This document shows positions 1 through 64,000 of a stretch of 64,000 nucleotides of DNA, in pieces. The notes beneath the pieces are model-generated. The model ran no database searches and was not told the origin of the DNA. It saw nothing but the letters and a program-made list of their open reading frames with translations. The DNA is from Thermoplasmatales archaeon. GTDB taxonomy: Archaea; Thermoplasmatota; Thermoplasmata; Methanomassiliicoccales; Methanomethylophilaceae. The stretch lies in assembly GCA_012515075.1 (NCBI GenBank), contig JAAYZC010000046.1, positions 1-64,000 on the forward strand. Direction: 5' to 3'. Numbering within the stretch: the first letter of the stretch is position 1; every line of letters starts with the position of its first letter. The translations under genes and the position numbers were made by a program.

Positions 1-1
1 A

Positions 2-113
2 TGGTCCCCACTCCCTGATTTGAACAGGGGATCTGCTGATTTCAGCGGCTGTATCGGATCTCTCCGAGAACACTCTACAGTCAGCCGCTCTGGCCAGGCT
101 AAGCTAAGTGAGG
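2..113 (-). tRNA. tRNA-Tyr (GTA) with a ~34-nt intron at 37/38 and encoded CCA
   Basis: Reverse complement gives acceptor CCTCACT/AGTGGGG, D-stem GCTT/GAGC, anticodon stem GCTGA/TCAGC, loop CTGTAG^intron^A, T-arm CCCTG-TTCAAAT-CAGGG, A73 and CCA. C1-G72 fits archaeal tRNA-Tyr. Intron approx. 41..74. Confidence 0.93.
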
Positions 114-245
114 ACAGTTTGGGGATAAGGAATTTTCTATTTAAACCTAACTCTATTTCCGAGCGCCGGCGCAAAAAACATGCACCGGCAATATAGCCAG
201 ATGGGCACAGCATCCGTGATTCCGGTGCGGATGCAACCTTCCCGG

Positions 246-1004
246 TCAGCCTATGTATCCGAGATCCTCGTTGTTCTGGGTGTCCTCGTATTCCTTGACC
301 TTGGCGGTGAGGACGTCTATCTGGTCGGCTTTCTCCTTCAGGTCCGCGGTGTCTACCTCGACTCCCAGGAATCTCTCGAGGACGCCTATTATCGCCATCG
401 CGCTCTTGTGGTCCACGAAGTATCCGGACGTCTCGCCCATCAGGCACACTCCGGGTATGCCGTATATCTTGCCGAGTCCCAGGAAGACGCCGCTGGCTCC
501 CACGATGCCCGCCGTGGGCTCGCCCGAGCGGAACAGGACCCCGTGCTCCGACATCTCCTCCTTGATCTCCTTCCCGTTGGCTGCCCCCATGACCCGGGGC
601 TCGTCGACCATCGCCCCTGTGCCGTAGCCCCCCAGGGTGATGATTTTGGACACGTCCAGCTCCAGGAGGGCCCCCATCATGTCGCGGGCCAGATCGAACT
701 GGCCTTCCGCAGTGGACCCCTGGTACTCCCCTTTAAGGAAAATTATGTCCGCCCCCCCGCCGACACCCCGGACGTACCATAGCTCGTTGTTCGCCATCTC
801 CACGATGCAGTCCTCGTCCAGGGTGACCTGGGGAGGGAAGTGCCTGGAGTATATGCTGGCGAAACGCTTGGCGCCCAGGGATTCCATCAGCAGGTCCGCC
901 GCTATCTTTCCCACGTTCCCGACGCCCGGCAGGCCCTCTATGAAGACGGGGCGCTCCAGCTTCGGGTGCTCTTCATACACGATTATGCTTTCCATTCTCC
1001 CCAT
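246..1004 (-). CDS. PAC2 / proteasome assembly chaperone family protein (start may be Met at 995)
   Basis: Translation contains EGLPGVGNVGKIAADLL and is downstream of nop10, as in the archaeal eIF2alpha operon. Confidence 0.85.
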   Translation of the reverse strand: MGRMESIIVYEEHPKLERPVFIEGLPGVGNVGKIAADLLMESLGAKRFASIYSRHFPPQVTLDEDCIVEMANNELWYVRGVGGGADIIFLKGEYQGSTAEGQFDLARDMMGALLELDVSKIITLGGYGTGAMVDEPRVMGAANGKEIKEEMSEHGVLFRSGEPTAGIVGASGVFLGLGKIYGIPGVCLMGETSGYFVDHKSAMAIIGVLERFLGVEVDTADLKEKADQIDVLTAKVKEYEDTQNNEDLGYIG

Positions 1005-1161
1005 ACTCCTCTTTCACGGCGACCCTTCTGTAAGGGCCGTAACGGTCTTCCGGCGAGAACTTCGGAGGCGCGGGGCTGGCGGTGGCGGAACCGCAGGAGC
1101 CGCATACCTCCTCCATGGAATACCTCCCGCAGGCGGGACATCTTCTGAGATGCGATCTCAT
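973..1161 (-). CDS. nop10: RNA-protein complex protein Nop10
   Basis: 62 aa, CPACGRYSMEEVCGSCG zinc motif, PKFSPEDRYGPYRR. Confidence 0.92.
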   Translation of the reverse strand: MRSHLRRCPACGRYSMEEVCGSCGSATASPAPPKFSPEDRYGPYRRVAVKEEYGENGKHNRV

Positions 1162-1171
1162 ATAGGTATCC

Positions 1172-1954
1172 TTATTTGCTTTCGCGTTTAAGAGATGCTG
1201 TGCCGCCCGCGGCGACGAGAGAGTCTATGGCCGCCGCGGAGACCTTCTTCATGACCTCCTCGGCCACCTTGTACTCGTCGGCGGTTATGACGATGCGGTA
1301 CTTGGGGCAGCCCACGCAGTGTATGGAGACGTCGGCGTCTTCGGCCGAATCCTGGGCCTTGAAAAGGGCGGCCCTTATGCGCTCCACTCCGTCGGGCGCC
1401 GAGGACTGGAGCTCCAGGATGCCGTCTATCTGGACGAACGGGGGTGTGACGTTCTCCTCGGCGACCTCTATGAACACGCCGGTCCAATCTCCCTCGAACT
1501 CCTCCAGGAAATCCTTCGGAGCGGCCACCACGGATTCGAAAGCGCTGTAGAGCGTGCCGTACTCCTCCAGGAGCTGGCTGCCGAACATGTCGTAAGCCTC
1601 GTCGAGGGAGATGGAAAGCCTCTCGGCTATTATCTCCACCAGCTTCTCGGCCTTGTTCTCGTTCTTCCATTGCTGGATCTTCTCGCGCTTCTGATGCTCG
1701 TTGACCGATTTTAAAGACAGGTCGATGTGACCCTTTGATGAATCGACGCCCAGGACCTTGCAGACGGTCTTCTGACCTTCTCTGACGTAGTCTCTGATGT
1801 ACTTGACCCAGCCAGTGGCGATATCCCTGACGTGTATGAACCCTTCCTTGTCCTCGTACTCGTCGAGCGTCACGAAAGCGCCGAAGCTCTTAACGCTCTT
1901 GACCGTGCAGACTACGAGTTCTCCGTACTCCGGGAAGCCCCTGGCCCTCGACAT
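1172..1954 (-). CDS. eif2a: Translation initiation factor aIF2 subunit alpha
   Basis: [34 protein letters not shown]1 domain; start ATG at 1954 overlaps the S27e stop (TGATG). Confidence 0.95.
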   Translation of the reverse strand: MSRARGFPEYGELVVCTVKSVKSFGAFVTLDEYEDKEGFIHVRDIATGWVKYIRDYVREGQKTVCKVLGVDSSKGHIDLSLKSVNEHQKREKIQQWKNENKAEKLVEIIAERLSISLDEAYDMFGSQLLEEYGTLYSAFESVVAAPKDFLEEFEGDWTGVFIEVAEENVTPPFVQIDGILELQSSAPDGVERIRAALFKAQDSAEDADVSIHCVGCPKYRIVITADEYKVAEEVMKKVSAAAIDSLVAAGGTASLKRESK

Positions 1955-2121
1955 CAGCCGACCACCTCGAGCACTTCGCCCTTGACCTCTCCCTTGCCGC
2001 CCTTGGGGCGCACCAGGGTGGACCCGCAGACATGGCAGGACACCACGGTGGCGGGTTTGCTGAAGGCGATCTGCTCGTTGCCACAGTCGGGGCATCTGAT
2101 CTTTATGAAATCATTTACCAT
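1954..2121 (-). CDS. rps27e: 30S ribosomal protein S27e (55 aa, absent from the supplied ORF track)
   Basis: Hand translation [55 protein letters not shown]. Confidence 0.95.
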
Positions 2122-2127
2122 GCTGCA

Positions 2128-2406
2128 TCACTCCGTGAGCTCGAACTTCTTTGCTCTTATGCATGCGGTGAGGTGGGCCTTCTTGCAGGTGTTGCATCTG
2201 TATCTGATGTTCACCCTTTTGGTGGGCTTCTCTCTTCCTTCGGGCTTGGGCCTGGGGAAACCTCCGTAACCGGCGGTGACCTTTCTGAATCTCCTCTGGC
2301 CCCATTTGAGCTCGCTGGCCTTCTTCTTCTTGACCCTTTCCACATCGTGCATGGTGTGGGTCTTGCAGTAAGGACAGTAAGTCTTGATCGTTCTGGGCAT
2401 CTTCAT
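2128..2406 (-). CDS. rpl44e: 50S ribosomal protein L44e
   Basis: MKMPRTIKTYCPYCKTHTMHDVERVKKKK...YRCNTCKKAHLTACIRAKKFELTE. Confidence 0.95.
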   Translation of the reverse strand: MKMPRTIKTYCPYCKTHTMHDVERVKKKKASELKWGQRRFRKVTAGYGGFPRPKPEGREKPTKRVNIRYRCNTCKKAHLTACIRAKKFELTE

Positions 2407-2635
2407 ATTATTCACCTGTTAAGCGAATCAGACCGTCTAACATCGAAGTCATATAAAAATCATTACCCTGCCCCTTAAAGGAGGCATAGGCGGATGGCGG
2501 AGTGCCGGTGCAGGCGACCGCCGGTTCCCCCGGGCGCTCCGGGAGCAGTATCTGGAACCACGGGGGACGATTGCAATCAAATAATATAGTGGAATAAATA
2601 TATATTTATATCGGGTGCATCTCTTGGATTCAACC

Positions 2636-3007
2636 ATGGCAAAGAAAGATTTCTCCACAGAATCCGCAGTCAATGCCCTCGTCAGCACGGGCATGAAGAA
2701 GAACACCGCGAAGGTGCTCATACACCTTGCCATCCATAAGACCACGACCTCTGACGAGGTGGAGCGCGTCTTCGGGCTGGGACAGCCCGGCGTCTCCGCA
2801 TCCATCCACGACCTGGATGACAGAGGCTGGATAAGGATAAAGCAGGTCAAGGGCACCGGCAAGGGCAGGCCGAAGCACACGTATTTCCTGTCTAAACCGT
2901 TCTCCAGCATAATCGAGGAGATCGAGGCCTGGGAGAGGGCAAGGGCCGCCGCGATACTCTCCAACGTGTCCGATCTGAAGAGCATGGCGGAGGAGAGCCC
3001 TCAGTGA
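2636..3007 (+). CDS. TrmB/MarR-like winged-helix transcriptional regulator
   Basis: wHTH pattern KVLIHLAIHKTTTSDEVERVFGLGQPGVSASIHDLDDRGWI. Confidence 0.7.
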   Translation: MAKKDFSTESAVNALVSTGMKKNTAKVLIHLAIHKTTTSDEVERVFGLGQPGVSASIHDLDDRGWIRIKQVKGTGKGRPKHTYFLSKPFSSIIEEIEAWERARAAAILSNVSDLKSMAEESPQ

Positions 3008-3687
3008 CCCTTCCTCTCGATCGTACCGTCGGATGAGGACACCAGGACAGTGGACGCGAGGTTCAGGAAGAGCCCGTTGTCCACAACACCCGGAATCACG
3101 TTTATCCTGGATTCCAGGAAGAAGGGGTTGTTTATCGATTCGAACTTGCAGTCGTAGATGTAGTTGCCCCCGTCGGTTACGAAGGGGAGGCCGCCGCTCA
3201 TCCTCAGGGTGGCCACGCAGCCCTGTCTCTCCAGAGCGGTCTTGACGAATGGGTGGCCGAAGGCGAGGACCTCCACGGGGAGCGGGGCCCTCGTGCCCAG
3301 CACGTCGACCTTCTTCGATTCGTCCACCACTATGATCTCCTGCCTGGATGCGGCTGCCACTATCTTCTCCCTCAGCAGGGCGCCCCCCAGCCCCTTTATG
3401 AGCTGCATTTCGGGATCCACCTCGTCCGCGCCGTCTATGGTCACGTCCAGGTGGCCGACCTCGTTTATGGACACGGTGTCTATCCCGTACTCCCGGGCCA
3501 GGCCCTCGGTGCCGCTGGACGTCGCCACGCAGGTCAGGTTGTATCCGTTCTCCCGGACCAGCCGGCCGACCCTTCTTATGGCATGGTAGGCCGTGGACCC
3601 GGTGCCCAGGCCGACCTTCATCCCGTCCTTCACGTAGTCGTCAACCGCTCTCTCAGCAACAATTCTCTTGAGATCGTCAGAGGTCAT
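3001..3687 (-). CDS. rpiA: Ribose-5-phosphate isomerase A
   Basis: VGLGTGSTAYHAIRRVG, DGADEVDPEMQLIKGLGGALLREKIVA. Confidence 0.95.
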   Translation of the reverse strand: MTSDDLKRIVAERAVDDYVKDGMKVGLGTGSTAYHAIRRVGRLVRENGYNLTCVATSSGTEGLAREYGIDTVSINEVGHLDVTIDGADEVDPEMQLIKGLGGALLREKIVAAASRQEIIVVDESKKVDVLGTRAPLPVEVLAFGHPFVKTALERQGCVATLRMSGGLPFVTDGGNYIYDCKFESINNPFFLESRINVIPGVVDNGLFLNLASTVLVSSSDGTIERKGH

Positions 3688-4381
3688 TTTCGATCATCTC
3701 GATTACCGCATCCACGATATAACCGTTTACCTCCTGGCCGAACTCGGCGGAGGCCCGGGCGGTGTCACCCGCCATCCCGACGGGGAAGCAGATGCTGGCA
3801 TCCCTCACTATCATGTAACCCTGGCTGACGTATCTGCCCACGGGCCGGTCCTCGCGGACCAGGTCCGGGCGTATGGCCATGACCCGGGACGTCTCCAGCA
3901 TGCCCGCATGACCGTCACCCTCCAGGTCGGCGCATCCCGGGTGCCTTTCGGCTATGTCGTAGTCAGTGAAGAACATGATCTTCGCATCGTTCCTCTGCAC
4001 CACGGTCTTGCAGGCTTCCGACAGGGCCGTCAGGTGGGCGCTCCCGGCGTGCCCGCTGATCACTACGAACCTCTTGGCTCCCTGGCGTATGAATTCCTCC
4101 AGTATGTTGACCGCCAGAGCCCGGAGGTTATCGAAGGTCAGGCTGATGGTGCCGGGCATGTTCTTAGTGGACGAGTGGTTCCCGTAGGGAACCGCCGGCG
4201 CCACCAGGACGTTGTCCAGGGATTCCGCTATGCGGTCGGCTATGTACTGCGGCTGCAATGTGTCGCTGGAGAGGGGCAGGTGCGATGCATGCGCCTCGGT
4301 CGCCCCCCAGGGGAGTATTATCACGGGATCGTTCCCCACGACATCCTTCCAGTCTTCCGCTGTCATCTCTTCTATGCGCAT
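3677..4381 (-). CDS. Creatininase family protein (start Met at 4381)
   Basis: ILPWGATEAHASHLPLSSDTLQPQYIADRIAE, VPYGNHSSTKNMPGTISL, VVISGHAGSAH. Confidence 0.88.
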   Translation of the reverse strand: MRIEEMTAEDWKDVVGNDPVIILPWGATEAHASHLPLSSDTLQPQYIADRIAESLDNVLVAPAVPYGNHSSTKNMPGTISLTFDNLRALAVNILEEFIRQGAKRFVVISGHAGSAHLTALSEACKTVVQRNDAKIMFFTDYDIAERHPGCADLEGDGHAGMLETSRVMAIRPDLVREDRPVGRYVSQGYMIVRDASICFPVGMAGDTARASAEFGQEVNGYIVDAVIEMIENDL

Positions 4382-4436
4382 GATGCCCCCATGCACGTGG
4401 TCAGTGATTAAATTGCTGATTGCCGTACCGGGGTGC

Positions 4437-5126
4437 ATGAGATTGGCGGCGCTGTACTCCGGAGGCAAGGACTCGACGATGTCAGCATACGTGGCCCTGC
4501 AGATGGGCCATGAGATCGCGTGTCTTGTGAGCATACTGCCCGAGGACAGCGGATCCTGGATATTCCACACTCCCAACCTGGACGTCGTGCCCCTGATCTC
4601 GGAGTCCATGGGGATCCCCCTGGTGTCCGCGCCCAGCACGGGGACCGAGGAGGGGGACATGGAGGCGCTGGCCGTAGCCCTCGAGGGTCTGGACGTCGAA
4701 GGTGTGGTCACCGGTGCGCTCTGGTCCGATTACCAATGGGACCGCATCAATATGGTGTGCGGGGACCTGGGCCTGAAGGTGTTGTCCCCGCTGTGGCGCA
4801 AGGACCAGGACATGCTGCTGGACGAGATGATCTCCGCAGGGATATCGGCAGTGATCGTGGGATGCTACGCCGAGGGCCTTGGCAGGTCCTGGCTGGGGCG
4901 CCCTATAGACGCGGCCGCGGCCGAGGACCTCCGGGCTCTAAGGTCCAGGTACGGGATAAGCGTGATGGGGGAGGGAGGGGAGTACGAATCGCTGACCCTG
5001 GACTCCCCCATGCACTCCCGTCCGCTGGTGATAACCGAGTCCGAGGTGGTCTGGAAGAAGGACAGCGGCACCCTCCACGTGCGCGCCTCAAGGCTCGGCT
5101 CCCGGCGAGAAGCGGGTGAGCCTTAA
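4437..5126 (+). CDS. dph6: Diphthine--ammonia ligase family ATP-pyrophosphatase
   Basis: MRLAALYSGGKDSTMSAYVA P-loop, GEGGEYESLTLDSPM motif. Confidence 0.88.
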   Translation: MRLAALYSGGKDSTMSAYVALQMGHEIACLVSILPEDSGSWIFHTPNLDVVPLISESMGIPLVSAPSTGTEEGDMEALAVALEGLDVEGVVTGALWSDYQWDRINMVCGDLGLKVLSPLWRKDQDMLLDEMISAGISAVIVGCYAEGLGRSWLGRPIDAAAAEDLRALRSRYGISVMGEGGEYESLTLDSPMHSRPLVITESEVVWKKDSGTLHVRASRLGSRREAGEP

Positions 5127-7274
5127 GGAATTGAGGACCACGGACACCGAGGACACGGACATCGCGGCCGCGGCTATCATCGGCATGCCGTGTATCATCC
5201 CCATCCCCAGCAGGTAGGGCAGCCCGGCGGCTATGGGTATGCATACGGCATTGTAGCAGAAGGCCAGGAACAGGTTCTGCTTTATGTTCCCAAGGGTGGC
5301 CCGGCTTATCTCAACGGCCGTGGCCATGTCGCCCAGGTCGTCCCCGATCAGCACCACGTCCGCAGAGTCTATGGCTATGTCGGTGCCCGACCCCACGGCG
5401 AAACCAACATCGGCACGGGCCAGGGCCGGGGCGTCGTTGATGCCGTCCCCGGCCATTATGACCGTCCTCCCTTCGGACTGCAGATCCCCGACCGCCGCAG
5501 CTTTGTCGTCGGGACGGGCGCTGTGGCGGTATTCCGGTATTCCGGCCTCGGCAGATATCCTGCGGGCGGCTCCCTCCGAATCCCCCGTGATCATCACGAC
5601 GTCCAGGCCCAGCCCCCTCATCCTTTCCACGGCCGGGCGGCTGGAATCCTTAATGGTGTCCGCCACGGCTATGAGCCCGAGGACCTCACCGTCCGCCGCC
5701 ACGAACATCACCGTCTTGCCCTCCTCCGAGAGAACGGCATGCTCCTCCGCGTATGCCGACGGGTCGGCCCCCTTCTCCTCCACGAGGGCCCGGTTCCCTA
5801 TCAGCACACGGACCCCTTCCAACTCGCATTCTATCCCCCCGCCGACATGGGCCCTGAAACCCGACGGCCTGCGTACGTCCAGCCCCTCCTCCACGGCGCG
5901 TTCGACGACCGCCTTGGCCAGAGGATGCTCGGAAGAGCTCTCGGCCGATGCGGCGATGCCGAGGACGTCACCCACGATATCGGTGACGCGCGGTCTCCCC
6001 TCGGTGACGGTGCCGGTCTTGTCCAGCACCACGGTGTCGGCCCGGCCCGCGGTCTCCATGGATTCCGCGTCCTTGAAGAGTATGCCCATCTCCGCGGCCT
6101 TCCCGGTCCCCACTATGATGGCGAGCGGAGTGGCCAGCCCCAGGGCGCAGGGGCAGGATATGACCAGGACGGATATAAGGACGGTGAGGGAGAACCCGAT
6201 GTCCCTTCCCGCGGCCAGCCAAAGCAGGCAGGCCGCTATCGCCACGGTCATGACCGCCGGGACGAAGACCCCCGCGACCCTGTCCGCCATGCGGGATATC
6301 GGGGCCTTCGAACCCTGGGCCTCCTCCACCATGCGCACGATCCTGCGCAGCACGGTGTCCTCGCCCACGCCCTCGGCCGTCATCAGTATGCTGCCGCTCA
6401 CGTTGACGGTGCCGCTGAAGACCCTGTCCCCCGCCGTGCGGTCGGCGGGAACGCTCTCCCCGGTCAGCATGGATTCGTCCACGGCGGTCTGCCCCTCTGT
6501 GACCGTCCCGTCGGCCGGGATGCTCTCCCCGGGCCTTATGACCACGGCATCCCCGGCCCTCAGCTCCTCCACCGGTATGCGTACCTCCCGGCCGTCCCTC
6601 ATGACGGAGGCCTCCCCAGGGGCGAGGTCCAGCAGCCTTCTCACGGAATCACCCGTCCTCTTCCTGGATCTGGATTCCAGGTACTTCCCGACCATGACAA
6701 GCGCTATTATCATCGCCGCCGAGTCGTAGTACAGCTCGTGGACGTCACCGGAGCCGCCCAGGACGGCCGAGGTGATGTAAAGGCTGTAGATCACCGCCGC
6801 GGAGGTGCCCAGGGCGACGAGCGTGTCCATGTTTGGGGTCCGTCTGGCAAGCGCCGGGAAACCCCTCGTGTAGAAGCGCCTTCCGGCCAGCAGCACGGGT
6901 ACGCACAGCGCTAACTGCATCAGGGCCAGGGCCCTGTCGTCGTCTCCGAGCGGCCCCAGCGGCAGGCCTATCATCGGCCCCATGGCCAGATATATGATGG
7001 GTATCGAGAACAGCACCGCTGCGGCCAGGTCCCTGCCGATGTCCGCCGGCATGTCGGAGGCCGGAGAGTCAAGCACTTTGAAGCCCGCCTTCCTGACTAT
7101 CTTAGAGAGCTCGGACACGCTCGTCCGGGATTCGTCGTACTCCACCGCGGCGGTGCTCCGGGGCAGGCTCACCGAAGCGGAGGAGACGCCCTCGGCGTTC
7201 CCGAGAGCCTTTTCCAGGGATTGGGAGCAGGAGGCGCAGGTCATGCCCCCTATGTTGAGGACGACCCTTGTCAT
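5088..7274 (-). CDS. copA: Heavy-metal (Cu+) translocating P-type ATPase
   Basis: N-terminal GMTCASC HMA domain, SCPCALGLATP, DKTGTVTEG, GDGINDAPALARADVGFAVG. Confidence 0.95.
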   Translation of the reverse strand: MTRVVLNIGGMTCASCSQSLEKALGNAEGVSSASVSLPRSTAAVEYDESRTSVSELSKIVRKAGFKVLDSPASDMPADIGRDLAAAVLFSIPIIYLAMGPMIGLPLGPLGDDDRALALMQLALCVPVLLAGRRFYTRGFPALARRTPNMDTLVALGTSAAVIYSLYITSAVLGGSGDVHELYYDSAAMIIALVMVGKYLESRSRKRTGDSVRRLLDLAPGEASVMRDGREVRIPVEELRAGDAVVIRPGESIPADGTVTEGQTAVDESMLTGESVPADRTAGDRVFSGTVNVSGSILMTAEGVGEDTVLRRIVRMVEEAQGSKAPISRMADRVAGVFVPAVMTVAIAACLLWLAAGRDIGFSLTVLISVLVISCPCALGLATPLAIIVGTGKAAEMGILFKDAESMETAGRADTVVLDKTGTVTEGRPRVTDIVGDVLGIAASAESSSEHPLAKAVVERAVEEGLDVRRPSGFRAHVGGGIECELEGVRVLIGNRALVEEKGADPSAYAEEHAVLSEEGKTVMFVAADGEVLGLIAVADTIKDSSRPAVERMRGLGLDVVMITGDSEGAARRISAEAGIPEYRHSARPDDKAAAVGDLQSEGRTVIMAGDGINDAPALARADVGFAVGSGTDIAIDSADVVLIGDDLGDMATAVEISRATLGNIKQNLFLAFCYNAVCIPIAAGLPYLLGMGMIHGMPMIAAAAMSVSSVSVVLNSLRLTRFSPGAEP

Positions 7275-7492
7275 ATCATTCCGCGCTTGACCGCCGCCTC
7301 GAAGCCAGCATCCTCCACGGCCCTGACGAGACCCTCCGTAGGGACGTCCCCTTCGTACTCCACGACGGCCCTCTTCTTCTTAAGCGAGACCTCCGCCGAG
7401 ACGACACCCGGGCAGCCCCTGAGGGCAGCCTCCACCTTCTCCACGCAGGCGTTGCAGCCCATGCCCTCCACGTTCAGTGTGACCTTCTTCAT
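7271..7492 (-). CDS. Heavy-metal-associated (CopZ-like) metallochaperone
   Basis: 73 aa HMA domain with GMGCNACVEKVEAAL; overlaps copA start by 4 nt. Confidence 0.9.
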   Translation of the reverse strand: MKKVTLNVEGMGCNACVEKVEAALRGCPGVVSAEVSLKKKRAVVEYEGDVPTEGLVRAVEDAGFEAAVKRGMI

Positions 7493-7532
7493 GCATATCC
7501 CTCATCGTGCTGAACCGTTATCGTCCCGCAAT

Positions 7533-10500
7533 CTATTTAGGCTTTCCTAAATAAATGGCCTTCTCTATGGCCTCCGTGATCCTGCCCATCTCCTCCTCCT
7601 CGTTCCGCCACAGCCAGGGCGTCCACACCCTGTGGATCCTCCAGCCCCTGGATTCAAGGTATTTCTGCCTGTGGTAGTCCCTCTCCCTGGAATTGGAGGA
7701 CATTCTGTAGAGCCTGCCGTCGCATTCTATCCCGAGGACGTACCTCCCCTCATGGACCACGGCGAGGTCTATCCGATAGCCGCCGATGCCCACGTCCCTC
7801 TCCACGGTGTAGCCCCTCTCCGTGAGGATGTTGTAGACCCTTTCCGCCGTCGGGTCCTCACCCGCGGAGGCCTCGGCACCGCCGGGCATCCGGCCCCCGA
7901 AGGATTCCAGGATGCTCTGCTCCAGCCCCTTGTCGCCGTCGCTGACGGCCTTGGCGTACTGAAGGTACTTCTTAAGGATGCGGGGCCCCTCGTTCTTGGA
8001 CTCCTCCACCCTCAGCTCCTCGGGGTCGAAGGAGGTCACTATGAATATCTTCCTCCTGGCGCGGCTTATGGCGACGTTCAGGCGGTTCTCCCCTCCCCTG
8101 TTGTTGAGCCATCCGAACCTCTGCATGAGCCTCCCGTCGGAGTTCTTGGCATAGCCGAGGGAGAATACGATGACGTCCCTCTCGTCCCCCTGGACGGACT
8201 CTATGTTCTTTATGAACAGGCCTATGTCCTCGCCGTTCTCGTAACGGTTGCTCTCCTCGTTCACCATCCTGGCCAGGTCCGGGTCCTTGGCGCACTCCTC
8301 GTCCAGGACGTCGTTTATCAGGTCCCTCTGGGATATGTTGAAGGTTATGATGCCGATGGTCTCCCCTCCCCTGCGGTCCTCGAAGAACCTCCGGATGATC
8401 GATACGACCTCCTCCGCCTCGGCTCTGTTGCTCTTGTTCTCCCACAGCCCGTCGGTCCTGACGACCTCTATGGGAGGCCTCTCGGGCCGGACCGTGTTGG
8501 GGGAGACGTAGAGCCTCCCCTTGTAGAACGCGTAGTTGGAGAACGCGATGAGCTCCTCGTACCTGGAGCGGTAGTGGAAGTTCAGGAGTATGGAGTCGTA
8601 ACGGGCCCTGGCCAGATCCAGCAGGCTCTCCTCCTCCAGCGCGGCCGGCAGCATGAGCTCCTCCTCCGCCCCGTCCTCGTCGTACTCTATGCGTCCGGAA
8701 CCCAGGCTGGAGGGGCGCAGCTGCTTGTGGTCCCCGGCCACCACGACCTTCTTGGCGCGGTATATCGAGGGCACCCCCTTCTCGACGTACATCTGAGAGG
8801 CCTCGTCGAATATCAGGAGGTCGAAGAGCCCCATCTCCAGGGGGAGGATCTCGGACACGACCTCCGGGGTCAGGAGCCAGATCTTGACGCCTTTGAAGAG
8901 TTCGAACCCGTAGCGGTTTATGAACTTGTTCAGGCTCCACCTGCGCTTGCTCTCGACTATGCGGATTATGTCCCCTTTCCTCTTGGATTCCGTTATGTAC
9001 CTCAGGTTCTCGCGGAGGATGTTCTCCACGCGGTCCCTGGTCATCTCCCTCTTGCGGCATATCTTGGTGTCCATGTCCGCTATCACGCTGTCGAAGTCCC
9101 TTATCTGCTGGACAAGCGAACGGTGGGCGGAGTCGAACTCCCTGAGACGCTCGGATATTATGTGGTCGCGGATCAGACGGTTGGTCTCCGAGTAGTCGCC
9201 CGGCATCCGACGGTTCAGGTCCACGAGCCCTTCGCCGTAGAGCTTCTCCTCCTTCGTCAGCCTCCGGTACACAGTGGCCTTGGAGGCGAAATCGTCATAG
9301 CGGTCCAGGCCCTCGAATACCGACCTCGGGTCTTCCAGCACGGTGTCCACCAGCCGCTGGCCGTAGTTCTCGAAGTACCTGTTCAGCATCGCGGTGGCCT
9401 CCCGCTGGACCTTCCCCTTGGTGAACAGCCTGGATAGGAACCCCTTCGAGTTCCAACTTACCATCTGGTCCTCCAGATCCAGCAGGTCGGCCTTCATCTG
9501 GCCTATGTTGTAATCCGTGAGGTCGGCCCTCATCATCTGCATCCAGGGGACCTCCGAAGCCAGTTCCCGGTACCCCGCAAGGTTGGTTATCAGCCCCCGG
9601 TCGGAGTAGCGCTCGTGCAGATTGCACACAGAGGTGTAGTCCAGCCTGATGAGAGCGGGGGGCACGCTGTCCTTCACGGCCTTGTAGGCGTCGAAGTTGG
9701 TCTTGTCCGAGAGGTCCACCCTCCTGTCCATGGAGTACAGCCTGTAAGGCTCTATGCCGAAAGGTCCCGGAGCGTACATGCCCTCGGCTATCCTGTCCAG
9801 GACCGTCACGTCGTTGTCGATGCCCACGGAAAGCGGGGTCAGGTCCGATATGGGGCCCGACACCCCGGCCGTGGCGAACATCCGCTCGAGCTGGTCGTAG
9901 AAGAGGTCCTTGTTGGCGACGTCGTCTATCAACAGGGCGTATCTGCTCAGGTTCCCGAGTCTGGAATAGACGACGTCCAGGGCAGTCTTCTTCTCCGAGA
10001 CCATCAGCACCGTCTTGCCGCCGTCTATGGCGGACGTTATCAGCCCGGTTATTACCTGGGACTTGCCGGTGCCGGGGGGCCCCTGGACCACCAGCTTGTC
10101 GCCTTTGTTGATCGCCGTTATCACGTTCTCCTGGGCGCTGTTCAGGGAGTTTATGTAGACGAGCTCCCCCTCCGAAGCGGACATGCCTCTGTCTCTTATC
10201 TCCTCCTGGCTCAGAGGCTCCGGGGTCTCGGAGAAGAAGTCGGTGTCGTCAAGGTCAGCGATCAGGTCGCTCAGTATGCCGTTGATCTCCTTCTTGGATA
10301 TCAGGCCGTCTATGTCCCTCTGTATTGAGCTGGAGTACGTGGGGTACTTCCCCAGCACCATGCACTGGACCGTCCTGAGCTCGCCCGCGTTGTGCTTAGG
10401 GAATGTGTCCTGGGTGTAGTTGACGAAGGGCACCGGTTCGCCCTCCTCTCCGGAGACCGAGATGCCCTGTTCCGCATAGAACTCCAGCATGTCGCTCCAG

Positions 10501-11279
10501 AAGGTGACCTCCCCGTACTCCTCAAGTATGCAGTTCGGGAGCGGCCGGTTGGACCCCCCGAACTTTATGTACGCCAGTACAAGGGTGCCGTTGTAGAGGG
10601 CATCCCTGGAATCGTCCCTGGTCACGTATATCCTCTGAGAATCCTTCTCGAGCTTCACCGGGAAGAGCGCCAGAGGGGCCCTTATATCGAAATCCCCCTC
10701 AGCCATCCTGCCCTCGACGAACGGGTAGGCCACGTAGAGGTCGTACTGCCCTTTCTCCCTCTGGTCCCTGTTGACCTCCCTCATTATCCCGGAGAGGTGG
10801 GTGAACATCCTGCCCTCCTCCTTCCCCTTGGACGCATCGCAGAGCTCCATCGGGCGCTTCCTTCCGAATATCAGCCCCTCGCGGTCGAAGCCCTCGACAG
10901 ACATCATGTCGAAGGTGTTCTTCCGCATTATGCGGGGCTGGAAGAGAAGACGGTTGCCGCGGCTTATGTTGATCAGCTTCTTCTCCAGCTCCCTGAGTGT
11001 GTCCGCGGACCTCCTGTCTATGGAGGAGCCGTTGGAGCGGGACCTCGAATGATCCTTGGTTACCTCCAGGAACGCCGGGCCGTGGTTCCTGAGGAAGCCG
11101 GGCCCCAGGCCGACGATCGCACCGAAGTCCTCGATCTTCGTAGGCACCGTCCTGCTTATCTCGTAGAGCGCCTCGTCAGAGCAGATCTCGGGCAGGCGGC
11201 CGTTCTTGTACGCATTCTCCTCCCTCAGCCTCTCCCTCAGCCTGTAAAGTTCGATGTAAAGTTCTCCCTCTTCTCCCAT
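7533..11279 (-). CDS. HRDC-like / DUF4011 / SF1 (Upf1-like) helicase with C-terminal Vsr/MTES_1575-like endonuclease; putative defence protein
   Basis: N-term LRERLREENAYKNGRLPEICSDEALYEISRTVPTKIEDFGAIVGLGPGFLRNHGPAFLEV (HRDC-like); LEKKLINISRGNRLLFQPRI (DUF4011-like); Walker A VVQGPPGTGKSQ; Walker B LLIFDEASQ; GDHKQLRPSS; C-term IDLAVVHEGRYVLGIECDGRLYRMSSNSRERDYHRQKYLESRGWRIHRVWTPWLW. Confidence 0.88.
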   Translation of the reverse strand: MGEEGELYIELYRLRERLREENAYKNGRLPEICSDEALYEISRTVPTKIEDFGAIVGLGPGFLRNHGPAFLEVTKDHSRSRSNGSSIDRRSADTLRELEKKLINISRGNRLLFQPRIMRKNTFDMMSVEGFDREGLIFGRKRPMELCDASKGKEEGRMFTHLSGIMREVNRDQREKGQYDLYVAYPFVEGRMAEGDFDIRAPLALFPVKLEKDSQRIYVTRDDSRDALYNGTLVLAYIKFGGSNRPLPNCILEEYGEVTFWSDMLEFYAEQGISVSGEEGEPVPFVNYTQDTFPKHNAGELRTVQCMVLGKYPTYSSSIQRDIDGLISKKEINGILSDLIADLDDTDFFSETPEPLSQEEIRDRGMSASEGELVYINSLNSAQENVITAINKGDKLVVQGPPGTGKSQVITGLITSAIDGGKTVLMVSEKKTALDVVYSRLGNLSRYALLIDDVANKDLFYDQLERMFATAGVSGPISDLTPLSVGIDNDVTVLDRIAEGMYAPGPFGIEPYRLYSMDRRVDLSDKTNFDAYKAVKDSVPPALIRLDYTSVCNLHERYSDRGLITNLAGYRELASEVPWMQMMRADLTDYNIGQMKADLLDLEDQMVSWNSKGFLSRLFTKGKVQREATAMLNRYFENYGQRLVDTVLEDPRSVFEGLDRYDDFASKATVYRRLTKEEKLYGEGLVDLNRRMPGDYSETNRLIRDHIISERLREFDSAHRSLVQQIRDFDSVIADMDTKICRKREMTRDRVENILRENLRYITESKRKGDIIRIVESKRRWSLNKFINRYGFELFKGVKIWLLTPEVVSEILPLEMGLFDLLIFDEASQMYVEKGVPSIYRAKKVVVAGDHKQLRPSSLGSGRIEYDEDGAEEELMLPAALEEESLLDLARARYDSILLNFHYRSRYEELIAFSNYAFYKGRLYVSPNTVRPERPPIEVVRTDGLWENKSNRAEAEEVVSIIRRFFEDRRGGETIGIITFNISQRDLINDVLDEECAKDPDLARMVNEESNRYENGEDIGLFIKNIESVQGDERDVIVFSLGYAKNSDGRLMQRFGWLNNRGGENRLNVAISRARRKIFIVTSFDPEELRVEESKNEGPRILKKYLQYAKAVSDGDKGLEQSILESFGGRMPGGAEASAGEDPTAERVYNILTERGYTVERDVGIGGYRIDLAVVHEGRYVLGIECDGRLYRMSSNSRERDYHRQKYLESRGWRIHRVWTPWLWRNEEEEMGRITEAIEKAIYLGKPK

Positions 11280-11380
11280 CGGACTCCGATGGTCTTACTG
11301 GGTTATATATCTGATAACGCGCCGCCTGCCGGGATCGGGGAGGGGGATGTTCTAATAACCCCGCCGACGATACCGGGTCC

Positions 11381-11773
11381 ATGTTGGAAATCGGTTTGAG
11401 GCGGGAGGGCGTATGGAAGGTGTCAGAGGGACTGACCGCCGCCTCGATGAAGAGCGGCATGCTGGAGGTCTTCGCCACTCCCGCCGTGGTCGCATTCGTG
11501 GAGGAGACCGCCGCGGACTGCGTGGCGCCTTTCCTCCGGGAGGGCCAGAGCACCGTGGGCACCGTCGTGAACATATCGCATTCCGCTCCCACGCCGGCGG
11601 GCGCAGAGGTCCGTTGCACCGTGGAGCTCACCGAGGTGGACCGCAGGAGGCTCGTGTTCAGGGCCACCGTCACGGATCCCTTCGGAGTGATAGCGTCGGG
11701 GGTCCACGAGCGTTTCGTGGTGGACAACGACAAGTTCATGGAGAAGGTGGAGGAGAAGAGAAGGTCGCTCTGA
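11381..11773 (+). CDS. Thioesterase family (hot-dog, FlK-like) protein
   Basis: MLEVFATPAVVAFVEETAADCVAPFLREGQSTVGTVVNISHSAPTPAG. Confidence 0.82.
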   Translation: MLEIGLRREGVWKVSEGLTAASMKSGMLEVFATPAVVAFVEETAADCVAPFLREGQSTVGTVVNISHSAPTPAGAEVRCTVELTEVDRRRLVFRATVTDPFGVIASGVHERFVVDNDKFMEKVEEKRRSL

Positions 11774-11781
11774 GTTCAGGC

Positions 11782-13179
11782 TCACCTGTCCCTGACCGCC
11801 GCGGACATCACCACGGCGACGGCGCTCATCACCGTTCCCGCCAGCATGGCCGCGCGGAAGCCGTTCATGAAGCTCTCCGGGTCCAGGTCTCCCGGGGGTA
11901 TTCCGCTGGAACCCGCCGCGGCTGTGAACATCGCGGCGAACAGGGCGGTACCCATGGCGCACGCCAGGTAAACGGCGAAAGACGACATCGCGGAAGCCGT
12001 TCCACGGAAATCCGCCTTCGTGGTCTCCACTACGCGGCTGGCGGCCGCCCCGCCCGATATCGCCCAGGACATCCCGATCATGACCAGGGATGCCACCGTG
12101 GCGACCGTCCCCGTCTCCTCGCTGACCAGGAACATCACCAGCAGGGAGGCGGTCAGGGCGGCGAAAGACACAATGCAGAAAGATCTTCTCTGGGTGCGGT
12201 CGGACCATCTTCCGATGGGAACGCACAGCACAAGGGTTATCACGGGGGGTATCAGAAGGTACAGGCCGCTGACTGCGGAATCGAACCCAAGCTCCACGTC
12301 CATGAAGAAGGGCATGAGGTAGGCATACCCCGTATAGGCCATGTTGAAAAGGAAGAACGACAGCAGCACGATGTCGAACTTCCAGGATCCGAACATGCCG
12401 AGGTCCAGAATCGGTCTCGCAGACTTCCTCTCCGTCAGGATGAAGGCCGCAGCAGAGACGGCGCAGAAGACGGAGCAGAGCAGGATGACGGGGTTGTCTG
12501 AGCCCATGTAGGAGGAACGTTCCAGAGCGAAAACGCCCGTGACTATGCACGTGAACAGTAAAAACGCGCCGGCCATGTCGAGACTCTCGCCCTTCCTCCA
12601 TCCGGCATCCTCGGGTACGGCCCTGGTCGATAGAAGGATCCCTGCGATTCCCAAAGGTATGTTGACAAGGAAGATCCAGTGCCAGGACAGATATTGCGTC
12701 AGAAACCCTCCGAGCGCGGGTCCAAGGGCGTACCCCACCGACCATCCCAGAGTGATTATGCCGAAGCCGAGCCCCAGCCTGTTGGTCGGCAGGAACTTCA
12801 CGCACATTATGGGGGCCGCCGCGGCCAGCATGGACGCGCCCACCCCCTGGAGCACCCTCGCGGCTATCAGCATGTCCAAGGAGGAGGATATCCCGCAGAG
12901 CAAAGATGCGAAGGTGAAGACCCCGAGACCCAGCACGAAAACCCTTTTGACCGCCCCCCTGTACGCCATCTTACCGAAGACCAGCAGCAGTGCGGCCATC
13001 ATCATGAAGTAGGACACGGTGACCCAGGAGGCTGTGCCTGCATCGGTGCCCAGCGACTGGGCTATGGTCGGCAGGGCCACAATCACCGCGGAGCCGTCGA
13101 TGCCGTCCATGGCCACGGCGATACCCATGACGAACAGCATGAGGGAGATGCCTGTTCCCTCCCTTCGAACCGACTGCAT
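11782..13179 (-). CDS. MFS transporter, EmrB/QacA-like drug:H+ antiporter
   Basis: Multiple TM helices, DGIDGSAVIVALPTIAQSLG, ALGPALGGFLTQYLSWHWIFLVNIPLGI. Confidence 0.9.
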   Translation of the reverse strand: MQSVRREGTGISLMLFVMGIAVAMDGIDGSAVIVALPTIAQSLGTDAGTASWVTVSYFMMMAALLLVFGKMAYRGAVKRVFVLGLGVFTFASLLCGISSSLDMLIAARVLQGVGASMLAAAAPIMCVKFLPTNRLGLGFGIITLGWSVGYALGPALGGFLTQYLSWHWIFLVNIPLGIAGILLSTRAVPEDAGWRKGESLDMAGAFLLFTCIVTGVFALERSSYMGSDNPVILLCSVFCAVSAAAFILTERKSARPILDLGMFGSWKFDIVLLSFFLFNMAYTGYAYLMPFFMDVELGFDSAVSGLYLLIPPVITLVLCVPIGRWSDRTQRRSFCIVSFAALTASLLVMFLVSEETGTVATVASLVMIGMSWAISGGAAASRVVETTKADFRGTASAMSSFAVYLACAMGTALFAAMFTAAAGSSGIPPGDLDPESFMNGFRAAMLAGTVMSAVAVVMSAAVRDR

Positions 13180-13219
13180 GCAAGGTCATAGGATGTGGGG
13201 GTTATTTTCGGTTGACGGT

Positions 13220-14497
13220 TCATACCATGCCCGATACCAGGGAGGGGATTATGAGACAGCCCGTCAGGCAGGTGCGGTCCGTCCCTGCGGCCGAAGGCAC
13301 GAGACCGACCGTCACGGATGCCGCAAGCACCGCGACCCCCAGTTGGCCGGTCAGCAGGACCGTCAGCGCGAGCAGGGCGATAAGCACCGCGAGGCTGGTT
13401 CTGCGGGGATCTGCACGGTTCGCCATGTCGCAGAAGACCCTTCCGAAGGCCAGGGTCGCGGCGTAACCGAGCACGGAAGCCACCGCCACGCCCAGGAGAA
13501 GCAGCAGGAAAGTCGGGGAGCAGAAGCCACCCAGGCCCTCTCCGATGATATCCCCTGCCACCACCATCACCCCGGATCTGCCGCTCCCGGACACCGAGAG
13601 TGTCACCAGCGTGAAGACGGCCGAGGCGGTTCCGATCGAAGCGACCATGGATATGAACCTCTCCGGGCGCTCCTCCGGCATGGCCATGCCCGACAGGACG
13701 GCCCCCGTGGTGGCCGTTATGCCGGGGAACCACCCCACCAGGCACCCGGTGATGGAACCTTTGATCCCGGGCCAGGCGTCGACGGGGCATATTCCGGTAT
13801 CGGTCTGGGGCGGAACCGCACCGCCCGCTGCAGAACCGAGCAGCATGGGGACACCGAAAAGCCCGGTGAGCAGGGGGAAAAGCAGATTGCCGTCACCCAG
13901 GGGGACGGCGGTGGGCCCGGCCCACATGCAGACGACCCCGAGCAGGCCCGACAGCGCCATGCAGGCGGAGGACCAGACGATCCCCCGGACGTTATCCTCC
14001 CTGAGAACGATAAGACAGGACACGATGATCAGGACCGCCAACGTGAGGGAGTCCAGGTATTCTCCTGCACCGTCCATCAGAACGTATTGCAGCGGGACGG
14101 CGAACACCAGCGCGGAGACGGCACCGACCGCGCTGCCGGCCGCCGAGGCCCTCACCGCCGCCGCGCCTCTGCCCGAATGCAGGAGCCTGTGGCCCGGGGT
14201 CATGCTGACGATCTCATCCGGGCCGGGAGCCCCGAGGAAGACCGAAGGTACGAAGTCGACGAAGGAATGGGCGATCCCTGCGGAAACGACGCAGGCCGCC
14301 ACGGCCGCCGGGACGGTTCCGTCGGGCAGAAGAGGGGAGAGGCCGGCGGCCATCGACGGGTACGAGACCAGCATCAGGGATGCCAGCGTGTTCACGTGTA
14401 TCCCTGGCAGTATGCCGGTGACTATGCCCATCAGCGAACCGGCCGCGCTCATCAGGATGACTGGTACTACGATCTCCGGCCCCACGTCCGAATCCAC
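13220..14497 (-). CDS. TctA-like (tripartite tricarboxylate transporter/COG1784) integral membrane protein
   Basis: GSLMGIVTGILPGIHVNTLA, SFVDFVPSVFLGAPGPDEIVSMTPGHRLL, many TM segments. Confidence 0.75.
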   Translation of the reverse strand: MDSDVGPEIVVPVILMSAAGSLMGIVTGILPGIHVNTLASLMLVSYPSMAAGLSPLLPDGTVPAAVAACVVSAGIAHSFVDFVPSVFLGAPGPDEIVSMTPGHRLLHSGRGAAAVRASAAGSAVGAVSALVFAVPLQYVLMDGAGEYLDSLTLAVLIIVSCLIVLREDNVRGIVWSSACMALSGLLGVVCMWAGPTAVPLGDGNLLFPLLTGLFGVPMLLGSAAGGAVPPQTDTGICPVDAWPGIKGSITGCLVGWFPGITATTGAVLSGMAMPEERPERFISMVASIGTASAVFTLVTLSVSGSGRSGVMVVAGDIIGEGLGGFCSPTFLLLLLGVAVASVLGYAATLAFGRVFCDMANRADPRRTSLAVLIALLALTVLLTGQLGVAVLAASVTVGLVPSAAGTDRTCLTGCLIIPSLVSGMV

Positions 14498-14540
14498 CGC
14501 GGGCGGGGGGATAAAGGCGGGAAGATACAGTTACGCTAAA

Positions 14541-15101
14541 TCACTCCCGATAAACAGGCCTCCCGTCCACCATCTCGACCGCCAGGAGGGATTTGATCCT
14601 GACTCCCAACTCGGTCTCTATATCGGCCTTGGACCGGGTCTTTTCGAAGACCACGATGACGTCGACTATCTCCGCCCCGATGACTCTCTTGAGCGCGTCT
14701 ATCAGGGCCCTCATGGTCCCCCCCGTGCTCAGAACATCGTCCACCACGACGACGCGGTCCCCTTTACTCACACCGTTTATGTACATCTTGGATCTGGAGT
14801 ATCCTGTGTGCTGGGATATGTGCACCTCCCCCGGCAGGCCGTACCTCTTCTTCCTTATCACGTTGTAAGGTATGCCCAGCTCCAGGGACAGCGGGACGGC
14901 CAGAGGTATCCCCATGGCCTCCGGGGCGAGTATGCAGTCGCAATCGAAATCCCCCACGGCCAATATCCCGTCAAGGATCTCTCTCAGAAGCGCGGGGTCC
15001 ATTAAAGGTATCCCGTCGGTGACAGGGTGCACGAAGTACTGGTACTCGCCAATGCTGACAACCGGGCATTCATTCAGGCTTTTCTTAAGTCTCTCGTACA
15101 T
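14541..15101 (-). CDS. hpt: Hypoxanthine/adenine phosphoribosyltransferase (archaeal Hpt type)
   Basis: VVVVDDVLSTGGTMRALI PRPP motif, LAPEAMGIPLAVPLSLELGIPYNVIRKK. Confidence 0.9.
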   Translation of the reverse strand: MYERLKKSLNECPVVSIGEYQYFVHPVTDGIPLMDPALLREILDGILAVGDFDCDCILAPEAMGIPLAVPLSLELGIPYNVIRKKRYGLPGEVHISQHTGYSRSKMYINGVSKGDRVVVVDDVLSTGGTMRALIDALKRVIGAEIVDVIVVFEKTRSKADIETELGVRIKSLLAVEMVDGRPVYRE

Positions 15102-15110
15102 ATCATCATC

Positions 15111-16745
15111 TCAGTCTGCGAACAGGTCCGCGAATCCGAACCTGGACGAGTCGAAGAGCCCCCGGTCGCTAAGCTTGAGGGCGGGGACGACCAGGAGGCA
15201 TTGGAAGCTCAGCGTCATGAACGGGGCCCTCAGCCGTCCGCCCATGCTCCTCACCAGCTCCGTCAGCCTGTCCTCGGCCGCGGAGACCGTCTCGGCCTTC
15301 TCTGTGCTCATCAGCCCGGCCACCGGGAGGGGGAGTCTCTCCTCCCGGATCCCGTCCGTGGCGTAATGCCCTCCCTCCGCCGACACTGCGTTGATGGCCT
15401 TGGAGACGAGCTCGTAGGATGTCCCCACAGCCACTATGTTGTGGGAATCATGGGCCACAGTGGAGGATATCGCACCCTCGTCGAAGCCGAATCCGCGCAC
15501 GAAGGCGATCGCGGGCCGGCTTCTGGCATATCTGCTGGCAACGGCCATCACCAGGACGTCCCTCTCGATGTCCGGCTGCACAACGCCCCCCTCGACGGCA
15601 AGCGATATCAGGTGCCCGGAGCTGAGTATCTGTCCGTCGTGCACCTCGATCACGCGGACCTTGGCGGAGTCCCCTCCGTGCTTGATCTCCAATTCCCCGG
15701 GTACGGTGTCGTATCCGACGATTCCGGTCTCGCAGGAGAGGGGCTCCGCTTCGAACAGTGCCCTACCGCCTTCAGCGACAAGCTTCCCGTCGATGTACAC
15801 CTCTCTGACCCGGAAGCCCTCCAGGTCCTCCACGATGACCATGTCGGCGGGGGTGTTCACGGAGAGGTACCCTCCCCCGAGCCTGTAATGCTGGGAAGGC
15901 CAGAGCGTGGCGGCCTTCACGGCGCGCAAAGGGTCTATACCCAGGGACACGGCCTTGCTCAGGAGCCTGTCCATGTATCCGTGCCTGAGACAGTCCGAAG
16001 CGTGCATGTCGTCGGTGGAGAAGAAGAACACATGCTCCTTGGCCACGGGAGCCAGGGCCTCCATGTTCCTGCACGCGGACCCTTCCCTGACCTGTATGCA
16101 CATGCCCTTCTCGGCCTTCTCGCGGGCCTCGGCCTCGGTGGTACACTCGTGATCCGTGGTTATCCCGGCCTCCATGTACCTGTCCAGGTCCTCGCCTCTG
16201 AGTCCTGGGGCATGCCCGTCCACGGGTTTGCCGTGCCTTCTCGCCACCTCTATCTTGGCAATGACGTCCGGGTCCCGGCGGATGACACCCGGGTAGTTCA
16301 TCACCTCCGCCAGGCCGTATATCTCGCTCCTGCCCATTAGGTACTCTACATCCTTCACGCCGAGCTCCGCTCCCGACGTCTCGAACTCCGTGGCGGGGAC
16401 GCAGGAGGGGGCCATGAATCTGAACTTCAGAGGGACGGACGCGGCATCCCTGATCATGAACTCCACGCCCTTCACGCCCATGACGTTTGCTATCTCATGG
16501 GGGTCGGCCACGGCGGACACCACGCCGCGTGGCACGGCGGCCTCCGCGAAACGGGAAGGGACGAGCATGGAGGATTCCACATGGACGTGGGAATCCACCA
16601 GGCCCGGAAGCACATATCCCGTGCAGGGGCCCGGGATCCTCTCCAGCCCCACGATTACACCGTTAACGGAGGTTATCCTCGCGGGGTAGACGGAGTCCCG
16701 GAGAACATCTACCAGATTCCCTTCCACCACCACCGGCAGATCCAT
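15111..16745 (-). CDS. ade: Adenine deaminase
   Basis: LPGLVDSHVHVESSMLVPSRFAEAAVPRGVVSAVADPHEIANVMG, DGHAPGLRGEDLDRYMEAGITTDHE. Confidence 0.95.
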   Translation of the reverse strand: MDLPVVVEGNLVDVLRDSVYPARITSVNGVIVGLERIPGPCTGYVLPGLVDSHVHVESSMLVPSRFAEAAVPRGVVSAVADPHEIANVMGVKGVEFMIRDAASVPLKFRFMAPSCVPATEFETSGAELGVKDVEYLMGRSEIYGLAEVMNYPGVIRRDPDVIAKIEVARRHGKPVDGHAPGLRGEDLDRYMEAGITTDHECTTEAEAREKAEKGMCIQVREGSACRNMEALAPVAKEHVFFFSTDDMHASDCLRHGYMDRLLSKAVSLGIDPLRAVKAATLWPSQHYRLGGGYLSVNTPADMVIVEDLEGFRVREVYIDGKLVAEGGRALFEAEPLSCETGIVGYDTVPGELEIKHGGDSAKVRVIEVHDGQILSSGHLISLAVEGGVVQPDIERDVLVMAVASRYARSRPAIAFVRGFGFDEGAISSTVAHDSHNIVAVGTSYELVSKAINAVSAEGGHYATDGIREERLPLPVAGLMSTEKAETVSAAEDRLTELVRSMGGRLRAPFMTLSFQCLLVVPALKLSDRGLFDSSRFGFADLFAD

Positions 16746-16838
16746 GGATCGAGATTACTGTATCAGGTTATCTATTTTGGTACGTGCGGGTTTTGGGTAT
16801 ATTTTATAAGCGTCTTGTCCGATGACGGCGCGATTTAA

Positions 16839-17903
16839 ATGGATGTAGAGCAGAGAATGGCCCTGGTCAACCGCAACGCAGAGGAACTGGTGACGGAGGA
16901 GGAGCTCAGGAAGGTCCTCTCCGAGAAATCCGAACCCAAGGCGTATATCGGTTTCGAGCCCTCGGGGCTCGTTCATCTGGGCTGGGTCCTGGTCGCCTCC
17001 AAGATAAAGGACCTGGCCGATGCGGGATTCAAGGTCATAGTTTTCTGGGCGGATTGGCATGCCTACATCAACGACAAGCTGGGAGGCAACATAGAGGACA
17101 TCCGGGCCTGCGCCAGGTACATGGAGGACTGCTTCACGGCCCTGGGCGTTCCCAGAGACAGGGTCGAGTACAAGTACGCCAGCGAGATGCTCGACGACGC
17201 CAGCTACTGGGAGACGGTAATAAAAGTGGCGAAGGTCACCTCCCTGTCCAGGGTCAAGAGGGCGATGACTATAATGGGCCGTTCGGAGGACGAGGCGGAG
17301 GTGGATTCTTCGAAGCTGTTCTACCCGATACTCCAGGCCGCGGACATCTTCTTCCTCGGCGTCGATGTTTCCTACGCGGGCATGGATCAGAGGAGGGCAA
17401 ACATGCTCGCCAGGGACGCCGCCGAGAAACTGGGTTGGACCAAGCCGATCGCCCTTCACACGCCGCTGCTCCCCGGCCTCTCAGGGGGGGACAGAATGGA
17501 CCCCGCCGCCTCGAAGATGTCCAAGAGCAATCCGGACAGCAGCGTCAGGATCCACGATTCACCCGACGAAATCAGGAGGAAGATGGGCAAGGCGTTCTGC
17601 CCTCCCGGTTCAGAGGATGCCGAGGTGAACCCGGTTCTGATGCTTTGCAGGTACGTCGTGTTCCCCCGTGCGGGGAGGATAGACATAGGCCGCCCGGAGA
17701 AGTTCGGAGGGCCGGTCTCCTTCGGATCTTACGAGGAGCTGCAGGAGACGTACTTCGCCGGGAAGCTGCACCCGATGGATCTCAAGAAGGGGGCCGCCGA
17801 GGGACTCATAAAGTCCCTTGAACCGGCCAGGGCGTATTTCGAGGAGCACCCCGGGAACTACGAGAGGTTCCTGGAGGTTCTCAGGGGATTAGGGAAGGTC
17901 TGA
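16839..17903 (+). CDS. tyrS: Tyrosyl-tRNA synthetase
   Basis: YIGFEPSGLVHLGW (HIGH-like), KMSKSNPDSSVRIHD (KMSKS). Confidence 0.92.
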   Translation: MDVEQRMALVNRNAEELVTEEELRKVLSEKSEPKAYIGFEPSGLVHLGWVLVASKIKDLADAGFKVIVFWADWHAYINDKLGGNIEDIRACARYMEDCFTALGVPRDRVEYKYASEMLDDASYWETVIKVAKVTSLSRVKRAMTIMGRSEDEAEVDSSKLFYPILQAADIFFLGVDVSYAGMDQRRANMLARDAAEKLGWTKPIALHTPLLPGLSGGDRMDPAASKMSKSNPDSSVRIHDSPDEIRRKMGKAFCPPGSEDAEVNPVLMLCRYVVFPRAGRIDIGRPEKFGGPVSFGSYEELQETYFAGKLHPMDLKKGAAEGLIKSLEPARAYFEEHPGNYERFLEVLRGLGKV

Positions 17904-18863
17904 GGACTGCATGGATGCCTTGATCCTCCTCATCTCGTCCATGGTGCGCCGCATGCACATGTGCAGCATGGCCTCCACATCTCCGGTGCCAGAGATCCCG
18001 GCGGCACCCCCGTGACCGCCACCGTCGGACATTGTCTCGGCCCCGATATCCTTCAGTATGTCTCCCAGGTGTATCCCTCTGCGCACCATCTCCTGGGTGG
18101 CCCTGGCGCTCAGTCTGAAGCAGTCCTCCCTCTGGCTCCCCACGAATACCACGTCGGCCCCGGCGGACATTATCGCCCTGCAGGACGAGGCCTCGAAGCT
18201 GCCTCCGCAGGAAGTGGCCACAATCATATCTCCCACGCGGTCGAACTTCGATCTCTCTATGGCCTTCATGACTGCCACGCGCTCGCTCATGCTCATGGGC
18301 GCGCGGGTGAGGTCCATGGCCTCGTCCATCTGCACGCCGCCGATCTCCAGCACGTCGGCGAACGCGCGGAGGAGCCGGGGGTCGGCGAACTGGAAGTGCC
18401 CGCTGTCGGTCAGCATCCCCCCCAGGAGGGCCATGCAAACGTCACGGGGTATCGGCACGCCGCACTCCCTGGCCATGTCCAGAACTATCTCCACGCAGGA
18501 GACCCTGGTGTCGTCGCAGAGAATATGCATGCCTGTCCACTTGCCGGTGGGGATGTGGTGGTCTATCACAACGCTCCCCTCGGGGAGTGACGCGCATCCG
18601 GGTCCGAACTGCTCCGGTGATGAGGTGTCCACGGCCACCGCCAGCTCGTAATCGGAAGGGTCGTACTCGTCTAGTATGTCGGCCCCCAGCTTCTCCGCCA
18701 CCATCTTCGCCACGCGGTCCACTCCCCCCGGGGCGCATATGTCCGCCGGAGGGAAGAGCCTGCAGACGGCGTAAGCTGAACCAACAGCATCCATGTCCGC
18801 GTTCCCGTGGACGAGGATTATCTTCTTCCTGTCCTTCAGCATCTCGCCGGTCTCTCTCAGCAT
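17889..18863 (-). CDS. DHH-family phosphoesterase (NrnA/RecJ-like)
   Basis: LVHGNADMDAVGSAYA, VVIDHHIPTG, GGGHGGAAG. Confidence 0.88.
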   Translation of the reverse strand: MLRETGEMLKDRKKIILVHGNADMDAVGSAYAVCRLFPPADICAPGGVDRVAKMVAEKLGADILDEYDPSDYELAVAVDTSSPEQFGPGCASLPEGSVVIDHHIPTGKWTGMHILCDDTRVSCVEIVLDMARECGVPIPRDVCMALLGGMLTDSGHFQFADPRLLRAFADVLEIGGVQMDEAMDLTRAPMSMSERVAVMKAIERSKFDRVGDMIVATSCGGSFEASSCRAIMSAGADVVFVGSQREDCFRLSARATQEMVRRGIHLGDILKDIGAETMSDGGGHGGAAGISGTGDVEAMLHMCMRRTMDEMRRIKASMQSSDLP

Positions 18864-18935
18864 GCAACCGCCATGGAGGTTCCGTATTTTGTTGTTTCGC
18901 GCCGAAGGCAGGTTAACGGTCAGCCTTAAACGGAG

Positions 18936-18965
18936 ATAAGAAAAAAGTAAGGGGGCAGAGCCCCC
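18936..18965 (-). terminator. Intrinsic-terminator-like hairpin plus T-tract downstream of the ABC permease
   Basis: On minus strand GGGGGC-TCT-GCCCCC followed by TTACTTTTTTCTT. Confidence 0.65.
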
Positions 18966-18976
18966 GTTTCATCGAC

Positions 18977-20329
18977 TTACGAGCGCCCCGCTCCTCTGCG
19001 TCCCTTCATCGAGAACATCCTCTTGAAGTCCTCCTTCGTGAACCCGGTTATGAGGATGTCGGATCTGTAGATCCTGACCGTTATGTAGATCATCGCAAGG
19101 GCGAACAGCGCCATGTACACAAGGCCCGCCGCCACGAGGGTCATGTCCCCGAACATCAGGTTCTGCATGGCCATCATGGGGTGGGAGAACGGTATGGCGA
19201 AGATCACGCCCTGCAGGATCCCCGGGAGGTCCCCGTAGGAGGTGAAGATCATGACGAACATCGGCACCATGGCGAGCATCGATATGGGCATGGTCATGGT
19301 CTGGGCCGCCTTGTAGTTCTTCGCGAACGCTCCCAGCACCATGCACATCCCGAGGGCGCATATTATGCCGAGGAACATGGACACAAGGATGATCAGCCAG
19401 TCCAGCCCTCCCAGACTAAGCCCGTATTTCGACAGGTCCATGGACCCGCCGGCGGCCAAGCCGTCGGTGTAGAAGTACATCCCCACCATGTAGATGAGTC
19501 CGTAGATCAGTCCCGCCATGGCTGAGGCGATGAGCTTGCCCGAGACGATGGTCGTCCTGTCCACCGGCAGGGTGAGCAGGGTCTCCAGGGTCTTGTTCTC
19601 CTTCTCGTTGCCCATGGACGATATCACTATGCTGCCTATCATGACTATGATGAGCATTATCATTATGGGCACGGACATGCTCTGTGAGGACATCGCCGAG
19701 GAGATCTCGTAGGGGGTGATGCCGGTGTACGCGACCCCGTTGATGAAGGTCACCGGTTGGGTTTGACCGATAGGGTTCAGCACCGCTCCGACCTCTTCCG
19801 GAGGCACGCCGTATCCGTCCTCGAGCAGCTCGGTCGAAAGGCTGGTGTTGACATAGCTTATTATGCCGGTCATCGCCGGGGAGGACATGTTGCCGAAGGC
19901 ACCCGTGCTCACCTCGGAGAAGTACAGTTCTATTGTGGCCTGTTCCTTGGAGGCTATGTCCTCGGAGAAGCCGGGCCCGAAGAACAGCAGAGTGGTCACG
20001 CCTTTAGCCCGCATCTCCTGCAGTATGGCCTGGTCGTTCCCGTATATGGAGGAGTCCAGCGTTATCAGGTATTCGGGCAGGTCCTCCACCGGGACCTTGT
20101 AATAGGTCTCGTAGAACGTCTCGATGTACCCTATGGACAGGTCCGAGTACACCCCGTCATCGGCATCGGCTATGCCTATGACCACCGGGGCAGATGCCTT
20201 CTCAACCTCGCCCCCTATCATCGATCCCATGAACATGAATATGACGGCGACCATTACGACCGGGATCAGGCTGCCCGGCGTGAGGAGCTCCCTGAGCTCT
20301 TTCTTGGTTATGTTCGCGAGATGGCTCAT
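18977..20329 (-). CDS. ABC transporter permease (NatB/ABC-2 type)
   Basis: Large extracytoplasmic loop, six-TM C-terminal region, directly downstream of a NatA-like ATPase. Confidence 0.88.
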   Translation of the reverse strand: MSHLANITKKELRELLTPGSLIPVVMVAVIFMFMGSMIGGEVEKASAPVVIGIADADDGVYSDLSIGYIETFYETYYKVPVEDLPEYLITLDSSIYGNDQAILQEMRAKGVTTLLFFGPGFSEDIASKEQATIELYFSEVSTGAFGNMSSPAMTGIISYVNTSLSTELLEDGYGVPPEEVGAVLNPIGQTQPVTFINGVAYTGITPYEISSAMSSQSMSVPIMIMLIIVMIGSIVISSMGNEKENKTLETLLTLPVDRTTIVSGKLIASAMAGLIYGLIYMVGMYFYTDGLAAGGSMDLSKYGLSLGGLDWLIILVSMFLGIICALGMCMVLGAFAKNYKAAQTMTMPISMLAMVPMFVMIFTSYGDLPGILQGVIFAIPFSHPMMAMQNLMFGDMTLVAAGLVYMALFALAMIYITVRIYRSDILITGFTKEDFKRMFSMKGRRGAGRS

Positions 20330-21045
20330 CCGTTCACCGCCTTCACGAACACCTCTTCCACGGTGGCCACGCCGAACCTCTCCTTGAGCTCTGAGGGCAC
20401 TCCCTCGAGTATCAGCTCGCCGTTGTTAATCATCGCGATGCGATCGCATAGGAGGTCCACCTCGAACATGTTGTGGGACGATATCAGGACGGTCACGCCC
20501 TGCCTGGCGATTTCCCTTATCACATCCCTTATCTCATAAGCGTTCATAACGTCCAGTCCCGAGGTCACCTCATCCATTATGGCGAACCTCGGCCCCGGCA
20601 TTATCGCTCTGGCTATCAGAAGCCTCCTCATCATGCCCTTGCTGTACGTGTCCACTTTGGAGTCTATCCGGTCCCCGAGTTTGGACAGAGCGATGCCCTT
20701 CTCGACCATGGCCTTGGCCTCGTCGCCGTTCGCGAAGAAATTCGCCATGAACTGCAGATACGCCCTGCCGGTCAGATCCTTGTAGGCCCCGGCATCCTCG
20801 GGAAGGTAGCTGATCCTCCTGCGTACTTCATCAGACTCCTTCATGACATCGTGTCCGCATACCTCTATCCTGCCCGAGGTCACTCTCAGAAGGGTGGAGA
20901 TCATCCTGAGCGTGGTCGTCTTCCCGGCCCCGTTGGGGCCGATGAGTCCGAAGATCTCGCCCTCCTTGACACTGAAGGAGATGCCCTTCACGACCTCCCG
21001 TTCCCCGTATCTCTTATGCAGGTCCTCAACGACCAATGTATCCAT
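20326..21045 (-). CDS. ABC transporter ATP-binding protein (NatA-like)
   Basis: LIGPNGAGKTTTLRMI, YSKGMMRRLLIARAI, FAIMDEVTSGLD. Confidence 0.93.
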   Translation of the reverse strand: MDTLVVEDLHKRYGEREVVKGISFSVKEGEIFGLIGPNGAGKTTTLRMISTLLRVTSGRIEVCGHDVMKESDEVRRRISYLPEDAGAYKDLTGRAYLQFMANFFANGDEAKAMVEKGIALSKLGDRIDSKVDTYSKGMMRRLLIARAIMPGPRFAIMDEVTSGLDVMNAYEIRDVIREIARQGVTVLISSHNMFEVDLLCDRIAMINNGELILEGVPSELKERFGVATVEEVFVKAVNG

Positions 21046-21176
21046 CATATTCCTCCTCATGTCCGATTTCGGTTCGGCGGTTACCCTAAAACGCTTCATA
21101 ATCTTAAATGTTAAACCACAGCGTGCACATCTCCCGTCGTGTCAGGATGCCGGATCTGCAGCAGAGCCATCAGATC

Positions 21177-22022
21177 TCATAGCAGAGGCCGGGGTCCGTC
21201 CTCCAGAACGTTGTCCGGGGTCCGTCCGAGCTCTTCCATCTTTGAGATAATGATCCGTCTGCCCGTGTCGCTTGCGCCGTAGACGGGGACCTTGGTCCCG
21301 GCCTGCAGGGCGCCTCTCTCCGCGGCGACCTCACGGACGTATCTGGATGCGCAGGCGGTTATGACATCGCAGGTGTCGAAGTAGGACCTCGCGTCCTCCT
21401 CGCTGACGCCTGTGGTGTGCACCGCGAATATGACCGCCCCGTCCCCGCAGAGTCTCCTTATCCCCTCCGCGTCCCCGGCGGAGGCGACCGTGACGGCAAT
21501 CCTCCGGTATCCCATCTCCAGGGCCTTCCGGACGCCCGCCATCTGATCGATGCGGGCCTTTTCGGGATCCAGCACCCGTTCCCTTCCTATGCCATCGATG
21601 ACGCGGCCGATGGGGGAGGTCTCGCAGAGGCCGGATATCCGGCCCCCCATGCCCTGCACGATCTCCGGGTCGTCGATCACGGCGGTTCCGCAGCCGTCGG
21701 AGGCCAGGACGACGGCGTCCAGCTCCCCGTCTGCCAAGGCCTTCGCCATCATCTCCGAGACGCCGAAGCTCAGGAAGTCTCTCATGCGGATCTCCCGCAT
21801 CTCGGTGCACATGCCGAATTCCCTGATCCGGAACTCGATGTTCTCCCTCACAGTGTCCGCATCTATCCTGTCGATGTTGCGGTACTTCTTGAACAGAGGG
21901 CAGTATCCGACCTTCGGCTCCCCGACTTCGGTGACCTTGCCGTCCTCTATGACCACCCGGGACATGCCCAGGGCCTCCATAACATGTCTCCCCATGGGAT
22001 CCTCCGGGCACTTCAACGCCAA
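21177..22022 (-). CDS. DUF2099 / methanogenesis marker protein 8-like (start uncertain; TTG at 22022 or internal ATG)
   Basis: KVGYCPLFKKYRNIDRI, VLASDGCGTAVIDDPEIVQGMGGRISGLCETSPI. Confidence 0.82.
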   Translation of the reverse strand: MALKCPEDPMGRHVMEALGMSRVVIEDGKVTEVGEPKVGYCPLFKKYRNIDRIDADTVRENIEFRIREFGMCTEMREIRMRDFLSFGVSEMMAKALADGELDAVVLASDGCGTAVIDDPEIVQGMGGRISGLCETSPIGRVIDGIGRERVLDPEKARIDQMAGVRKALEMGYRRIAVTVASAGDAEGIRRLCGDGAVIFAVHTTGVSEEDARSYFDTCDVITACASRYVREVAAERGALQAGTKVPVYGASDTGRRIIISKMEELGRTPDNVLEDGPRPLL

Positions 22023-22056
22023 CTTGGTATATTACATGTTCCCGGAAGGCCGGGAA

Positions 22057-22090
22057 GAAAAACAAAACCGGTTCCCCGCTCGGCGGGGAA
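22057..22090 (-). terminator. Hairpin plus T-tract at the end of the exosome/prefoldin operon
   Basis: Minus strand TTCCCCGC-CGA-GCGGGGAA then CCGGTTTTGTTTTTC. Confidence 0.65.
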
Positions 22091-22118
22091 GGGGTAACGG
22101 GTTTGCGAAGTAAAGGGC

Positions 22119-22475
22119 TCAGTCTTCCTCGGACCCGGATTGGCCAAGAGCACGGTTTATGGTCTCTTGAAGGCTCTCGTACTTCTCGCGGAGGGCCTTC
22201 TCCTGGCGGTCCATGGACCTGATCCTTATCTCCAGCGTCTCGAGGGATTCCTCGAGCTCGGACCTGAGGCCTTCCTTGTCCTCGGTCTTTATAAGGAGCG
22301 AGCCAACGCTCTTGTAGACGTCGCCTTCGGCCTTGGAGAGTTCCTCCACGGTCCTCTCCATCTCCCTCTTCTGGGATTCCATCTGGATCTTCTGGGCGTT
22401 CACGGCCTGCAGCTGCTGCTGGACCTGCTGGAACTGGGAAATCTGGTTCTGAAGCTGGGGGCTTATGCTGTTCAT
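22119..22475 (-). CDS. pfdB: Prefoldin subunit beta
   Basis: SPQLQNQISQFQQVQQQLQAVNAQKIQMESQKREMERTVEELSK. Confidence 0.95.
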   Translation of the reverse strand: MNSISPQLQNQISQFQQVQQQLQAVNAQKIQMESQKREMERTVEELSKAEGDVYKSVGSLLIKTEDKEGLRSELEESLETLEIRIRSMDRQEKALREKYESLQETINRALGQSGSEED

Positions 22476-22481
22476 TGTAGC

Positions 22482-22712
22482 TCACCTCGTGATCTTCTCT
22501 ATCTCTTCCGTTATCCTTATGCATTCGAGGTATGAGTTGAGGGCCGCGCGCATGGCCGAGGAATCCGAAGCCCGGATGTCCAGGGTCACCCTGCCGTCCG
22601 AACCGCCGACGCTGACCTGCGTGCGGGGGAGCTCGCGCCCCGCCTCCGGCCCGATCGCGGAGACGATGGCGTCCGAGGAATCGGACTCGATGCTGACCAG
22701 GGCCCTCAACAT
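22482..22712 (-). CDS. pcc1: KEOPS complex Pcc1-like subunit
   Basis: Short Pcc1-like ORF (AMRAALNSYLECIRITEEI) between rpoP and pfdB, the conserved archaeal context. Confidence 0.85.
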   Translation of the reverse strand: MLRALVSIESDSSDAIVSAIGPEAGRELPRTQVSVGGSDGRVTLDIRASDSSAMRAALNSYLECIRITEEIEKITR

Positions 22713-22720
22713 GATCGTAC

Positions 22721-22852
22721 TCAGTCAGACCTCAGGACCTTCTTTACATTGGGCCTCTCCTTGTAGAAGATCTTGGACCCGCATTTCTCGCACTGAAGCC
22801 CCAGGGCGTTGACGTTCCTTATGGGTTCGCCGCATTTTCCGCATTTGTACAA
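22721..22852 (-). CDS. rpoP: DNA-directed RNA polymerase subunit P (43 aa, TTG start, absent from ORF track)
   Basis: Hand translation (TTG)MYKCGKCGEPIRNVNALGLQCEKCGSKIFYKERPNVKKVLRSD*, preceded by GAGGTGAT Shine-Dalgarno. Confidence 0.93.
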   Translation of the reverse strand: MYKCGKCGEPIRNVNALGLQCEKCGSKIFYKERPNVKKVLRSD

Positions 22853-22874
22853 TCAGATCACCTCGGAGACCGAG

Positions 22875-23126
22875 TCACTGCTCCGGGACCTGGGAGATGG
22901 CCTTCTTGGTCTTGGGGCTGTAGGCCTCCGCGGCGTACTTGGCACCGCAGTGGTTGCAGGTCCAGACGCCGGAGGACACCCTCCTGACGGACATGTGGTG
23001 GCATACGGGGCATTCGTGCTTCGCTTTCTGTGCGGCCTCGATCGTCTTGACCCTGTTGCGGACCACGACACCGTATCTCGCTCCGAACCTTCCGGAAGTG
23101 CCGGCTTTATCAGTTCTCTTTGACAT
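22875..23126 (-). CDS. rpl37ae: 50S ribosomal protein L37Ae
   Basis: MSKRTDKAGTSGRFGARYGVVVRNRVKTIE...CPVCHHMSVRRVSSGVWTCNHCGAKYA. Confidence 0.94.
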   Translation of the reverse strand: MSKRTDKAGTSGRFGARYGVVVRNRVKTIEAAQKAKHECPVCHHMSVRRVSSGVWTCNHCGAKYAAEAYSPKTKKAISQVPEQ

Positions 23127-23130
23127 TTTA

Positions 23131-23904
23131 TCACCCGATGATCGCTCTGATTTCCCTGCCCTTCTCGACCGCCATGTCCAGGCACTGCCTGAGTTCGTCG
23201 AGGGTAATGGATCCCTTCCCGCCCTTCTGCATGGCCCTGAAGTTGCCTTCGTCATCCGTTGTGACGGTCAGGCGAGAGCATGAAATCTGCTCCTCGTCGA
23301 AATTTGGGTCTAGTATTAAAGTATTTCCTATCTTCGCCGCGGTGACGGATATGGGCGTGCACGTGACGGGCAGGGGCGTGTTCTCCCCCAGACCGTACTG
23401 CTCCCCGGGTACCACGGCGGTCCTGAGGGCCAGGACGGCCGCCAGGTTGGCCGCGTCGAACAGGTTGCCGTCATAGTCGTAGGCGTATATGTCTATGAAG
23501 CACATCCAGACCTTCTCTCCCGGTGTTACGCACAGCTTGCTCACGTCCACCATTTTGGACTCGCGTATGCCGCGGTCGACCACGCGGGCCAATTCTATCG
23601 CATCCTCTCCCGGAGGTCCGGACTCGAAGGTCGCGTGGGCCATGGGTATGAGCTCGGCACCGGTGGTGAGGACCCCCGAGTCGGGGGTGTCGGGGAACGG
23701 AGTTCCCGGAACGATCTTGACACCGGCTATCACATCGGTCTTCCCGATCTTGACCCTGGCGGACCCGTCTGCAGATTCCACCAGCCCGGTCTCGAAGGTG
23801 ATGCTCCTCAGGTCGGAGGTCCCGCGGCCGTCTATCCTCTTGCCGTCGGCGAGGAGGTTCATGATGTGGTCGCGTCTTATTTCGGATAGCATGGGGTTAC
23901 TCAT
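23131..23904 (-). CDS. rrp42: Exosome complex subunit Rrp42
   Basis: RNase PH fold, [39 protein letters not shown]; follows rrp41. Confidence 0.94.
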
Positions 23905-24649
23905 CGGAATCATCCTCCTTCTCCTTGGCGGTGTAGCGCCTCTTGAGGGCATCCTTCTGGAGTTCGTAGACCTCATGGCAGGCGGCCACGCCCATGCTGA
24001 CAGCGCGGTCGAACTCCTCGCGGGTCATGTTCCCGTCCATCTGCAGCAGCACGATCTCGTCGGTGCTGGGTATTATCGCCATGGGCACGTCCGCCTCGCC
24101 GTAGTTGTCCTCCTCCTTGTTGAGGTCCAGCAGAACGTGGCCGTCGGCCTTGCCCGCGGCTATGGCGGGTATGATGTCCCTCATGGGTATCCCCGCGTCC
24201 GCCAGAGCGACCGATGCGGCCGTGAGCCCGGCGCATCTGGTCCCGGCGTTGGCCTGCATGATCTCTATATAGACGTCTATGGACGCGCGCGGGTACAGCT
24301 CGGTGAGGACCACCTTCTCCAGCGCCTCGGCGGTGATCTTGGATATCTCCACGGACCTCCTGTCGGGACCCGGTCTCTTACGGTCGCTCACGGAGAACGC
24401 CTCCATGTTGTATTTGCACTGTATGATCGCCTTGGAGGGGTTCTGAAGGTGCCTGGGGTGGCATTCTCTGGGCCCGTAGACCGCAGCGAGGACCTTGTTC
24501 TTTCCTATCTCCACGTACGCGGAACCGTCCGCGTTGCTGAGGACGCCCGCCTCTATCTTTATCGGCCTGTGCTGGTCGGCGGTCCTCCCGTCGATCCTTA
24601 TGCCGTTATCATCAACCAATACCATGTCAGTTTGTCCGCTCATGCTCAC
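23897..24649 (-). CDS. rrp41: Exosome complex exonuclease subunit Rrp41
   Basis: [45 protein letters not shown]. Confidence 0.95.
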
Positions 24650-25353
24650 TCCTCCTCTTCATCGTTCTCTGCCTGAGGGAGTTTGCTTCCGATGAATTCC
24701 TTCACCCTTTCGGTGAGGTTGTTCGACTGCGACTCTCTCCCTATTATTTCTATCGCCTGCACGGCCACATCCGTGTTCTCTCCGTCGCCGTCGACCCATA
24801 TCCTTCCGTTCTGACCCACGAATATGCGGCAGTCCGTTAGGTTCTTGATGGTCTGTATCATGGATCCGCTCTTCCCTATGACCCTGGAGACCTTGGAATA
24901 GGGGATCTCCACGATCCGCCCGCCCTCCAGTCTCCTGAGGCCGGAGTCGTTCATGGTCACCTGTATCTTCTTGCTCTCGTCCACCATCAGGATCTTCAGC
25001 ATGACGACGTGCCCGAGATTCAGGTATCGGGACGTGTCCCCGAACTCCACCTTCCAGGGGACCTCGCTGACGTGGAGGGGCGCCGGGTAGGGGGCGTTTA
25101 TGTTGACCAGCCAGTTGGAAGGTCCGATGTCCTCTATGACGCCGATGACCGTGTCGCCCGTCGTGGGCATGTAGCGCCCGCTCAGCGGTATTACGCTGAC
25201 GCTGTTCTGAAATACGTTCTTCACACCCAGTACCGAGGCGTGTATCCTGCCGTCGAGCACATAGGTGTTGTCCCCCGATTTGAGGCCGCTGTCATCAAGC
25301 ACGTCCCCGGGGACCACGACCTCGCGCGCGGGTCTGGCGTTCTTTCTTTCCAT
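24646..25353 (-). CDS. rrp4: Exosome RNA-binding subunit Rrp4 (S1/KH)
   Basis: VVVPGDVL..., [34 protein letters not shown] motif [16 protein letters not shown]. Confidence 0.94.
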
Positions 25354-25380
25354 TTTATCACTTCTCGAATGTTATTTTGC

Positions 25381-26076
25381 TCAGTTGATAAGCTTGACCG
25401 AAGCGCTGCCTTTTGTCTTCTGTTTCAGCTTTTCGGCCAGTTCTGTCGTAAGGCCCGCGGGTATCTCCATCAGACCTATCCAGGAGCCATCTGGTGCCCA
25501 TTCCTCCCTCTCCACGGTTCCGTAGCGGACGAGTTCGTCATAGCATTTCCCGTAGGCGTCGCCCGGCAGCTTGATGGCTATCCTGCTCTTCTCGAACCTT
25601 ATAGGCAGGAGGGGGCGGAGGAGATGCATGGCCTCATCGATCTCCTTGTCGAACGGCTTGAAAGGGTCGACATGGAATTTGGCCTCGTCCAGGGCGAGCT
25701 CTATCCTCTTGGGCGGGTGCGGCGTCTTGGTCTGAGGGTTGATGGCGTTGGCGGCGATGTAGGTTATTATGCGGTTCCTCTTGGCCTCCAGCATCTCCCT
25801 GCGCTGCTCGGCGGTTATCTGGACCTCGCCCTTGTCCAGTATCCTGCGGGCTATGGCTGCGATGTCGTCCGTTCCGAAGGCCTCTCTGACCTTCTCCTCG
25901 GACGGCCTCGTCCCCTTGCGGGCGTTGTTGAAGACCTCCTCGACCGCCATGTACTCCGAGAGGTCCAACTCTCTGCCCGCCTTCATCATGTCTGTCACCT
26001 TGGGATCCAGAAGGATCTCGAAAGTCTCCCCGTGCGTTTCAAGCCTGGCCACTATGGCCTCGTCGAGGTTGACCAT
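25381..26076 (-). CDS. sdo1: Ribosome assembly factor SBDS
   Basis: MVNLDEAIVARLETHGETFEILLDPK...; HPPKRIELALDEAKFHVDPFKP. Confidence 0.95.
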   Translation of the reverse strand: MVNLDEAIVARLETHGETFEILLDPKVTDMMKAGRELDLSEYMAVEEVFNNARKGTRPSEEKVREAFGTDDIAAIARRILDKGEVQITAEQRREMLEAKRNRIITYIAANAINPQTKTPHPPKRIELALDEAKFHVDPFKPFDKEIDEAMHLLRPLLPIRFEKSRIAIKLPGDAYGKCYDELVRYGTVEREEWAPDGSWIGLMEIPAGLTTELAEKLKQKTKGSASVKLIN

Positions 26077-26097
26077 GACATCACCCTCCCGGCAGGG

Positions 26098-26808
26098 TCA
26101 GATCTGCGAAAGGAGATCGGCCAGTTCCTTCTCGTCGAGTCTCCTGAATCTCTTGCCCTTCTCCACAACGCCCACTTCCACCGTCTGCGGGGTGGGCTTG
26201 TCCTCGGTGGCCGCAGCCAGGGCCCTCAGGCCGAGCTTCATCGCGTCGGTGTAGGTCATATCCTCCTGATACTCCTTCTCGAAGAGATCCATCACGGCGG
26301 GGCGTCCGGACCCTATGCTGCTGGCCTTGTAAGCCACGAGTGCTCCGGAAGGATCCGTCTCGAACAGCTGGCAGCCCAGATCGTCTACCCCTGCCACGAG
26401 GAGCGCCGTCCCGAAGGGGCGGACGCCTCCGTACTGCGTGTAGTTCTGCTTGAAGTCGCATATCTTCTTGACGAGACCCTCGACCGTTATGTTCTCATTG
26501 TAGGTTATCTTGTGTATCTGCGCGTTCTTCCTGGCCTCGTCGACCAGTATCCTGGCGTCAGCGACGAGACCGGATGTGGCGCAGCCTATATGCTCGTCTA
26601 TGTCGTAAATCTTCTCGATCGACTTGGGCTCCACCAGTCTGCTGGAGAGCCTCTTGTCCACGAGCAGGATGACTCCGTTGTCGTATCTCAGCCCTATCGT
26701 GGTTGTGCCCTTCTTGACCGCCTCGCGCGCATACTCCACTTGGAACAATCTTCCGTCGGGGGAGAACACGGTGATACCCCTGTCATAGGCCATTTGTCCT
26801 GGTTGCAT
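26098..26808 (-). CDS. psmA: 20S proteasome subunit alpha
   Basis: AYDRGITVFSPDGRLFQVEYAREAVKKGTTTIGLRYDNGVILLVDKR. Confidence 0.97.
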   Translation of the reverse strand: MQPGQMAYDRGITVFSPDGRLFQVEYAREAVKKGTTTIGLRYDNGVILLVDKRLSSRLVEPKSIEKIYDIDEHIGCATSGLVADARILVDEARKNAQIHKITYNENITVEGLVKKICDFKQNYTQYGGVRPFGTALLVAGVDDLGCQLFETDPSGALVAYKASSIGSGRPAVMDLFEKEYQEDMTYTDAMKLGLRALAAATEDKPTPQTVEVGVVEKGKRFRRLDEKELADLLSQI

Positions 26809-26862
26809 AATCCTGCTGCTCCTTTTTCTTTACTCGAGAGCCTAGTTATACTCGCGCAGTAT

Positions 26863-27183
26863 TTATTGCTTTACAGTCGGGCGCCTGCGCCGCGGGGCGC
26901 TTCTCATACCAGGATATCTGTCGCGCAGGGTCCGCAGGGTCCCCGAGGTCAGCAGGGATTCCGCTTCGGGATCCGCCCTGGTGACCAGACGCACGGTGTC
27001 ATCCACATCCTTCGGCGGACAGCGCACTATGCACCACCCCGAGGAGCACTGAACCACGTACGGGGCGGATTCCCCGCGCAGCGCCCTGAGCTTGCCAATC
27101 AGCGCCTCTTTGGTGGTCCTCGGGCCCACCCTGAACGCCACGTACCTGCGGCGCCCCCTCTTCTCCTTGACGGCCATCGGCAC
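26863..27183 (-). CDS. rnp2: RNase P protein component 2 (Pop5/Rpp14 family)
   Basis: RRRYVAFRVGPRTTKEALIGKLRALRGES...VQCSSGWCIVRCPPKDVDDTVRLV. Confidence 0.85.
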   Translation of the reverse strand: MPMAVKEKRGRRRYVAFRVGPRTTKEALIGKLRALRGESAPYVVQCSSGWCIVRCPPKDVDDTVRLVTRADPEAESLLTSGTLRTLRDRYPGMRSAPRRRRPTVKQ

Positions 27184-27192
27184 TCCATGGGA

Positions 27193-27720
27193 TCAGCGTT
27201 CTTTACGTTTGCCCCCTCCGGCGTCGAAACGGGTCAGTTCGTAGACGGCCCCGCAGGAGGAGCAGACGGGGTCCTCTCCGTCCACCGAGGCCCCGCAGGA
27301 GCAGGTGAAGGTCCCGTCCGGCCAGGGCAGAACTGCCCCGCAGAGGCAGGAGTTGCCCTTGATGTATCTTCCGCACACCGGGCAGCGGGCGCGGTCCGGC
27401 TTCCTGACCGAGAGCTCCGAATAAGGCCTGGAGCAATAGGGGCACGCCCCCGTGGGGAGGGCGCAGGCGTCGTGGAAGATCATGCCGCACGGGCATTCCG
27501 CGACCGACTCGTCACCGATCCTTCCCAAGCATATGCCGCAGTTCCCCGACCTATATTTCTCGTCCAAAAAATAGGTAGTTCCCCCGTCATCCCCGCCTTT
27601 TCCAGCGTTCCTGGACAAGTAGCTCCGCTCCGATCTCATTCTCCAGATCAGGATGATGGATGCGCCAGCCATCGCGGATATCGATAATCCCAGTACGACG
27701 ATTAACATCGAGTCCGTCAT
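27193..27720 (-). CDS. Membrane-anchored RING-like / zinc-ribbon protein, function unknown
   Basis: N-terminal TM (MLIVVLGLSISAMAGASIILIW); CGIC-x11-CPC-x4-H-x2-C-x6-CPYC treble-clef-like pattern, then CPVCG, CLCG, CSCG, CSSCG knuckles. Confidence 0.75.
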   Translation of the reverse strand: MTDSMLIVVLGLSISAMAGASIILIWRMRSERSYLSRNAGKGGDDGGTTYFLDEKYRSGNCGICLGRIGDESVAECPCGMIFHDACALPTGACPYCSRPYSELSVRKPDRARCPVCGRYIKGNSCLCGAVLPWPDGTFTCSCGASVDGEDPVCSSCGAVYELTRFDAGGGKRKER

Positions 27721-27972
27721 ACCAGCGGTTAATAAATCTATGCATTTAAATCATCCTGTCGGCCGTCGGATAATCCGTGGAAATTTATTTCTAAAAAATT
27801 CGAACTATCCTCTTTAAGAGGACACATAGTCTGGTAGCATTACCTTCAGTGACAATCGTAAAAGAAAGGTTGTTTTTATACATCTGGCTATGTGCTAAAA
27901 ACGGCGTACTTCAAACATATTCCAAAGAAAAACAGGCCCTTGTGAAAATCTGCTTTTGAAACAATATTTTGT

Positions 27973-27980
27973 TATAAAAG
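27973..27980 (+). promoter_or_regulatory. TATA box of the hdrA-mvhDGA operon
   Basis: TATAAAAG about 85 nt upstream of the hdrA start, GGAGG Shine-Dalgarno at the start codon. Confidence 0.6.
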
Positions 27981-28061
27981 CTTTGTGTGATAAGGGTTAA
28001 TAAATGAAACCAGCATTACATCCGCATTCCAAACACCAGTTGGTATAACGGAGGCAAAGAT

Positions 28062-31000
28062 TTGACAAAATCAGCATTGGTTATTGGTGGCGGAATCGCA
28101 GGTATACAGGCTTCGCTGGACCTTGCGGACAGGGACATTCACGTCTATCTGGTGGAGAAAGACCCCACGATAGGCGGAAAGATGTCCCGTCTCGACAAGA
28201 CATTCCCTACGAACGACTGTTCCGCTTGCATTCTCTCGCCCAAGATGGCAGACTGTATCGGTCACCCGAACATCACTACTTTGACATATCACGAGGTACT
28301 GAAGGTCGACGGGGAGGCCGGGAACTACAAGGTAACGGTCAAGAAGAAGGCCAGATACGTAAACCCCAGCGAATGTACCGGCTGCGGCGACTGTATCGTC
28401 AAGTGTCCCTCCAAAGGTATCCCCGACCAGTTCGAGTTCGGGCTCGTGACCAGGAAAGCTATATACATCCCCCACGCGCAGGCCGTCCCCAGGGTCGCCA
28501 TCATCGATGCCGACAACTGCAGGATGATCCAGAGCGGCAAGTGCGGCGTATGTCAGAAGCAGTGCGGCAAGGGCGCCATACACTACGACGACAAGGACGA
28601 GGAGATCGTCCTCGAGGTCGGATCCATCGTCTCCGCCGTGGGATTCCAGGTTTGGGATGCCAAGATAGCCACCGAGTACGGCTATGGCAGATACCAGAAC
28701 GTCGTCACCGCTCTCGAGTACGAGAGGATGATGTGCGCTTCCGGTCCCGACCACGGGCACATCAAGGTCCCCTCCACCGGAGAGGCCCCCAAGAAGATCG
28801 CTTTCATCCAGTGTTGCGGATCCAGGTCCGAGAAGAAGGGATGGAAGAAGTACTGTTCATCCGTCTGCTGCATGTACGCTACCAAGCAGGCGATGATCAC
28901 CAAGGAGCACGGGGACGTCCAGGAAGACATATTCTTCATGGACATAAGATCCTACGGAAAGGAGTTCGAGGCCTATATACACAGGGCCGAGAACGAGTAC
29001 AAGATCAACATGCACAGGTCCTCCCGCGTGGCAGGAGTCGAGGAGGATCCCAAGACCAAGCAGCTGATCGTATCTTACACGGACGCGGAGAACAACCGCT
29101 GTGACGATGCGTACGACCTCGTGGTCCTGTCCATCGGGCTCAACCCGCCCGACGGGGCCAAGGAGTTCGCCGACGTGCTTGGCATAGAGCTCAACGAGTA
29201 CGGCTTCTGCAAGACATCGGTGTACCACCCCCTGGAGACCACCAGGAAGGGCATATTCGTAACCGGCGCATTCGCGTCCCCCAAGGACATCCCCACATCC
29301 GTGGCGGAGGCCTGCGGAGCATCCGCGAAGGCCGGAGCGTACATAGTCGACAAGGATTTCGTTCCCTGCGAGCCCAAGGTGTACCCCGCCGAGAAGGACA
29401 TCTCCGGACAGGAGCCCCGCGTCGGCGTCTGGGTGTGCCACTGCGGTATCAACATCGGTTCCACCGTAGACGTGCCCGGCGTCACCGAGTACGCCAAGGG
29501 ACTCCCCGGCGTCGTCTACGCCCAGGAGACCATGTACGCATGCGCACAGGACTGCCTGGAGCAGATATCCACCGCCATCAAGGAGCAGAACCTCAACCGT
29601 GTGGTAGTGGCCTCCTGCACCCCCAGGACCCACGAGCCCCTCTTCAGGACCGCCTGCAGGGAGGGAGGTCTCAACCCCTACCTCTTCAACATGGCGAACA
29701 TCCGTGACCAGTGCTCCTGGATTCACATGCACGACCAGGAGGCGGCAACCGAGAAGGCCAAGGACCTCCTCAGGATGGCCGTCGCCAAGTCCGCTCTGCT
29801 GGAGCCTCTGCAGGGCACCTTCATACCCGTCACCGGGTCCGCTGCCGTCATCGGAGGCGGGATAACCGGTATGACAACCGCCCTAGACATCGCGGCGCAG
29901 GGATACCCTGTGCACCTGGTGGAGAGGGAGGGCCACCTGGGAGGCAACGCCCTCAGGTTCAGGCACAAGGAGGACGGCGTCGCGGTGCAGGACTTCATAA
30001 AGGACCTCATATCCAAGGTCGAGTCCTGCAGTCTGATAACCGTGCACAAGAGCTCCACCGTCAAGGACATACCCGGTTTCGTCGGCAACTTCAAGCTGAT
30101 ACTAACCGACGGCAACGAGTACCCTGTCGGCGCGGTCATCCTGGCAGTAGGCGCGTCCGAGTACAAGCCCACCGAGTACGGATACGGCAAGGACGCCAAG
30201 GTCACCACGATCCTGGAGGTCGAGAACGCTCTCGACGGGGGCAAGTTCAATGCCAAGGACGTCGCGTTCATACAGTGCATCGGATCCAGGTCCGACACAG
30301 TGAACTACTGTTCGCGTGTCTGCTGCTCCGGCGCCCTGCGCAACGCCATCGCAATGAAGATGAAAGACCCCACGACCAACGTAACCGTCATACACAAGGA
30401 CATCAGGACGTACGGGTTCCGCGAGGAGCTGTACAACAAGGCCTGCTCCCTGGGAGTCAGGTTCCTCAGGTACTGCGTGGACAACGCCCTTCCCGAATAC
30501 GACGGGAAGACCGTCAAGGCCCACGACAGCATACTGGGCACCGACGTGGAGGTGCCGGTGGACTGTGTCGTTCTCTCCGCAGGGATAACCCCCGACCGCG
30601 AGGAGAAGGAGGAGATCGCGAAGATGCTCAAGGTCCCGATAAGCAAGGACGGCTTCTATTTCGAGGCCCACCAGAAACTCAGGCCCGTGGACTTCGCGAC
30701 CGAAGGCGTCTTCGTCGCGGGAGCGGCGCACTGGCCCAAATTCATGGACGAGTGCATAGCCCAGGCATCCGGTGCCGCATCCAGGGCACTCACCATAATA
30801 AGCAAGGAGAACCTCATCTCCGAGGGCATAGTCGCCACCGTCAACGAGAACTACTGCGACGGCTGCGGCGTGTGCAAGGGCTGCTGCGAGTACAGCGCGA
30901 TAGACATCGTGACCCTTGACGACGGTGCCAAGAGGAGCGTGGTCAACGCGGGTCTCTGCAAGGGCTGCGGATGCTGTGTCGCCGCCTGCCCGTCCGGTGC

Positions 31001-31070
31001 GATGGAGCAGAAGGGATTCACCAACGCACAGGTCATGGCGGAGATCGATGCATTCTTCGGAGGACAGTGA
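28062..31070 (+). CDS. hdrA: CoB-CoM heterodisulfide reductase subunit A, long double-FAD form (TTG start)
   Basis: Two GGGI(A/T)G FAD motifs (VIGGGIAGIQ, VIGGGITGMT), DCSACILSPKM, internal and C-terminal ferredoxin clusters (CTGCGDC.., CDGCGVCKGCC, CKGCGCCVAACP). Confidence 0.93.
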   Translation: MTKSALVIGGGIAGIQASLDLADRDIHVYLVEKDPTIGGKMSRLDKTFPTNDCSACILSPKMADCIGHPNITTLTYHEVLKVDGEAGNYKVTVKKKARYVNPSECTGCGDCIVKCPSKGIPDQFEFGLVTRKAIYIPHAQAVPRVAIIDADNCRMIQSGKCGVCQKQCGKGAIHYDDKDEEIVLEVGSIVSAVGFQVWDAKIATEYGYGRYQNVVTALEYERMMCASGPDHGHIKVPSTGEAPKKIAFIQCCGSRSEKKGWKKYCSSVCCMYATKQAMITKEHGDVQEDIFFMDIRSYGKEFEAYIHRAENEYKINMHRSSRVAGVEEDPKTKQLIVSYTDAENNRCDDAYDLVVLSIGLNPPDGAKEFADVLGIELNEYGFCKTSVYHPLETTRKGIFVTGAFASPKDIPTSVAEACGASAKAGAYIVDKDFVPCEPKVYPAEKDISGQEPRVGVWVCHCGINIGSTVDVPGVTEYAKGLPGVVYAQETMYACAQDCLEQISTAIKEQNLNRVVVASCTPRTHEPLFRTACREGGLNPYLFNMANIRDQCSWIHMHDQEAATEKAKDLLRMAVAKSALLEPLQGTFIPVTGSAAVIGGGITGMTTALDIAAQGYPVHLVEREGHLGGNALRFRHKEDGVAVQDFIKDLISKVESCSLITVHKSSTVKDIPGFVGNFKLILTDGNEYPVGAVILAVGASEYKPTEYGYGKDAKVTTILEVENALDGGKFNAKDVAFIQCIGSRSDTVNYCSRVCCSGALRNAIAMKMKDPTTNVTVIHKDIRTYGFREELYNKACSLGVRFLRYCVDNALPEYDGKTVKAHDSILGTDVEVPVDCVVLSAGITPDREEKEEIAKMLKVPISKDGFYFEAHQKLRPVDFATEGVFVAGAAHWPKFMDECIAQASGAASRALTIISKENLISEGIVATVNENYCDGCGVCKGCCEYSAIDIVTLDDGAKRSVVNAGLCKGCGCCVAACPSGAMEQKGFTNAQVMAEIDAFFGGQ

Positions 31071-31075
31071 TTATC

Positions 31076-31489
31076 ATGGCAGATTTCGAACCTAAGATAG
31101 TAGCGTTCTGCTGCAACTGGTGCTCCTACGCGGGCGCCGACGGAGCCGGCGTGGCCAGGCTCCAGATGCCCACGAACTTCCGCATCATAAGGACCATGTG
31201 CTCCGCGAGGATAGACCCCGAGTTCGTCCTCAGGGCGTTCTCCAAAGGCGCCGACGGTGTGATAATCCTTGGATGCCACCCTGCTGACTGCCACTACATC
31301 GGCGGCAACTACAGGGCCAGGAGGAGGATCGCACTGCTGAGGATGGTCCTCGAGCAGTACGGATTCGACCCCAAGAGGCTGAGGCTCGAGTGGGTCTCCG
31401 CCTCCGAGGGAGAGAAGTTCCAGAAGACGATGGTCGAGTTCATAGACACCATAAAGGCCCTGGGGCCCACCCCCATGAAGGAGGAGTGA
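31076..31489 (+). CDS. mvhD: F420-non-reducing hydrogenase iron-sulfur subunit D
   Basis: PKIVAFCCNWCSYAGAD, IILGCHPADCHYIGGNY. Confidence 0.95.
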   Translation: MADFEPKIVAFCCNWCSYAGADGAGVARLQMPTNFRIIRTMCSARIDPEFVLRAFSKGADGVIILGCHPADCHYIGGNYRARRRIALLRMVLEQYGFDPKRLRLEWVSASEGEKFQKTMVEFIDTIKALGPTPMKEE

Positions 31490-31491
31490 AG

Positions 31492-32697
31492 ATGGGATTC
31501 TTCGACATATTCAAGAAAAACAAGGCAGAGAAGACGGACAAAACGGCCAAGCCGGCGAAGAAGGAAGCAGAGGAGAAGAAGGCGACCCCCAGGGACGCCG
31601 CCGCTCCCGCCACCTCCGGGCTGCCCGCCGTCGATCTCGGAGAGCTCCTCCCCGGTGCGCCCAAGAACGGCAAGATCAAACTGGCCATATACTGGGCAGC
31701 GGCCTGCGGAGGATGCGACGTGTCCCTCCTGGACACAAACGAGAGGATCCTGACCATCGGCGACATGGCGGATATCGTCATGTGGCCGATAGCCGCGGAC
31801 GGAAAGGAGAAGGACATCGCCGCGATGGGGGATCAGGAGATAACCGTCTCGATCATCAACGGAGCCGTAAGGAACTCCGAGAACGAGCATATGGTTAAAC
31901 TGCTGAGACAGAAGTCGTTGCTGGTCATAAGCTACGGTTCCTGCGCATGCTTCGGAGGGACCCCTGCTCTGGCGAACCTCGTGGACGGCAAGGACGACAT
32001 ACTGGACTATGTCTACACCAAGACCCCCACGACCGCCAACTTCCAGGAGCAGTGCGGGCACAAGTCCGCCCCCATCATACCCCAGAACAGCTACCAGGCA
32101 CCCGAAGGGGAGCTCACGCTGCCCCTGCTGTATGACACCGTCAAGTCCCTGGACCAGGTTATCGATGTGGATTACTCCATACCCGGTTGCCCGCCGCAGC
32201 AGGAGTCCATAGCGGTGCTCCTGAAAGCGCTGGTCGACTTCGTCTACAACGGGGTCGCCCTCCCGCCCAAGGGCACCATGATCGGAGTCACCACGAAGAC
32301 GCTCTGCGAGGAGTGCCCCAGGCACAAGGAGAACAGGAGGATCACGAAGATCTGCGAGCCCCACGAGGTGGACGTGGATCCCGAACTCTGTCTGATGGAC
32401 CAGGGCATACTCTGCCTCGGACCGGCGACGGTCGGAGGATGCGGTGCGAAGTGCACCAGGGTAGGCCAGCCCTGCCGCGGCTGCTACGGGCCCACGGAAG
32501 TCGTCCAGGAGCAGGGAGCGAGCATGTTCACAGCTGTGGCTTCGCTGTTCCCGGTCCTGGAGGAGGACCCCACCTGCAGCGAGGATGAGATCATAGACAT
32601 CATGAGCACTGTGAAGGATCCGCTCGGATACTTCTACGCGTTCTCGATGTCCAAGGCGCTGATTAAGAGAAAGGTCAGCGAGAAAGGAGGTCAGTGA
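31492..32697 (+). CDS. mvhG: F420-non-reducing [NiFe] hydrogenase small subunit G with N-terminal extension
   Basis: AACGGCDVSLLD, YGSCACFGG, IPGCPPQ, CLGPATVGGCGAKC cluster ligands. Confidence 0.94.
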   Translation: MGFFDIFKKNKAEKTDKTAKPAKKEAEEKKATPRDAAAPATSGLPAVDLGELLPGAPKNGKIKLAIYWAAACGGCDVSLLDTNERILTIGDMADIVMWPIAADGKEKDIAAMGDQEITVSIINGAVRNSENEHMVKLLRQKSLLVISYGSCACFGGTPALANLVDGKDDILDYVYTKTPTTANFQEQCGHKSAPIIPQNSYQAPEGELTLPLLYDTVKSLDQVIDVDYSIPGCPPQQESIAVLLKALVDFVYNGVALPPKGTMIGVTTKTLCEECPRHKENRRITKICEPHEVDVDPELCLMDQGILCLGPATVGGCGAKCTRVGQPCRGCYGPTEVVQEQGASMFTAVASLFPVLEEDPTCSEDEIIDIMSTVKDPLGYFYAFSMSKALIKRKVSEKGGQ

Positions 32698-32698
32698 A

Positions 32699-34225
32699 AT
32701 GGCCGGACCTATCATTTGGGATGAGAAACACAAAGTCAGCACAAACCGTGTTGAGGTCGACCCGATCACGCGTCTCGAGGGACACGGAAAGATTGAGATC
32801 TTCCTTGACAAGGATGGAAATGCCGAGAAGGCGTACTGGCAGATCCCCGAGCTCAGAGGGTTCGAGAGGTTCTGCGTGGGCAGGAGGGTCACGGAGCTCA
32901 ACCAGATAACCGCTAGGCTCTGCGGCGTCTGCCCGGGCGCCCACCACCTGGCCTCCACGAAGGCCATCGACGGCTGCTACAACACGAAGCCCACCGAGAC
33001 GGCGTTCCTGATAAGGGATCTGTTCTACGATGCGCACTTCGTGCACAGCCACATAGCGCACTTCTACGCGCTGGCGGCTCCCGACTTCGTCCTCGGACCA
33101 GGATCACCCGCGGCCAACAGGAATGTCCTGGGCGTCGTCGGTGCGGTCGGTCTCGAGCTCGGAGGTGCGGTCCTGAAGGCCCGTGCGCAGGCCCAGAAGA
33201 TACAGGCCATGATCGGAGGCAAGGCCACGCACCCCTGCATGGGTGTGCCCGGCGGAGTCTCCATGGGTCTGAACAAGGAGCAGCAGAAGGAGATCATATC
33301 CTATGCGGAGAACCTTGTCGAGTTCGGTAAGACCTCCATGCAGGTGTTCAACGACGTCGTCCTTGCAAACAAGGACTACCTGGGCATCATCGCCAATCCC
33401 GATCTGTACTACCAGGAGACCTACTCCATGGGAATGGTCAGCGACAGGAAGGGCAAGAACCAGATGGAGTTCCACGACGGGCCCGTAAGGGTCGTAGACC
33501 AGAAAGGCAAAGAGGTCTACAAGTACAACCCGGACGACTACCTGGACTACATCGCCGAAGCGGTCGAGCCCTGGTCCTACGAGAAGTTCCCCTACCTGAG
33601 GAAGATCGGGTACAAGGGAATCGTGGACGGACCCGACAGCGGACTGTACCGTGCCACACCCTTGTCCAGAGTCAATGCCTGCGACAGCATCAGCACGCCC
33701 ATAGCGCAGTCCGAGCTGGAGAGGTTCCGCGGGACCTTCAAGGACCTCGGTGTCGAGGGCCCGGTCCACTTCAACCTCGCCACCCACTGGGCAAGGATCA
33801 TCGAGATGATCTTCGCGGCAGAACGGTGCCTGGAGAATGCTCAGGACAAGGATTTGTGCAACAGCGACATCAAGCAGAAGGACATCTCCCCCGGAGGAAG
33901 GGGAGTCGGCTGCGTCGAGGCCCCCAGGGGAACGCTCACGCACGACTACGTCTGCGATGAGAACGGCATAGTCACCGCATGCAACCTCGTGGTCGGGACC
34001 ACAAACAACAACGGCCCCATAAACTTCGATGTCTGCAAGGTCGCCAAGGCTCTGATCAAGAACTACGAGGTATCCCCCGGGCTCCTGAACATGGTCGAGA
34101 TGGCCTTCAGGGCGTACGATCCGTGCAACTCCTGTGCCACGCACAGCCTGCCCGGTCAGATGCCCCTGACCGCCGTGATCAGGGACGTGGATGGAAACAT
34201 CTACGACACCGTCACCCGCAACTAA
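32699..34225 (+). CDS. mvhA: F420-non-reducing [NiFe] hydrogenase large subunit A
   Basis: RLCGVCPGAHH (N-terminal CxxC) and DPCNSCATH (C-terminal CxxC) NiFe ligands. Confidence 0.96.
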   Translation: MAGPIIWDEKHKVSTNRVEVDPITRLEGHGKIEIFLDKDGNAEKAYWQIPELRGFERFCVGRRVTELNQITARLCGVCPGAHHLASTKAIDGCYNTKPTETAFLIRDLFYDAHFVHSHIAHFYALAAPDFVLGPGSPAANRNVLGVVGAVGLELGGAVLKARAQAQKIQAMIGGKATHPCMGVPGGVSMGLNKEQQKEIISYAENLVEFGKTSMQVFNDVVLANKDYLGIIANPDLYYQETYSMGMVSDRKGKNQMEFHDGPVRVVDQKGKEVYKYNPDDYLDYIAEAVEPWSYEKFPYLRKIGYKGIVDGPDSGLYRATPLSRVNACDSISTPIAQSELERFRGTFKDLGVEGPVHFNLATHWARIIEMIFAAERCLENAQDKDLCNSDIKQKDISPGGRGVGCVEAPRGTLTHDYVCDENGIVTACNLVVGTTNNNGPINFDVCKVAKALIKNYEVSPGLLNMVEMAFRAYDPCNSCATHSLPGQMPLTAVIRDVDGNIYDTVTRN

Positions 34226-34232
34226 ACAACAT

Positions 34233-34260
34233 GGGGGGCAACCCCCTTCTTATCCTTTTA
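34233..34260 (+). terminator. Intrinsic-terminator-like hairpin after mvhA
   Basis: GGGGG-CAA-CCCCC followed by TTCTTATCCTTTTA. Confidence 0.65.
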
Positions 34261-34304
34261 TACCTCCCTTCCTGCAGAACTCGCTCCGTCTGGAGCGCAG
34301 CCGT

Positions 34305-35084
34305 TCAGTAACCCGGCCTGGGTCCCCGAATGCCTCTCCTGGTCCTCTTGTCGACCATCAGGTCTTCACGTCTGCCGAGGTCTATTCCATCCAGGAGGTA
34401 CAGGTGCGCGTTGTCCAGGTCCGGCAGCCCGCTCCTCAGGACGGGTCCCAGCAGCTCCTCTCCCTCTGCATTGACGGGAGAGCCCCCGAGCATACGGTTG
34501 AAAGCGGGTATGACTATGAACGAAGAGGGGAGCCGCGCGTATCTCTCGTCCTCGGAGATCCTGAACCTCCCGCGCATCCAGCAGGGCTCGGTGGCGATCC
34601 TCCCCACACCGTCCCGGAACATGACAGCAGGGTGGTTGTGGGCGAGTATCAAGGTGTCCTTCCCCATGACCTCAGGTGATGGCCAGGTGTGCCCGTGGGC
34701 CAAGCCCGCATCATCCAGCACCATGCCCGAGGCGGGCATGAGTCTTACGCGGGAGGGCAGGAACTCCTCTATGTTGGTATCGTGGTTCCCCCTGACGACG
34801 TTGATGATGTCGAAGCGCTCCAGCAACCCCTCGAAGAATTCCGGTATCTCCCTGTATTCCTGTTTTGAGGACCCCGGGACGGAATCCTTCACATCCCCCA
34901 GGACGATGAGCCTTGTGGAATCCCCCGCCGCTTCCATCACGGCATCATACATCATTCGGGTTCTGGAAGGAATATGGAAGCCCTTGCTCATGAGATGGCT
35001 CTCCAGACCTATGTGCAGGTCCCCGATGATCAGAGCGCTCCCCGCCCTCAGTGCGGGGACGCCGTGGACTGGCTGTATGTTCAT
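34305..35084 (-). CDS. Metallophosphoesterase
   Basis: LIIGDLHIGLE, VLGDVKDS, VRGNHD, LILAHNHP motifs. Confidence 0.9.
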   Translation of the reverse strand: MNIQPVHGVPALRAGSALIIGDLHIGLESHLMSKGFHIPSRTRMMYDAVMEAAGDSTRLIVLGDVKDSVPGSSKQEYREIPEFFEGLLERFDIINVVRGNHDTNIEEFLPSRVRLMPASGMVLDDAGLAHGHTWPSPEVMGKDTLILAHNHPAVMFRDGVGRIATEPCWMRGRFRISEDERYARLPSSFIVIPAFNRMLGGSPVNAEGEELLGPVLRSGLPDLDNAHLYLLDGIDLGRREDLMVDKRTRRGIRGPRPGY

Positions 35085-35085
35085 G

Positions 35086-36492
35086 TCAACCCTTCAGGCC
35101 GTCCCTGAGCACGGACGGTATATCCTCTATCAGGTCGGTGGCGATCATCCCGTAGGATCTGGAGCAGAAGGCGGCCTCTCCGGCCCTGCCGCAGATGTAC
35201 GTCCCCAGACAGGCCGCGTCGAATGGGGCCATCCCCTTGGCGAGAAGTCCCGCCACGATGCCTGCCAGCGCATCCCCGGTGCCACCCACCGTCATGGCGG
35301 GGGTGCCCGTATGGTTCCTCCTCAGGGACAAGCCGTCCGAGATCACATCCTCGGGCCCTTTCAGCACGACGACCGAACCGAAGCGCGACGCGGCCTCTGC
35401 CGCGTCCTCCGAACGGTCCTCCACCCTGCGCCCCAGGAGCAGAGACATCTCACGTTCATGTGGTGTAATGACCACGGGTGCGTGGAACGAGACGTCTCCG
35501 CCTGCCAGCGCCTTCAGGCCGTCCGCATCTATTACCATAGGTCTTTCACAGGACGCCGCCAGCGCCCTCACGGTCTCCGCGGTGCGGGGGGACGTCCCCA
35601 GTCCGGGCCCTATCAAGACGGCATCGGACTCCCTCACGGCCTCCGCGAGGGCACCCAGGCTCTCCGGGCCCAAGACATCGCCCTTCAGTCTCAGCATGGT
35701 GAAGTTCGGAGACATGGAGGCTATGGCTGAGAAACAGGATTCGGGCACGGCTATCCTGACCAGGTCCGCTCCCGTTCTAAGGGCCGCCAGCGCGGCCAAC
35801 GCGGGTGCGCCGGTGTATGGGCCGCCCCCTACCACCAGGACTCTGCCGTTGTCTCCTTTGTGGCTTTTAGGGTCGGGCAGAGGATATCTGAGCATGTCTC
35901 CCGGACCCACAAGATCTGCTGCTTCCCGGGGTATCCCTATGTCGCATACGACTATCCTGCCGCAGCTGGCCTCGTCCATGCCCTCCTTAACATCATGGAA
36001 GGTGACAGTAAGCGAGGGTCTCACGCAGAGGTCGGTACCCATCCCGGTGGGGACATCGGCCGAAACCACTGCGCCTCCGAACCCCCGTATCCATTCGATG
36101 AAGTCTGCGTAAACACCGCGCGGGGGACCGTTTCCGCCGGTGCCCAGAGCGCAGTCCACAACCACGTCGTAATCATCATGCCTCGCTTCGGAGAAAGGTA
36201 TGATGTCGGTGCGAAGCATGGAGTACTGTTTTCTGGAGGGCTCGCTTCTGATATCTTCAGCGGGACGTAGCAGGGCCACGGTGACATCGTTGCCCTCCAG
36301 CCTGTTGGCGGCTGCGAAGCCGTCTCCTCCGTTGTTTCCGGTCCCGCACACTATAAGGATCCTTCTGCCGGGATACTCATCCCCGATTACCTCGGCCAGT
36401 CTGGAGCCGGCGTTCTCCATCAAGGTGTCCAAGCTGACACCCAGCGCCTCCGAGTTCCTGTCCAGGATCATGGAGTCAAGGGCGGTTATCAT
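35086..36492 (-). CDS. nnr: Bifunctional NAD(P)H-hydrate epimerase/dehydratase
   Basis: GTGNNGGDGFAAANRL (epimerase), VIDADGLKAL, VITPHEREMSLL, GTGDALAGIVAGLLAKG (dehydratase). Confidence 0.94.
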   Translation of the reverse strand: MITALDSMILDRNSEALGVSLDTLMENAGSRLAEVIGDEYPGRRILIVCGTGNNGGDGFAAANRLEGNDVTVALLRPAEDIRSEPSRKQYSMLRTDIIPFSEARHDDYDVVVDCALGTGGNGPPRGVYADFIEWIRGFGGAVVSADVPTGMGTDLCVRPSLTVTFHDVKEGMDEASCGRIVVCDIGIPREAADLVGPGDMLRYPLPDPKSHKGDNGRVLVVGGGPYTGAPALAALAALRTGADLVRIAVPESCFSAIASMSPNFTMLRLKGDVLGPESLGALAEAVRESDAVLIGPGLGTSPRTAETVRALAASCERPMVIDADGLKALAGGDVSFHAPVVITPHEREMSLLLGRRVEDRSEDAAEAASRFGSVVVLKGPEDVISDGLSLRRNHTGTPAMTVGGTGDALAGIVAGLLAKGMAPFDAACLGTYICGRAGEAAFCSRSYGMIATDLIEDIPSVLRDGLKG

Positions 36493-36505
36493 GGGGCCTC
36501 CCGGT

Positions 36506-36802
36506 TCAGCGGCCCTGGTTCTTCACGAGTATCTCGCCTATCGCCGGCAGGATCTCGGTCTTGGACATCTTATCCCTCTCCACACGGACGCATCCGCGCT
36601 TGGCCGCCCAGTTGGCGGGGTAGGACTTGTCCTCGAAAACCCTGTACTCAAGGTCCAATATGGTTGCGCCCTTGGCGATGATGTCCAGGCTGGGTTCCCT
36701 GACGCAAAGGTGCCTCGGAACCCTGCGGCCCTGGGAACGGGTGCGTTCTATGTCAAAGTATTCCGGCCACAGAACGATAGCCGTGTCATCGTCGTAAGTC
36801 AT
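36506..36802 (-). CDS. srp19: Signal recognition particle 19 kDa protein
   Basis: IVLWPEYFDIERTRSQGRRVPRHLCVREPSLDII. Confidence 0.9.
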   Translation of the reverse strand: MTYDDDTAIVLWPEYFDIERTRSQGRRVPRHLCVREPSLDIIAKGATILDLEYRVFEDKSYPANWAAKRGCVRVERDKMSKTEILPAIGEILVKNQGR

Positions 36803-36854
36803 ATGAATCAAAAGGGGTAATGGCGAAAGGGGTTTTTGTAGTTACTCAAAGGTC

Positions 36855-37232
36855 TCACTCGAGAACAGCGTTTACGACTCCGTCCTGTCCAGGCCTGGAA
36901 GTGACGACGGCGAGTCCGAGTTCGGTCTCGATCTTGGCACCCTTGTTGATTATGTTGCGCTGAACGTAGTTGGGGTCGGCAGGGTTGACTTTGACGTTGA
37001 GCACCTTAGCTCTCTGGACCTGGTTGGTCTTCTTATCGAGTATGTTCGCGTAGTCCGCCGTCAGCATACCGATCTTCATGTTACCGCCGGCACCGCGGTA
37101 CTGTTTGAGAGTCTCCTCGCCCATCTTGGTGAACTGCTTCTCTCTGCTGATCTCGTACTTCTTCTTGCCTCTGCTGACCACGAGCCTTCCGCCGGTGGGC
37201 TTCCTCTTAGACTTACCCTGCCAAAGTGCCAT
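36855..37232 (-). CDS. rps8e: 30S ribosomal protein S8e
   Basis: MALWQGKSKRKPTGGRLVVSRGKKKYEISRE. Confidence 0.95.
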   Translation of the reverse strand: MALWQGKSKRKPTGGRLVVSRGKKKYEISREKQFTKMGEETLKQYRGAGGNMKIGMLTADYANILDKKTNQVQRAKVLNVKVNPADPNYVQRNIINKGAKIETELGLAVVTSRPGQDGVVNAVLE

Positions 37233-37292
37233 TTTAATCAAAACCTCTAAACATGGTTCTCTATATAAACTTTATTCAGACGGGGCGCACCC

Positions 37293-37937
37293 TCATCTGC
37301 TGAGGGGGCCCAGCAGCTCCGCCGAGGCGGCTCCCCCATCCAGTGTCACCAGGGCCGAGCGGCCGTCCCGGGCGGGCCCCGGGTTGACGAACAGCGTGTC
37401 TCCGAACCTGACCGCCCCGATGGCCTCGTGTATGTGTCCGGACAGAGCCAGGACGGGACTGAATTCATCGACGATCCTCCTTATGCCGGTGCTGCCTACG
37501 TTTAGGCCCGAGGGTATCGTGTCCAATCTGCCGTGGGCCGGGGCATGAGTCATCAGTATCATCCCATTCTTGGATATAGGTCTGAGCATGCTGTACAGGT
37601 TCTCCTCGGACAGCTCGAACGGAGTATCGAATATGGTGGGGTTGGAACCTCCGACCGCGGCCAGGTGCATGCCGCCTATCTCGGTGCACTCGCCGTGCAT
37701 GCTGTGGCAGACCCCCTTTATCCTCTCGGGGAGGTCCAGTGGATCGCAGTTCCCGGGTATGGCGTAGACCTCTGAATCTATGCTCTCCAGGATACCTACA
37801 GCATCCTCCGATGTCCCGAAGTCCGTTATGTCCCCGAGGAACAGGACCGCATCCGGACTGTATTCCTTTATCTCGGCGTTTATCCAGCCGAGAGCGGACG
37901 TCTTCTGATGCAGGTCGGTTATGACCAGGAATCTCAT
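37293..37937 (-). CDS. Metallophosphoesterase (YfcE-like)
   Basis: LVITDLHQK, FLGDITDFG, IPGNCDP, ALSGHIHEA. Confidence 0.88.
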   Translation of the reverse strand: MRFLVITDLHQKTSALGWINAEIKEYSPDAVLFLGDITDFGTSEDAVGILESIDSEVYAIPGNCDPLDLPERIKGVCHSMHGECTEIGGMHLAAVGGSNPTIFDTPFELSEENLYSMLRPISKNGMILMTHAPAHGRLDTIPSGLNVGSTGIRRIVDEFSPVLALSGHIHEAIGAVRFGDTLFVNPGPARDGRSALVTLDGGAASAELLGPLSR

Positions 37938-38091
37938 ATTCCCTCAATGGAGGGCATGTTACATTAACATTGTCTTGTAGGTGTTATGTGTTCACTAATG
38001 CGCGCGTTATAGTCTATATAATCGATGAACAACCTAACAAGGGGACACGATGGAGCCGGGGGCGGAAGCGGATATCCGAAAAAGCATGAAG

Positions 38092-38175
38092 CGTGGGGGG
38101 CGAGATTCGAACTCGCGAGTCCTTACGGACATTAGATTAGCAGTCTAACGCCTTACCAGGCTGGGCCACCCCCAC
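38092..38175 (-). tRNA. tRNA-Ser (GCT), no encoded CCA
   Basis: Acceptor GTGGGGG/CCCCCAC, anticodon loop CTGCTAA, long variable arm GTCCGTAAGGAC, T-arm GCGAG-TTCGAAT-CTCGC, G73. Confidence 0.93.
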
Positions 38176-38434
38176 ACCGGGATGGGGGTAAGAGGTTTCC
38201 ATATTAAAACTTTGGATGGGTCCGGCGGAGACAGGCATCCTGCGTCTCGTGCGGTTGTCGGGCGGCGGTTCCGATTCCGTCCGGAGGATCCGGGCAAGCC
38301 TATGCGAGACTCCCCGGCCCACGGACGTTCCCGCCGCCTCCGTTGTTGAACGGCTCCTGGACAACGGCCAGTTCAAGCCGTCCGAACGCAGTCAGAGGCC
38401 CGGGAGCCGCCCTTTGGATACGGACTTTCGGCAT

Positions 38435-38444
38435 CTTTATATAT
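38435..38444 (+). promoter_or_regulatory. TATA box upstream of 16S rRNA
   Basis: CTTTATATAT; a second candidate ATTATATAC lies at about 38501. Confidence 0.5.
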
Positions 38445-38770
38445 CGCCGGTACTAACCCCGTATCCACTCGTTTGGCGGGGAGGGATGGTGACAGAAACC
38501 ATTATATACTCCACCGTTATACGAGGGAATGCGCGAGTCGGCGAGACCCCCCAAACACAGGGGCGGTTGGGACCGACCCAGCAACATGGAGAATCAAGAT
38601 CTCCGCCGAAAGGCGTGCTCTCTTGGATTCTGACGTTCGATGCTACGAATGTTCTGTTAGACGGAACATTCGATTGAGTGAGCCGTCCTAATGGAACATC
38701 ACGGTGAAACATGGTAAACTGCCAGTTTCTATTTCATCCATCATATGACGTCATTAAAGTCAAGTGATTT

Positions 38771-40242
<1,472 letters not shown>

Positions 40243-40247
40243 ACGCA

Positions 40248-40268
40248 GGGTGGGGCCTAGCCCCACCC
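40248..40268 (+). terminator. Perfect 9-bp GC hairpin immediately 3' of 16S (terminator or processing element)
   Basis: GGGTGGGGC-CTA-GCCCCACCC. Confidence 0.5.
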
Positions 40269-40446
40269 TCAAAACACACTGTGTATAATTGCAAGGAAAT
40301 TCCCAAAACGAATTTCCCGCAATTCCTTTGGCAGCTTACCATGCGCTAAACGTAGCATCGAACGTCATCTCCCATACTTCTGCATTCTCGTTTTCACAGC
40401 GGCTTCTGCATCTGTTTGAAATATTATATCCACGTTCTTCAGGACG

Positions 40447-41022
40447 ATGACATCCAACCCTACTCTGGAGACGATATATGGAAGGAAGTCCGTGCGTTCG
40501 TACAGTGACGATCCCGTTTCCGACAAGGATCTGAAAGAGCTCGTCAAGGCCGGTTTCCACGCCGCCAACGGCGTCAACGCTCAGGCACTAAGATTCGCGG
40601 TCGTTTCCAACCGTGAGAAGCTCCGCGAATACTCCGATTACTCCAAGCCCGCTTTCCTGGCCTCCCTGAAGGCCAACGGGATCGAGAGCGAGTACATGGA
40701 GAAGAAGCTGACCACCCCCGATCTGAACATATTCTGCAACGCCCCCTCGGCCGTATTCATCTTCGCGGGCCCGGAGGCCGCAACACCCGTGGAGGACGCC
40801 TCCCTGGCCGCTGGGAACATTATGCTGGCGGCCCGCTCGATGGGCCTCGGGACATGCTGGATAGGTTTCGCCGCCCCGCTGGACGGGAACGACGGTTTCA
40901 GGAAGGAGAACAACGTTCCCGACGACTGCAGGCTTCTGGCATCGATAATAGTCGGGCACCCCACGAAGGACAGGGAGCCGACCCCGAGGAAGGAGCCAGT
41001 CATACTGAACTGGCTGAGATGA
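40447..41022 (+). CDS. Nitroreductase family protein
   Basis: RKSVRSYSDDPVSDKDLKELVKAGFHAANGVNAQALRFAVV, GLGTCWIGF. Confidence 0.9.
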   Translation: MTSNPTLETIYGRKSVRSYSDDPVSDKDLKELVKAGFHAANGVNAQALRFAVVSNREKLREYSDYSKPAFLASLKANGIESEYMEKKLTTPDLNIFCNAPSAVFIFAGPEAATPVEDASLAAGNIMLAARSMGLGTCWIGFAAPLDGNDGFRKENNVPDDCRLLASIIVGHPTKDREPTPRKEPVILNWLR

Positions 41023-41057
41023 ATCCCCCGTCGAAAACACGACGGCCAGAATGCAAG

Positions 41058-41133
41058 TGGTAGTCCCGTCCGGATTCGAACCGGAGTCGCCGGCTCCAAA
41101 GGCCAGCATGATTGACCGCTACACCACGGGACT
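41058..41133 (-). tRNA. tRNA-Gln (TTG) with encoded CCA
   Basis: AGTCCCG/CGGGACT acceptor, anticodon stem CTGGC/GCCGG with loop CTTTGGA, T-arm GTTCGAATC, ACCA end. Confidence 0.93.
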
Positions 41134-41163
41134 GTCTGTCGGGCGATATATCCTGATCGTTTA

Positions 41164-42444
41164 TCATTCTTGCGAGCCGTCACCGTCTCCAGGACCGGAC
41201 GGTCTTGCCCGGCGGGTCTCCTCACCTCTGAGGTAGGTGCTCTCCCCACCGGTTATCCGGACGTCCAGGAAGGTTCCGAGGGGTATGTCGCCATGCACAG
41301 CCACCGGCCGGTAGTTGTCGGTCCTGCAGATCACGGTCCCCGGCTTGCCGTTCTCCGTGGCCAGGACCCTGTACTCCCTGCCGACCATGGTGCGGTTCAC
41401 ATCGTACTCCGTAAGGTTCTTCAGATCGGTGAGCTCCCTGGAGCGGTCCTTGCTCACGTTGCCACCAACGGCCTCCATCCCGGCCGCGAGGGTGCCCGGC
41501 CGCGGGGAGAAGCGGGTTATGTTCAGCGTGTCCGCTCTCAGCCGTCTCACCAGGTCCATGCTCCGACGGTGGTCCTCGTCGGTCTCTCCCGGGAAGCCCG
41601 TTATGAGATCAGTCGCTATGCTCAGGTCAGGATAGGTGTCCCTCAGGCTGCCCGCCATACTCATGAACCCTCCCGCCGTGTACCTTCTCCCCATCCTCTC
41701 CAGCACGCTGTCGCTTCCGCTCTGCACGGGTATGTGCAGGAACCTGTAAACCCTGGGGTCCGCCATGGCATCCAGCAGACCGTCGGATATGCGCTCCAGG
41801 CTGTCTGGGTTCATCATGCCTATCCGTATCCTGTAGTCACCCGGGAAATCAAGCATCCTCCGCAGGAGGGCGTCCAGAGACGTTCCCCGGTCGGTACCGT
41901 AGCACGCGGTGTCCTGGGCAGTGACGAGTATCTCCCTCACCCCGTTCTCCAGCATGTCCTTGAACCTGCGGAGCACCTCCTCCTCGGAAGAGCTCACCAA
42001 TCTCCCGCGGGCCAGTCTGGTTATGCAATAGGTGCATCTGCCCATGCAACCCTGCGCTATCGGTATTATGCCCGAGATCCCGTAGGGGATGTCGGCGACC
42101 GGCTCCGAGTGCCCGTAGGTGTCCCCGACAGCGGAGGAGAAGACGGAGTATCGGTCGGGCGGGATTATCAGAGAATCCGGAAGGCGCAAGGCTATCCTGC
42201 CGGGCTGGACTTTCGCCATGCAACCCGTGACCACCACCCTCTTACCTGCTCTCCTGAGCTCGGACATCCTCTTCAGCATCTTCTTCTCCGTGGTGTCCAC
42301 CACGGTGCATGTGTTGAGTACCACGATGTCGGCGCATTCGGGAGAATCCGCGGGAGAGTGCCCGAGCTCGGACATCCTGCGGGAGAACTGCTCCCCCTCC
42401 CCGCGGTTCATGGTGCATCCGTAGGATTCCACGAAGTATCTCAT
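41164..42444 (-). CDS. tRNA t6A37 methylthiotransferase (archaeal e-MtaB type, radical SAM)
   Basis: YGCTMNRGEGEQFSRRM, VLNTCTVVDTTEKKMLKRM, GCMGRCTYCITRLARG. Confidence 0.93.
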   Translation of the reverse strand: MRYFVESYGCTMNRGEGEQFSRRMSELGHSPADSPECADIVVLNTCTVVDTTEKKMLKRMSELRRAGKRVVVTGCMAKVQPGRIALRLPDSLIIPPDRYSVFSSAVGDTYGHSEPVADIPYGISGIIPIAQGCMGRCTYCITRLARGRLVSSSEEEVLRRFKDMLENGVREILVTAQDTACYGTDRGTSLDALLRRMLDFPGDYRIRIGMMNPDSLERISDGLLDAMADPRVYRFLHIPVQSGSDSVLERMGRRYTAGGFMSMAGSLRDTYPDLSIATDLITGFPGETDEDHRRSMDLVRRLRADTLNITRFSPRPGTLAAGMEAVGGNVSKDRSRELTDLKNLTEYDVNRTMVGREYRVLATENGKPGTVICRTDNYRPVAVHGDIPLGTFLDVRITGGESTYLRGEETRRARPSGPGDGDGSQE

Positions 42445-42456
42445 GTTCCTGACCGA

Positions 42457-43089
42457 TCAGCGGGTGGTGGGTTCCTTGCTGACGACGGCGAAGGCGGTCC
42501 TGGCGGAGATCTTGGTGATCTTGGCATGGACTGTGGCGCCCTTTATGGTCCCGGGGCAGATAACCAGGTAATTGTAGTATTTGCCCACTCCGTCGCCCTT
42601 CCTTCCGACGTCGCTTATGAAGATCTCCACGATGTCCCCCTCCCTGAGGGTGTTGGGCGCGTCGAACTTGGGGGCCTTCCTGACGTTTATGGATCTGCGG
42701 GCCCCGCAGGCCTCGCACTCCAGTATGAGGGTGCGGTCCTCTCTGACCATCTTGGTGTCCGGGAGTCCGCATTCCGAGCATACGACGTAGGTCTCGGTGT
42801 ATGTCTGGATCTTGTCGTTTATGTTGGCGGGGCTGATCTTAGCCTTGAAGACCGCTCTGCGGCCCTCAATGTTCCCGGGAGTCCCCAGCTCCTTCAAGAG
42901 GAACTGGAGCAGATGCAGAGGATCCCTCCTGAGCTTGTCGGTGATGTCGATGAAGTTCCTGATAACGGTGATCTTTCCCTCCTGGAGTATGTCGAGCTCG
43001 GGGAGCGTGAACCTCTCGTGGTTCTCTATGGTCTCGGGAAGGACGCTTTTGGCCCTATCAAGCAATGCAAAGTAATCTTCATCCGCCAT
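42457..43089 (-). CDS. eif2b: Translation initiation factor aIF2 subunit beta with C-terminal TRAM domain
   Basis: CSECGLPDTKMVREDRTLILECEACGARRS zinc finger; C-term LREGDIVEIFISDVGRKGDGVGKYYNYLVICPG TRAM. Confidence 0.93.
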   Translation of the reverse strand: MADEDYFALLDRAKSVLPETIENHERFTLPELDILQEGKITVIRNFIDITDKLRRDPLHLLQFLLKELGTPGNIEGRRAVFKAKISPANINDKIQTYTETYVVCSECGLPDTKMVREDRTLILECEACGARRSINVRKAPKFDAPNTLREGDIVEIFISDVGRKGDGVGKYYNYLVICPGTIKGATVHAKITKISARTAFAVVSKEPTTR

Positions 43090-43159
43090 TATTATCGCCT
43101 GTTGCCGCTAAGCCCGTCTATCTTATAAAGATTAGCGTGCGCGGTGTAGGTTCGACAAT

Positions 43160-44809
43160 CTACTGCGCACGCCCGTCTCGAGGGAATGCCCCCGTGCCGG
43201 GCCCCTCTCCGTACCGGTAAGCCATCGCCGCCTCCACCAGACCCAGGTGGAGAGGCGAAGGCCTGCCGGGCCGGGACCTGAACTCCGGGTGGAACTGGGA
43301 TGCTACGAAGTAGGGGTGCCCCCTCAGCTCCCCTATCTCCATCCTCCTGTCGGAATCCGAACGGCCCACGAACCTCCAGCCCGAGCCCTCCAGCCGTCCG
43401 ATGTAATCCGGGTTCACTTCATACCTGTGACGGTGTCTCTCCTCGACCTCCTCCCTGCCATACAGGCGGTACGCGGCGCTGTCACGGGCTATACTGACAG
43501 GTATGGCACCGAGGCGCATGCTGGCACCCTTCCCTCCGATTCCCTTCTGCTCGTCCATCAGGAAAACCACGGGGTCTGCGCAGCCCGGGTCGAACTCGGT
43601 GCTGTCCGCATCCAGGCCCGCAAGATGCCTGGCAATCTCCAAGGTGGCTATCTGGAAACCCAGGCAGACGCCCAGGAACGGGATCCCGTTCTCCCTGGAA
43701 TACCTGGCCGCCTCGATCATGCCTCCGACGCCCCTTGTTCCGAATCCCCCCGGAATCAGGACGCCGTCAGCACCCTCCAGCAGCTCCCCGGCTGGATGGA
43801 CCATGAATTCGTCACTATCTATGAAGGCTACCCTGACGCGGCACCCCCTCTCCGCTCCTGCGTGCACGAAAGCCTCCAGATGGCTGATGTATGAGTCCGC
43901 CAACGCTGTGTACTTTCCCACCAGGGCAACACGGATCTCCCTCTCCGGGTTGATGACCCTGTCCACGAAAGCGTTCCAGCAGGTCATGTCGCTTCCCGAT
44001 GTCAGCGGCCCCAGTTTCATCTGTCCTATTATGCGGTCGGTGACGCCCTGGGCGTCCAGTATCCGTGGGACTTCGTATATGGAAGCTGCGTTCGGGGCGG
44101 ATACGACGGCCTCCGGCGGGACATCGCAGAACATGGAGATCTTCCTCCTGATGTCCTCCGACATGGGCTCCTGGCATCTGCCTACGACGATGTCGGGCCT
44201 TATACCCAGGCTCATGAGCTCCTTAACGGAATGCTGAGTGGGTTTGGTCTTCTGCTCGCCGACGGGGCCCATGACCGGCACCAGCGTAGTGTGGATGAAA
44301 AGGCTGTCCTCCCTGCCGATGTCCCGGGCGAGCTGCCTGGCGGCCTCCAGGAAAGGCATGGACTCTATATCCCCGACCGTCCCTCCCACCTCCACTATCG
44401 CCGCGTCGGCGCCCGAGTCCCGGGCGGCGGCGGTTATGCGGGCCTTAATCTCATCGGTGATGTGGGGCACGATCTGGACCGTCTTGCCGAGGTAGTCCCC
44501 GCGCCTCTCCTTCTCTATGACGGAGCGGTAGATCTTCCCGGTGGTTATGTTATGGTCCTTCGTGAGGACGATGTCCATGAACCTCTCGTAGTTACCCAGG
44601 TCTAGATCCACCTCCCCCCCGTCGTCCAGCACGTATACCTCCCCATGCTCGAAGGGATTCATCGTGCCCGCGTCCACGTTCAGATAGGGGTCGATCTTTA
44701 TCGCGGACACCCTCAGTCCGCGGGATTCCAGCAGGCGCCCTATAGACGATGCGGTTATGCCCTTTCCCAGTCCGGATATCACTCCGCCAGTCACGAAAAT
44801 AAGCTTCAT
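43160..44809 (-). CDS. pyrG: CTP synthase
   Basis: [31 protein letters not shown]; GATase FLGVCLGFQ. Confidence 0.97.
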
Positions 44810-44983
44810 GTGAGACCAACGGGATTGGTCATTTGATATAATCATAGATAACCTTATTGTTCATACGGATTGATAATCGGATAATTATTATATCAAAATC
44901 CTGCGTATATGGTTATAGCAAATACATCCATACACAGAAAGTACCGCAGCAGATTATTAATCCGAAATCGCAATCGAGTGCTC

Positions 44984-46159
44984 ATGCGCCCCAGGTTCTC
45001 TAACCGCGCCGATCACGTGATGGAATCCTACATCATGCAGCTGATATCCGTTGCCAACAGACCCGGGATGATATCCTTCGCCACCGGTCTCCCGGACCGC
45101 AGGCTGTTCGACACCGAAGGTATCAGGAGGGCGGCGGAGGATGTGCTGGGGGGCCCCGAGTCGAGGGACTCTCTGCAGTACGGAACCACCGAAGGGCTCC
45201 CCTCGCTCAGGGAGAAGATCGCCTCCAGGTGCAGGAAGGAGCTCGCCGTGGATGCCCAGGCGGAGGACGTGTTCATAACCAACGGGTCCCAGGAGTGCTT
45301 CGATCACATGGGCAAGCTCTTCCTGGACCCCGGGGACGCCGTGGCGGTGGAGAACCCCGGGTACCTGGGCGCCCTGCAGTCCCTGTCCGTCTACGCCCCC
45401 CGTTTCGAAGGGGTCGACATCCACGAGTCTGGACCGGACATTTCCATGCTGGAGGCGGCTCTCGGACGCCAGCCCAAGCTGTACTACGCGGTACCGAACT
45501 TCCAGAACCCCTCCGGGATGAGCTATCCTCCGGAATCCCGCATTGCGGTGGCCGAGGCCCTGGAGGGATCCGGCTGCCTGCTCATAGAGGATGACGCCTA
45601 CGGGGAGCTCGGATTCCGCGGCAGGCCGGGCAAATCCATCAAATCCCTGGCTCCTGAGGACACCGTTCTGACCGGTTCCTTCTCCAAGATCATCTCCCCC
45701 GGGCTGAGGGTCGGGTGGATGGTCGTCCCGGACTGGCTCAAGGACAGGGTACGCACCTCGATTGAGGCGACCTGTCTTCACTCCGGTTCCTTCTCCCAGA
45801 GGGTCATAGACGCCTTTCTGGAGAGGAACGACCTGGATGCTTACCTGCGGCCGATACGCTCGGAGTATGGCAGGAAGAAGCGTCTGTTCCTCGACATGAT
45901 GGAGGAGGAGTTGCCGGACACCCTGGAATGGAACAATCCCGAAGGAGGGATGTTCGTTTGGCTCAGGACACCAGAGGGCACCGACGCTATGCGTCTATAC
46001 GAGGCCGCCATGGCCAGGAGGCTTGTAGTCATGCCCGGGCGTCCCTTCCACGTCAGAGGAGGGGGGAACACCCTGAGGCTGAACTTCGCCACCCCCGACG
46101 ACGATGACATAATTACGGGCATGCGCGCGTTAAGGGACGCTTACAGGGATATCAGCTGA
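44984..46159 (+). CDS. PLP-dependent aminotransferase class I/II (2-aminoadipate/MocR-like)
   Basis: ISFATGLPDRRLF, VPNFQNPSGMSYP, LTGSFSKIISPGLRVGW. Confidence 0.9.
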   Translation: MRPRFSNRADHVMESYIMQLISVANRPGMISFATGLPDRRLFDTEGIRRAAEDVLGGPESRDSLQYGTTEGLPSLREKIASRCRKELAVDAQAEDVFITNGSQECFDHMGKLFLDPGDAVAVENPGYLGALQSLSVYAPRFEGVDIHESGPDISMLEAALGRQPKLYYAVPNFQNPSGMSYPPESRIAVAEALEGSGCLLIEDDAYGELGFRGRPGKSIKSLAPEDTVLTGSFSKIISPGLRVGWMVVPDWLKDRVRTSIEATCLHSGSFSQRVIDAFLERNDLDAYLRPIRSEYGRKKRLFLDMMEEELPDTLEWNNPEGGMFVWLRTPEGTDAMRLYEAAMARRLVVMPGRPFHVRGGGNTLRLNFATPDDDDIITGMRALRDAYRDIS

Positions 46160-46250
46160 GACAATCCGCAACACAGTTGCAGACAGAGAAGGCATTAAAT
46201 ACAGTGTTAGGATAGCACCGTATGGCTGATAGGTATCTAAACCGTCAAGT

Positions 46251-46260
46251 TTTAAATACC
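46251..46260 (+). promoter_or_regulatory. TATA box of the str operon
   Basis: TTTAAATACC about 50 nt upstream of the rps12 TTG start. Confidence 0.6.
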
Positions 46261-46308
46261 TTAACCATAATCGCGAGAAACCATTCACGAACACAATGAG
46301 GTGAAACA

Positions 46309-46737
46309 TTGGGTAGAGGTCTATACACCGCAAGGAAAATGAGAGAGGACAGGCAGAAGTTCCGCTGGCTCGACAGGGGATACAAGAAAAGGGTGCTAAA
46401 GCTGAGGGAGAAATCCGATCCCCTCGAGGGCTCCTCCCAGGCACGCGGCATCGTGCTGGAGAAGGTGGGCATCGAGGCCAAGCAGCCCAACTCCGCCATC
46501 AGGAAGTGCGTCAAGATCCAGCTCATCAAGAACGGACGTCAGATAACCGCCTTCGCGGTAGGCGACGGTGCCATCAACTTCATAGATGAGCACGACGAGG
46601 TGCTCGTGGAAGGTATCGGCGGTAGGATGGGAAGATCCTACGGAGACATCCCCGGGGTACGTTACAAGGTCATCAAGGTCAACAACGTCTCCCTGAACGA
46701 GATGGTCAGAGGCAGGACGGACAAGCCTGTAAGGTGA
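46309..46737 (+). CDS. rps12: 30S ribosomal protein S12 (TTG start)
   Basis: [50 protein letters not shown]. Confidence 0.97.
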
Positions 46738-46742
46738 TTACG

Positions 46743-47327
46743 ATGGCAGACGAAACCATGATTCAGAAAGCGCTCATATTCGGAAAGTACGACACGTCCG
46801 AGGTTACCGTCAACGACGGCGGTCTGGCAAAATACATAGACCTCACCCCAACCAATGTGCCTCACTCGGGCGGAAAGCACGCCAACAAGTGGTTCGGAAA
46901 GTCCAAGCTGAGCATAGTCGAGAGGCTCATCAACAATGTGATGAGGACCGAGAAATACACCGGGAAGAAACTGAAGGCCTACAGAGCGGTGTCTGAGGCC
47001 TTCGACGTAATAGCGGCGAAGACAAAGAAGAACCCGGTGCAGGTGCTCGTGGAGGGGCTCGAGAACGCGGCCCCGCGCGAAGAGGTAACAAGGCTACAGT
47101 TCGGAGGCATATCCGTTCCCAAGGCGGTGGACATATCTCCCCAGAGGAGACTCGATATCGCTCTCCGTAACCTTTGCAACGGTGTCGTTTCGGCATCGTC
47201 GAAGAACAAGAAACCGATTTACGAGTGTCTCGCAGACGAGATAATGCTGGCCGCGAAGGGGGACATGACGTCCTACTCCGTGGCGAAGAAGGAAGAGATC
47301 GAGAGGGTAGCCCAGTCGGCCCGCTGA
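46743..47327 (+). CDS. rps7: 30S ribosomal protein S7
   Basis: GKHANKWFGKSKLSIVERLINNVM, KNPVQVLVEGLENAAPREEVTRL. Confidence 0.96.
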   Translation: MADETMIQKALIFGKYDTSEVTVNDGGLAKYIDLTPTNVPHSGGKHANKWFGKSKLSIVERLINNVMRTEKYTGKKLKAYRAVSEAFDVIAAKTKKNPVQVLVEGLENAAPREEVTRLQFGGISVPKAVDISPQRRLDIALRNLCNGVVSASSKNKKPIYECLADEIMLAAKGDMTSYSVAKKEEIERVAQSAR

Positions 47328-47361
47328 TTGTAGATACGTAACATATTGTAAGGTGTAGGCC

Positions 47362-49569
47362 ATGGGAAGAAAAGAAGACAACATCAAACGGGCGACCGAG
47401 CTGATGACCGATCAGAAGTACATCAGGAACATCGGTACGGCCGCGCACATCGATCACGGGAAGACTACCTTCTCCGACAACCTCATAGCGGGAGCGGGCA
47501 TGATGTCCGCAGACCTCGCGGGGGAGCAGCGCGTTCTCGACTACGATGAACAGGAGTCGGCAAGAGGCATAACCATCAACGCCGCCAGCGCATCGATGGT
47601 ACACAAATACAAAGGCCATGAGTACCTGATCAACCTCATAGACACTCCTGGTCACGTGGACTTCGGCGGAGACGTCACCAGGGCCATGAGGGCCCTGGAC
47701 GGCGTGTTCATACTCTGCTGTGCGGTCGAGGGCATAATGCCTCAGACGGAGACCGTCATAAGGCAGGCTCTCAAGGAGCGTGTCAGACCACTTCTGTTCA
47801 TCAACAAGGTGGACAGGATGATCGTGGAGCAGCAGGTCACCAAGGACATGATGATCGCGAAGTTCTCCAAACTCGTCTCCGAGTTCAACCAGAAGATCAT
47901 GAACATACTGCCCGCCCCGCTCAACAAGCTGTGGCAGGTCAGCATACAGGACGGTACCGTCGCGTTCGGCTCCGCATACAACAACTGGGCGATCTCCGCT
48001 CCGTTCATGCAGAGGAGCCACATAACCTTCTCCGACATATTCGACTACTGCGCCCGCGAGGGTGGGCAGGCCGAGCTCGCCAAGAAGTCCCCCCTGCACG
48101 AGGTTGTCCTGGAGATGGCCATCGAGCACGTCCAGAACCCCATCGATGCGCAGAAGATACGCATACCGACCATATGGAAGGGCGATCTCGACTCCACCAT
48201 AGGGAAGCAGATGCTCGCCTGCGACTACAAGGGCGAAGTCTCGCTCATGATAAACAAGATTATAATGGACCCCCATGCGGGAGAGGTCGCCATAGGCAGG
48301 CTCTTCTCCGGAGAGGTCACCAAGGGGCAGACCCTCTACATATCCGGCATGCCCAACCCCCAGAGGGTGCAGACCGTATCGCTCATGGTGGGCGCTGACA
48401 GGATACCCATAGAGAGATGCGAGGCGGGCAACATAGTCGCCCTCACAGGACTCAGGGATGCGATAGCGGGTTCCACCGTCTCCACAATGAAGGAGATGGA
48501 TCCGTTCGAGAGGATGGCCCACTACTCGGAGCCCGTCATCACCAAGGCCATCGAGGCCAAGAACATGAAGGACCTGCCCAAGCTGGTCGAGGTGCTCAGG
48601 ACGATCGCCAAGGCGGACCCCTCCCTGAACATCGAGATTAACAACGAGACTGGGGAGCACCTCATGTCCGGCATGGGAGAGCTCCACCTGGAGATCACCG
48701 AGTACCGCATAATAAACGAGCAGGGCGTGGACATTCTGTCGTCGCCTCCGATAGTCGTCTACCAGGAGAGCGTAAAGGGGAAGAACCCCTCCGATTTCGA
48801 AGGCAAATCACCCAACAAGCACAACAAGTTCTACTTCTACGTGGAGCCCCTCGAGGAGGGTGTGCTGCAGGCGATACGCGCCGGCGACATCGACGCCTCT
48901 GCCAAGATCAAGGACCCCAAGGCCATGGCCAAGCAGCTGGAGGAACTGGGCATGGATAAGGAGGAGGCGAAGGGCGTTGTCATATTCAAGAACAACAACC
49001 TACTCCTCGACTGCACAAAAGGTATCCAGTACCTGCACGAGACCATGGAGCTGATAAAGCAGTCCTTCGAGGAGGCGATGTCCAGAGGCCCCCTGGCGAA
49101 CGAGAAGGTCGCCGGACTGAAGGTCAAGCTCGTGGACGCCAAACTGCACGAGGACACGATTCACAGGGGTCCCGCGCAGGTCATCCCCGCGGTAAGGGAC
49201 GGTATATACGGTGCGATGTGCCAGGCCGGAAGGATACTTCTGGAGCCCATGCAGCACGTGTTCATCAGCGTCCCCCCCGACTACATGGGGGGGGCAGTGA
49301 ACCTGATCAACCAGCGCCGCGGGACCATCCTCGAGATGGGACAGGACGGAGCGGACTCCACGGTTGCCGCCGAGTGCCCCGTCGCAGACATGTTCGGATT
49401 CGCATCCGACATACGCGGAAACACCCAGGGCCGTGCGATATGGTCCACCGAGAACGCGGGATTCAAGCAGGTCCCCGCCGAGCTTCAGAAGAAGGTAGTC
49501 GCAGAGATAAGGACCCGCAAGGGACTGAACCCGGAGCCCTACGACGCCAACTACTACTCGGGCATGTAA
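47362..49569 (+). CDS. fusA: Translation elongation factor EF-2
   Basis: NIGTAAHIDHGKTTFSDNL, ESARGITINAA, LIDTPGHVDFGGDVTRAMRA. Confidence 0.98.
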   Translation: MGRKEDNIKRATELMTDQKYIRNIGTAAHIDHGKTTFSDNLIAGAGMMSADLAGEQRVLDYDEQESARGITINAASASMVHKYKGHEYLINLIDTPGHVDFGGDVTRAMRALDGVFILCCAVEGIMPQTETVIRQALKERVRPLLFINKVDRMIVEQQVTKDMMIAKFSKLVSEFNQKIMNILPAPLNKLWQVSIQDGTVAFGSAYNNWAISAPFMQRSHITFSDIFDYCAREGGQAELAKKSPLHEVVLEMAIEHVQNPIDAQKIRIPTIWKGDLDSTIGKQMLACDYKGEVSLMINKIIMDPHAGEVAIGRLFSGEVTKGQTLYISGMPNPQRVQTVSLMVGADRIPIERCEAGNIVALTGLRDAIAGSTVSTMKEMDPFERMAHYSEPVITKAIEAKNMKDLPKLVEVLRTIAKADPSLNIEINNETGEHLMSGMGELHLEITEYRIINEQGVDILSSPPIVVYQESVKGKNPSDFEGKSPNKHNKFYFYVEPLEEGVLQAIRAGDIDASAKIKDPKAMAKQLEELGMDKEEAKGVVIFKNNNLLLDCTKGIQYLHETMELIKQSFEEAMSRGPLANEKVAGLKVKLVDAKLHEDTIHRGPAQVIPAVRDGIYGAMCQAGRILLEPMQHVFISVPPDYMGGAVNLINQRRGTILEMGQDGADSTVAAECPVADMFGFASDIRGNTQGRAIWSTENAGFKQVPAELQKKVVAEIRTRKGLNPEPYDANYYSGM

Positions 49570-49571
49570 GG

Positions 49572-49580
49572 TTTAAATAC
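49572..49580 (+). promoter_or_regulatory. Internal TATA box preceding EF-1 alpha
   Basis: TTTAAATAC between fusA and tuf. Confidence 0.5.
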
Positions 49581-49638
49581 AAAACACATTATGGAGAAAT
49601 TCAGACCTATAATATAAATCCATATAGGAGGAATCAAA

Positions 49639-50904
49639 ATGGCAGAGAAAGAGCACATGAATCTGGTCATCATCGGCCACGTCGACCACGGAAAGTCCAC
49701 CCTCACTGGAAGGATCCTGCTCGAGACCGGTGCTATCGACCCGCACATAGTCGAGAAATACAAGAAAGAGGCAGAGGAGAAAGGAAAGGGATCCTTCTAC
49801 TTCGCATGGGTCATGGACGGCCTCAAGGAGGAGAGGGAGAGGGGAGTCACCATCGATGTGGCACACAAGAAGTTCTACACCGACAAGTACTACTTCACCG
49901 TCATCGACGCCCCCGGTCACCGCGACTTCGTCAAGAACATGATCACCGGTACCTCCCAGGCGGATGCCGCTGTCATCACCTGCTCCGCCATCGAGGGGCC
50001 CCAGGCCCAGACCAAGGAGCACGTCTTCCTGGCCACGACCCTCGGAGTCAGGCAGATCATAGTAGCCATCAACAAGATGGATGCGGTCAAGTACGATGAG
50101 GCCAAGTACAACGAGGCCAAAGAGGCCATGACAAAACTCATGAAGATGGTCGGCGTCAAGACCGACGAGGTGCCCTTCATACCTGTCTCCGCGTACAACG
50201 GCGACAACGTCAAGACGGCCTCCGCCAACACCCCCTGGTACAAGGGACCCACCCTGCTCCAGGCTTTCGATAACCTCAAGGTCCCCGAGAAGCACACCGA
50301 GAAGCCCCTCAGGATGCCCATACAGGATGTATACACGATCACCGGTATCGGAACCGTCCCCGTGGGAAGAGTCGAGACCGGTGTCCTGAAGCCCAACATG
50401 AAGATCATCTTCGAGCCCTCGCACGTTCAGGGAGAGGTGAAATCCATCGAGATGCACCACGAGACCCTGCCCCAGGCGCTTCCCGGTGACAACGTCGGAT
50501 TCAACGTCCGCGGAGTAGCCAAGAACGACGTCAAGAGAGGAGACGTTGCCGGCCCAGTCGACAACCCTCCGTCCGTCGCGAAGGCGTTCACGGCGCAGAT
50601 CGTCGTGCTGAACCACCCCTCGGTCATCACAGTCGGATACACCCCCGTGTTCCACTGCCACACCACCCAGACGGCCTGCAGGTTCGTAGAGCTCGTGAAG
50701 ACCATCGACCCCAAGACCGGCCAGACCAAGGCTGAGCACCCCGACTTCCTGAAGACCGGGGACATAGCCGTCGTCAAGCTCGAGCCCACGAAGCCGATGG
50801 TAGTTGAGACCGCGAAAGAGTTCCCGCCTCTCGGAAGGTTCGCCATCCGTGACATGGGTCAGACCGTTGCCGCAGGAATGTGCATATCGGTCGAGAAGGC
50901 CTAA
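49639..50904 (+). CDS. tuf: Translation elongation factor EF-1 alpha
   Basis: [38 protein letters not shown]. Confidence 0.98.
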
Positions 50905-50939
50905 ACCCCCTTCTTTCCTTTATTTAAAAAGGGATACAA

Positions 50940-51254
50940 ATGTCACAGCGCGCAAGAATCTCACTCAGCGGAACCGACCCGGCCAAGGTCGACAACGTAT
51001 GCATGCAGATCAAAGGGATCTCCCAGAGGACCGGCGTCGACATACGCGGCCCCATTCCCCTTCCCACGAAGAAGCTCAAGGTCCCTTGCAGGAAGAGCCC
51101 TGACGGAGAGGGGAGTGAGACTTGGGACCGCTGGGAGATGCGCATCCACAAGAGGCTCATCGACCTGGATGCGGACGAGCGTGCCCTCAGGCAGCTCATG
51201 AGGATCCAGGTGCCGGACGGGGTCAACATAGAGATCGTGCTCCGCAGCACCTGA
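50940..51254 (+). CDS. rps10: 30S ribosomal protein S10
   Basis: [45 protein letters not shown]. Confidence 0.97.
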
Positions 51255-51359
51255 GCATCAAACTCTTTCAAACAACCTTCCCTTTTCTGTATTTTCCGTC
51301 CAGCGGTTTATAGATGCATTTCGATGTTTCTAAATAGCCTCGCAGTCATACGACTGCCC

Positions 51360-51668
51360 ATGATCCCCGATTCCGCGATCGACATGTTCAAGGCTCTTTC
51401 GGATCCCAACAGGCTGAGGATATTCGATATGCTTTCCCGAGGGGAGACCTGTTCGTGCAAACTCCTTGAGGCCCTCAGCATATCCCAGCCCACCCTGTCC
51501 CATCACATGGGAATACTCCAGAAAGGAGGGCTGGTGAGAGGGAGGAGGGACGGGCAGTGGATACACTACTCCGTGGACCCGGACGCGGTACACGAGCTCA
51601 TAGGTTATCTGGAGTCGGTGTCTTCTTCAGACAGGGCGGATGGCGCAGAGGGTCCGGAAGCCAATTGA
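51360..51668 (+). CDS. ArsR-family transcriptional regulator
   Basis: MFKALSDPNRLRIFDMLSRGETCSCKLLEALSISQPTLSHHMGILQKGGLV. Confidence 0.9.
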   Translation: MIPDSAIDMFKALSDPNRLRIFDMLSRGETCSCKLLEALSISQPTLSHHMGILQKGGLVRGRRDGQWIHYSVDPDAVHELIGYLESVSSSDRADGAEGPEAN

Positions 51669-51730
51669 TTCGCGGTGTTCGACCGTACATCCGCATTACA
51701 TTTTTATCCAACCTGAAGCATCATCGAAAC

Positions 51731-52252
51731 ATGCGAACATCCAAGGAATTCGAGATCAACGAGAAAGGGGTCACCGCCGAGGGCTTCAAGACACTCAACC
51801 GTAAGTGCCTCAGCTCGATGTACCTGTGGAACGTCATCGCGATGGCGGTCCTTCTGTTGTCCGTTTTCCTAATATACCGTTTCATAAACATGCCCTGGAT
51901 CGACATGGACCTGCTTTTCACGATAACCGTGGCCGCGCTGGTTCTGTTGGCAGCGTACTTCGTCATCGGTCCCATGGTATTCTTCGCCCGCTACAGATAC
52001 AGGATGACGGATGACAGGATAGACATCCTGCGGGGCATATTCATAATAAGGCACACGGTGATACCGATCGAGAGGGTCCATCAGGTAGAGGTCAGCAGGG
52101 GGCCGATCAACAACATGTTCGGTCTGGCCAATGTCAATATCACCACCGCGGGCGGAATGGCCATAATAGAGTACCTCGAGTTTCCCGTGGCGGAGGAGAT
52201 ATCCGACAGGCTCAATGACATAGTCGTGAACATACTGAAGGAAAGGGAGTGA
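51731..52252 (+). CDS. YdbS-like membrane protein with bacterial PH (bPH_2/DUF304) domain
   Basis: Two TM segments then YRMTDDRIDILRGIFIIRHTVIPIERVHQVEVSRGPINNMFGLANVNITTAGG. Confidence 0.88.
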   Translation: MRTSKEFEINEKGVTAEGFKTLNRKCLSSMYLWNVIAMAVLLLSVFLIYRFINMPWIDMDLLFTITVAALVLLAAYFVIGPMVFFARYRYRMTDDRIDILRGIFIIRHTVIPIERVHQVEVSRGPINNMFGLANVNITTAGGMAIIEYLEFPVAEEISDRLNDIVVNILKERE

Positions 52253-52253
52253 C

Positions 52254-53738
52254 TTGTCCGTAGACAGGATGCGCTGCCACCCGTCCATCATACTGGAGAC
52301 CCTGTTTCCGGCCGTGCTGGTGCTGGTGTTCATCATAATGGCTTCCGTGCAGGCATGGTCCGATCTTTACTTCGCCATAATGGCCCCCATTCCTGTCGTG
52401 CTCACGATGTTCCTGTACTGGAGATGGAGCAAGACATGGATCAGTTTCACGGATGAGGAGGTCGTGGTCGAAAGGGACACCCTCTTCAAGATGAAGAAGA
52501 GGATACCGTATTCCAAGATCGCGTCCGTCAATGTGAACCGCGGCCTGGTCAACAGACTGTTCGGGACATCCAGGATACAGATAAACATAAACTCCTCCAT
52601 CAATGCCGCGATACCGGAAGCCGTTCTGTCCTTCAGGATCGACATAGCCGATTCTATAAGGGAGTTCCTGGCATCCCGTATGTACGGCGACAGCGCCTTC
52701 ACGGTGAGTGCCGATGCCGATGCCGAGACCGTAGTCAGCATAGATTGGAAGGACGTGCTGCTCCACAGTTTCTTCGGCCAGTCCTCGGCGCAGATGCTCT
52801 CGGGACTGTTCTTCCTGCTGTATTCCGTCGCCCAGATCTACCTGGCCCTGAGCATCACCGGGGTGTACGGCGGAGAGGGTCTGCTGTCGCTCTTCGTGTT
52901 CATAGGGGTCACGGTAATACCCTCGGTCGTCATCCTGTTCCATTACGCCAATCTAAAAGTGTACCGCTCGGGAGACACCATATACCTGCAGCATGGGCTG
53001 ATACGCACATACCGTACCTCTTTCAAAGTCACGAAGATCAATGCTGTAAGGGTCAGGACGACCTTCTTCTCGAGACTCATGCACAGGTCCTTCATAGAGG
53101 CCGAGGTCGTGGGTCTAAGCTCCGACAGCAACTCCAAGCGTCCAATACTCTGCCTTATGAAGGACTATGCGGAGATCGACCGCGTCTTCTCCGAACTGGT
53201 TCCCGAGTTCCTCTATGACAGGGAGGCGATCCCTCAGCCGACGGCCTCCAAGCGGGTCCTCGGCGTGAAATGCGTGCTTTGGCTGGTGCTGATAGGGGCG
53301 GCCACATACGTGTCCTCGTTATACGCCGAAAGGATTCTGGCGAGCATCCCGTCCATCACGGGCTACGAAGCCCTCCTGGGTTTCACGCCCCTCATCGTAG
53401 GGGCACTCCTGGCTCTGGCCACGGTTCTATGGTCTGTCCGGGCCTATAGCACCCGGACCCTTTCCGCCGGCGAGGAGCTTTTCACCTTCGAGATCGGTGT
53501 CGTGGACCGCCAGGCGGTCACAATCAGCTATGACAAGGTGCAGATAGCAAATGTCGTGCGGGGGCCCCTGGCAAGGCGCTACGGACTGGGCGTCTCCTCG
53601 GTTTCGCTTCTGTCCTCACTCGGCGGTGTGAAGATACAATCCGGTTATTTCGATGTCGGGGAGCTCAACCGCATACACGAGACGGTGATGGACCGCATAC
53701 GCACAGGCAAGTACGACTACCGCAAGGCCTCACGGTGA
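52254..53738 (+). CDS. YdbT-like multi-PH-domain membrane protein (TTG start)
   Basis: Repeated PH pattern RIPYSKIASVNVNRGLVNRLFGTSRIQI and TISYDKVQIANVVRGPLARRYGLGVSSVSL separated by TM pairs. Confidence 0.87.
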   Translation: MSVDRMRCHPSIILETLFPAVLVLVFIIMASVQAWSDLYFAIMAPIPVVLTMFLYWRWSKTWISFTDEEVVVERDTLFKMKKRIPYSKIASVNVNRGLVNRLFGTSRIQININSSINAAIPEAVLSFRIDIADSIREFLASRMYGDSAFTVSADADAETVVSIDWKDVLLHSFFGQSSAQMLSGLFFLLYSVAQIYLALSITGVYGGEGLLSLFVFIGVTVIPSVVILFHYANLKVYRSGDTIYLQHGLIRTYRTSFKVTKINAVRVRTTFFSRLMHRSFIEAEVVGLSSDSNSKRPILCLMKDYAEIDRVFSELVPEFLYDREAIPQPTASKRVLGVKCVLWLVLIGAATYVSSLYAERILASIPSITGYEALLGFTPLIVGALLALATVLWSVRAYSTRTLSAGEELFTFEIGVVDRQAVTISYDKVQIANVVRGPLARRYGLGVSSVSLLSSLGGVKIQSGYFDVGELNRIHETVMDRIRTGKYDYRKASR

Positions 53739-54001
53739 AGGGAGCTCTGGACATCCTTGGACTCCCTCATCAGGAGTTCGCAGACGGCCTCTGCGTTGTC
53801 CGGATCCATGCCGTTCTCCGAGGCGAACGTCCTGTACCTTGAGATGACCCTCTCCTCGGATGACCGGTCCAGGACCGGTCTGCCACGCTCCATCTTGTAC
53901 TCGCCCACCAGTCCGGCCAGCTCAAGTCTCCTCCTCATCAGGCGGAGTATCTCCATGTCCGTCGCCTCTATCTCGGCTCTCAGCTGCTCCAGGTCCGTCA
54001 T
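53717..54001 (-). CDS. Chorismate mutase (AroQ type, monofunctional)
   Basis: LRAEIEATDMEILRLMRRRLELAGLVGEYKMERGRPVLDRSSEERVISRY. Confidence 0.9.
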   Translation of the reverse strand: MTDLEQLRAEIEATDMEILRLMRRRLELAGLVGEYKMERGRPVLDRSSEERVISRYRTFASENGMDPDNAEAVCELLMRESKDVQSSLHREALR

Positions 54002-55056
54002 AGTCCGCGCCTCATCTGGTCGGCTATTACCAGGGCCGTCACCGCTTCCACGACGGAGACCGCTCTGGGAACAATGCAGGGGTCATGCCTCCCCGTCACC
54101 GCGACCTTGCCGTTCGTCATCGTACGGAGGTCCACCGTGTCCTGCTCTTTCGCAATGGAGGGCGTGGGCTTGAAAGCTGAACGGAAAACCATGGGCATCC
54201 CGTCGCTCATGCCGCCCAATATCCCCCCCATGTTGTTTGTCCGGGCCTTTACCCCCTCGTCCACATAGAAGGGGTCGTTGCTTTCGGATCCCCTCATCCC
54301 GGAGATCCCGAACCCTCTGCCGAACTCGACGCCCTTGCAGGCGGGTATGCTGAACACAGCCGCGGATATCTCGGAATCCAGGGATTCGAACCATATCCCC
54401 CCGAATCCTATGGGGAGGCCGACGGTTATGCACTCCACCACACCTCCGACGCTGTCGCCTTCGGAGGCCGCGTCGAGGATCTCCCGTGTCATGGATGAGT
54501 CCATCTCCTCCGTGCATGCGCGAGTTGGGTGCAGGACAGATTCAGAGGCCGCGTCGAAATCCCGCTCGCATGCATCCACCACACCGCCCACGGACCTGGT
54601 GAAGGCCCTTATCCCTATCCCCTCGGCGGCTATCATCTGTTTCGCTATGCTGCCGGCGGCCACTATGGGGGCGGTGAGCCTTCCGGAGAACTGCCCACCA
54701 CCGCGTATGTCATGATGTGGGAACTTTGCCATCGCGGGCAGATCCGCGTGGCCCGGTCTCGGGGTCTCCTTGAACATCAGGTACCGGGAGCCGTCCGTGT
54801 CCCGGTTCTCGATGGTGATCAGGAGCGGGCCGCCGTCGGTGACCCCCTTGACCAGCCCCTGCGCTATGCAGACCTCGTCCTCCTCCCTGCGCGGAGTCCC
54901 GATGCCGGTGTGCGGTCTCCTCAGGGCCATGTCCCTCTCGATCATCCCCTCGTCCACGTACATGCCAGCAGGTATTCCTTCCAATATGCAACCGACGCAG
55001 GAGCCATGGCTCCTGCCGAACAGGCTCATCCTCACCTTCTTCCCCAACTGGTACAT
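53998..55056 (-). CDS. aroC: Chorismate synthase
   Basis: FGRSHGSCVGCILEGIPAG, RPHTGIGTPRREEDE, GGGQFSGRLTAPIVAAGSIA, GRHDPCIVPRAVSVVEAVTALV. Confidence 0.96.
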   Translation of the reverse strand: MYQLGKKVRMSLFGRSHGSCVGCILEGIPAGMYVDEGMIERDMALRRPHTGIGTPRREEDEVCIAQGLVKGVTDGGPLLITIENRDTDGSRYLMFKETPRPGHADLPAMAKFPHHDIRGGGQFSGRLTAPIVAAGSIAKQMIAAEGIGIRAFTRSVGGVVDACERDFDAASESVLHPTRACTEEMDSSMTREILDAASEGDSVGGVVECITVGLPIGFGGIWFESLDSEISAAVFSIPACKGVEFGRGFGISGMRGSESNDPFYVDEGVKARTNNMGGILGGMSDGMPMVFRSAFKPTPSIAKEQDTVDLRTMTNGKVAVTGRHDPCIVPRAVSVVEAVTALVIADQMRRGL

Positions 55057-56312
55057 CAGGTCACCTCCGACTCGAGCCCGATCTCCCTCATCTCCCGGAG
55101 GAATCCGGGATACGAAACGGCACAGCAGTCTGCATCCTCCATCGTGACCGGCCCCTCGCAGACCAAGGAGGCCACGGCCGCGGCCATCATTATCCTGTGA
55201 TCCCCCCTGTGCTCGATCCTGCCTCCTTTCAACATGTTCCTTCCGTGTATAATGCATCCGTCCTCGGTGCCCGAAGCGTCCGCTCCCAAGGCCCTCAGCA
55301 TGTTCACCGTGGTCTCTATGCGGTCGCTCTCCTTGAACCTGAGCTGTGGCGCGCCGTAAAGGCGGCTGTCCCCCTCCGCCGTGCTCAGAAGCACGGCCAC
55401 AACGGGGAAGAGGTCCGGGGTCCGACCCATGTCCAGCTCCGTGCCCCTGAGATCCCCTCTACGCACGCGGATGCCGCCGTCCCCTTCCTCCACGATGGCG
55501 CCCGCGCCGCGGAGGATGCCGACTATCGCACGGTCGCCCTGCGGATCGTCCATATCCACGCCTCTCACCGAGACGTCTCCTCCGAGTGCCGCGGCTACCA
55601 TGGGGAACGCGGCGGAGGAGAAGTCCGCAGGTATGCGGTAGCGGCAGGGGGAGTATCCTGTTCCGCCACGTACCTCTATCCTGTCCCCCACGGACACCTC
55701 CGCTCCGAACCTTCTCATCATGGACGCCGTTATGTCTATGTAGGGTGCCGAAACGCGCCCGGTCTCCACGGTTATCTCGGTGTCCGTCTCGATCATGGGC
55801 GCGGCGATCATCAGGGAGCTTATGAACTGGGAGCTCACGCTGCCGTCTATCCGGACCCTGCCTCCTTTGTTCGGTCCCCTCACGGTTATCGGGGGGAATC
55901 CGCCCTCCGATCTGCAGGAGACCCCTGTCTGGGACAAAGCTTCTAACAGAGGCCCCATGGGGCGCTTCCTGAGGGACGCGTCCCCGGTGATCGTGACATC
56001 CGTATCGAAAAGCGAGGCTATGCCGGAGAATATGCGCATGGTGGTCCCGGAATTATAGGCATCCACCGCGGCAGAGGGAGCATGAAGGCGGCCGCCTTTC
56101 AAGGAGACCCTGTCACCGCAGACGCTGGTCGTTGCGCCCATGGATTCCACGGCCCCGAGGGTCGCCCGGGTGTCATCGGACACGAGGAGGTTTTCAACGG
56201 TGCTTTCCCCGTCGGCAAGGGCGGCCAGGAACAGGGCCCTGTGGGTATGGCTCTTGGAGGGAGGGGGTGTTATGGCGCCCTTCATCTCCCCTCCGCGGAA
56301 ACATACCGTCAT
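55056..56312 (-). CDS. aroA: 3-phosphoshikimate 1-carboxyvinyltransferase
   Basis: PPPSKSHTHRALFLAALADGES, YNSGTTMRIFSGI, LRFKESDRIETTVNML. Confidence 0.96.
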   Translation of the reverse strand: MTVCFRGGEMKGAITPPPSKSHTHRALFLAALADGESTVENLLVSDDTRATLGAVESMGATTSVCGDRVSLKGGRLHAPSAAVDAYNSGTTMRIFSGIASLFDTDVTITGDASLRKRPMGPLLEALSQTGVSCRSEGGFPPITVRGPNKGGRVRIDGSVSSQFISSLMIAAPMIETDTEITVETGRVSAPYIDITASMMRRFGAEVSVGDRIEVRGGTGYSPCRYRIPADFSSAAFPMVAAALGGDVSVRGVDMDDPQGDRAIVGILRGAGAIVEEGDGGIRVRRGDLRGTELDMGRTPDLFPVVAVLLSTAEGDSRLYGAPQLRFKESDRIETTVNMLRALGADASGTEDGCIIHGRNMLKGGRIEHRGDHRIMMAAAVASLVCEGPVTMEDADCCAVSYPGFLREMREIGLESEVT

Positions 56313-57145
56313 AGCTTCATGCCCCTTGTCCTCGTGATCATCGCGTCCGCGATTCCCAAGTCGGTGGCGAATCCCCGCCCTCTCCCCCCCGGCACCACGA
56401 TGGCTATTGCAGGCCCCGCCCCGGATAGCCCCGCTCCCAGCGCACCCGCCTCCATCGCCCTCTTGGCCAGAGAGTTATCGAGTCCCGATGCGCGGGATAT
56501 TATCTCGCCGTTCATGGTCAGGGCCTTGAGCGGATCGCTCCTGGCGACGTTCAGGACCTTTTCCATCTCCGGGGCGGTGCCTATGAGCGCCTCCAGAGGG
56601 AGTCCGGCCTTCCGTATCTTGTGTTCCGGCACATGAAGTATCACATCGTATTCCTCTATGTTCCTGTGCAGGATCACGGTGTCATCCCGATTGTCCGTTA
56701 CGACGAACCCCCCCAGATGACACCCGCAGGCGTCATCGAAGGAGCCGGTCACAGTGACCCTCGCCTCCCTGGCGCACCTGACCCCCAGCCTCACGACGTC
56801 CATCTTCTCCATGTATTTGCCGTTCTCCTCGAGCACGGCGGAGATTATGGCGTTGCACGCGGAGCTGGAGCTCTTCAATCCTCTTGATACCGGGATCTGG
56901 GAGCATATGTCCAGATTCCAGCCCTTCGGCTCCATCTCGACGATCTCCCTGTAGGTCTCCCTGACACATATCTCGGCCATATCGGTGTTCTCGCCCGGAT
57001 CGTTGATTATGTTGACCTTGCGGTATTCGCCGCCCGTCGAGAACCTGGCCTTCGTCTCCAGGTCTATGCCGATGGTGGCGCCTATGCCTAGGGGCATGGC
57101 GTTCACCACGGTTATCGCACCATGCGATCTTCCTATGCCTGTCAT
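56309..57145 (-). CDS. Archaeal (GHMP-type) shikimate kinase
   Basis: IPVSRGLKSSSSACNAI GHMP motif, GLSGAGPAIAIVV; placed in the shikimate operon. Confidence 0.92.
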   Translation of the reverse strand: MTGIGRSHGAITVVNAMPLGIGATIGIDLETKARFSTGGEYRKVNIINDPGENTDMAEICVRETYREIVEMEPKGWNLDICSQIPVSRGLKSSSSACNAIISAVLEENGKYMEKMDVVRLGVRCAREARVTVTGSFDDACGCHLGGFVVTDNRDDTVILHRNIEEYDVILHVPEHKIRKAGLPLEALIGTAPEMEKVLNVARSDPLKALTMNGEIISRASGLDNSLAKRAMEAGALGAGLSGAGPAIAIVVPGGRGRGFATDLGIADAMITRTRGMKL

Positions 57146-58455
57146 GTTATCGCCTTCCTCATCGTCTCGAACATGTCCGGAACGCCGGTCCACAGCTTGA
57201 AAGACGCGGAACCCTGTCCTGCCAGCATGTCCGCGCCCGTCGCCGTCCTGGCGCCCGCCGCTCTGGCGGCCAGGATGAGGTCGGTATCCTTCCCGTAGAC
57301 CATGTCGAACACCGAATGGTCCCGGTTTATCCGGTCGATGCTGACGGGGTACTCGCCTTCTCCGTACATACCGACCGGAGTGCAGTTCACTATAATATCG
57401 TACATGGCCACCGCCGCGGAATCCTTGTTCCTGTGGGAGCATCCCAGCTCCCCGGCCAGAACGGCCGCCTTCCCCGCGTTCCTCCCCGTCACCGTCACGT
57501 CGCAGCCCTCTCCCGTCAGGAAGCCGATGCATGCCCTGGCGGCGCCTCCGGTCCCCATGACGAGCGCCCGCCGGTCCCTGACGCATATCCCCGCGTGCTC
57601 CATGGCGATCCTCACACCCTCCACATCGGTGTTGTGGCCCACCAGCCGGCCGCCCTCGTTGACCACGGTGTTGACAGCGCCGATGCTCGCGGCCAGGGGG
57701 TCCAGTCTGTCCAGGTACGGCAGTATCGAGGTCTTGTAGGGTATGGTGACGTTGATTCCGCGTATGCGGTAATCCCTCAGGGCATCATCTATTCCGTCAA
57801 GGCGGGGGACGTCGAAACGGAGATATGCGCCGTCGATCCCGGCCGCCCCCATGGCAGCCGCGTGCATGACGGGGGATGCGCTCTTGTCCAGAGGACGCCC
57901 GACTATCCCGGTGACAAGGCAGTCGTCCCCCAGTCTCCTCATCTCGGACACGCTCATCTGGCCCGGAGCGGTGGGTGTGCTCACGTAGCCGAAAGTGAAT
58001 TCGTTCCCGAGCAGAGAGGACCTTATGCGGGTGACGGTGCCGGCTTCCCCCATACCGAGAAGGACGTGCCTCCGTCCCAGTTCGCGTGATGCACGGAATA
58101 TGCTGTTCAGATCCGTGAAGTCGTGGACGCTGTAAGCTCCTTTGACAATGTCCCCGGGCAATACGTCCAGCTGCGACACGATGGCATCCCAGGACGGTGT
58201 GGACGCGTAGTCATGGTACGAACTGATAATCGTGGATCCGGTGTCCGGACGCTCCGAGATGCCGATGTCCAGCATCCCTTCGTAGCCATCGGGGAGGAAG
58301 GATAGGTCGATCCCGTCCCTGAAGGTGACCAGCAGCTCCTTGCCATCGATATCGGGCACGGAGTCCAGGATGTCCGTCCTGATCTCGGCCATGTCCGCAT
58401 CGGACAGGTCGTCGGCATCCCGGATGCCGCCAAGGGAGGCGCAGATTCTCATCAT
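57142..58455 (-). CDS. Fused 3-dehydroquinate dehydratase (type I) / shikimate dehydrogenase
   Basis: N-term MRICASLGG..., STIISSYHDYASTP, DIVKGAYSVHD, LGMGEAGTVTRIRSSLLGNEFTFGYVSTPTAPGQ; C-term GIVGRPLDKSASPVMHAAAMGAAGIDGAYLRFDV, MGTGGAARACIGFL. Confidence 0.93.
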   Translation of the reverse strand: MMRICASLGGIRDADDLSDADMAEIRTDILDSVPDIDGKELLVTFRDGIDLSFLPDGYEGMLDIGISERPDTGSTIISSYHDYASTPSWDAIVSQLDVLPGDIVKGAYSVHDFTDLNSIFRASRELGRRHVLLGMGEAGTVTRIRSSLLGNEFTFGYVSTPTAPGQMSVSEMRRLGDDCLVTGIVGRPLDKSASPVMHAAAMGAAGIDGAYLRFDVPRLDGIDDALRDYRIRGINVTIPYKTSILPYLDRLDPLAASIGAVNTVVNEGGRLVGHNTDVEGVRIAMEHAGICVRDRRALVMGTGGAARACIGFLTGEGCDVTVTGRNAGKAAVLAGELGCSHRNKDSAAVAMYDIIVNCTPVGMYGEGEYPVSIDRINRDHSVFDMVYGKDTDLILAARAAGARTATGADMLAGQGSASFKLWTGVPDMFETMRKAIT

Positions 58456-59468
58456 ATCTCCCTGACTGTCTCATCCACCTTCATCCCGAAGTGCCTGCCG
58501 CCTTCCTGGATTCTGACGAGGACTCTGTCTCCCTTCTGGAGCTTGGATACAGATATGGCCCCTTCCGGACCCACCATCTTGACAGTCTCAGCGTTCTGGA
58601 CTATGGTGCTGTATGTCTGTCCGTCCGCTTCCGCCTCCACAACCATCATCGGCCTGCGCTCTATCTTGCACCGGCCCACCGAGGACATGCGTGTGTTCCC
58701 GCTCCTGTCCACCAGCAGCACGGGGTCCCCGGACCTGAGCTCGGAAAGGTATCTAGTCCTGCCCTCCGGGCCCTGCACGTAGGCGTGCACAGCTCCGGCG
58801 TTGACCCTGAACGGCCTTGCGGCGACATAGCCGTTGTCCTCGCTCTCAGACTGAACGAGGAACAGGCAGGCGGACTGGGAGCCAATCAGCATCCCTTCCC
58901 CCTGCACCATGTTGGTGACGGTGTCCACGCACACGCGGTCGCCCATCTCGACGTTCCTGACGGCAACTATCTCGGCGATCCCGAGGTCCAGGCCCTCGGC
59001 TCCGGAGGCCATCTCGGCGAAGGCGCGCACCCCGTTGGGATCTCCGACCTGGACGGCGACACCGTCAACGCCGACCTCCAGCGTGTTCATGTAAAGTCTT
59101 GCCTGCTCTGTATCCGAGGCGCAGGCATAGACCCTGGTACCGGTGTTGCGGAAGCGGGCGATCATGTTCTCGAGCGGGATGATCGTCCAGTCGGATGCTG
59201 CCAGAACGACTCCGGCGCATCTGCCGGCCAGAGCCAGGACCTCCTCCTGATCCTCCGGCGTCCTTAGTTCGGCGATGATGCACCCGTTGGAGAGGCGTCC
59301 TTCTTCGTTGAAGAGCAGCTCTATGCTGCCCAGGGAAGCGAAGTCTGCATCCTCGGGTCTCACAATGGCCTTGGATATACCCGATTCGAGGGCGGATGTT
59401 ACCAGATCCTTCCTTTCTGCTTTATCCTCCGGCAGATCGGCCCTCACCCAGAGTTCCTTCTTCATCAC
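58452..59468 (-). CDS. 3-dehydroquinate synthase II
   Basis: LWVRADLPEDKAERKDLVTSALESG, IPLENMIARF, GALTTNM-like SVDTVTNMVQGEGMLIGSQS region. Confidence 0.92.
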   Translation of the reverse strand: MMKKELWVRADLPEDKAERKDLVTSALESGISKAIVRPEDADFASLGSIELLFNEEGRLSNGCIIAELRTPEDQEEVLALAGRCAGVVLAASDWTIIPLENMIARFRNTGTRVYACASDTEQARLYMNTLEVGVDGVAVQVGDPNGVRAFAEMASGAEGLDLGIAEIVAVRNVEMGDRVCVDTVTNMVQGEGMLIGSQSACLFLVQSESEDNGYVAARPFRVNAGAVHAYVQGPEGRTRYLSELRSGDPVLLVDRSGNTRMSSVGRCKIERRPMMVVEAEADGQTYSTIVQNAETVKMVGPEGAISVSKLQKGDRVLVRIQEGGRHFGMKVDETVREI

Positions 59469-60268
59469 AAGCCCCTTATGTGCGTCTTGGCCTCTTCGAC
59501 GGTGGCCCCGCGGAGCACGATGTCGGATATGGCCCTGGTCATCCCTTCCACGTCCCTGTGCTGGAACACGTTGCGCCCTATGGACACGCCGTGTCCCCCC
59601 GCCTCGAGGGAATCATGCACCATGTTCAGTATGTCGAGGTCGGAGTCCATCTTGGGTCCGCCTGCTATCACCACGGGTGCGAGGACGCCTTTGGTGACCT
59701 CCCTGAAGGAGTCAATGTCACCGGTGTAGCTGAGTTTGACTATGTCCGCCCCCAGTTCCATGGCCACTCTGCCGGCGTGGGCCACCAGTCCTGGGTCGTA
59801 CGAGTTCTTTATCGTCGGTCCGCGGGGGTAGGCCATCACTATCAGGGGCATCCCCCATTCCGAGCATTCCTTGGAAACGTCGCCCAGGTCGCCCAGCATC
59901 TCGGGTTCGGTGTCGGCCCCCACGTTTATATGCATCGAGACGGCGTCGGCGCCTATCTTCAGGGCCTCCTCGACCCCGGCCACGGTGACCTTGCTGTTGG
60001 ACGTCACCCCCATGTCGGTGGATGCGGAGATATGGAGAACGAGGCCGATGTCCTGTCCGCCCGCACGGTAGCTGTAGCGTATCAGGCCCTTGTGCATGAT
60101 CACCGCCGTGGCCCCGCCGTTGGCGACGGCGTCCACGGTCCCCTTCATATCCGTAAGTCCATCGATCGGTCCGATCGAGATACCGTGATCCATCGGGACT
60201 ATTACGCAGTTTCCGGTGGTCCTGTCCATTATGCGTTCCATTCTGATGTTCTTTCCGAACATAAACAT
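59465..60268 (-). CDS. 2-amino-3,7-dideoxy-D-threo-hept-6-ulosonate synthase
   Basis: FGKNIRMERIMDRTTGNCVIVPMDHGISIGPIDGLTDM, SMHINVGADTEPEMLGDLG. Confidence 0.94.
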   Translation of the reverse strand: MFMFGKNIRMERIMDRTTGNCVIVPMDHGISIGPIDGLTDMKGTVDAVANGGATAVIMHKGLIRYSYRAGGQDIGLVLHISASTDMGVTSNSKVTVAGVEEALKIGADAVSMHINVGADTEPEMLGDLGDVSKECSEWGMPLIVMAYPRGPTIKNSYDPGLVAHAGRVAMELGADIVKLSYTGDIDSFREVTKGVLAPVVIAGGPKMDSDLDILNMVHDSLEAGGHGVSIGRNVFQHRDVEGMTRAISDIVLRGATVEEAKTHIRGL

Positions 60269-60329
60269 CTCCTCGTCTCTTTGATAGGACGAAACATATA
60301 TATTTTCCGTTAATTTCACCCCCAATGTT

Positions 60330-60405
60330 GGGCTGGTAGATCAGCTGGAAGATCGCTTGCTTTGCAAGCAAGAAGTCGCGAGTTCAAATCTCGCCCAGTC
60401 CACCA
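60330..60405 (+). tRNA. tRNA-Ala (TGC) with encoded CCA
   Basis: GGGCTGG/CCAGTCC acceptor with G3-U70, anticodon stem CTTGC/GCAAG with loop TTTGCAA, GTTCAAATC, ACCA. Confidence 0.96.
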
Positions 60406-60411
60406 CTTTTC

Positions 60412-61191
60412 TCATCTACTCAGAGAATCCTTCATTCTCCTGACATAATCACGCAGCACGGGTCCGGCATCGGGCCCGTGCTCGGATAGGATTTCGACTA
60501 TGGCGCTTCCGACGATGACGCCGTCGGCCAATCCGCCGATCTCCCTCGCCTGTTCCGGCGTCCCGATGCCGAAGCCCACAGCGATCGGCACGTCCGTGAC
60601 CTCACGGGCCATGCGGACCATGGCCTCCACGCCCGTGCCTATGTCCCTGCGGACCCCCGTCACCCCCATGGAGGACACCACGTAGAGGAATCCCTCCGCC
60701 TCGCGGGCTATGGACGCTATGCGTTTACCCGAGGTCGGTGCCACCATGGATATCAGATCCACGCCGTATCTGCCGGAGACGCACGACACCTCCCTCTTCT
60801 CTTCGAAGGGGAGGTCGGGTATGATTATCCCGTCCACCCCCGAGTCCCTGCACCTCCTGAAGAACCTCTCGTATCCGTAGCGGAACACGGGGTTCAGGTA
60901 CGTCATGAAGACGATGGGCACATCGGTGCTCCTTCTGACGGAGCCCACCACATCGAACAACCTGTCCACGGTGGTCCCGGATGCCAGGGCGCGCATGTTG
61001 GCGGCCTGTATTGCCGGGCCCTCGGCAATGGGATCGGAGAAAGGTATCCCTATCTCTATAAGGTCGGCTCCGGCTTCCGCCATGTCAAGCACGAACCTCT
61101 CTGTGCAATCGGGGCGGGGGTCCCCGCCCGTGAGGAATGCTATGAACGCCTTCCCGTCCTCGAAGGCCCGGGGGATGTTACTCATGTACAT
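60412..61191 (-). CDS. trpA: Tryptophan synthase alpha chain
   Basis: [41 protein letters not shown]. Confidence 0.96.
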
Positions 61192-62359
61192 CCTCCCCCC
61201 TGTAGCGGGCTATCGATGCCACGTCCTTGTCGCCCCTGCCCGAAAGGTTCACGACCATCACGCTGTCCTTGGGCATCCCGGGCGCCAGGTCCATGGCGCA
61301 GGCGATGGCGTGGGCGCTCTCGACGGCGCATATTATCCCCTCTTTCCTGGCGAGATATTCGAATGCGGCCACGGCCTGCCCGTCCGTGACGGGTATGTAT
61401 TCGGCCCTGCCTATATCATGGAGATATGCGTGTTCGGGGCCTATGCCGGGGTAATCCAACCCCGCCGATATCGAGTAGACGGGGGATATCTGCCCGCTCT
61501 CATCCTGGCAGAAATAAGACCTCATGCCGTGGAATATGCCGGGGGACCCGGTCGCTATAGTCGCGGCGGTCTCCCTGGTATCCACGCCGCGGCCGGCCGC
61601 CTCGCAGGCCAGGAGCCTGACGTCATCCCCCAGGAAGTCGTAGAAGAGGCCGATGGCGTTGCTGCCTCCGCCCACGCAGGCCACCAGAACATCCGGGAGG
61701 CGCCCCTCCTTTTCCATAATCTGCTGGCGGACCTCCTTCCCTATGACCCTCTGGAAGTCGCGTACGATCATAGGGAAGGGATGTGGCCCCATCACGGATC
61801 CGAAGACATACAGGGTGTCGTCCACGCGGCGGGTCCACTCTTTCATGGCTTCGTTGACGGCATCCTTCAGTGTCATTGTTCCGGAATCCACGCAATGGAC
61901 CTCGGCGCCCAGGAGCCTCATCCTGTAGACATTCAGGGACTGGCGTTCCATGTCGTGCCTCCCCATGAAGATGTCGCATTCCAAACCCATGAGGGCCGCC
62001 GCAGTGGCGGTGGCAACGCCGTGCTGCCCCGCTCCCGTCTCAGCTATCAGCCTGCTCTTCCCCATCCTCTTGGCCAAGAGAGCCTGGCCCAGGACGTTGT
62101 TGATCTTATGGGATCCAGTGTGGTTCAGGTCCTCCCTCTTTAGGTAGATCCTGGCTCCCCCTAGGTCCTCCGTCATGTTCTTGGCGTAATACAGCAGGGA
62201 TGGCCTTCCGGCGTACTCCCTCAGCAGCGCATCGAGCTCGGCCGTGAACCCCGGATCTTTCCTGAGCCTTTCATAGGACCCCTCCAGACTCAGTATCTCG
62301 TTCATAAGCGTCTCCGGAACATACTGGCCTCCGTGAACACCGTATCTCCCCTTATTCAT
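61178..62359 (-). CDS. trpB: Tryptophan synthase beta chain
   Basis: [48 protein letters not shown]. Confidence 0.98.
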
Positions 62360-62942
62360 CCCTGATCCTCCTGACCATATCCATCATCTTCTTCTTGTCC
62401 TTCATCCCGTTCGTCTCGACGCCGCTGCTAACGTCCACGGCATACGGCCTGACGGTATCTATCGCCTCTCTCACGTTGTCCGGTTCGAGCCCTCCTGCCA
62501 GGAAGAAGCTCCTGCGGACGCATCTCGCGGCATCCCAGTCGAATCTCCTCCCCGACCCCCCGCGGCCGCTGTCCAGGAGTACAAGGTCCGCATCCGTGTC
62601 CGGTATCCCGATACCGGGCTCCATGGTCACGGCCTTTATGATCGGAGCGGCGGCGACCGATCTCAGTTCCCTGATGTAGTCCTCCGTCTCCCCGCCGTGG
62701 AGCTGTATGATGTCGATCGTCCCGTTCTGCACAAGGCAGGCTATCTGCTCTGCGGGCGCGTCCGCGAAGACTCCCACGGCGGCGATCCCCCTGTCAAGGC
62801 GCGACCTCAGGTCCGCCGCCTGCGACGGGAACACCCTCCGTCTGCTCTCGGCGAAGACGAAACCCACGAAATCGGGAAGTGCCTCGTTGGCGTAGGAGAC
62901 ATCCTCCCTGCGAGACAGTCCGCATATCTTCACAAGCGTCAT
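62352..62942 (-). CDS. trpF: Phosphoribosylanthranilate isomerase
   Basis: [44 protein letters not shown]. Confidence 0.95.
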
Positions 62943-63724
62943 CTGCACCTCCCCGCGAGTCCGGCCACGGCCCCGCGACGGTCCTCGCTGGTCATCAGAT
63001 ATTCTCCCACCAGCACGGCGTCCGCTCCGCATCCGCGAAGAAGGGCCGCATCCTCAGGCCCCCTTATGCCGGATTCGGACAGGAACAGCACATCCTCCGG
63101 TATCAGGGGTGCGAGGCGCAGGCTGTTCCCTATGTCGACGGTGAAATCCCGGAGGTCCCGGTTGTTGACCCCCACCATCGCCGCGCCGGCATCCAGGGCC
63201 CTTTCCAGCTCCCTCTCGTCGCGTACCTCTGTCAGAGCGGACATACCGAGTCCATGGGCCGTGCGTATCATGCTCTCGAGCTCGCAGTCCTCCAATATTG
63301 AGCATATCAGGAGCACCGCGGAAGCCCCCAGCGCCCTTGCTTCGTATATCTGGTACTCGTCCAGGGTGAAATCCTTCCTCAGCACGGGTATGCCTATGCG
63401 CGAGCTAATCCTCCCGAGATGGACGTCCGCGCCTCCGAAGTAGCGGGGTTCCGTGACCACGGACACCGCCGAAGCCCCGCAAGCCTCGTACTCCTCGGCA
63501 ATCTCCAGATAGGGGAAATCCCGGGATATCGTCCCCCTGGACGGAGATGCGCGCTTGACCTCGCATATCACGGACAGGCCCGGTGCGGATATCGCCCTCT
63601 CGAACGGGAATCCCGTATCCGAGCCCATCCGCGCCGCCTCCGCTTTCAGCGATTCCAACGGCAAGGCGACCATGCGGTCCCGGAGCCTCTCACGTGTGCT
63701 TACAACAATATCTTCGAGTATCAC
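62939..63724 (-). CDS. trpC: Indole-3-glycerol-phosphate synthase
   Basis: VICEVKRASPSRGTISRDF, VLRKDFTLDEYQIYEARALGASAVLLI, VGVNNRDLRDFTVDI. Confidence 0.96.
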   Translation of the reverse strand: MILEDIVVSTRERLRDRMVALPLESLKAEAARMGSDTGFPFERAISAPGLSVICEVKRASPSRGTISRDFPYLEIAEEYEACGASAVSVVTEPRYFGGADVHLGRISSRIGIPVLRKDFTLDEYQIYEARALGASAVLLICSILEDCELESMIRTAHGLGMSALTEVRDERELERALDAGAAMVGVNNRDLRDFTVDIGNSLRLAPLIPEDVLFLSESGIRGPEDAALLRGCGADAVLVGEYLMTSEDRRGAVAGLAGRCR

Positions 63725-63733
63725 GCATTCACC

Positions 63734-64000
63734 TCAGAATCTGGTCATATCCACGAATCTCTCCAGCCGCTCCGACGCCCTGCCGCTGTCTATGGCCGCC
63801 GCTGCCAGGGTCAATCCCCCGGACACGGAGCCGCACCTGTCGGCTATGTACAGGGCCGCGGCCGAATTCAGAAGGACGATGTCGCGTCTGGGGCCCCTCT
63901 CGCCCCCGAGCACCTCCCGGATGATCCTCGCGTTCTCCTCGGGACCTCCCCCCGCGATGTCCCCCTCGGAGCAGAGCCTGATGCCCAGTTTTTCGGGTTC
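63734..64000 (-). CDS. trpD: Anthranilate phosphoribosyltransferase, C-terminal part (truncated by window edge)
   Basis: Hand translation of minus strand ends ...LNSAAALYIADRCGSVSGGLTLAAAAIDSGRASERLERFVDMTRF*. Confidence 0.88.
   Translation of the reverse strand, partial: EPEKLGIRLCSEGDIAGGGPEENARIIREVLGGERGPRRDIVLLNSAAALYIADRCGSVSGGLTLAAAAIDSGRASERLERFVDMTRF

Follow-up and report, generated by a model that had tools for sequence, protein, structure and literature searches.

A helicase-nuclease with HRDC and DUF4011 domains as a core gene of crown Methanomethylophilaceae, possibly with a RecBCD-like function

In the crown genera of the Methanomethylophilaceae, methane-forming archaea of the gut, a gene which joins an HRDC domain, DUF4011, a superfamily 1 (SF1) helicase and a Vsr-type nuclease in one chain behaves as an ordinary core gene. 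Its locus is fixed, its composition is native and it is under purifying selection. Tentatively, and giving the idea almost even weight, we read the product as a constitutive, RecBCD-like single-protein helicase-nuclease for DNA processing which was acquired horizontally and subsequently fixed. The anatomy, i.e., motor and nuclease together with likely structure-binding modules, and the genomics, transferable and then fixed, are both fitted best by such a constitutive processor.

The gene is located in a window of 64,000 nucleotides, the whole stretch of DNA that was analysed. A first-pass annotation had reported an ORF at exactly the positions given below and left the strand unstated. The ORF is real and intact, and all motifs quoted at the time are found in its translation.

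7533..11279, minus strand: the whole gene, a single ORF of 1248 aa, with which full-length homologues can be aligned over residues 1 to about 1241
11303..11311, minus strand: a TATA-like element, read directly from the sequence; it precedes the ATG by 24-32 bases and falls within the spacer to the divergent gene

A chance ORF of this size is not seen in 50 shuffled windows, the longest stop-free run of which was 379 codons. The GC content of the gene (0.60) equals that of the window, and GC3 (0.865) is similar to that of the neighbours or slightly exceeds it. The position of the TATA-like element suggests a leaderless or near-leaderless transcript. A 187-aa ORF overlapping the gene start (11176-11739, minus strand) was rejected; it has no family match, and the conserved gene at this place is the opposite-strand ORF at 11381-11773. 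That the host is an archaeon, as had been assumed, is confirmed by an archaeal 16S gene in the window; its named relatives belong to Candidatus Methanomethylophilaceae in the order Methanomassiliicoccales. Completeness of the host genome is 79%. The 16S rRNA gene is at 38772-40242 on the plus strand with no 23S or 5S match within the window; the rRNA genes seem to be unlinked in this host.

The originally proposed domain order, HRDC, DUF4011, SF1 helicase and Vsr-type nuclease, was borne out by Pfam. HRDC (25.4 bits, cut-off 23.8), DUF4011 (32.4 bits, cut-off 22.2) and the MTES_1575 nuclease (102.1 bits, cut-off 38.2) each score above the curated cut-offs, as do AAA_11 at residues 379-443 and AAA_12. 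From the N- to the C-terminus the features are:

11061..11231, minus strand: HRDC domain, residues 17-73 (fold about 3-82), Pfam E 1.4e-5 and RecQ HRDC fold match
10578..10811, minus strand: DUF4011, residues 157-234 by Pfam (E 1.1e-7), structured region about 95-345 by AlphaFold2
10056..10085, minus strand: Walker A, QGPPGTGKSQ, residues 399-408; G400, G403, G405, K406 and S407 identical in 90/90 family members
8970..9932, minus strand: long, mostly helical insert between the helicase halves, residues about 450-770, from AlphaFold2 secondary structure
8793..8807, minus strand: Walker B/motif II, DEASQ, residues 825-829; D, E, S and Q identical in 90/90 family members
8031..8624, minus strand: AAA_12, second half of the Upf1-like helicase, residues 886-1083, Pfam E 2.5e-20 and fold match
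7566..7844, minus strand: C-terminal MTES_1575 (Vsr-type) nuclease, residues 1146-1238, Pfam E 1.8e-29
7719..7769, minus strand: putative nuclease active site, D1171 ... E1185-C-D1187; D1171, E1185 and D1187 invariant in a 35-sequence archaeal alignment

The protein thus possesses everything which characterizes the broad class of DUF4011-SF1-Vsr helicase-nucleases: DUF4011, the SF1 motifs and a nuclease with D1171, E1185 and D1187. The active-site assignment, derived from the alignment and the family pattern, is putative. Two AlphaFold2 models were built, both from 47 sequences comprising the window protein and related loci. The model of residues 1-385 (mean pLDDT 88) matched solved RecQ HRDC domains in Foldseek with a probability of 1.00 and target TM of 0.83-0.85, yet with weak E-values of 0.09-0.24; the HRDC of RNase D/Rrp6 was also among the fold matches. 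A fold search of the PDB with the same model returned no solved relative of the DUF4011 region. The model of residues 95-1248 (pLDDT 86) matched the Upf1-like helicases SETX, IGHMBP2, Upf1, Sen1 and Dna2.

On this basis one can envisage a mode of action. The HRDC and DUF4011 regions would engage branched or partly single-stranded DNA. The Upf1-like motor, judged by its fold, would translocate, probably 5' to 3' like its solved relatives, and the C-terminal nuclease, which has an invariant active site, would cut behind or beside the motor. An RNA substrate, as in Upf1/SETX-like RNA surveillance or R-loop removal, appears very improbable. The closest solved helicases are indeed mostly RNA or R-loop helicases (SETX, IGHMBP2, Upf1, Sen1), and HRDC occurs in RNase D/Rrp6 as well; yet the Vsr nuclease fold cuts DNA in its known members, and some Upf1-like helicases, Dna2 for example, act on DNA.

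The surroundings of the gene are metabolic. The first-pass annotation had noted metal-homeostasis and transporter neighbours and no mobile-element markers, and among the neighbours scanned this holds: none of them is an integrase, transposase or defence gene. The scanned genes encode a copper-type P-ATPase, creatininase, rpiA, aIF2-alpha, a PAC2-type proteasome chaperone, MFS and TctA transporters, a phosphoribosyltransferase and adenine deaminase. Conserved neighbours are:

246..4711, minus strand: block of creatininase, rpiA, aIF2-alpha and PAC2-type chaperone; order-wide, near the helicase-nuclease gene in crown genera
5088..7274, minus strand: copper-type P-type ATPase, downstream neighbour, at the locus also in g4, g12 and g13 relatives
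11381..11773, plus strand: small divergent ORF of 130 aa, nearest upstream neighbour, beside the gene in 27/28 crown relatives examined
13220..14497, minus strand: TctA-family transporter (Pfam), conserved upstream neighbour, in 27/28 crown regions

Reading of its sequence makes the 130-aa ORF possibly thioesterase-like. Between the gene and the copper ATPase a small ORF (7275-7493, minus strand), reading MKKVTLNVEGMGCNACVEKVEAALRG..., ends at the ATPase start; by eye it resembles a CopZ-like heavy-metal-associated chaperone. The aIF2-alpha ORF (1172-2095, minus strand) is likely over-long, with the true start near residue 50: the NCBIfam match starts at residue 51, and in many relatives the aligned reading is interrupted by stops.

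The search covered 101 genomes of the order, one genome per species, with many draft assemblies among them. The crown Methanomethylophilaceae are the genera g1, g4, g5, g11, g12 and g13. All 32 crown genomes possess the protein: 29 have it in full length, in two it is divided between contig ends, and G054 has a divergent fragment at a contig end. Crown relatives are 53-65% identical to the window protein, a degree of conservation intermediate between that of aIF2-alpha or rpiA and that of PAC2 or TctA. Of 28 with readable surroundings 27 have TctA and 25 have rpiA in the same region (within 20 kb); two of the three regions lacking rpiA end at contig ends. None of the 28 lacks both genes, i.e., there is one locus wherever the surroundings can be read. 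Between close relatives dN/dS is 0.04-0.15, like that of housekeeping neighbours; within the archaeal gene the strongest constraint is on the nuclease domain (0.00-0.04). In the gene tree each genus forms its own clade, free of foreign tips, with support of 0.33 to 1.0; the crown clade has no bacterial sequence inside (support 0.997). Branching between genera agrees only in part with the three-gene species tree; g1 and g13 move.

Beyond the crown the picture changes. The protein is absent from g9 and g14, the first to branch in the three-gene tree, and mostly absent from g7 and g2. In genera without the gene the entire junction differs and TctA is located elsewhere. G002 (g3) has a copy with 41% identity, also near creatininase. 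The g6 genomes contain one or two divergent copies at other loci, some genomes holding two different copies. Several of the divergent g6 copies, among which are L057, L058, L059, L060 and L062, adjoin a gene of about 590-630 aa which is probably of the threonyl-tRNA-synthetase type. Matches to mad3/mad8/AriA near g6 copies come from a pair of ATPase-like genes in the single genome G051 and were discarded as not general. Most genomes of families f2 and f6 (G061-G100) contain other DUF4011-type helicase-nucleases, the majority of them longer, with 2-5 matches per genome; f5 genomes have none. The first-pass annotation had stated that strict same-locus conservation in all relatives with housekeeping-like evolution would refute a defence system. 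This is what is found in the crown genera; it does not extend family-wide, with g9 and g14 lacking the gene and g6 carrying it elsewhere in divergent form.

Does the gene then encode a dedicated genome-maintenance enzyme without any role in defence, Dna2-like, for end resection or for processing forks and recombination intermediates? Core status in the clade, vertical inheritance, a fixed locus and housekeeping-like dN/dS are what one would expect of it, HRDC is typical of RecQ-type repair helicases, and one of the fold matches is Dna2, which likewise combines an Upf1-like helicase with a nuclease. We nevertheless regard this as rather unlikely: g9 and g14 live without the gene, and it is patchy and transferred among bacteria. 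The resection nuclease NurA was detected, weakly, in a single one of 61 genomes of the order compared with 7/14 controls, which fits a maintenance role; yet NurA is missing from lineages with and without the gene alike. The gene as a NurA replacement was rejected, since NurA does not track it. An order-wide lack or divergence of NurA in Methanomassiliicoccales is possible.

Full-length homologues with HRDC are present in gut Clostridia (47-48% identity to the window protein), Treponema (44-46%), Acholeplasmatales, Izimaplasma and Haloplasma; in the first three groups the protein has about 1240 aa. HRDC had been taken for an extra, archaeal module. This cannot be upheld: 46 of 47 sampled relatives, bacteria included, possess it, and all 47 possess DUF4011 (E <= 0.01), i.e., HRDC is a property of the whole subfamily. 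In bacteria the protein is rare and its distribution patchy, with 4/59 in a Treponema genus and 1/81 in a Ruminococcaceae-type family. The simplest explanation of the wider family is that the gene was transferred horizontally between gut microbes; the direction of transfer is one we infer. Clostridia copies (L165, L168-L170, L174, L176, L178) reside near mraZ, mraW and genes for penicillin-binding proteins, all from the cell-division cluster; these surroundings, too, are not of the defence kind.

The gene had initially been put forward as a defence system. The kinship to defence families stands. The genomic behaviour of defence systems, variable presence and a defence-island context, is not encountered in crown Methanomethylophilaceae, where 32 of 32 genomes carry the gene at a fixed locus among metabolic neighbours and with housekeeping-like rates; elsewhere presence is patchy. 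A conventional, infection-triggered anti-phage system of the Hhe/ProA type is in our view distinctly unlikely. It would agree with the best named matches, which are defence families, and with the patchiness in Treponema and Ruminococcaceae-type genomes. Distant relatives also occur on plasmids and in viral contigs; phage records gave one distant hit and plasmids distant DUF4011/DUF3320 proteins only. Defence-model matches among bacterial neighbours are few, some being restriction or Septu/Gabija-like genes, and there are no regular defence islands. It does not agree with the scores, far under the curated cut-offs (543 bits for ProA, where 1500 are required, and 376 for Hhe, where 2000 are required), nor with fixation in the crown clade outside any defence island and with no sign of fast evolution, nor with an order which lost the nuclease and kept the motor.

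This order is the Acholeplasmatales. In its main clade (L288-L304) E1185 is replaced by I, L or V in 17/17 orthologues, and many also lack D1171 or D1187. Walker A, motif II and the motif VI core are intact in all 17. In this clade the helicase evolves more slowly than the nuclease domain, the reverse of the situation in archaea; the nuclease domain is still under purifying selection. The surroundings of these genes are partly conserved. The degenerate nuclease implies that cutting is dispensable in some lineages. Possibly, although we would not call it probable, a defence-type helicase-nuclease from the gut gene pool was domesticated into a core genome-maintenance gene of gut methanogens, and in the Acholeplasmatales the protein turned into a motor whose nuclease is dead; what the family conserves would then be unwinding or remodelling, and cutting would be optional.

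Returning to the RecBCD-like processor, its history might be as follows. The family would move horizontally within the gut community, and one copy would have been fixed in the ancestor of the crown Methanomethylophilaceae and then kept under strong purifying selection; the phylogeny, the locus and the rates are observed. By analogy with RecBCD its role would most likely be innate clearance of invading or abnormal DNA while tolerating or serving the cell's own DNA metabolism. Several observations argue against it: the metabolic neighbours, bacterial copies without regular defence neighbours, the degenerate Acholeplasmatales nuclease, the only partly congruent trees and the existence of g9 and g14 without the gene. 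In defence catalogues such proteins are called anti-phage on the grounds of homology, and here the members of the subfamily behave as core genes in at least one archaeal clade. Caution is advised before every DUF4011 helicase is called a defence system. Archaeal core status, together with bacterial nuclease loss beside an intact motor, is a testable case for the boundary between defence and DNA maintenance.

How does the protein compare with named systems? Kinship to Hhe-type proteins, as originally suggested, is corroborated by matches to the PDC-S37, ProA and Hhe models. Among all libraries that were searched, the best match is to PDC-S37, a PADLOC candidate family (E 1.2e-162, spread over three stretches); its model has 1550 positions, the window protein 1248 aa. 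With ProA (NCBIfam NF058533, anti-phage, 1903 positions) it shares the helicase core and the C-terminal nuclease region, at 543.5 bits against an equivalog cut-off of 1500. With Hhe (NCBIfam NF042953, PADLOC PDLC02194; models of 1797 and 1911 positions) it shares DUF4011, the SF1 helicase and the MTES_1575/Vsr nuclease, at 375.9 bits against an equivalog cut-off of 2000. The N-terminus of Hhe is a HEPN domain; that of the window protein is HRDC, and Pfam reported no HEPN family at E <= 1. By curated cut-offs the protein is thus outside Hhe and ProA, and it may nevertheless work in a similar manner. A literature search retrieved no publication in which PDC-S37 is named or DUF4011 is linked with Hhe, nothing usable on ProA defence and no experiment on any member of the HRDC subfamily. 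Dna2 has a nuclease of a different family, a different domain order and neither HRDC nor DUF4011. Its likeness is a Upf1-like helicase and a nuclease in one chain (5eaw, 5ean). Giant HEPN-transglutaminase-SF1 helicase-Vsr-wHTH proteins of the MTES_1575 type (>2000 aa) have been described (PMC3710099). In these, as in the window protein, the SF1 helicase is followed by the MTES_1575 Vsr-type nuclease; the window protein, at 1248 aa, has no match to HEPN, transglutaminase or the C-terminal wHTH (DUF3320). A precedent for a lineage-core DUF4011 gene, likened here by its description, is that of Pseudomonas aeruginosa, which is present in every isolate and flanks the defence hotspot cDHS1 (PMC10250203). 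The Pseudomonas gene borders a defence hotspot, whereas the gene in the window is flanked by metabolic genes.
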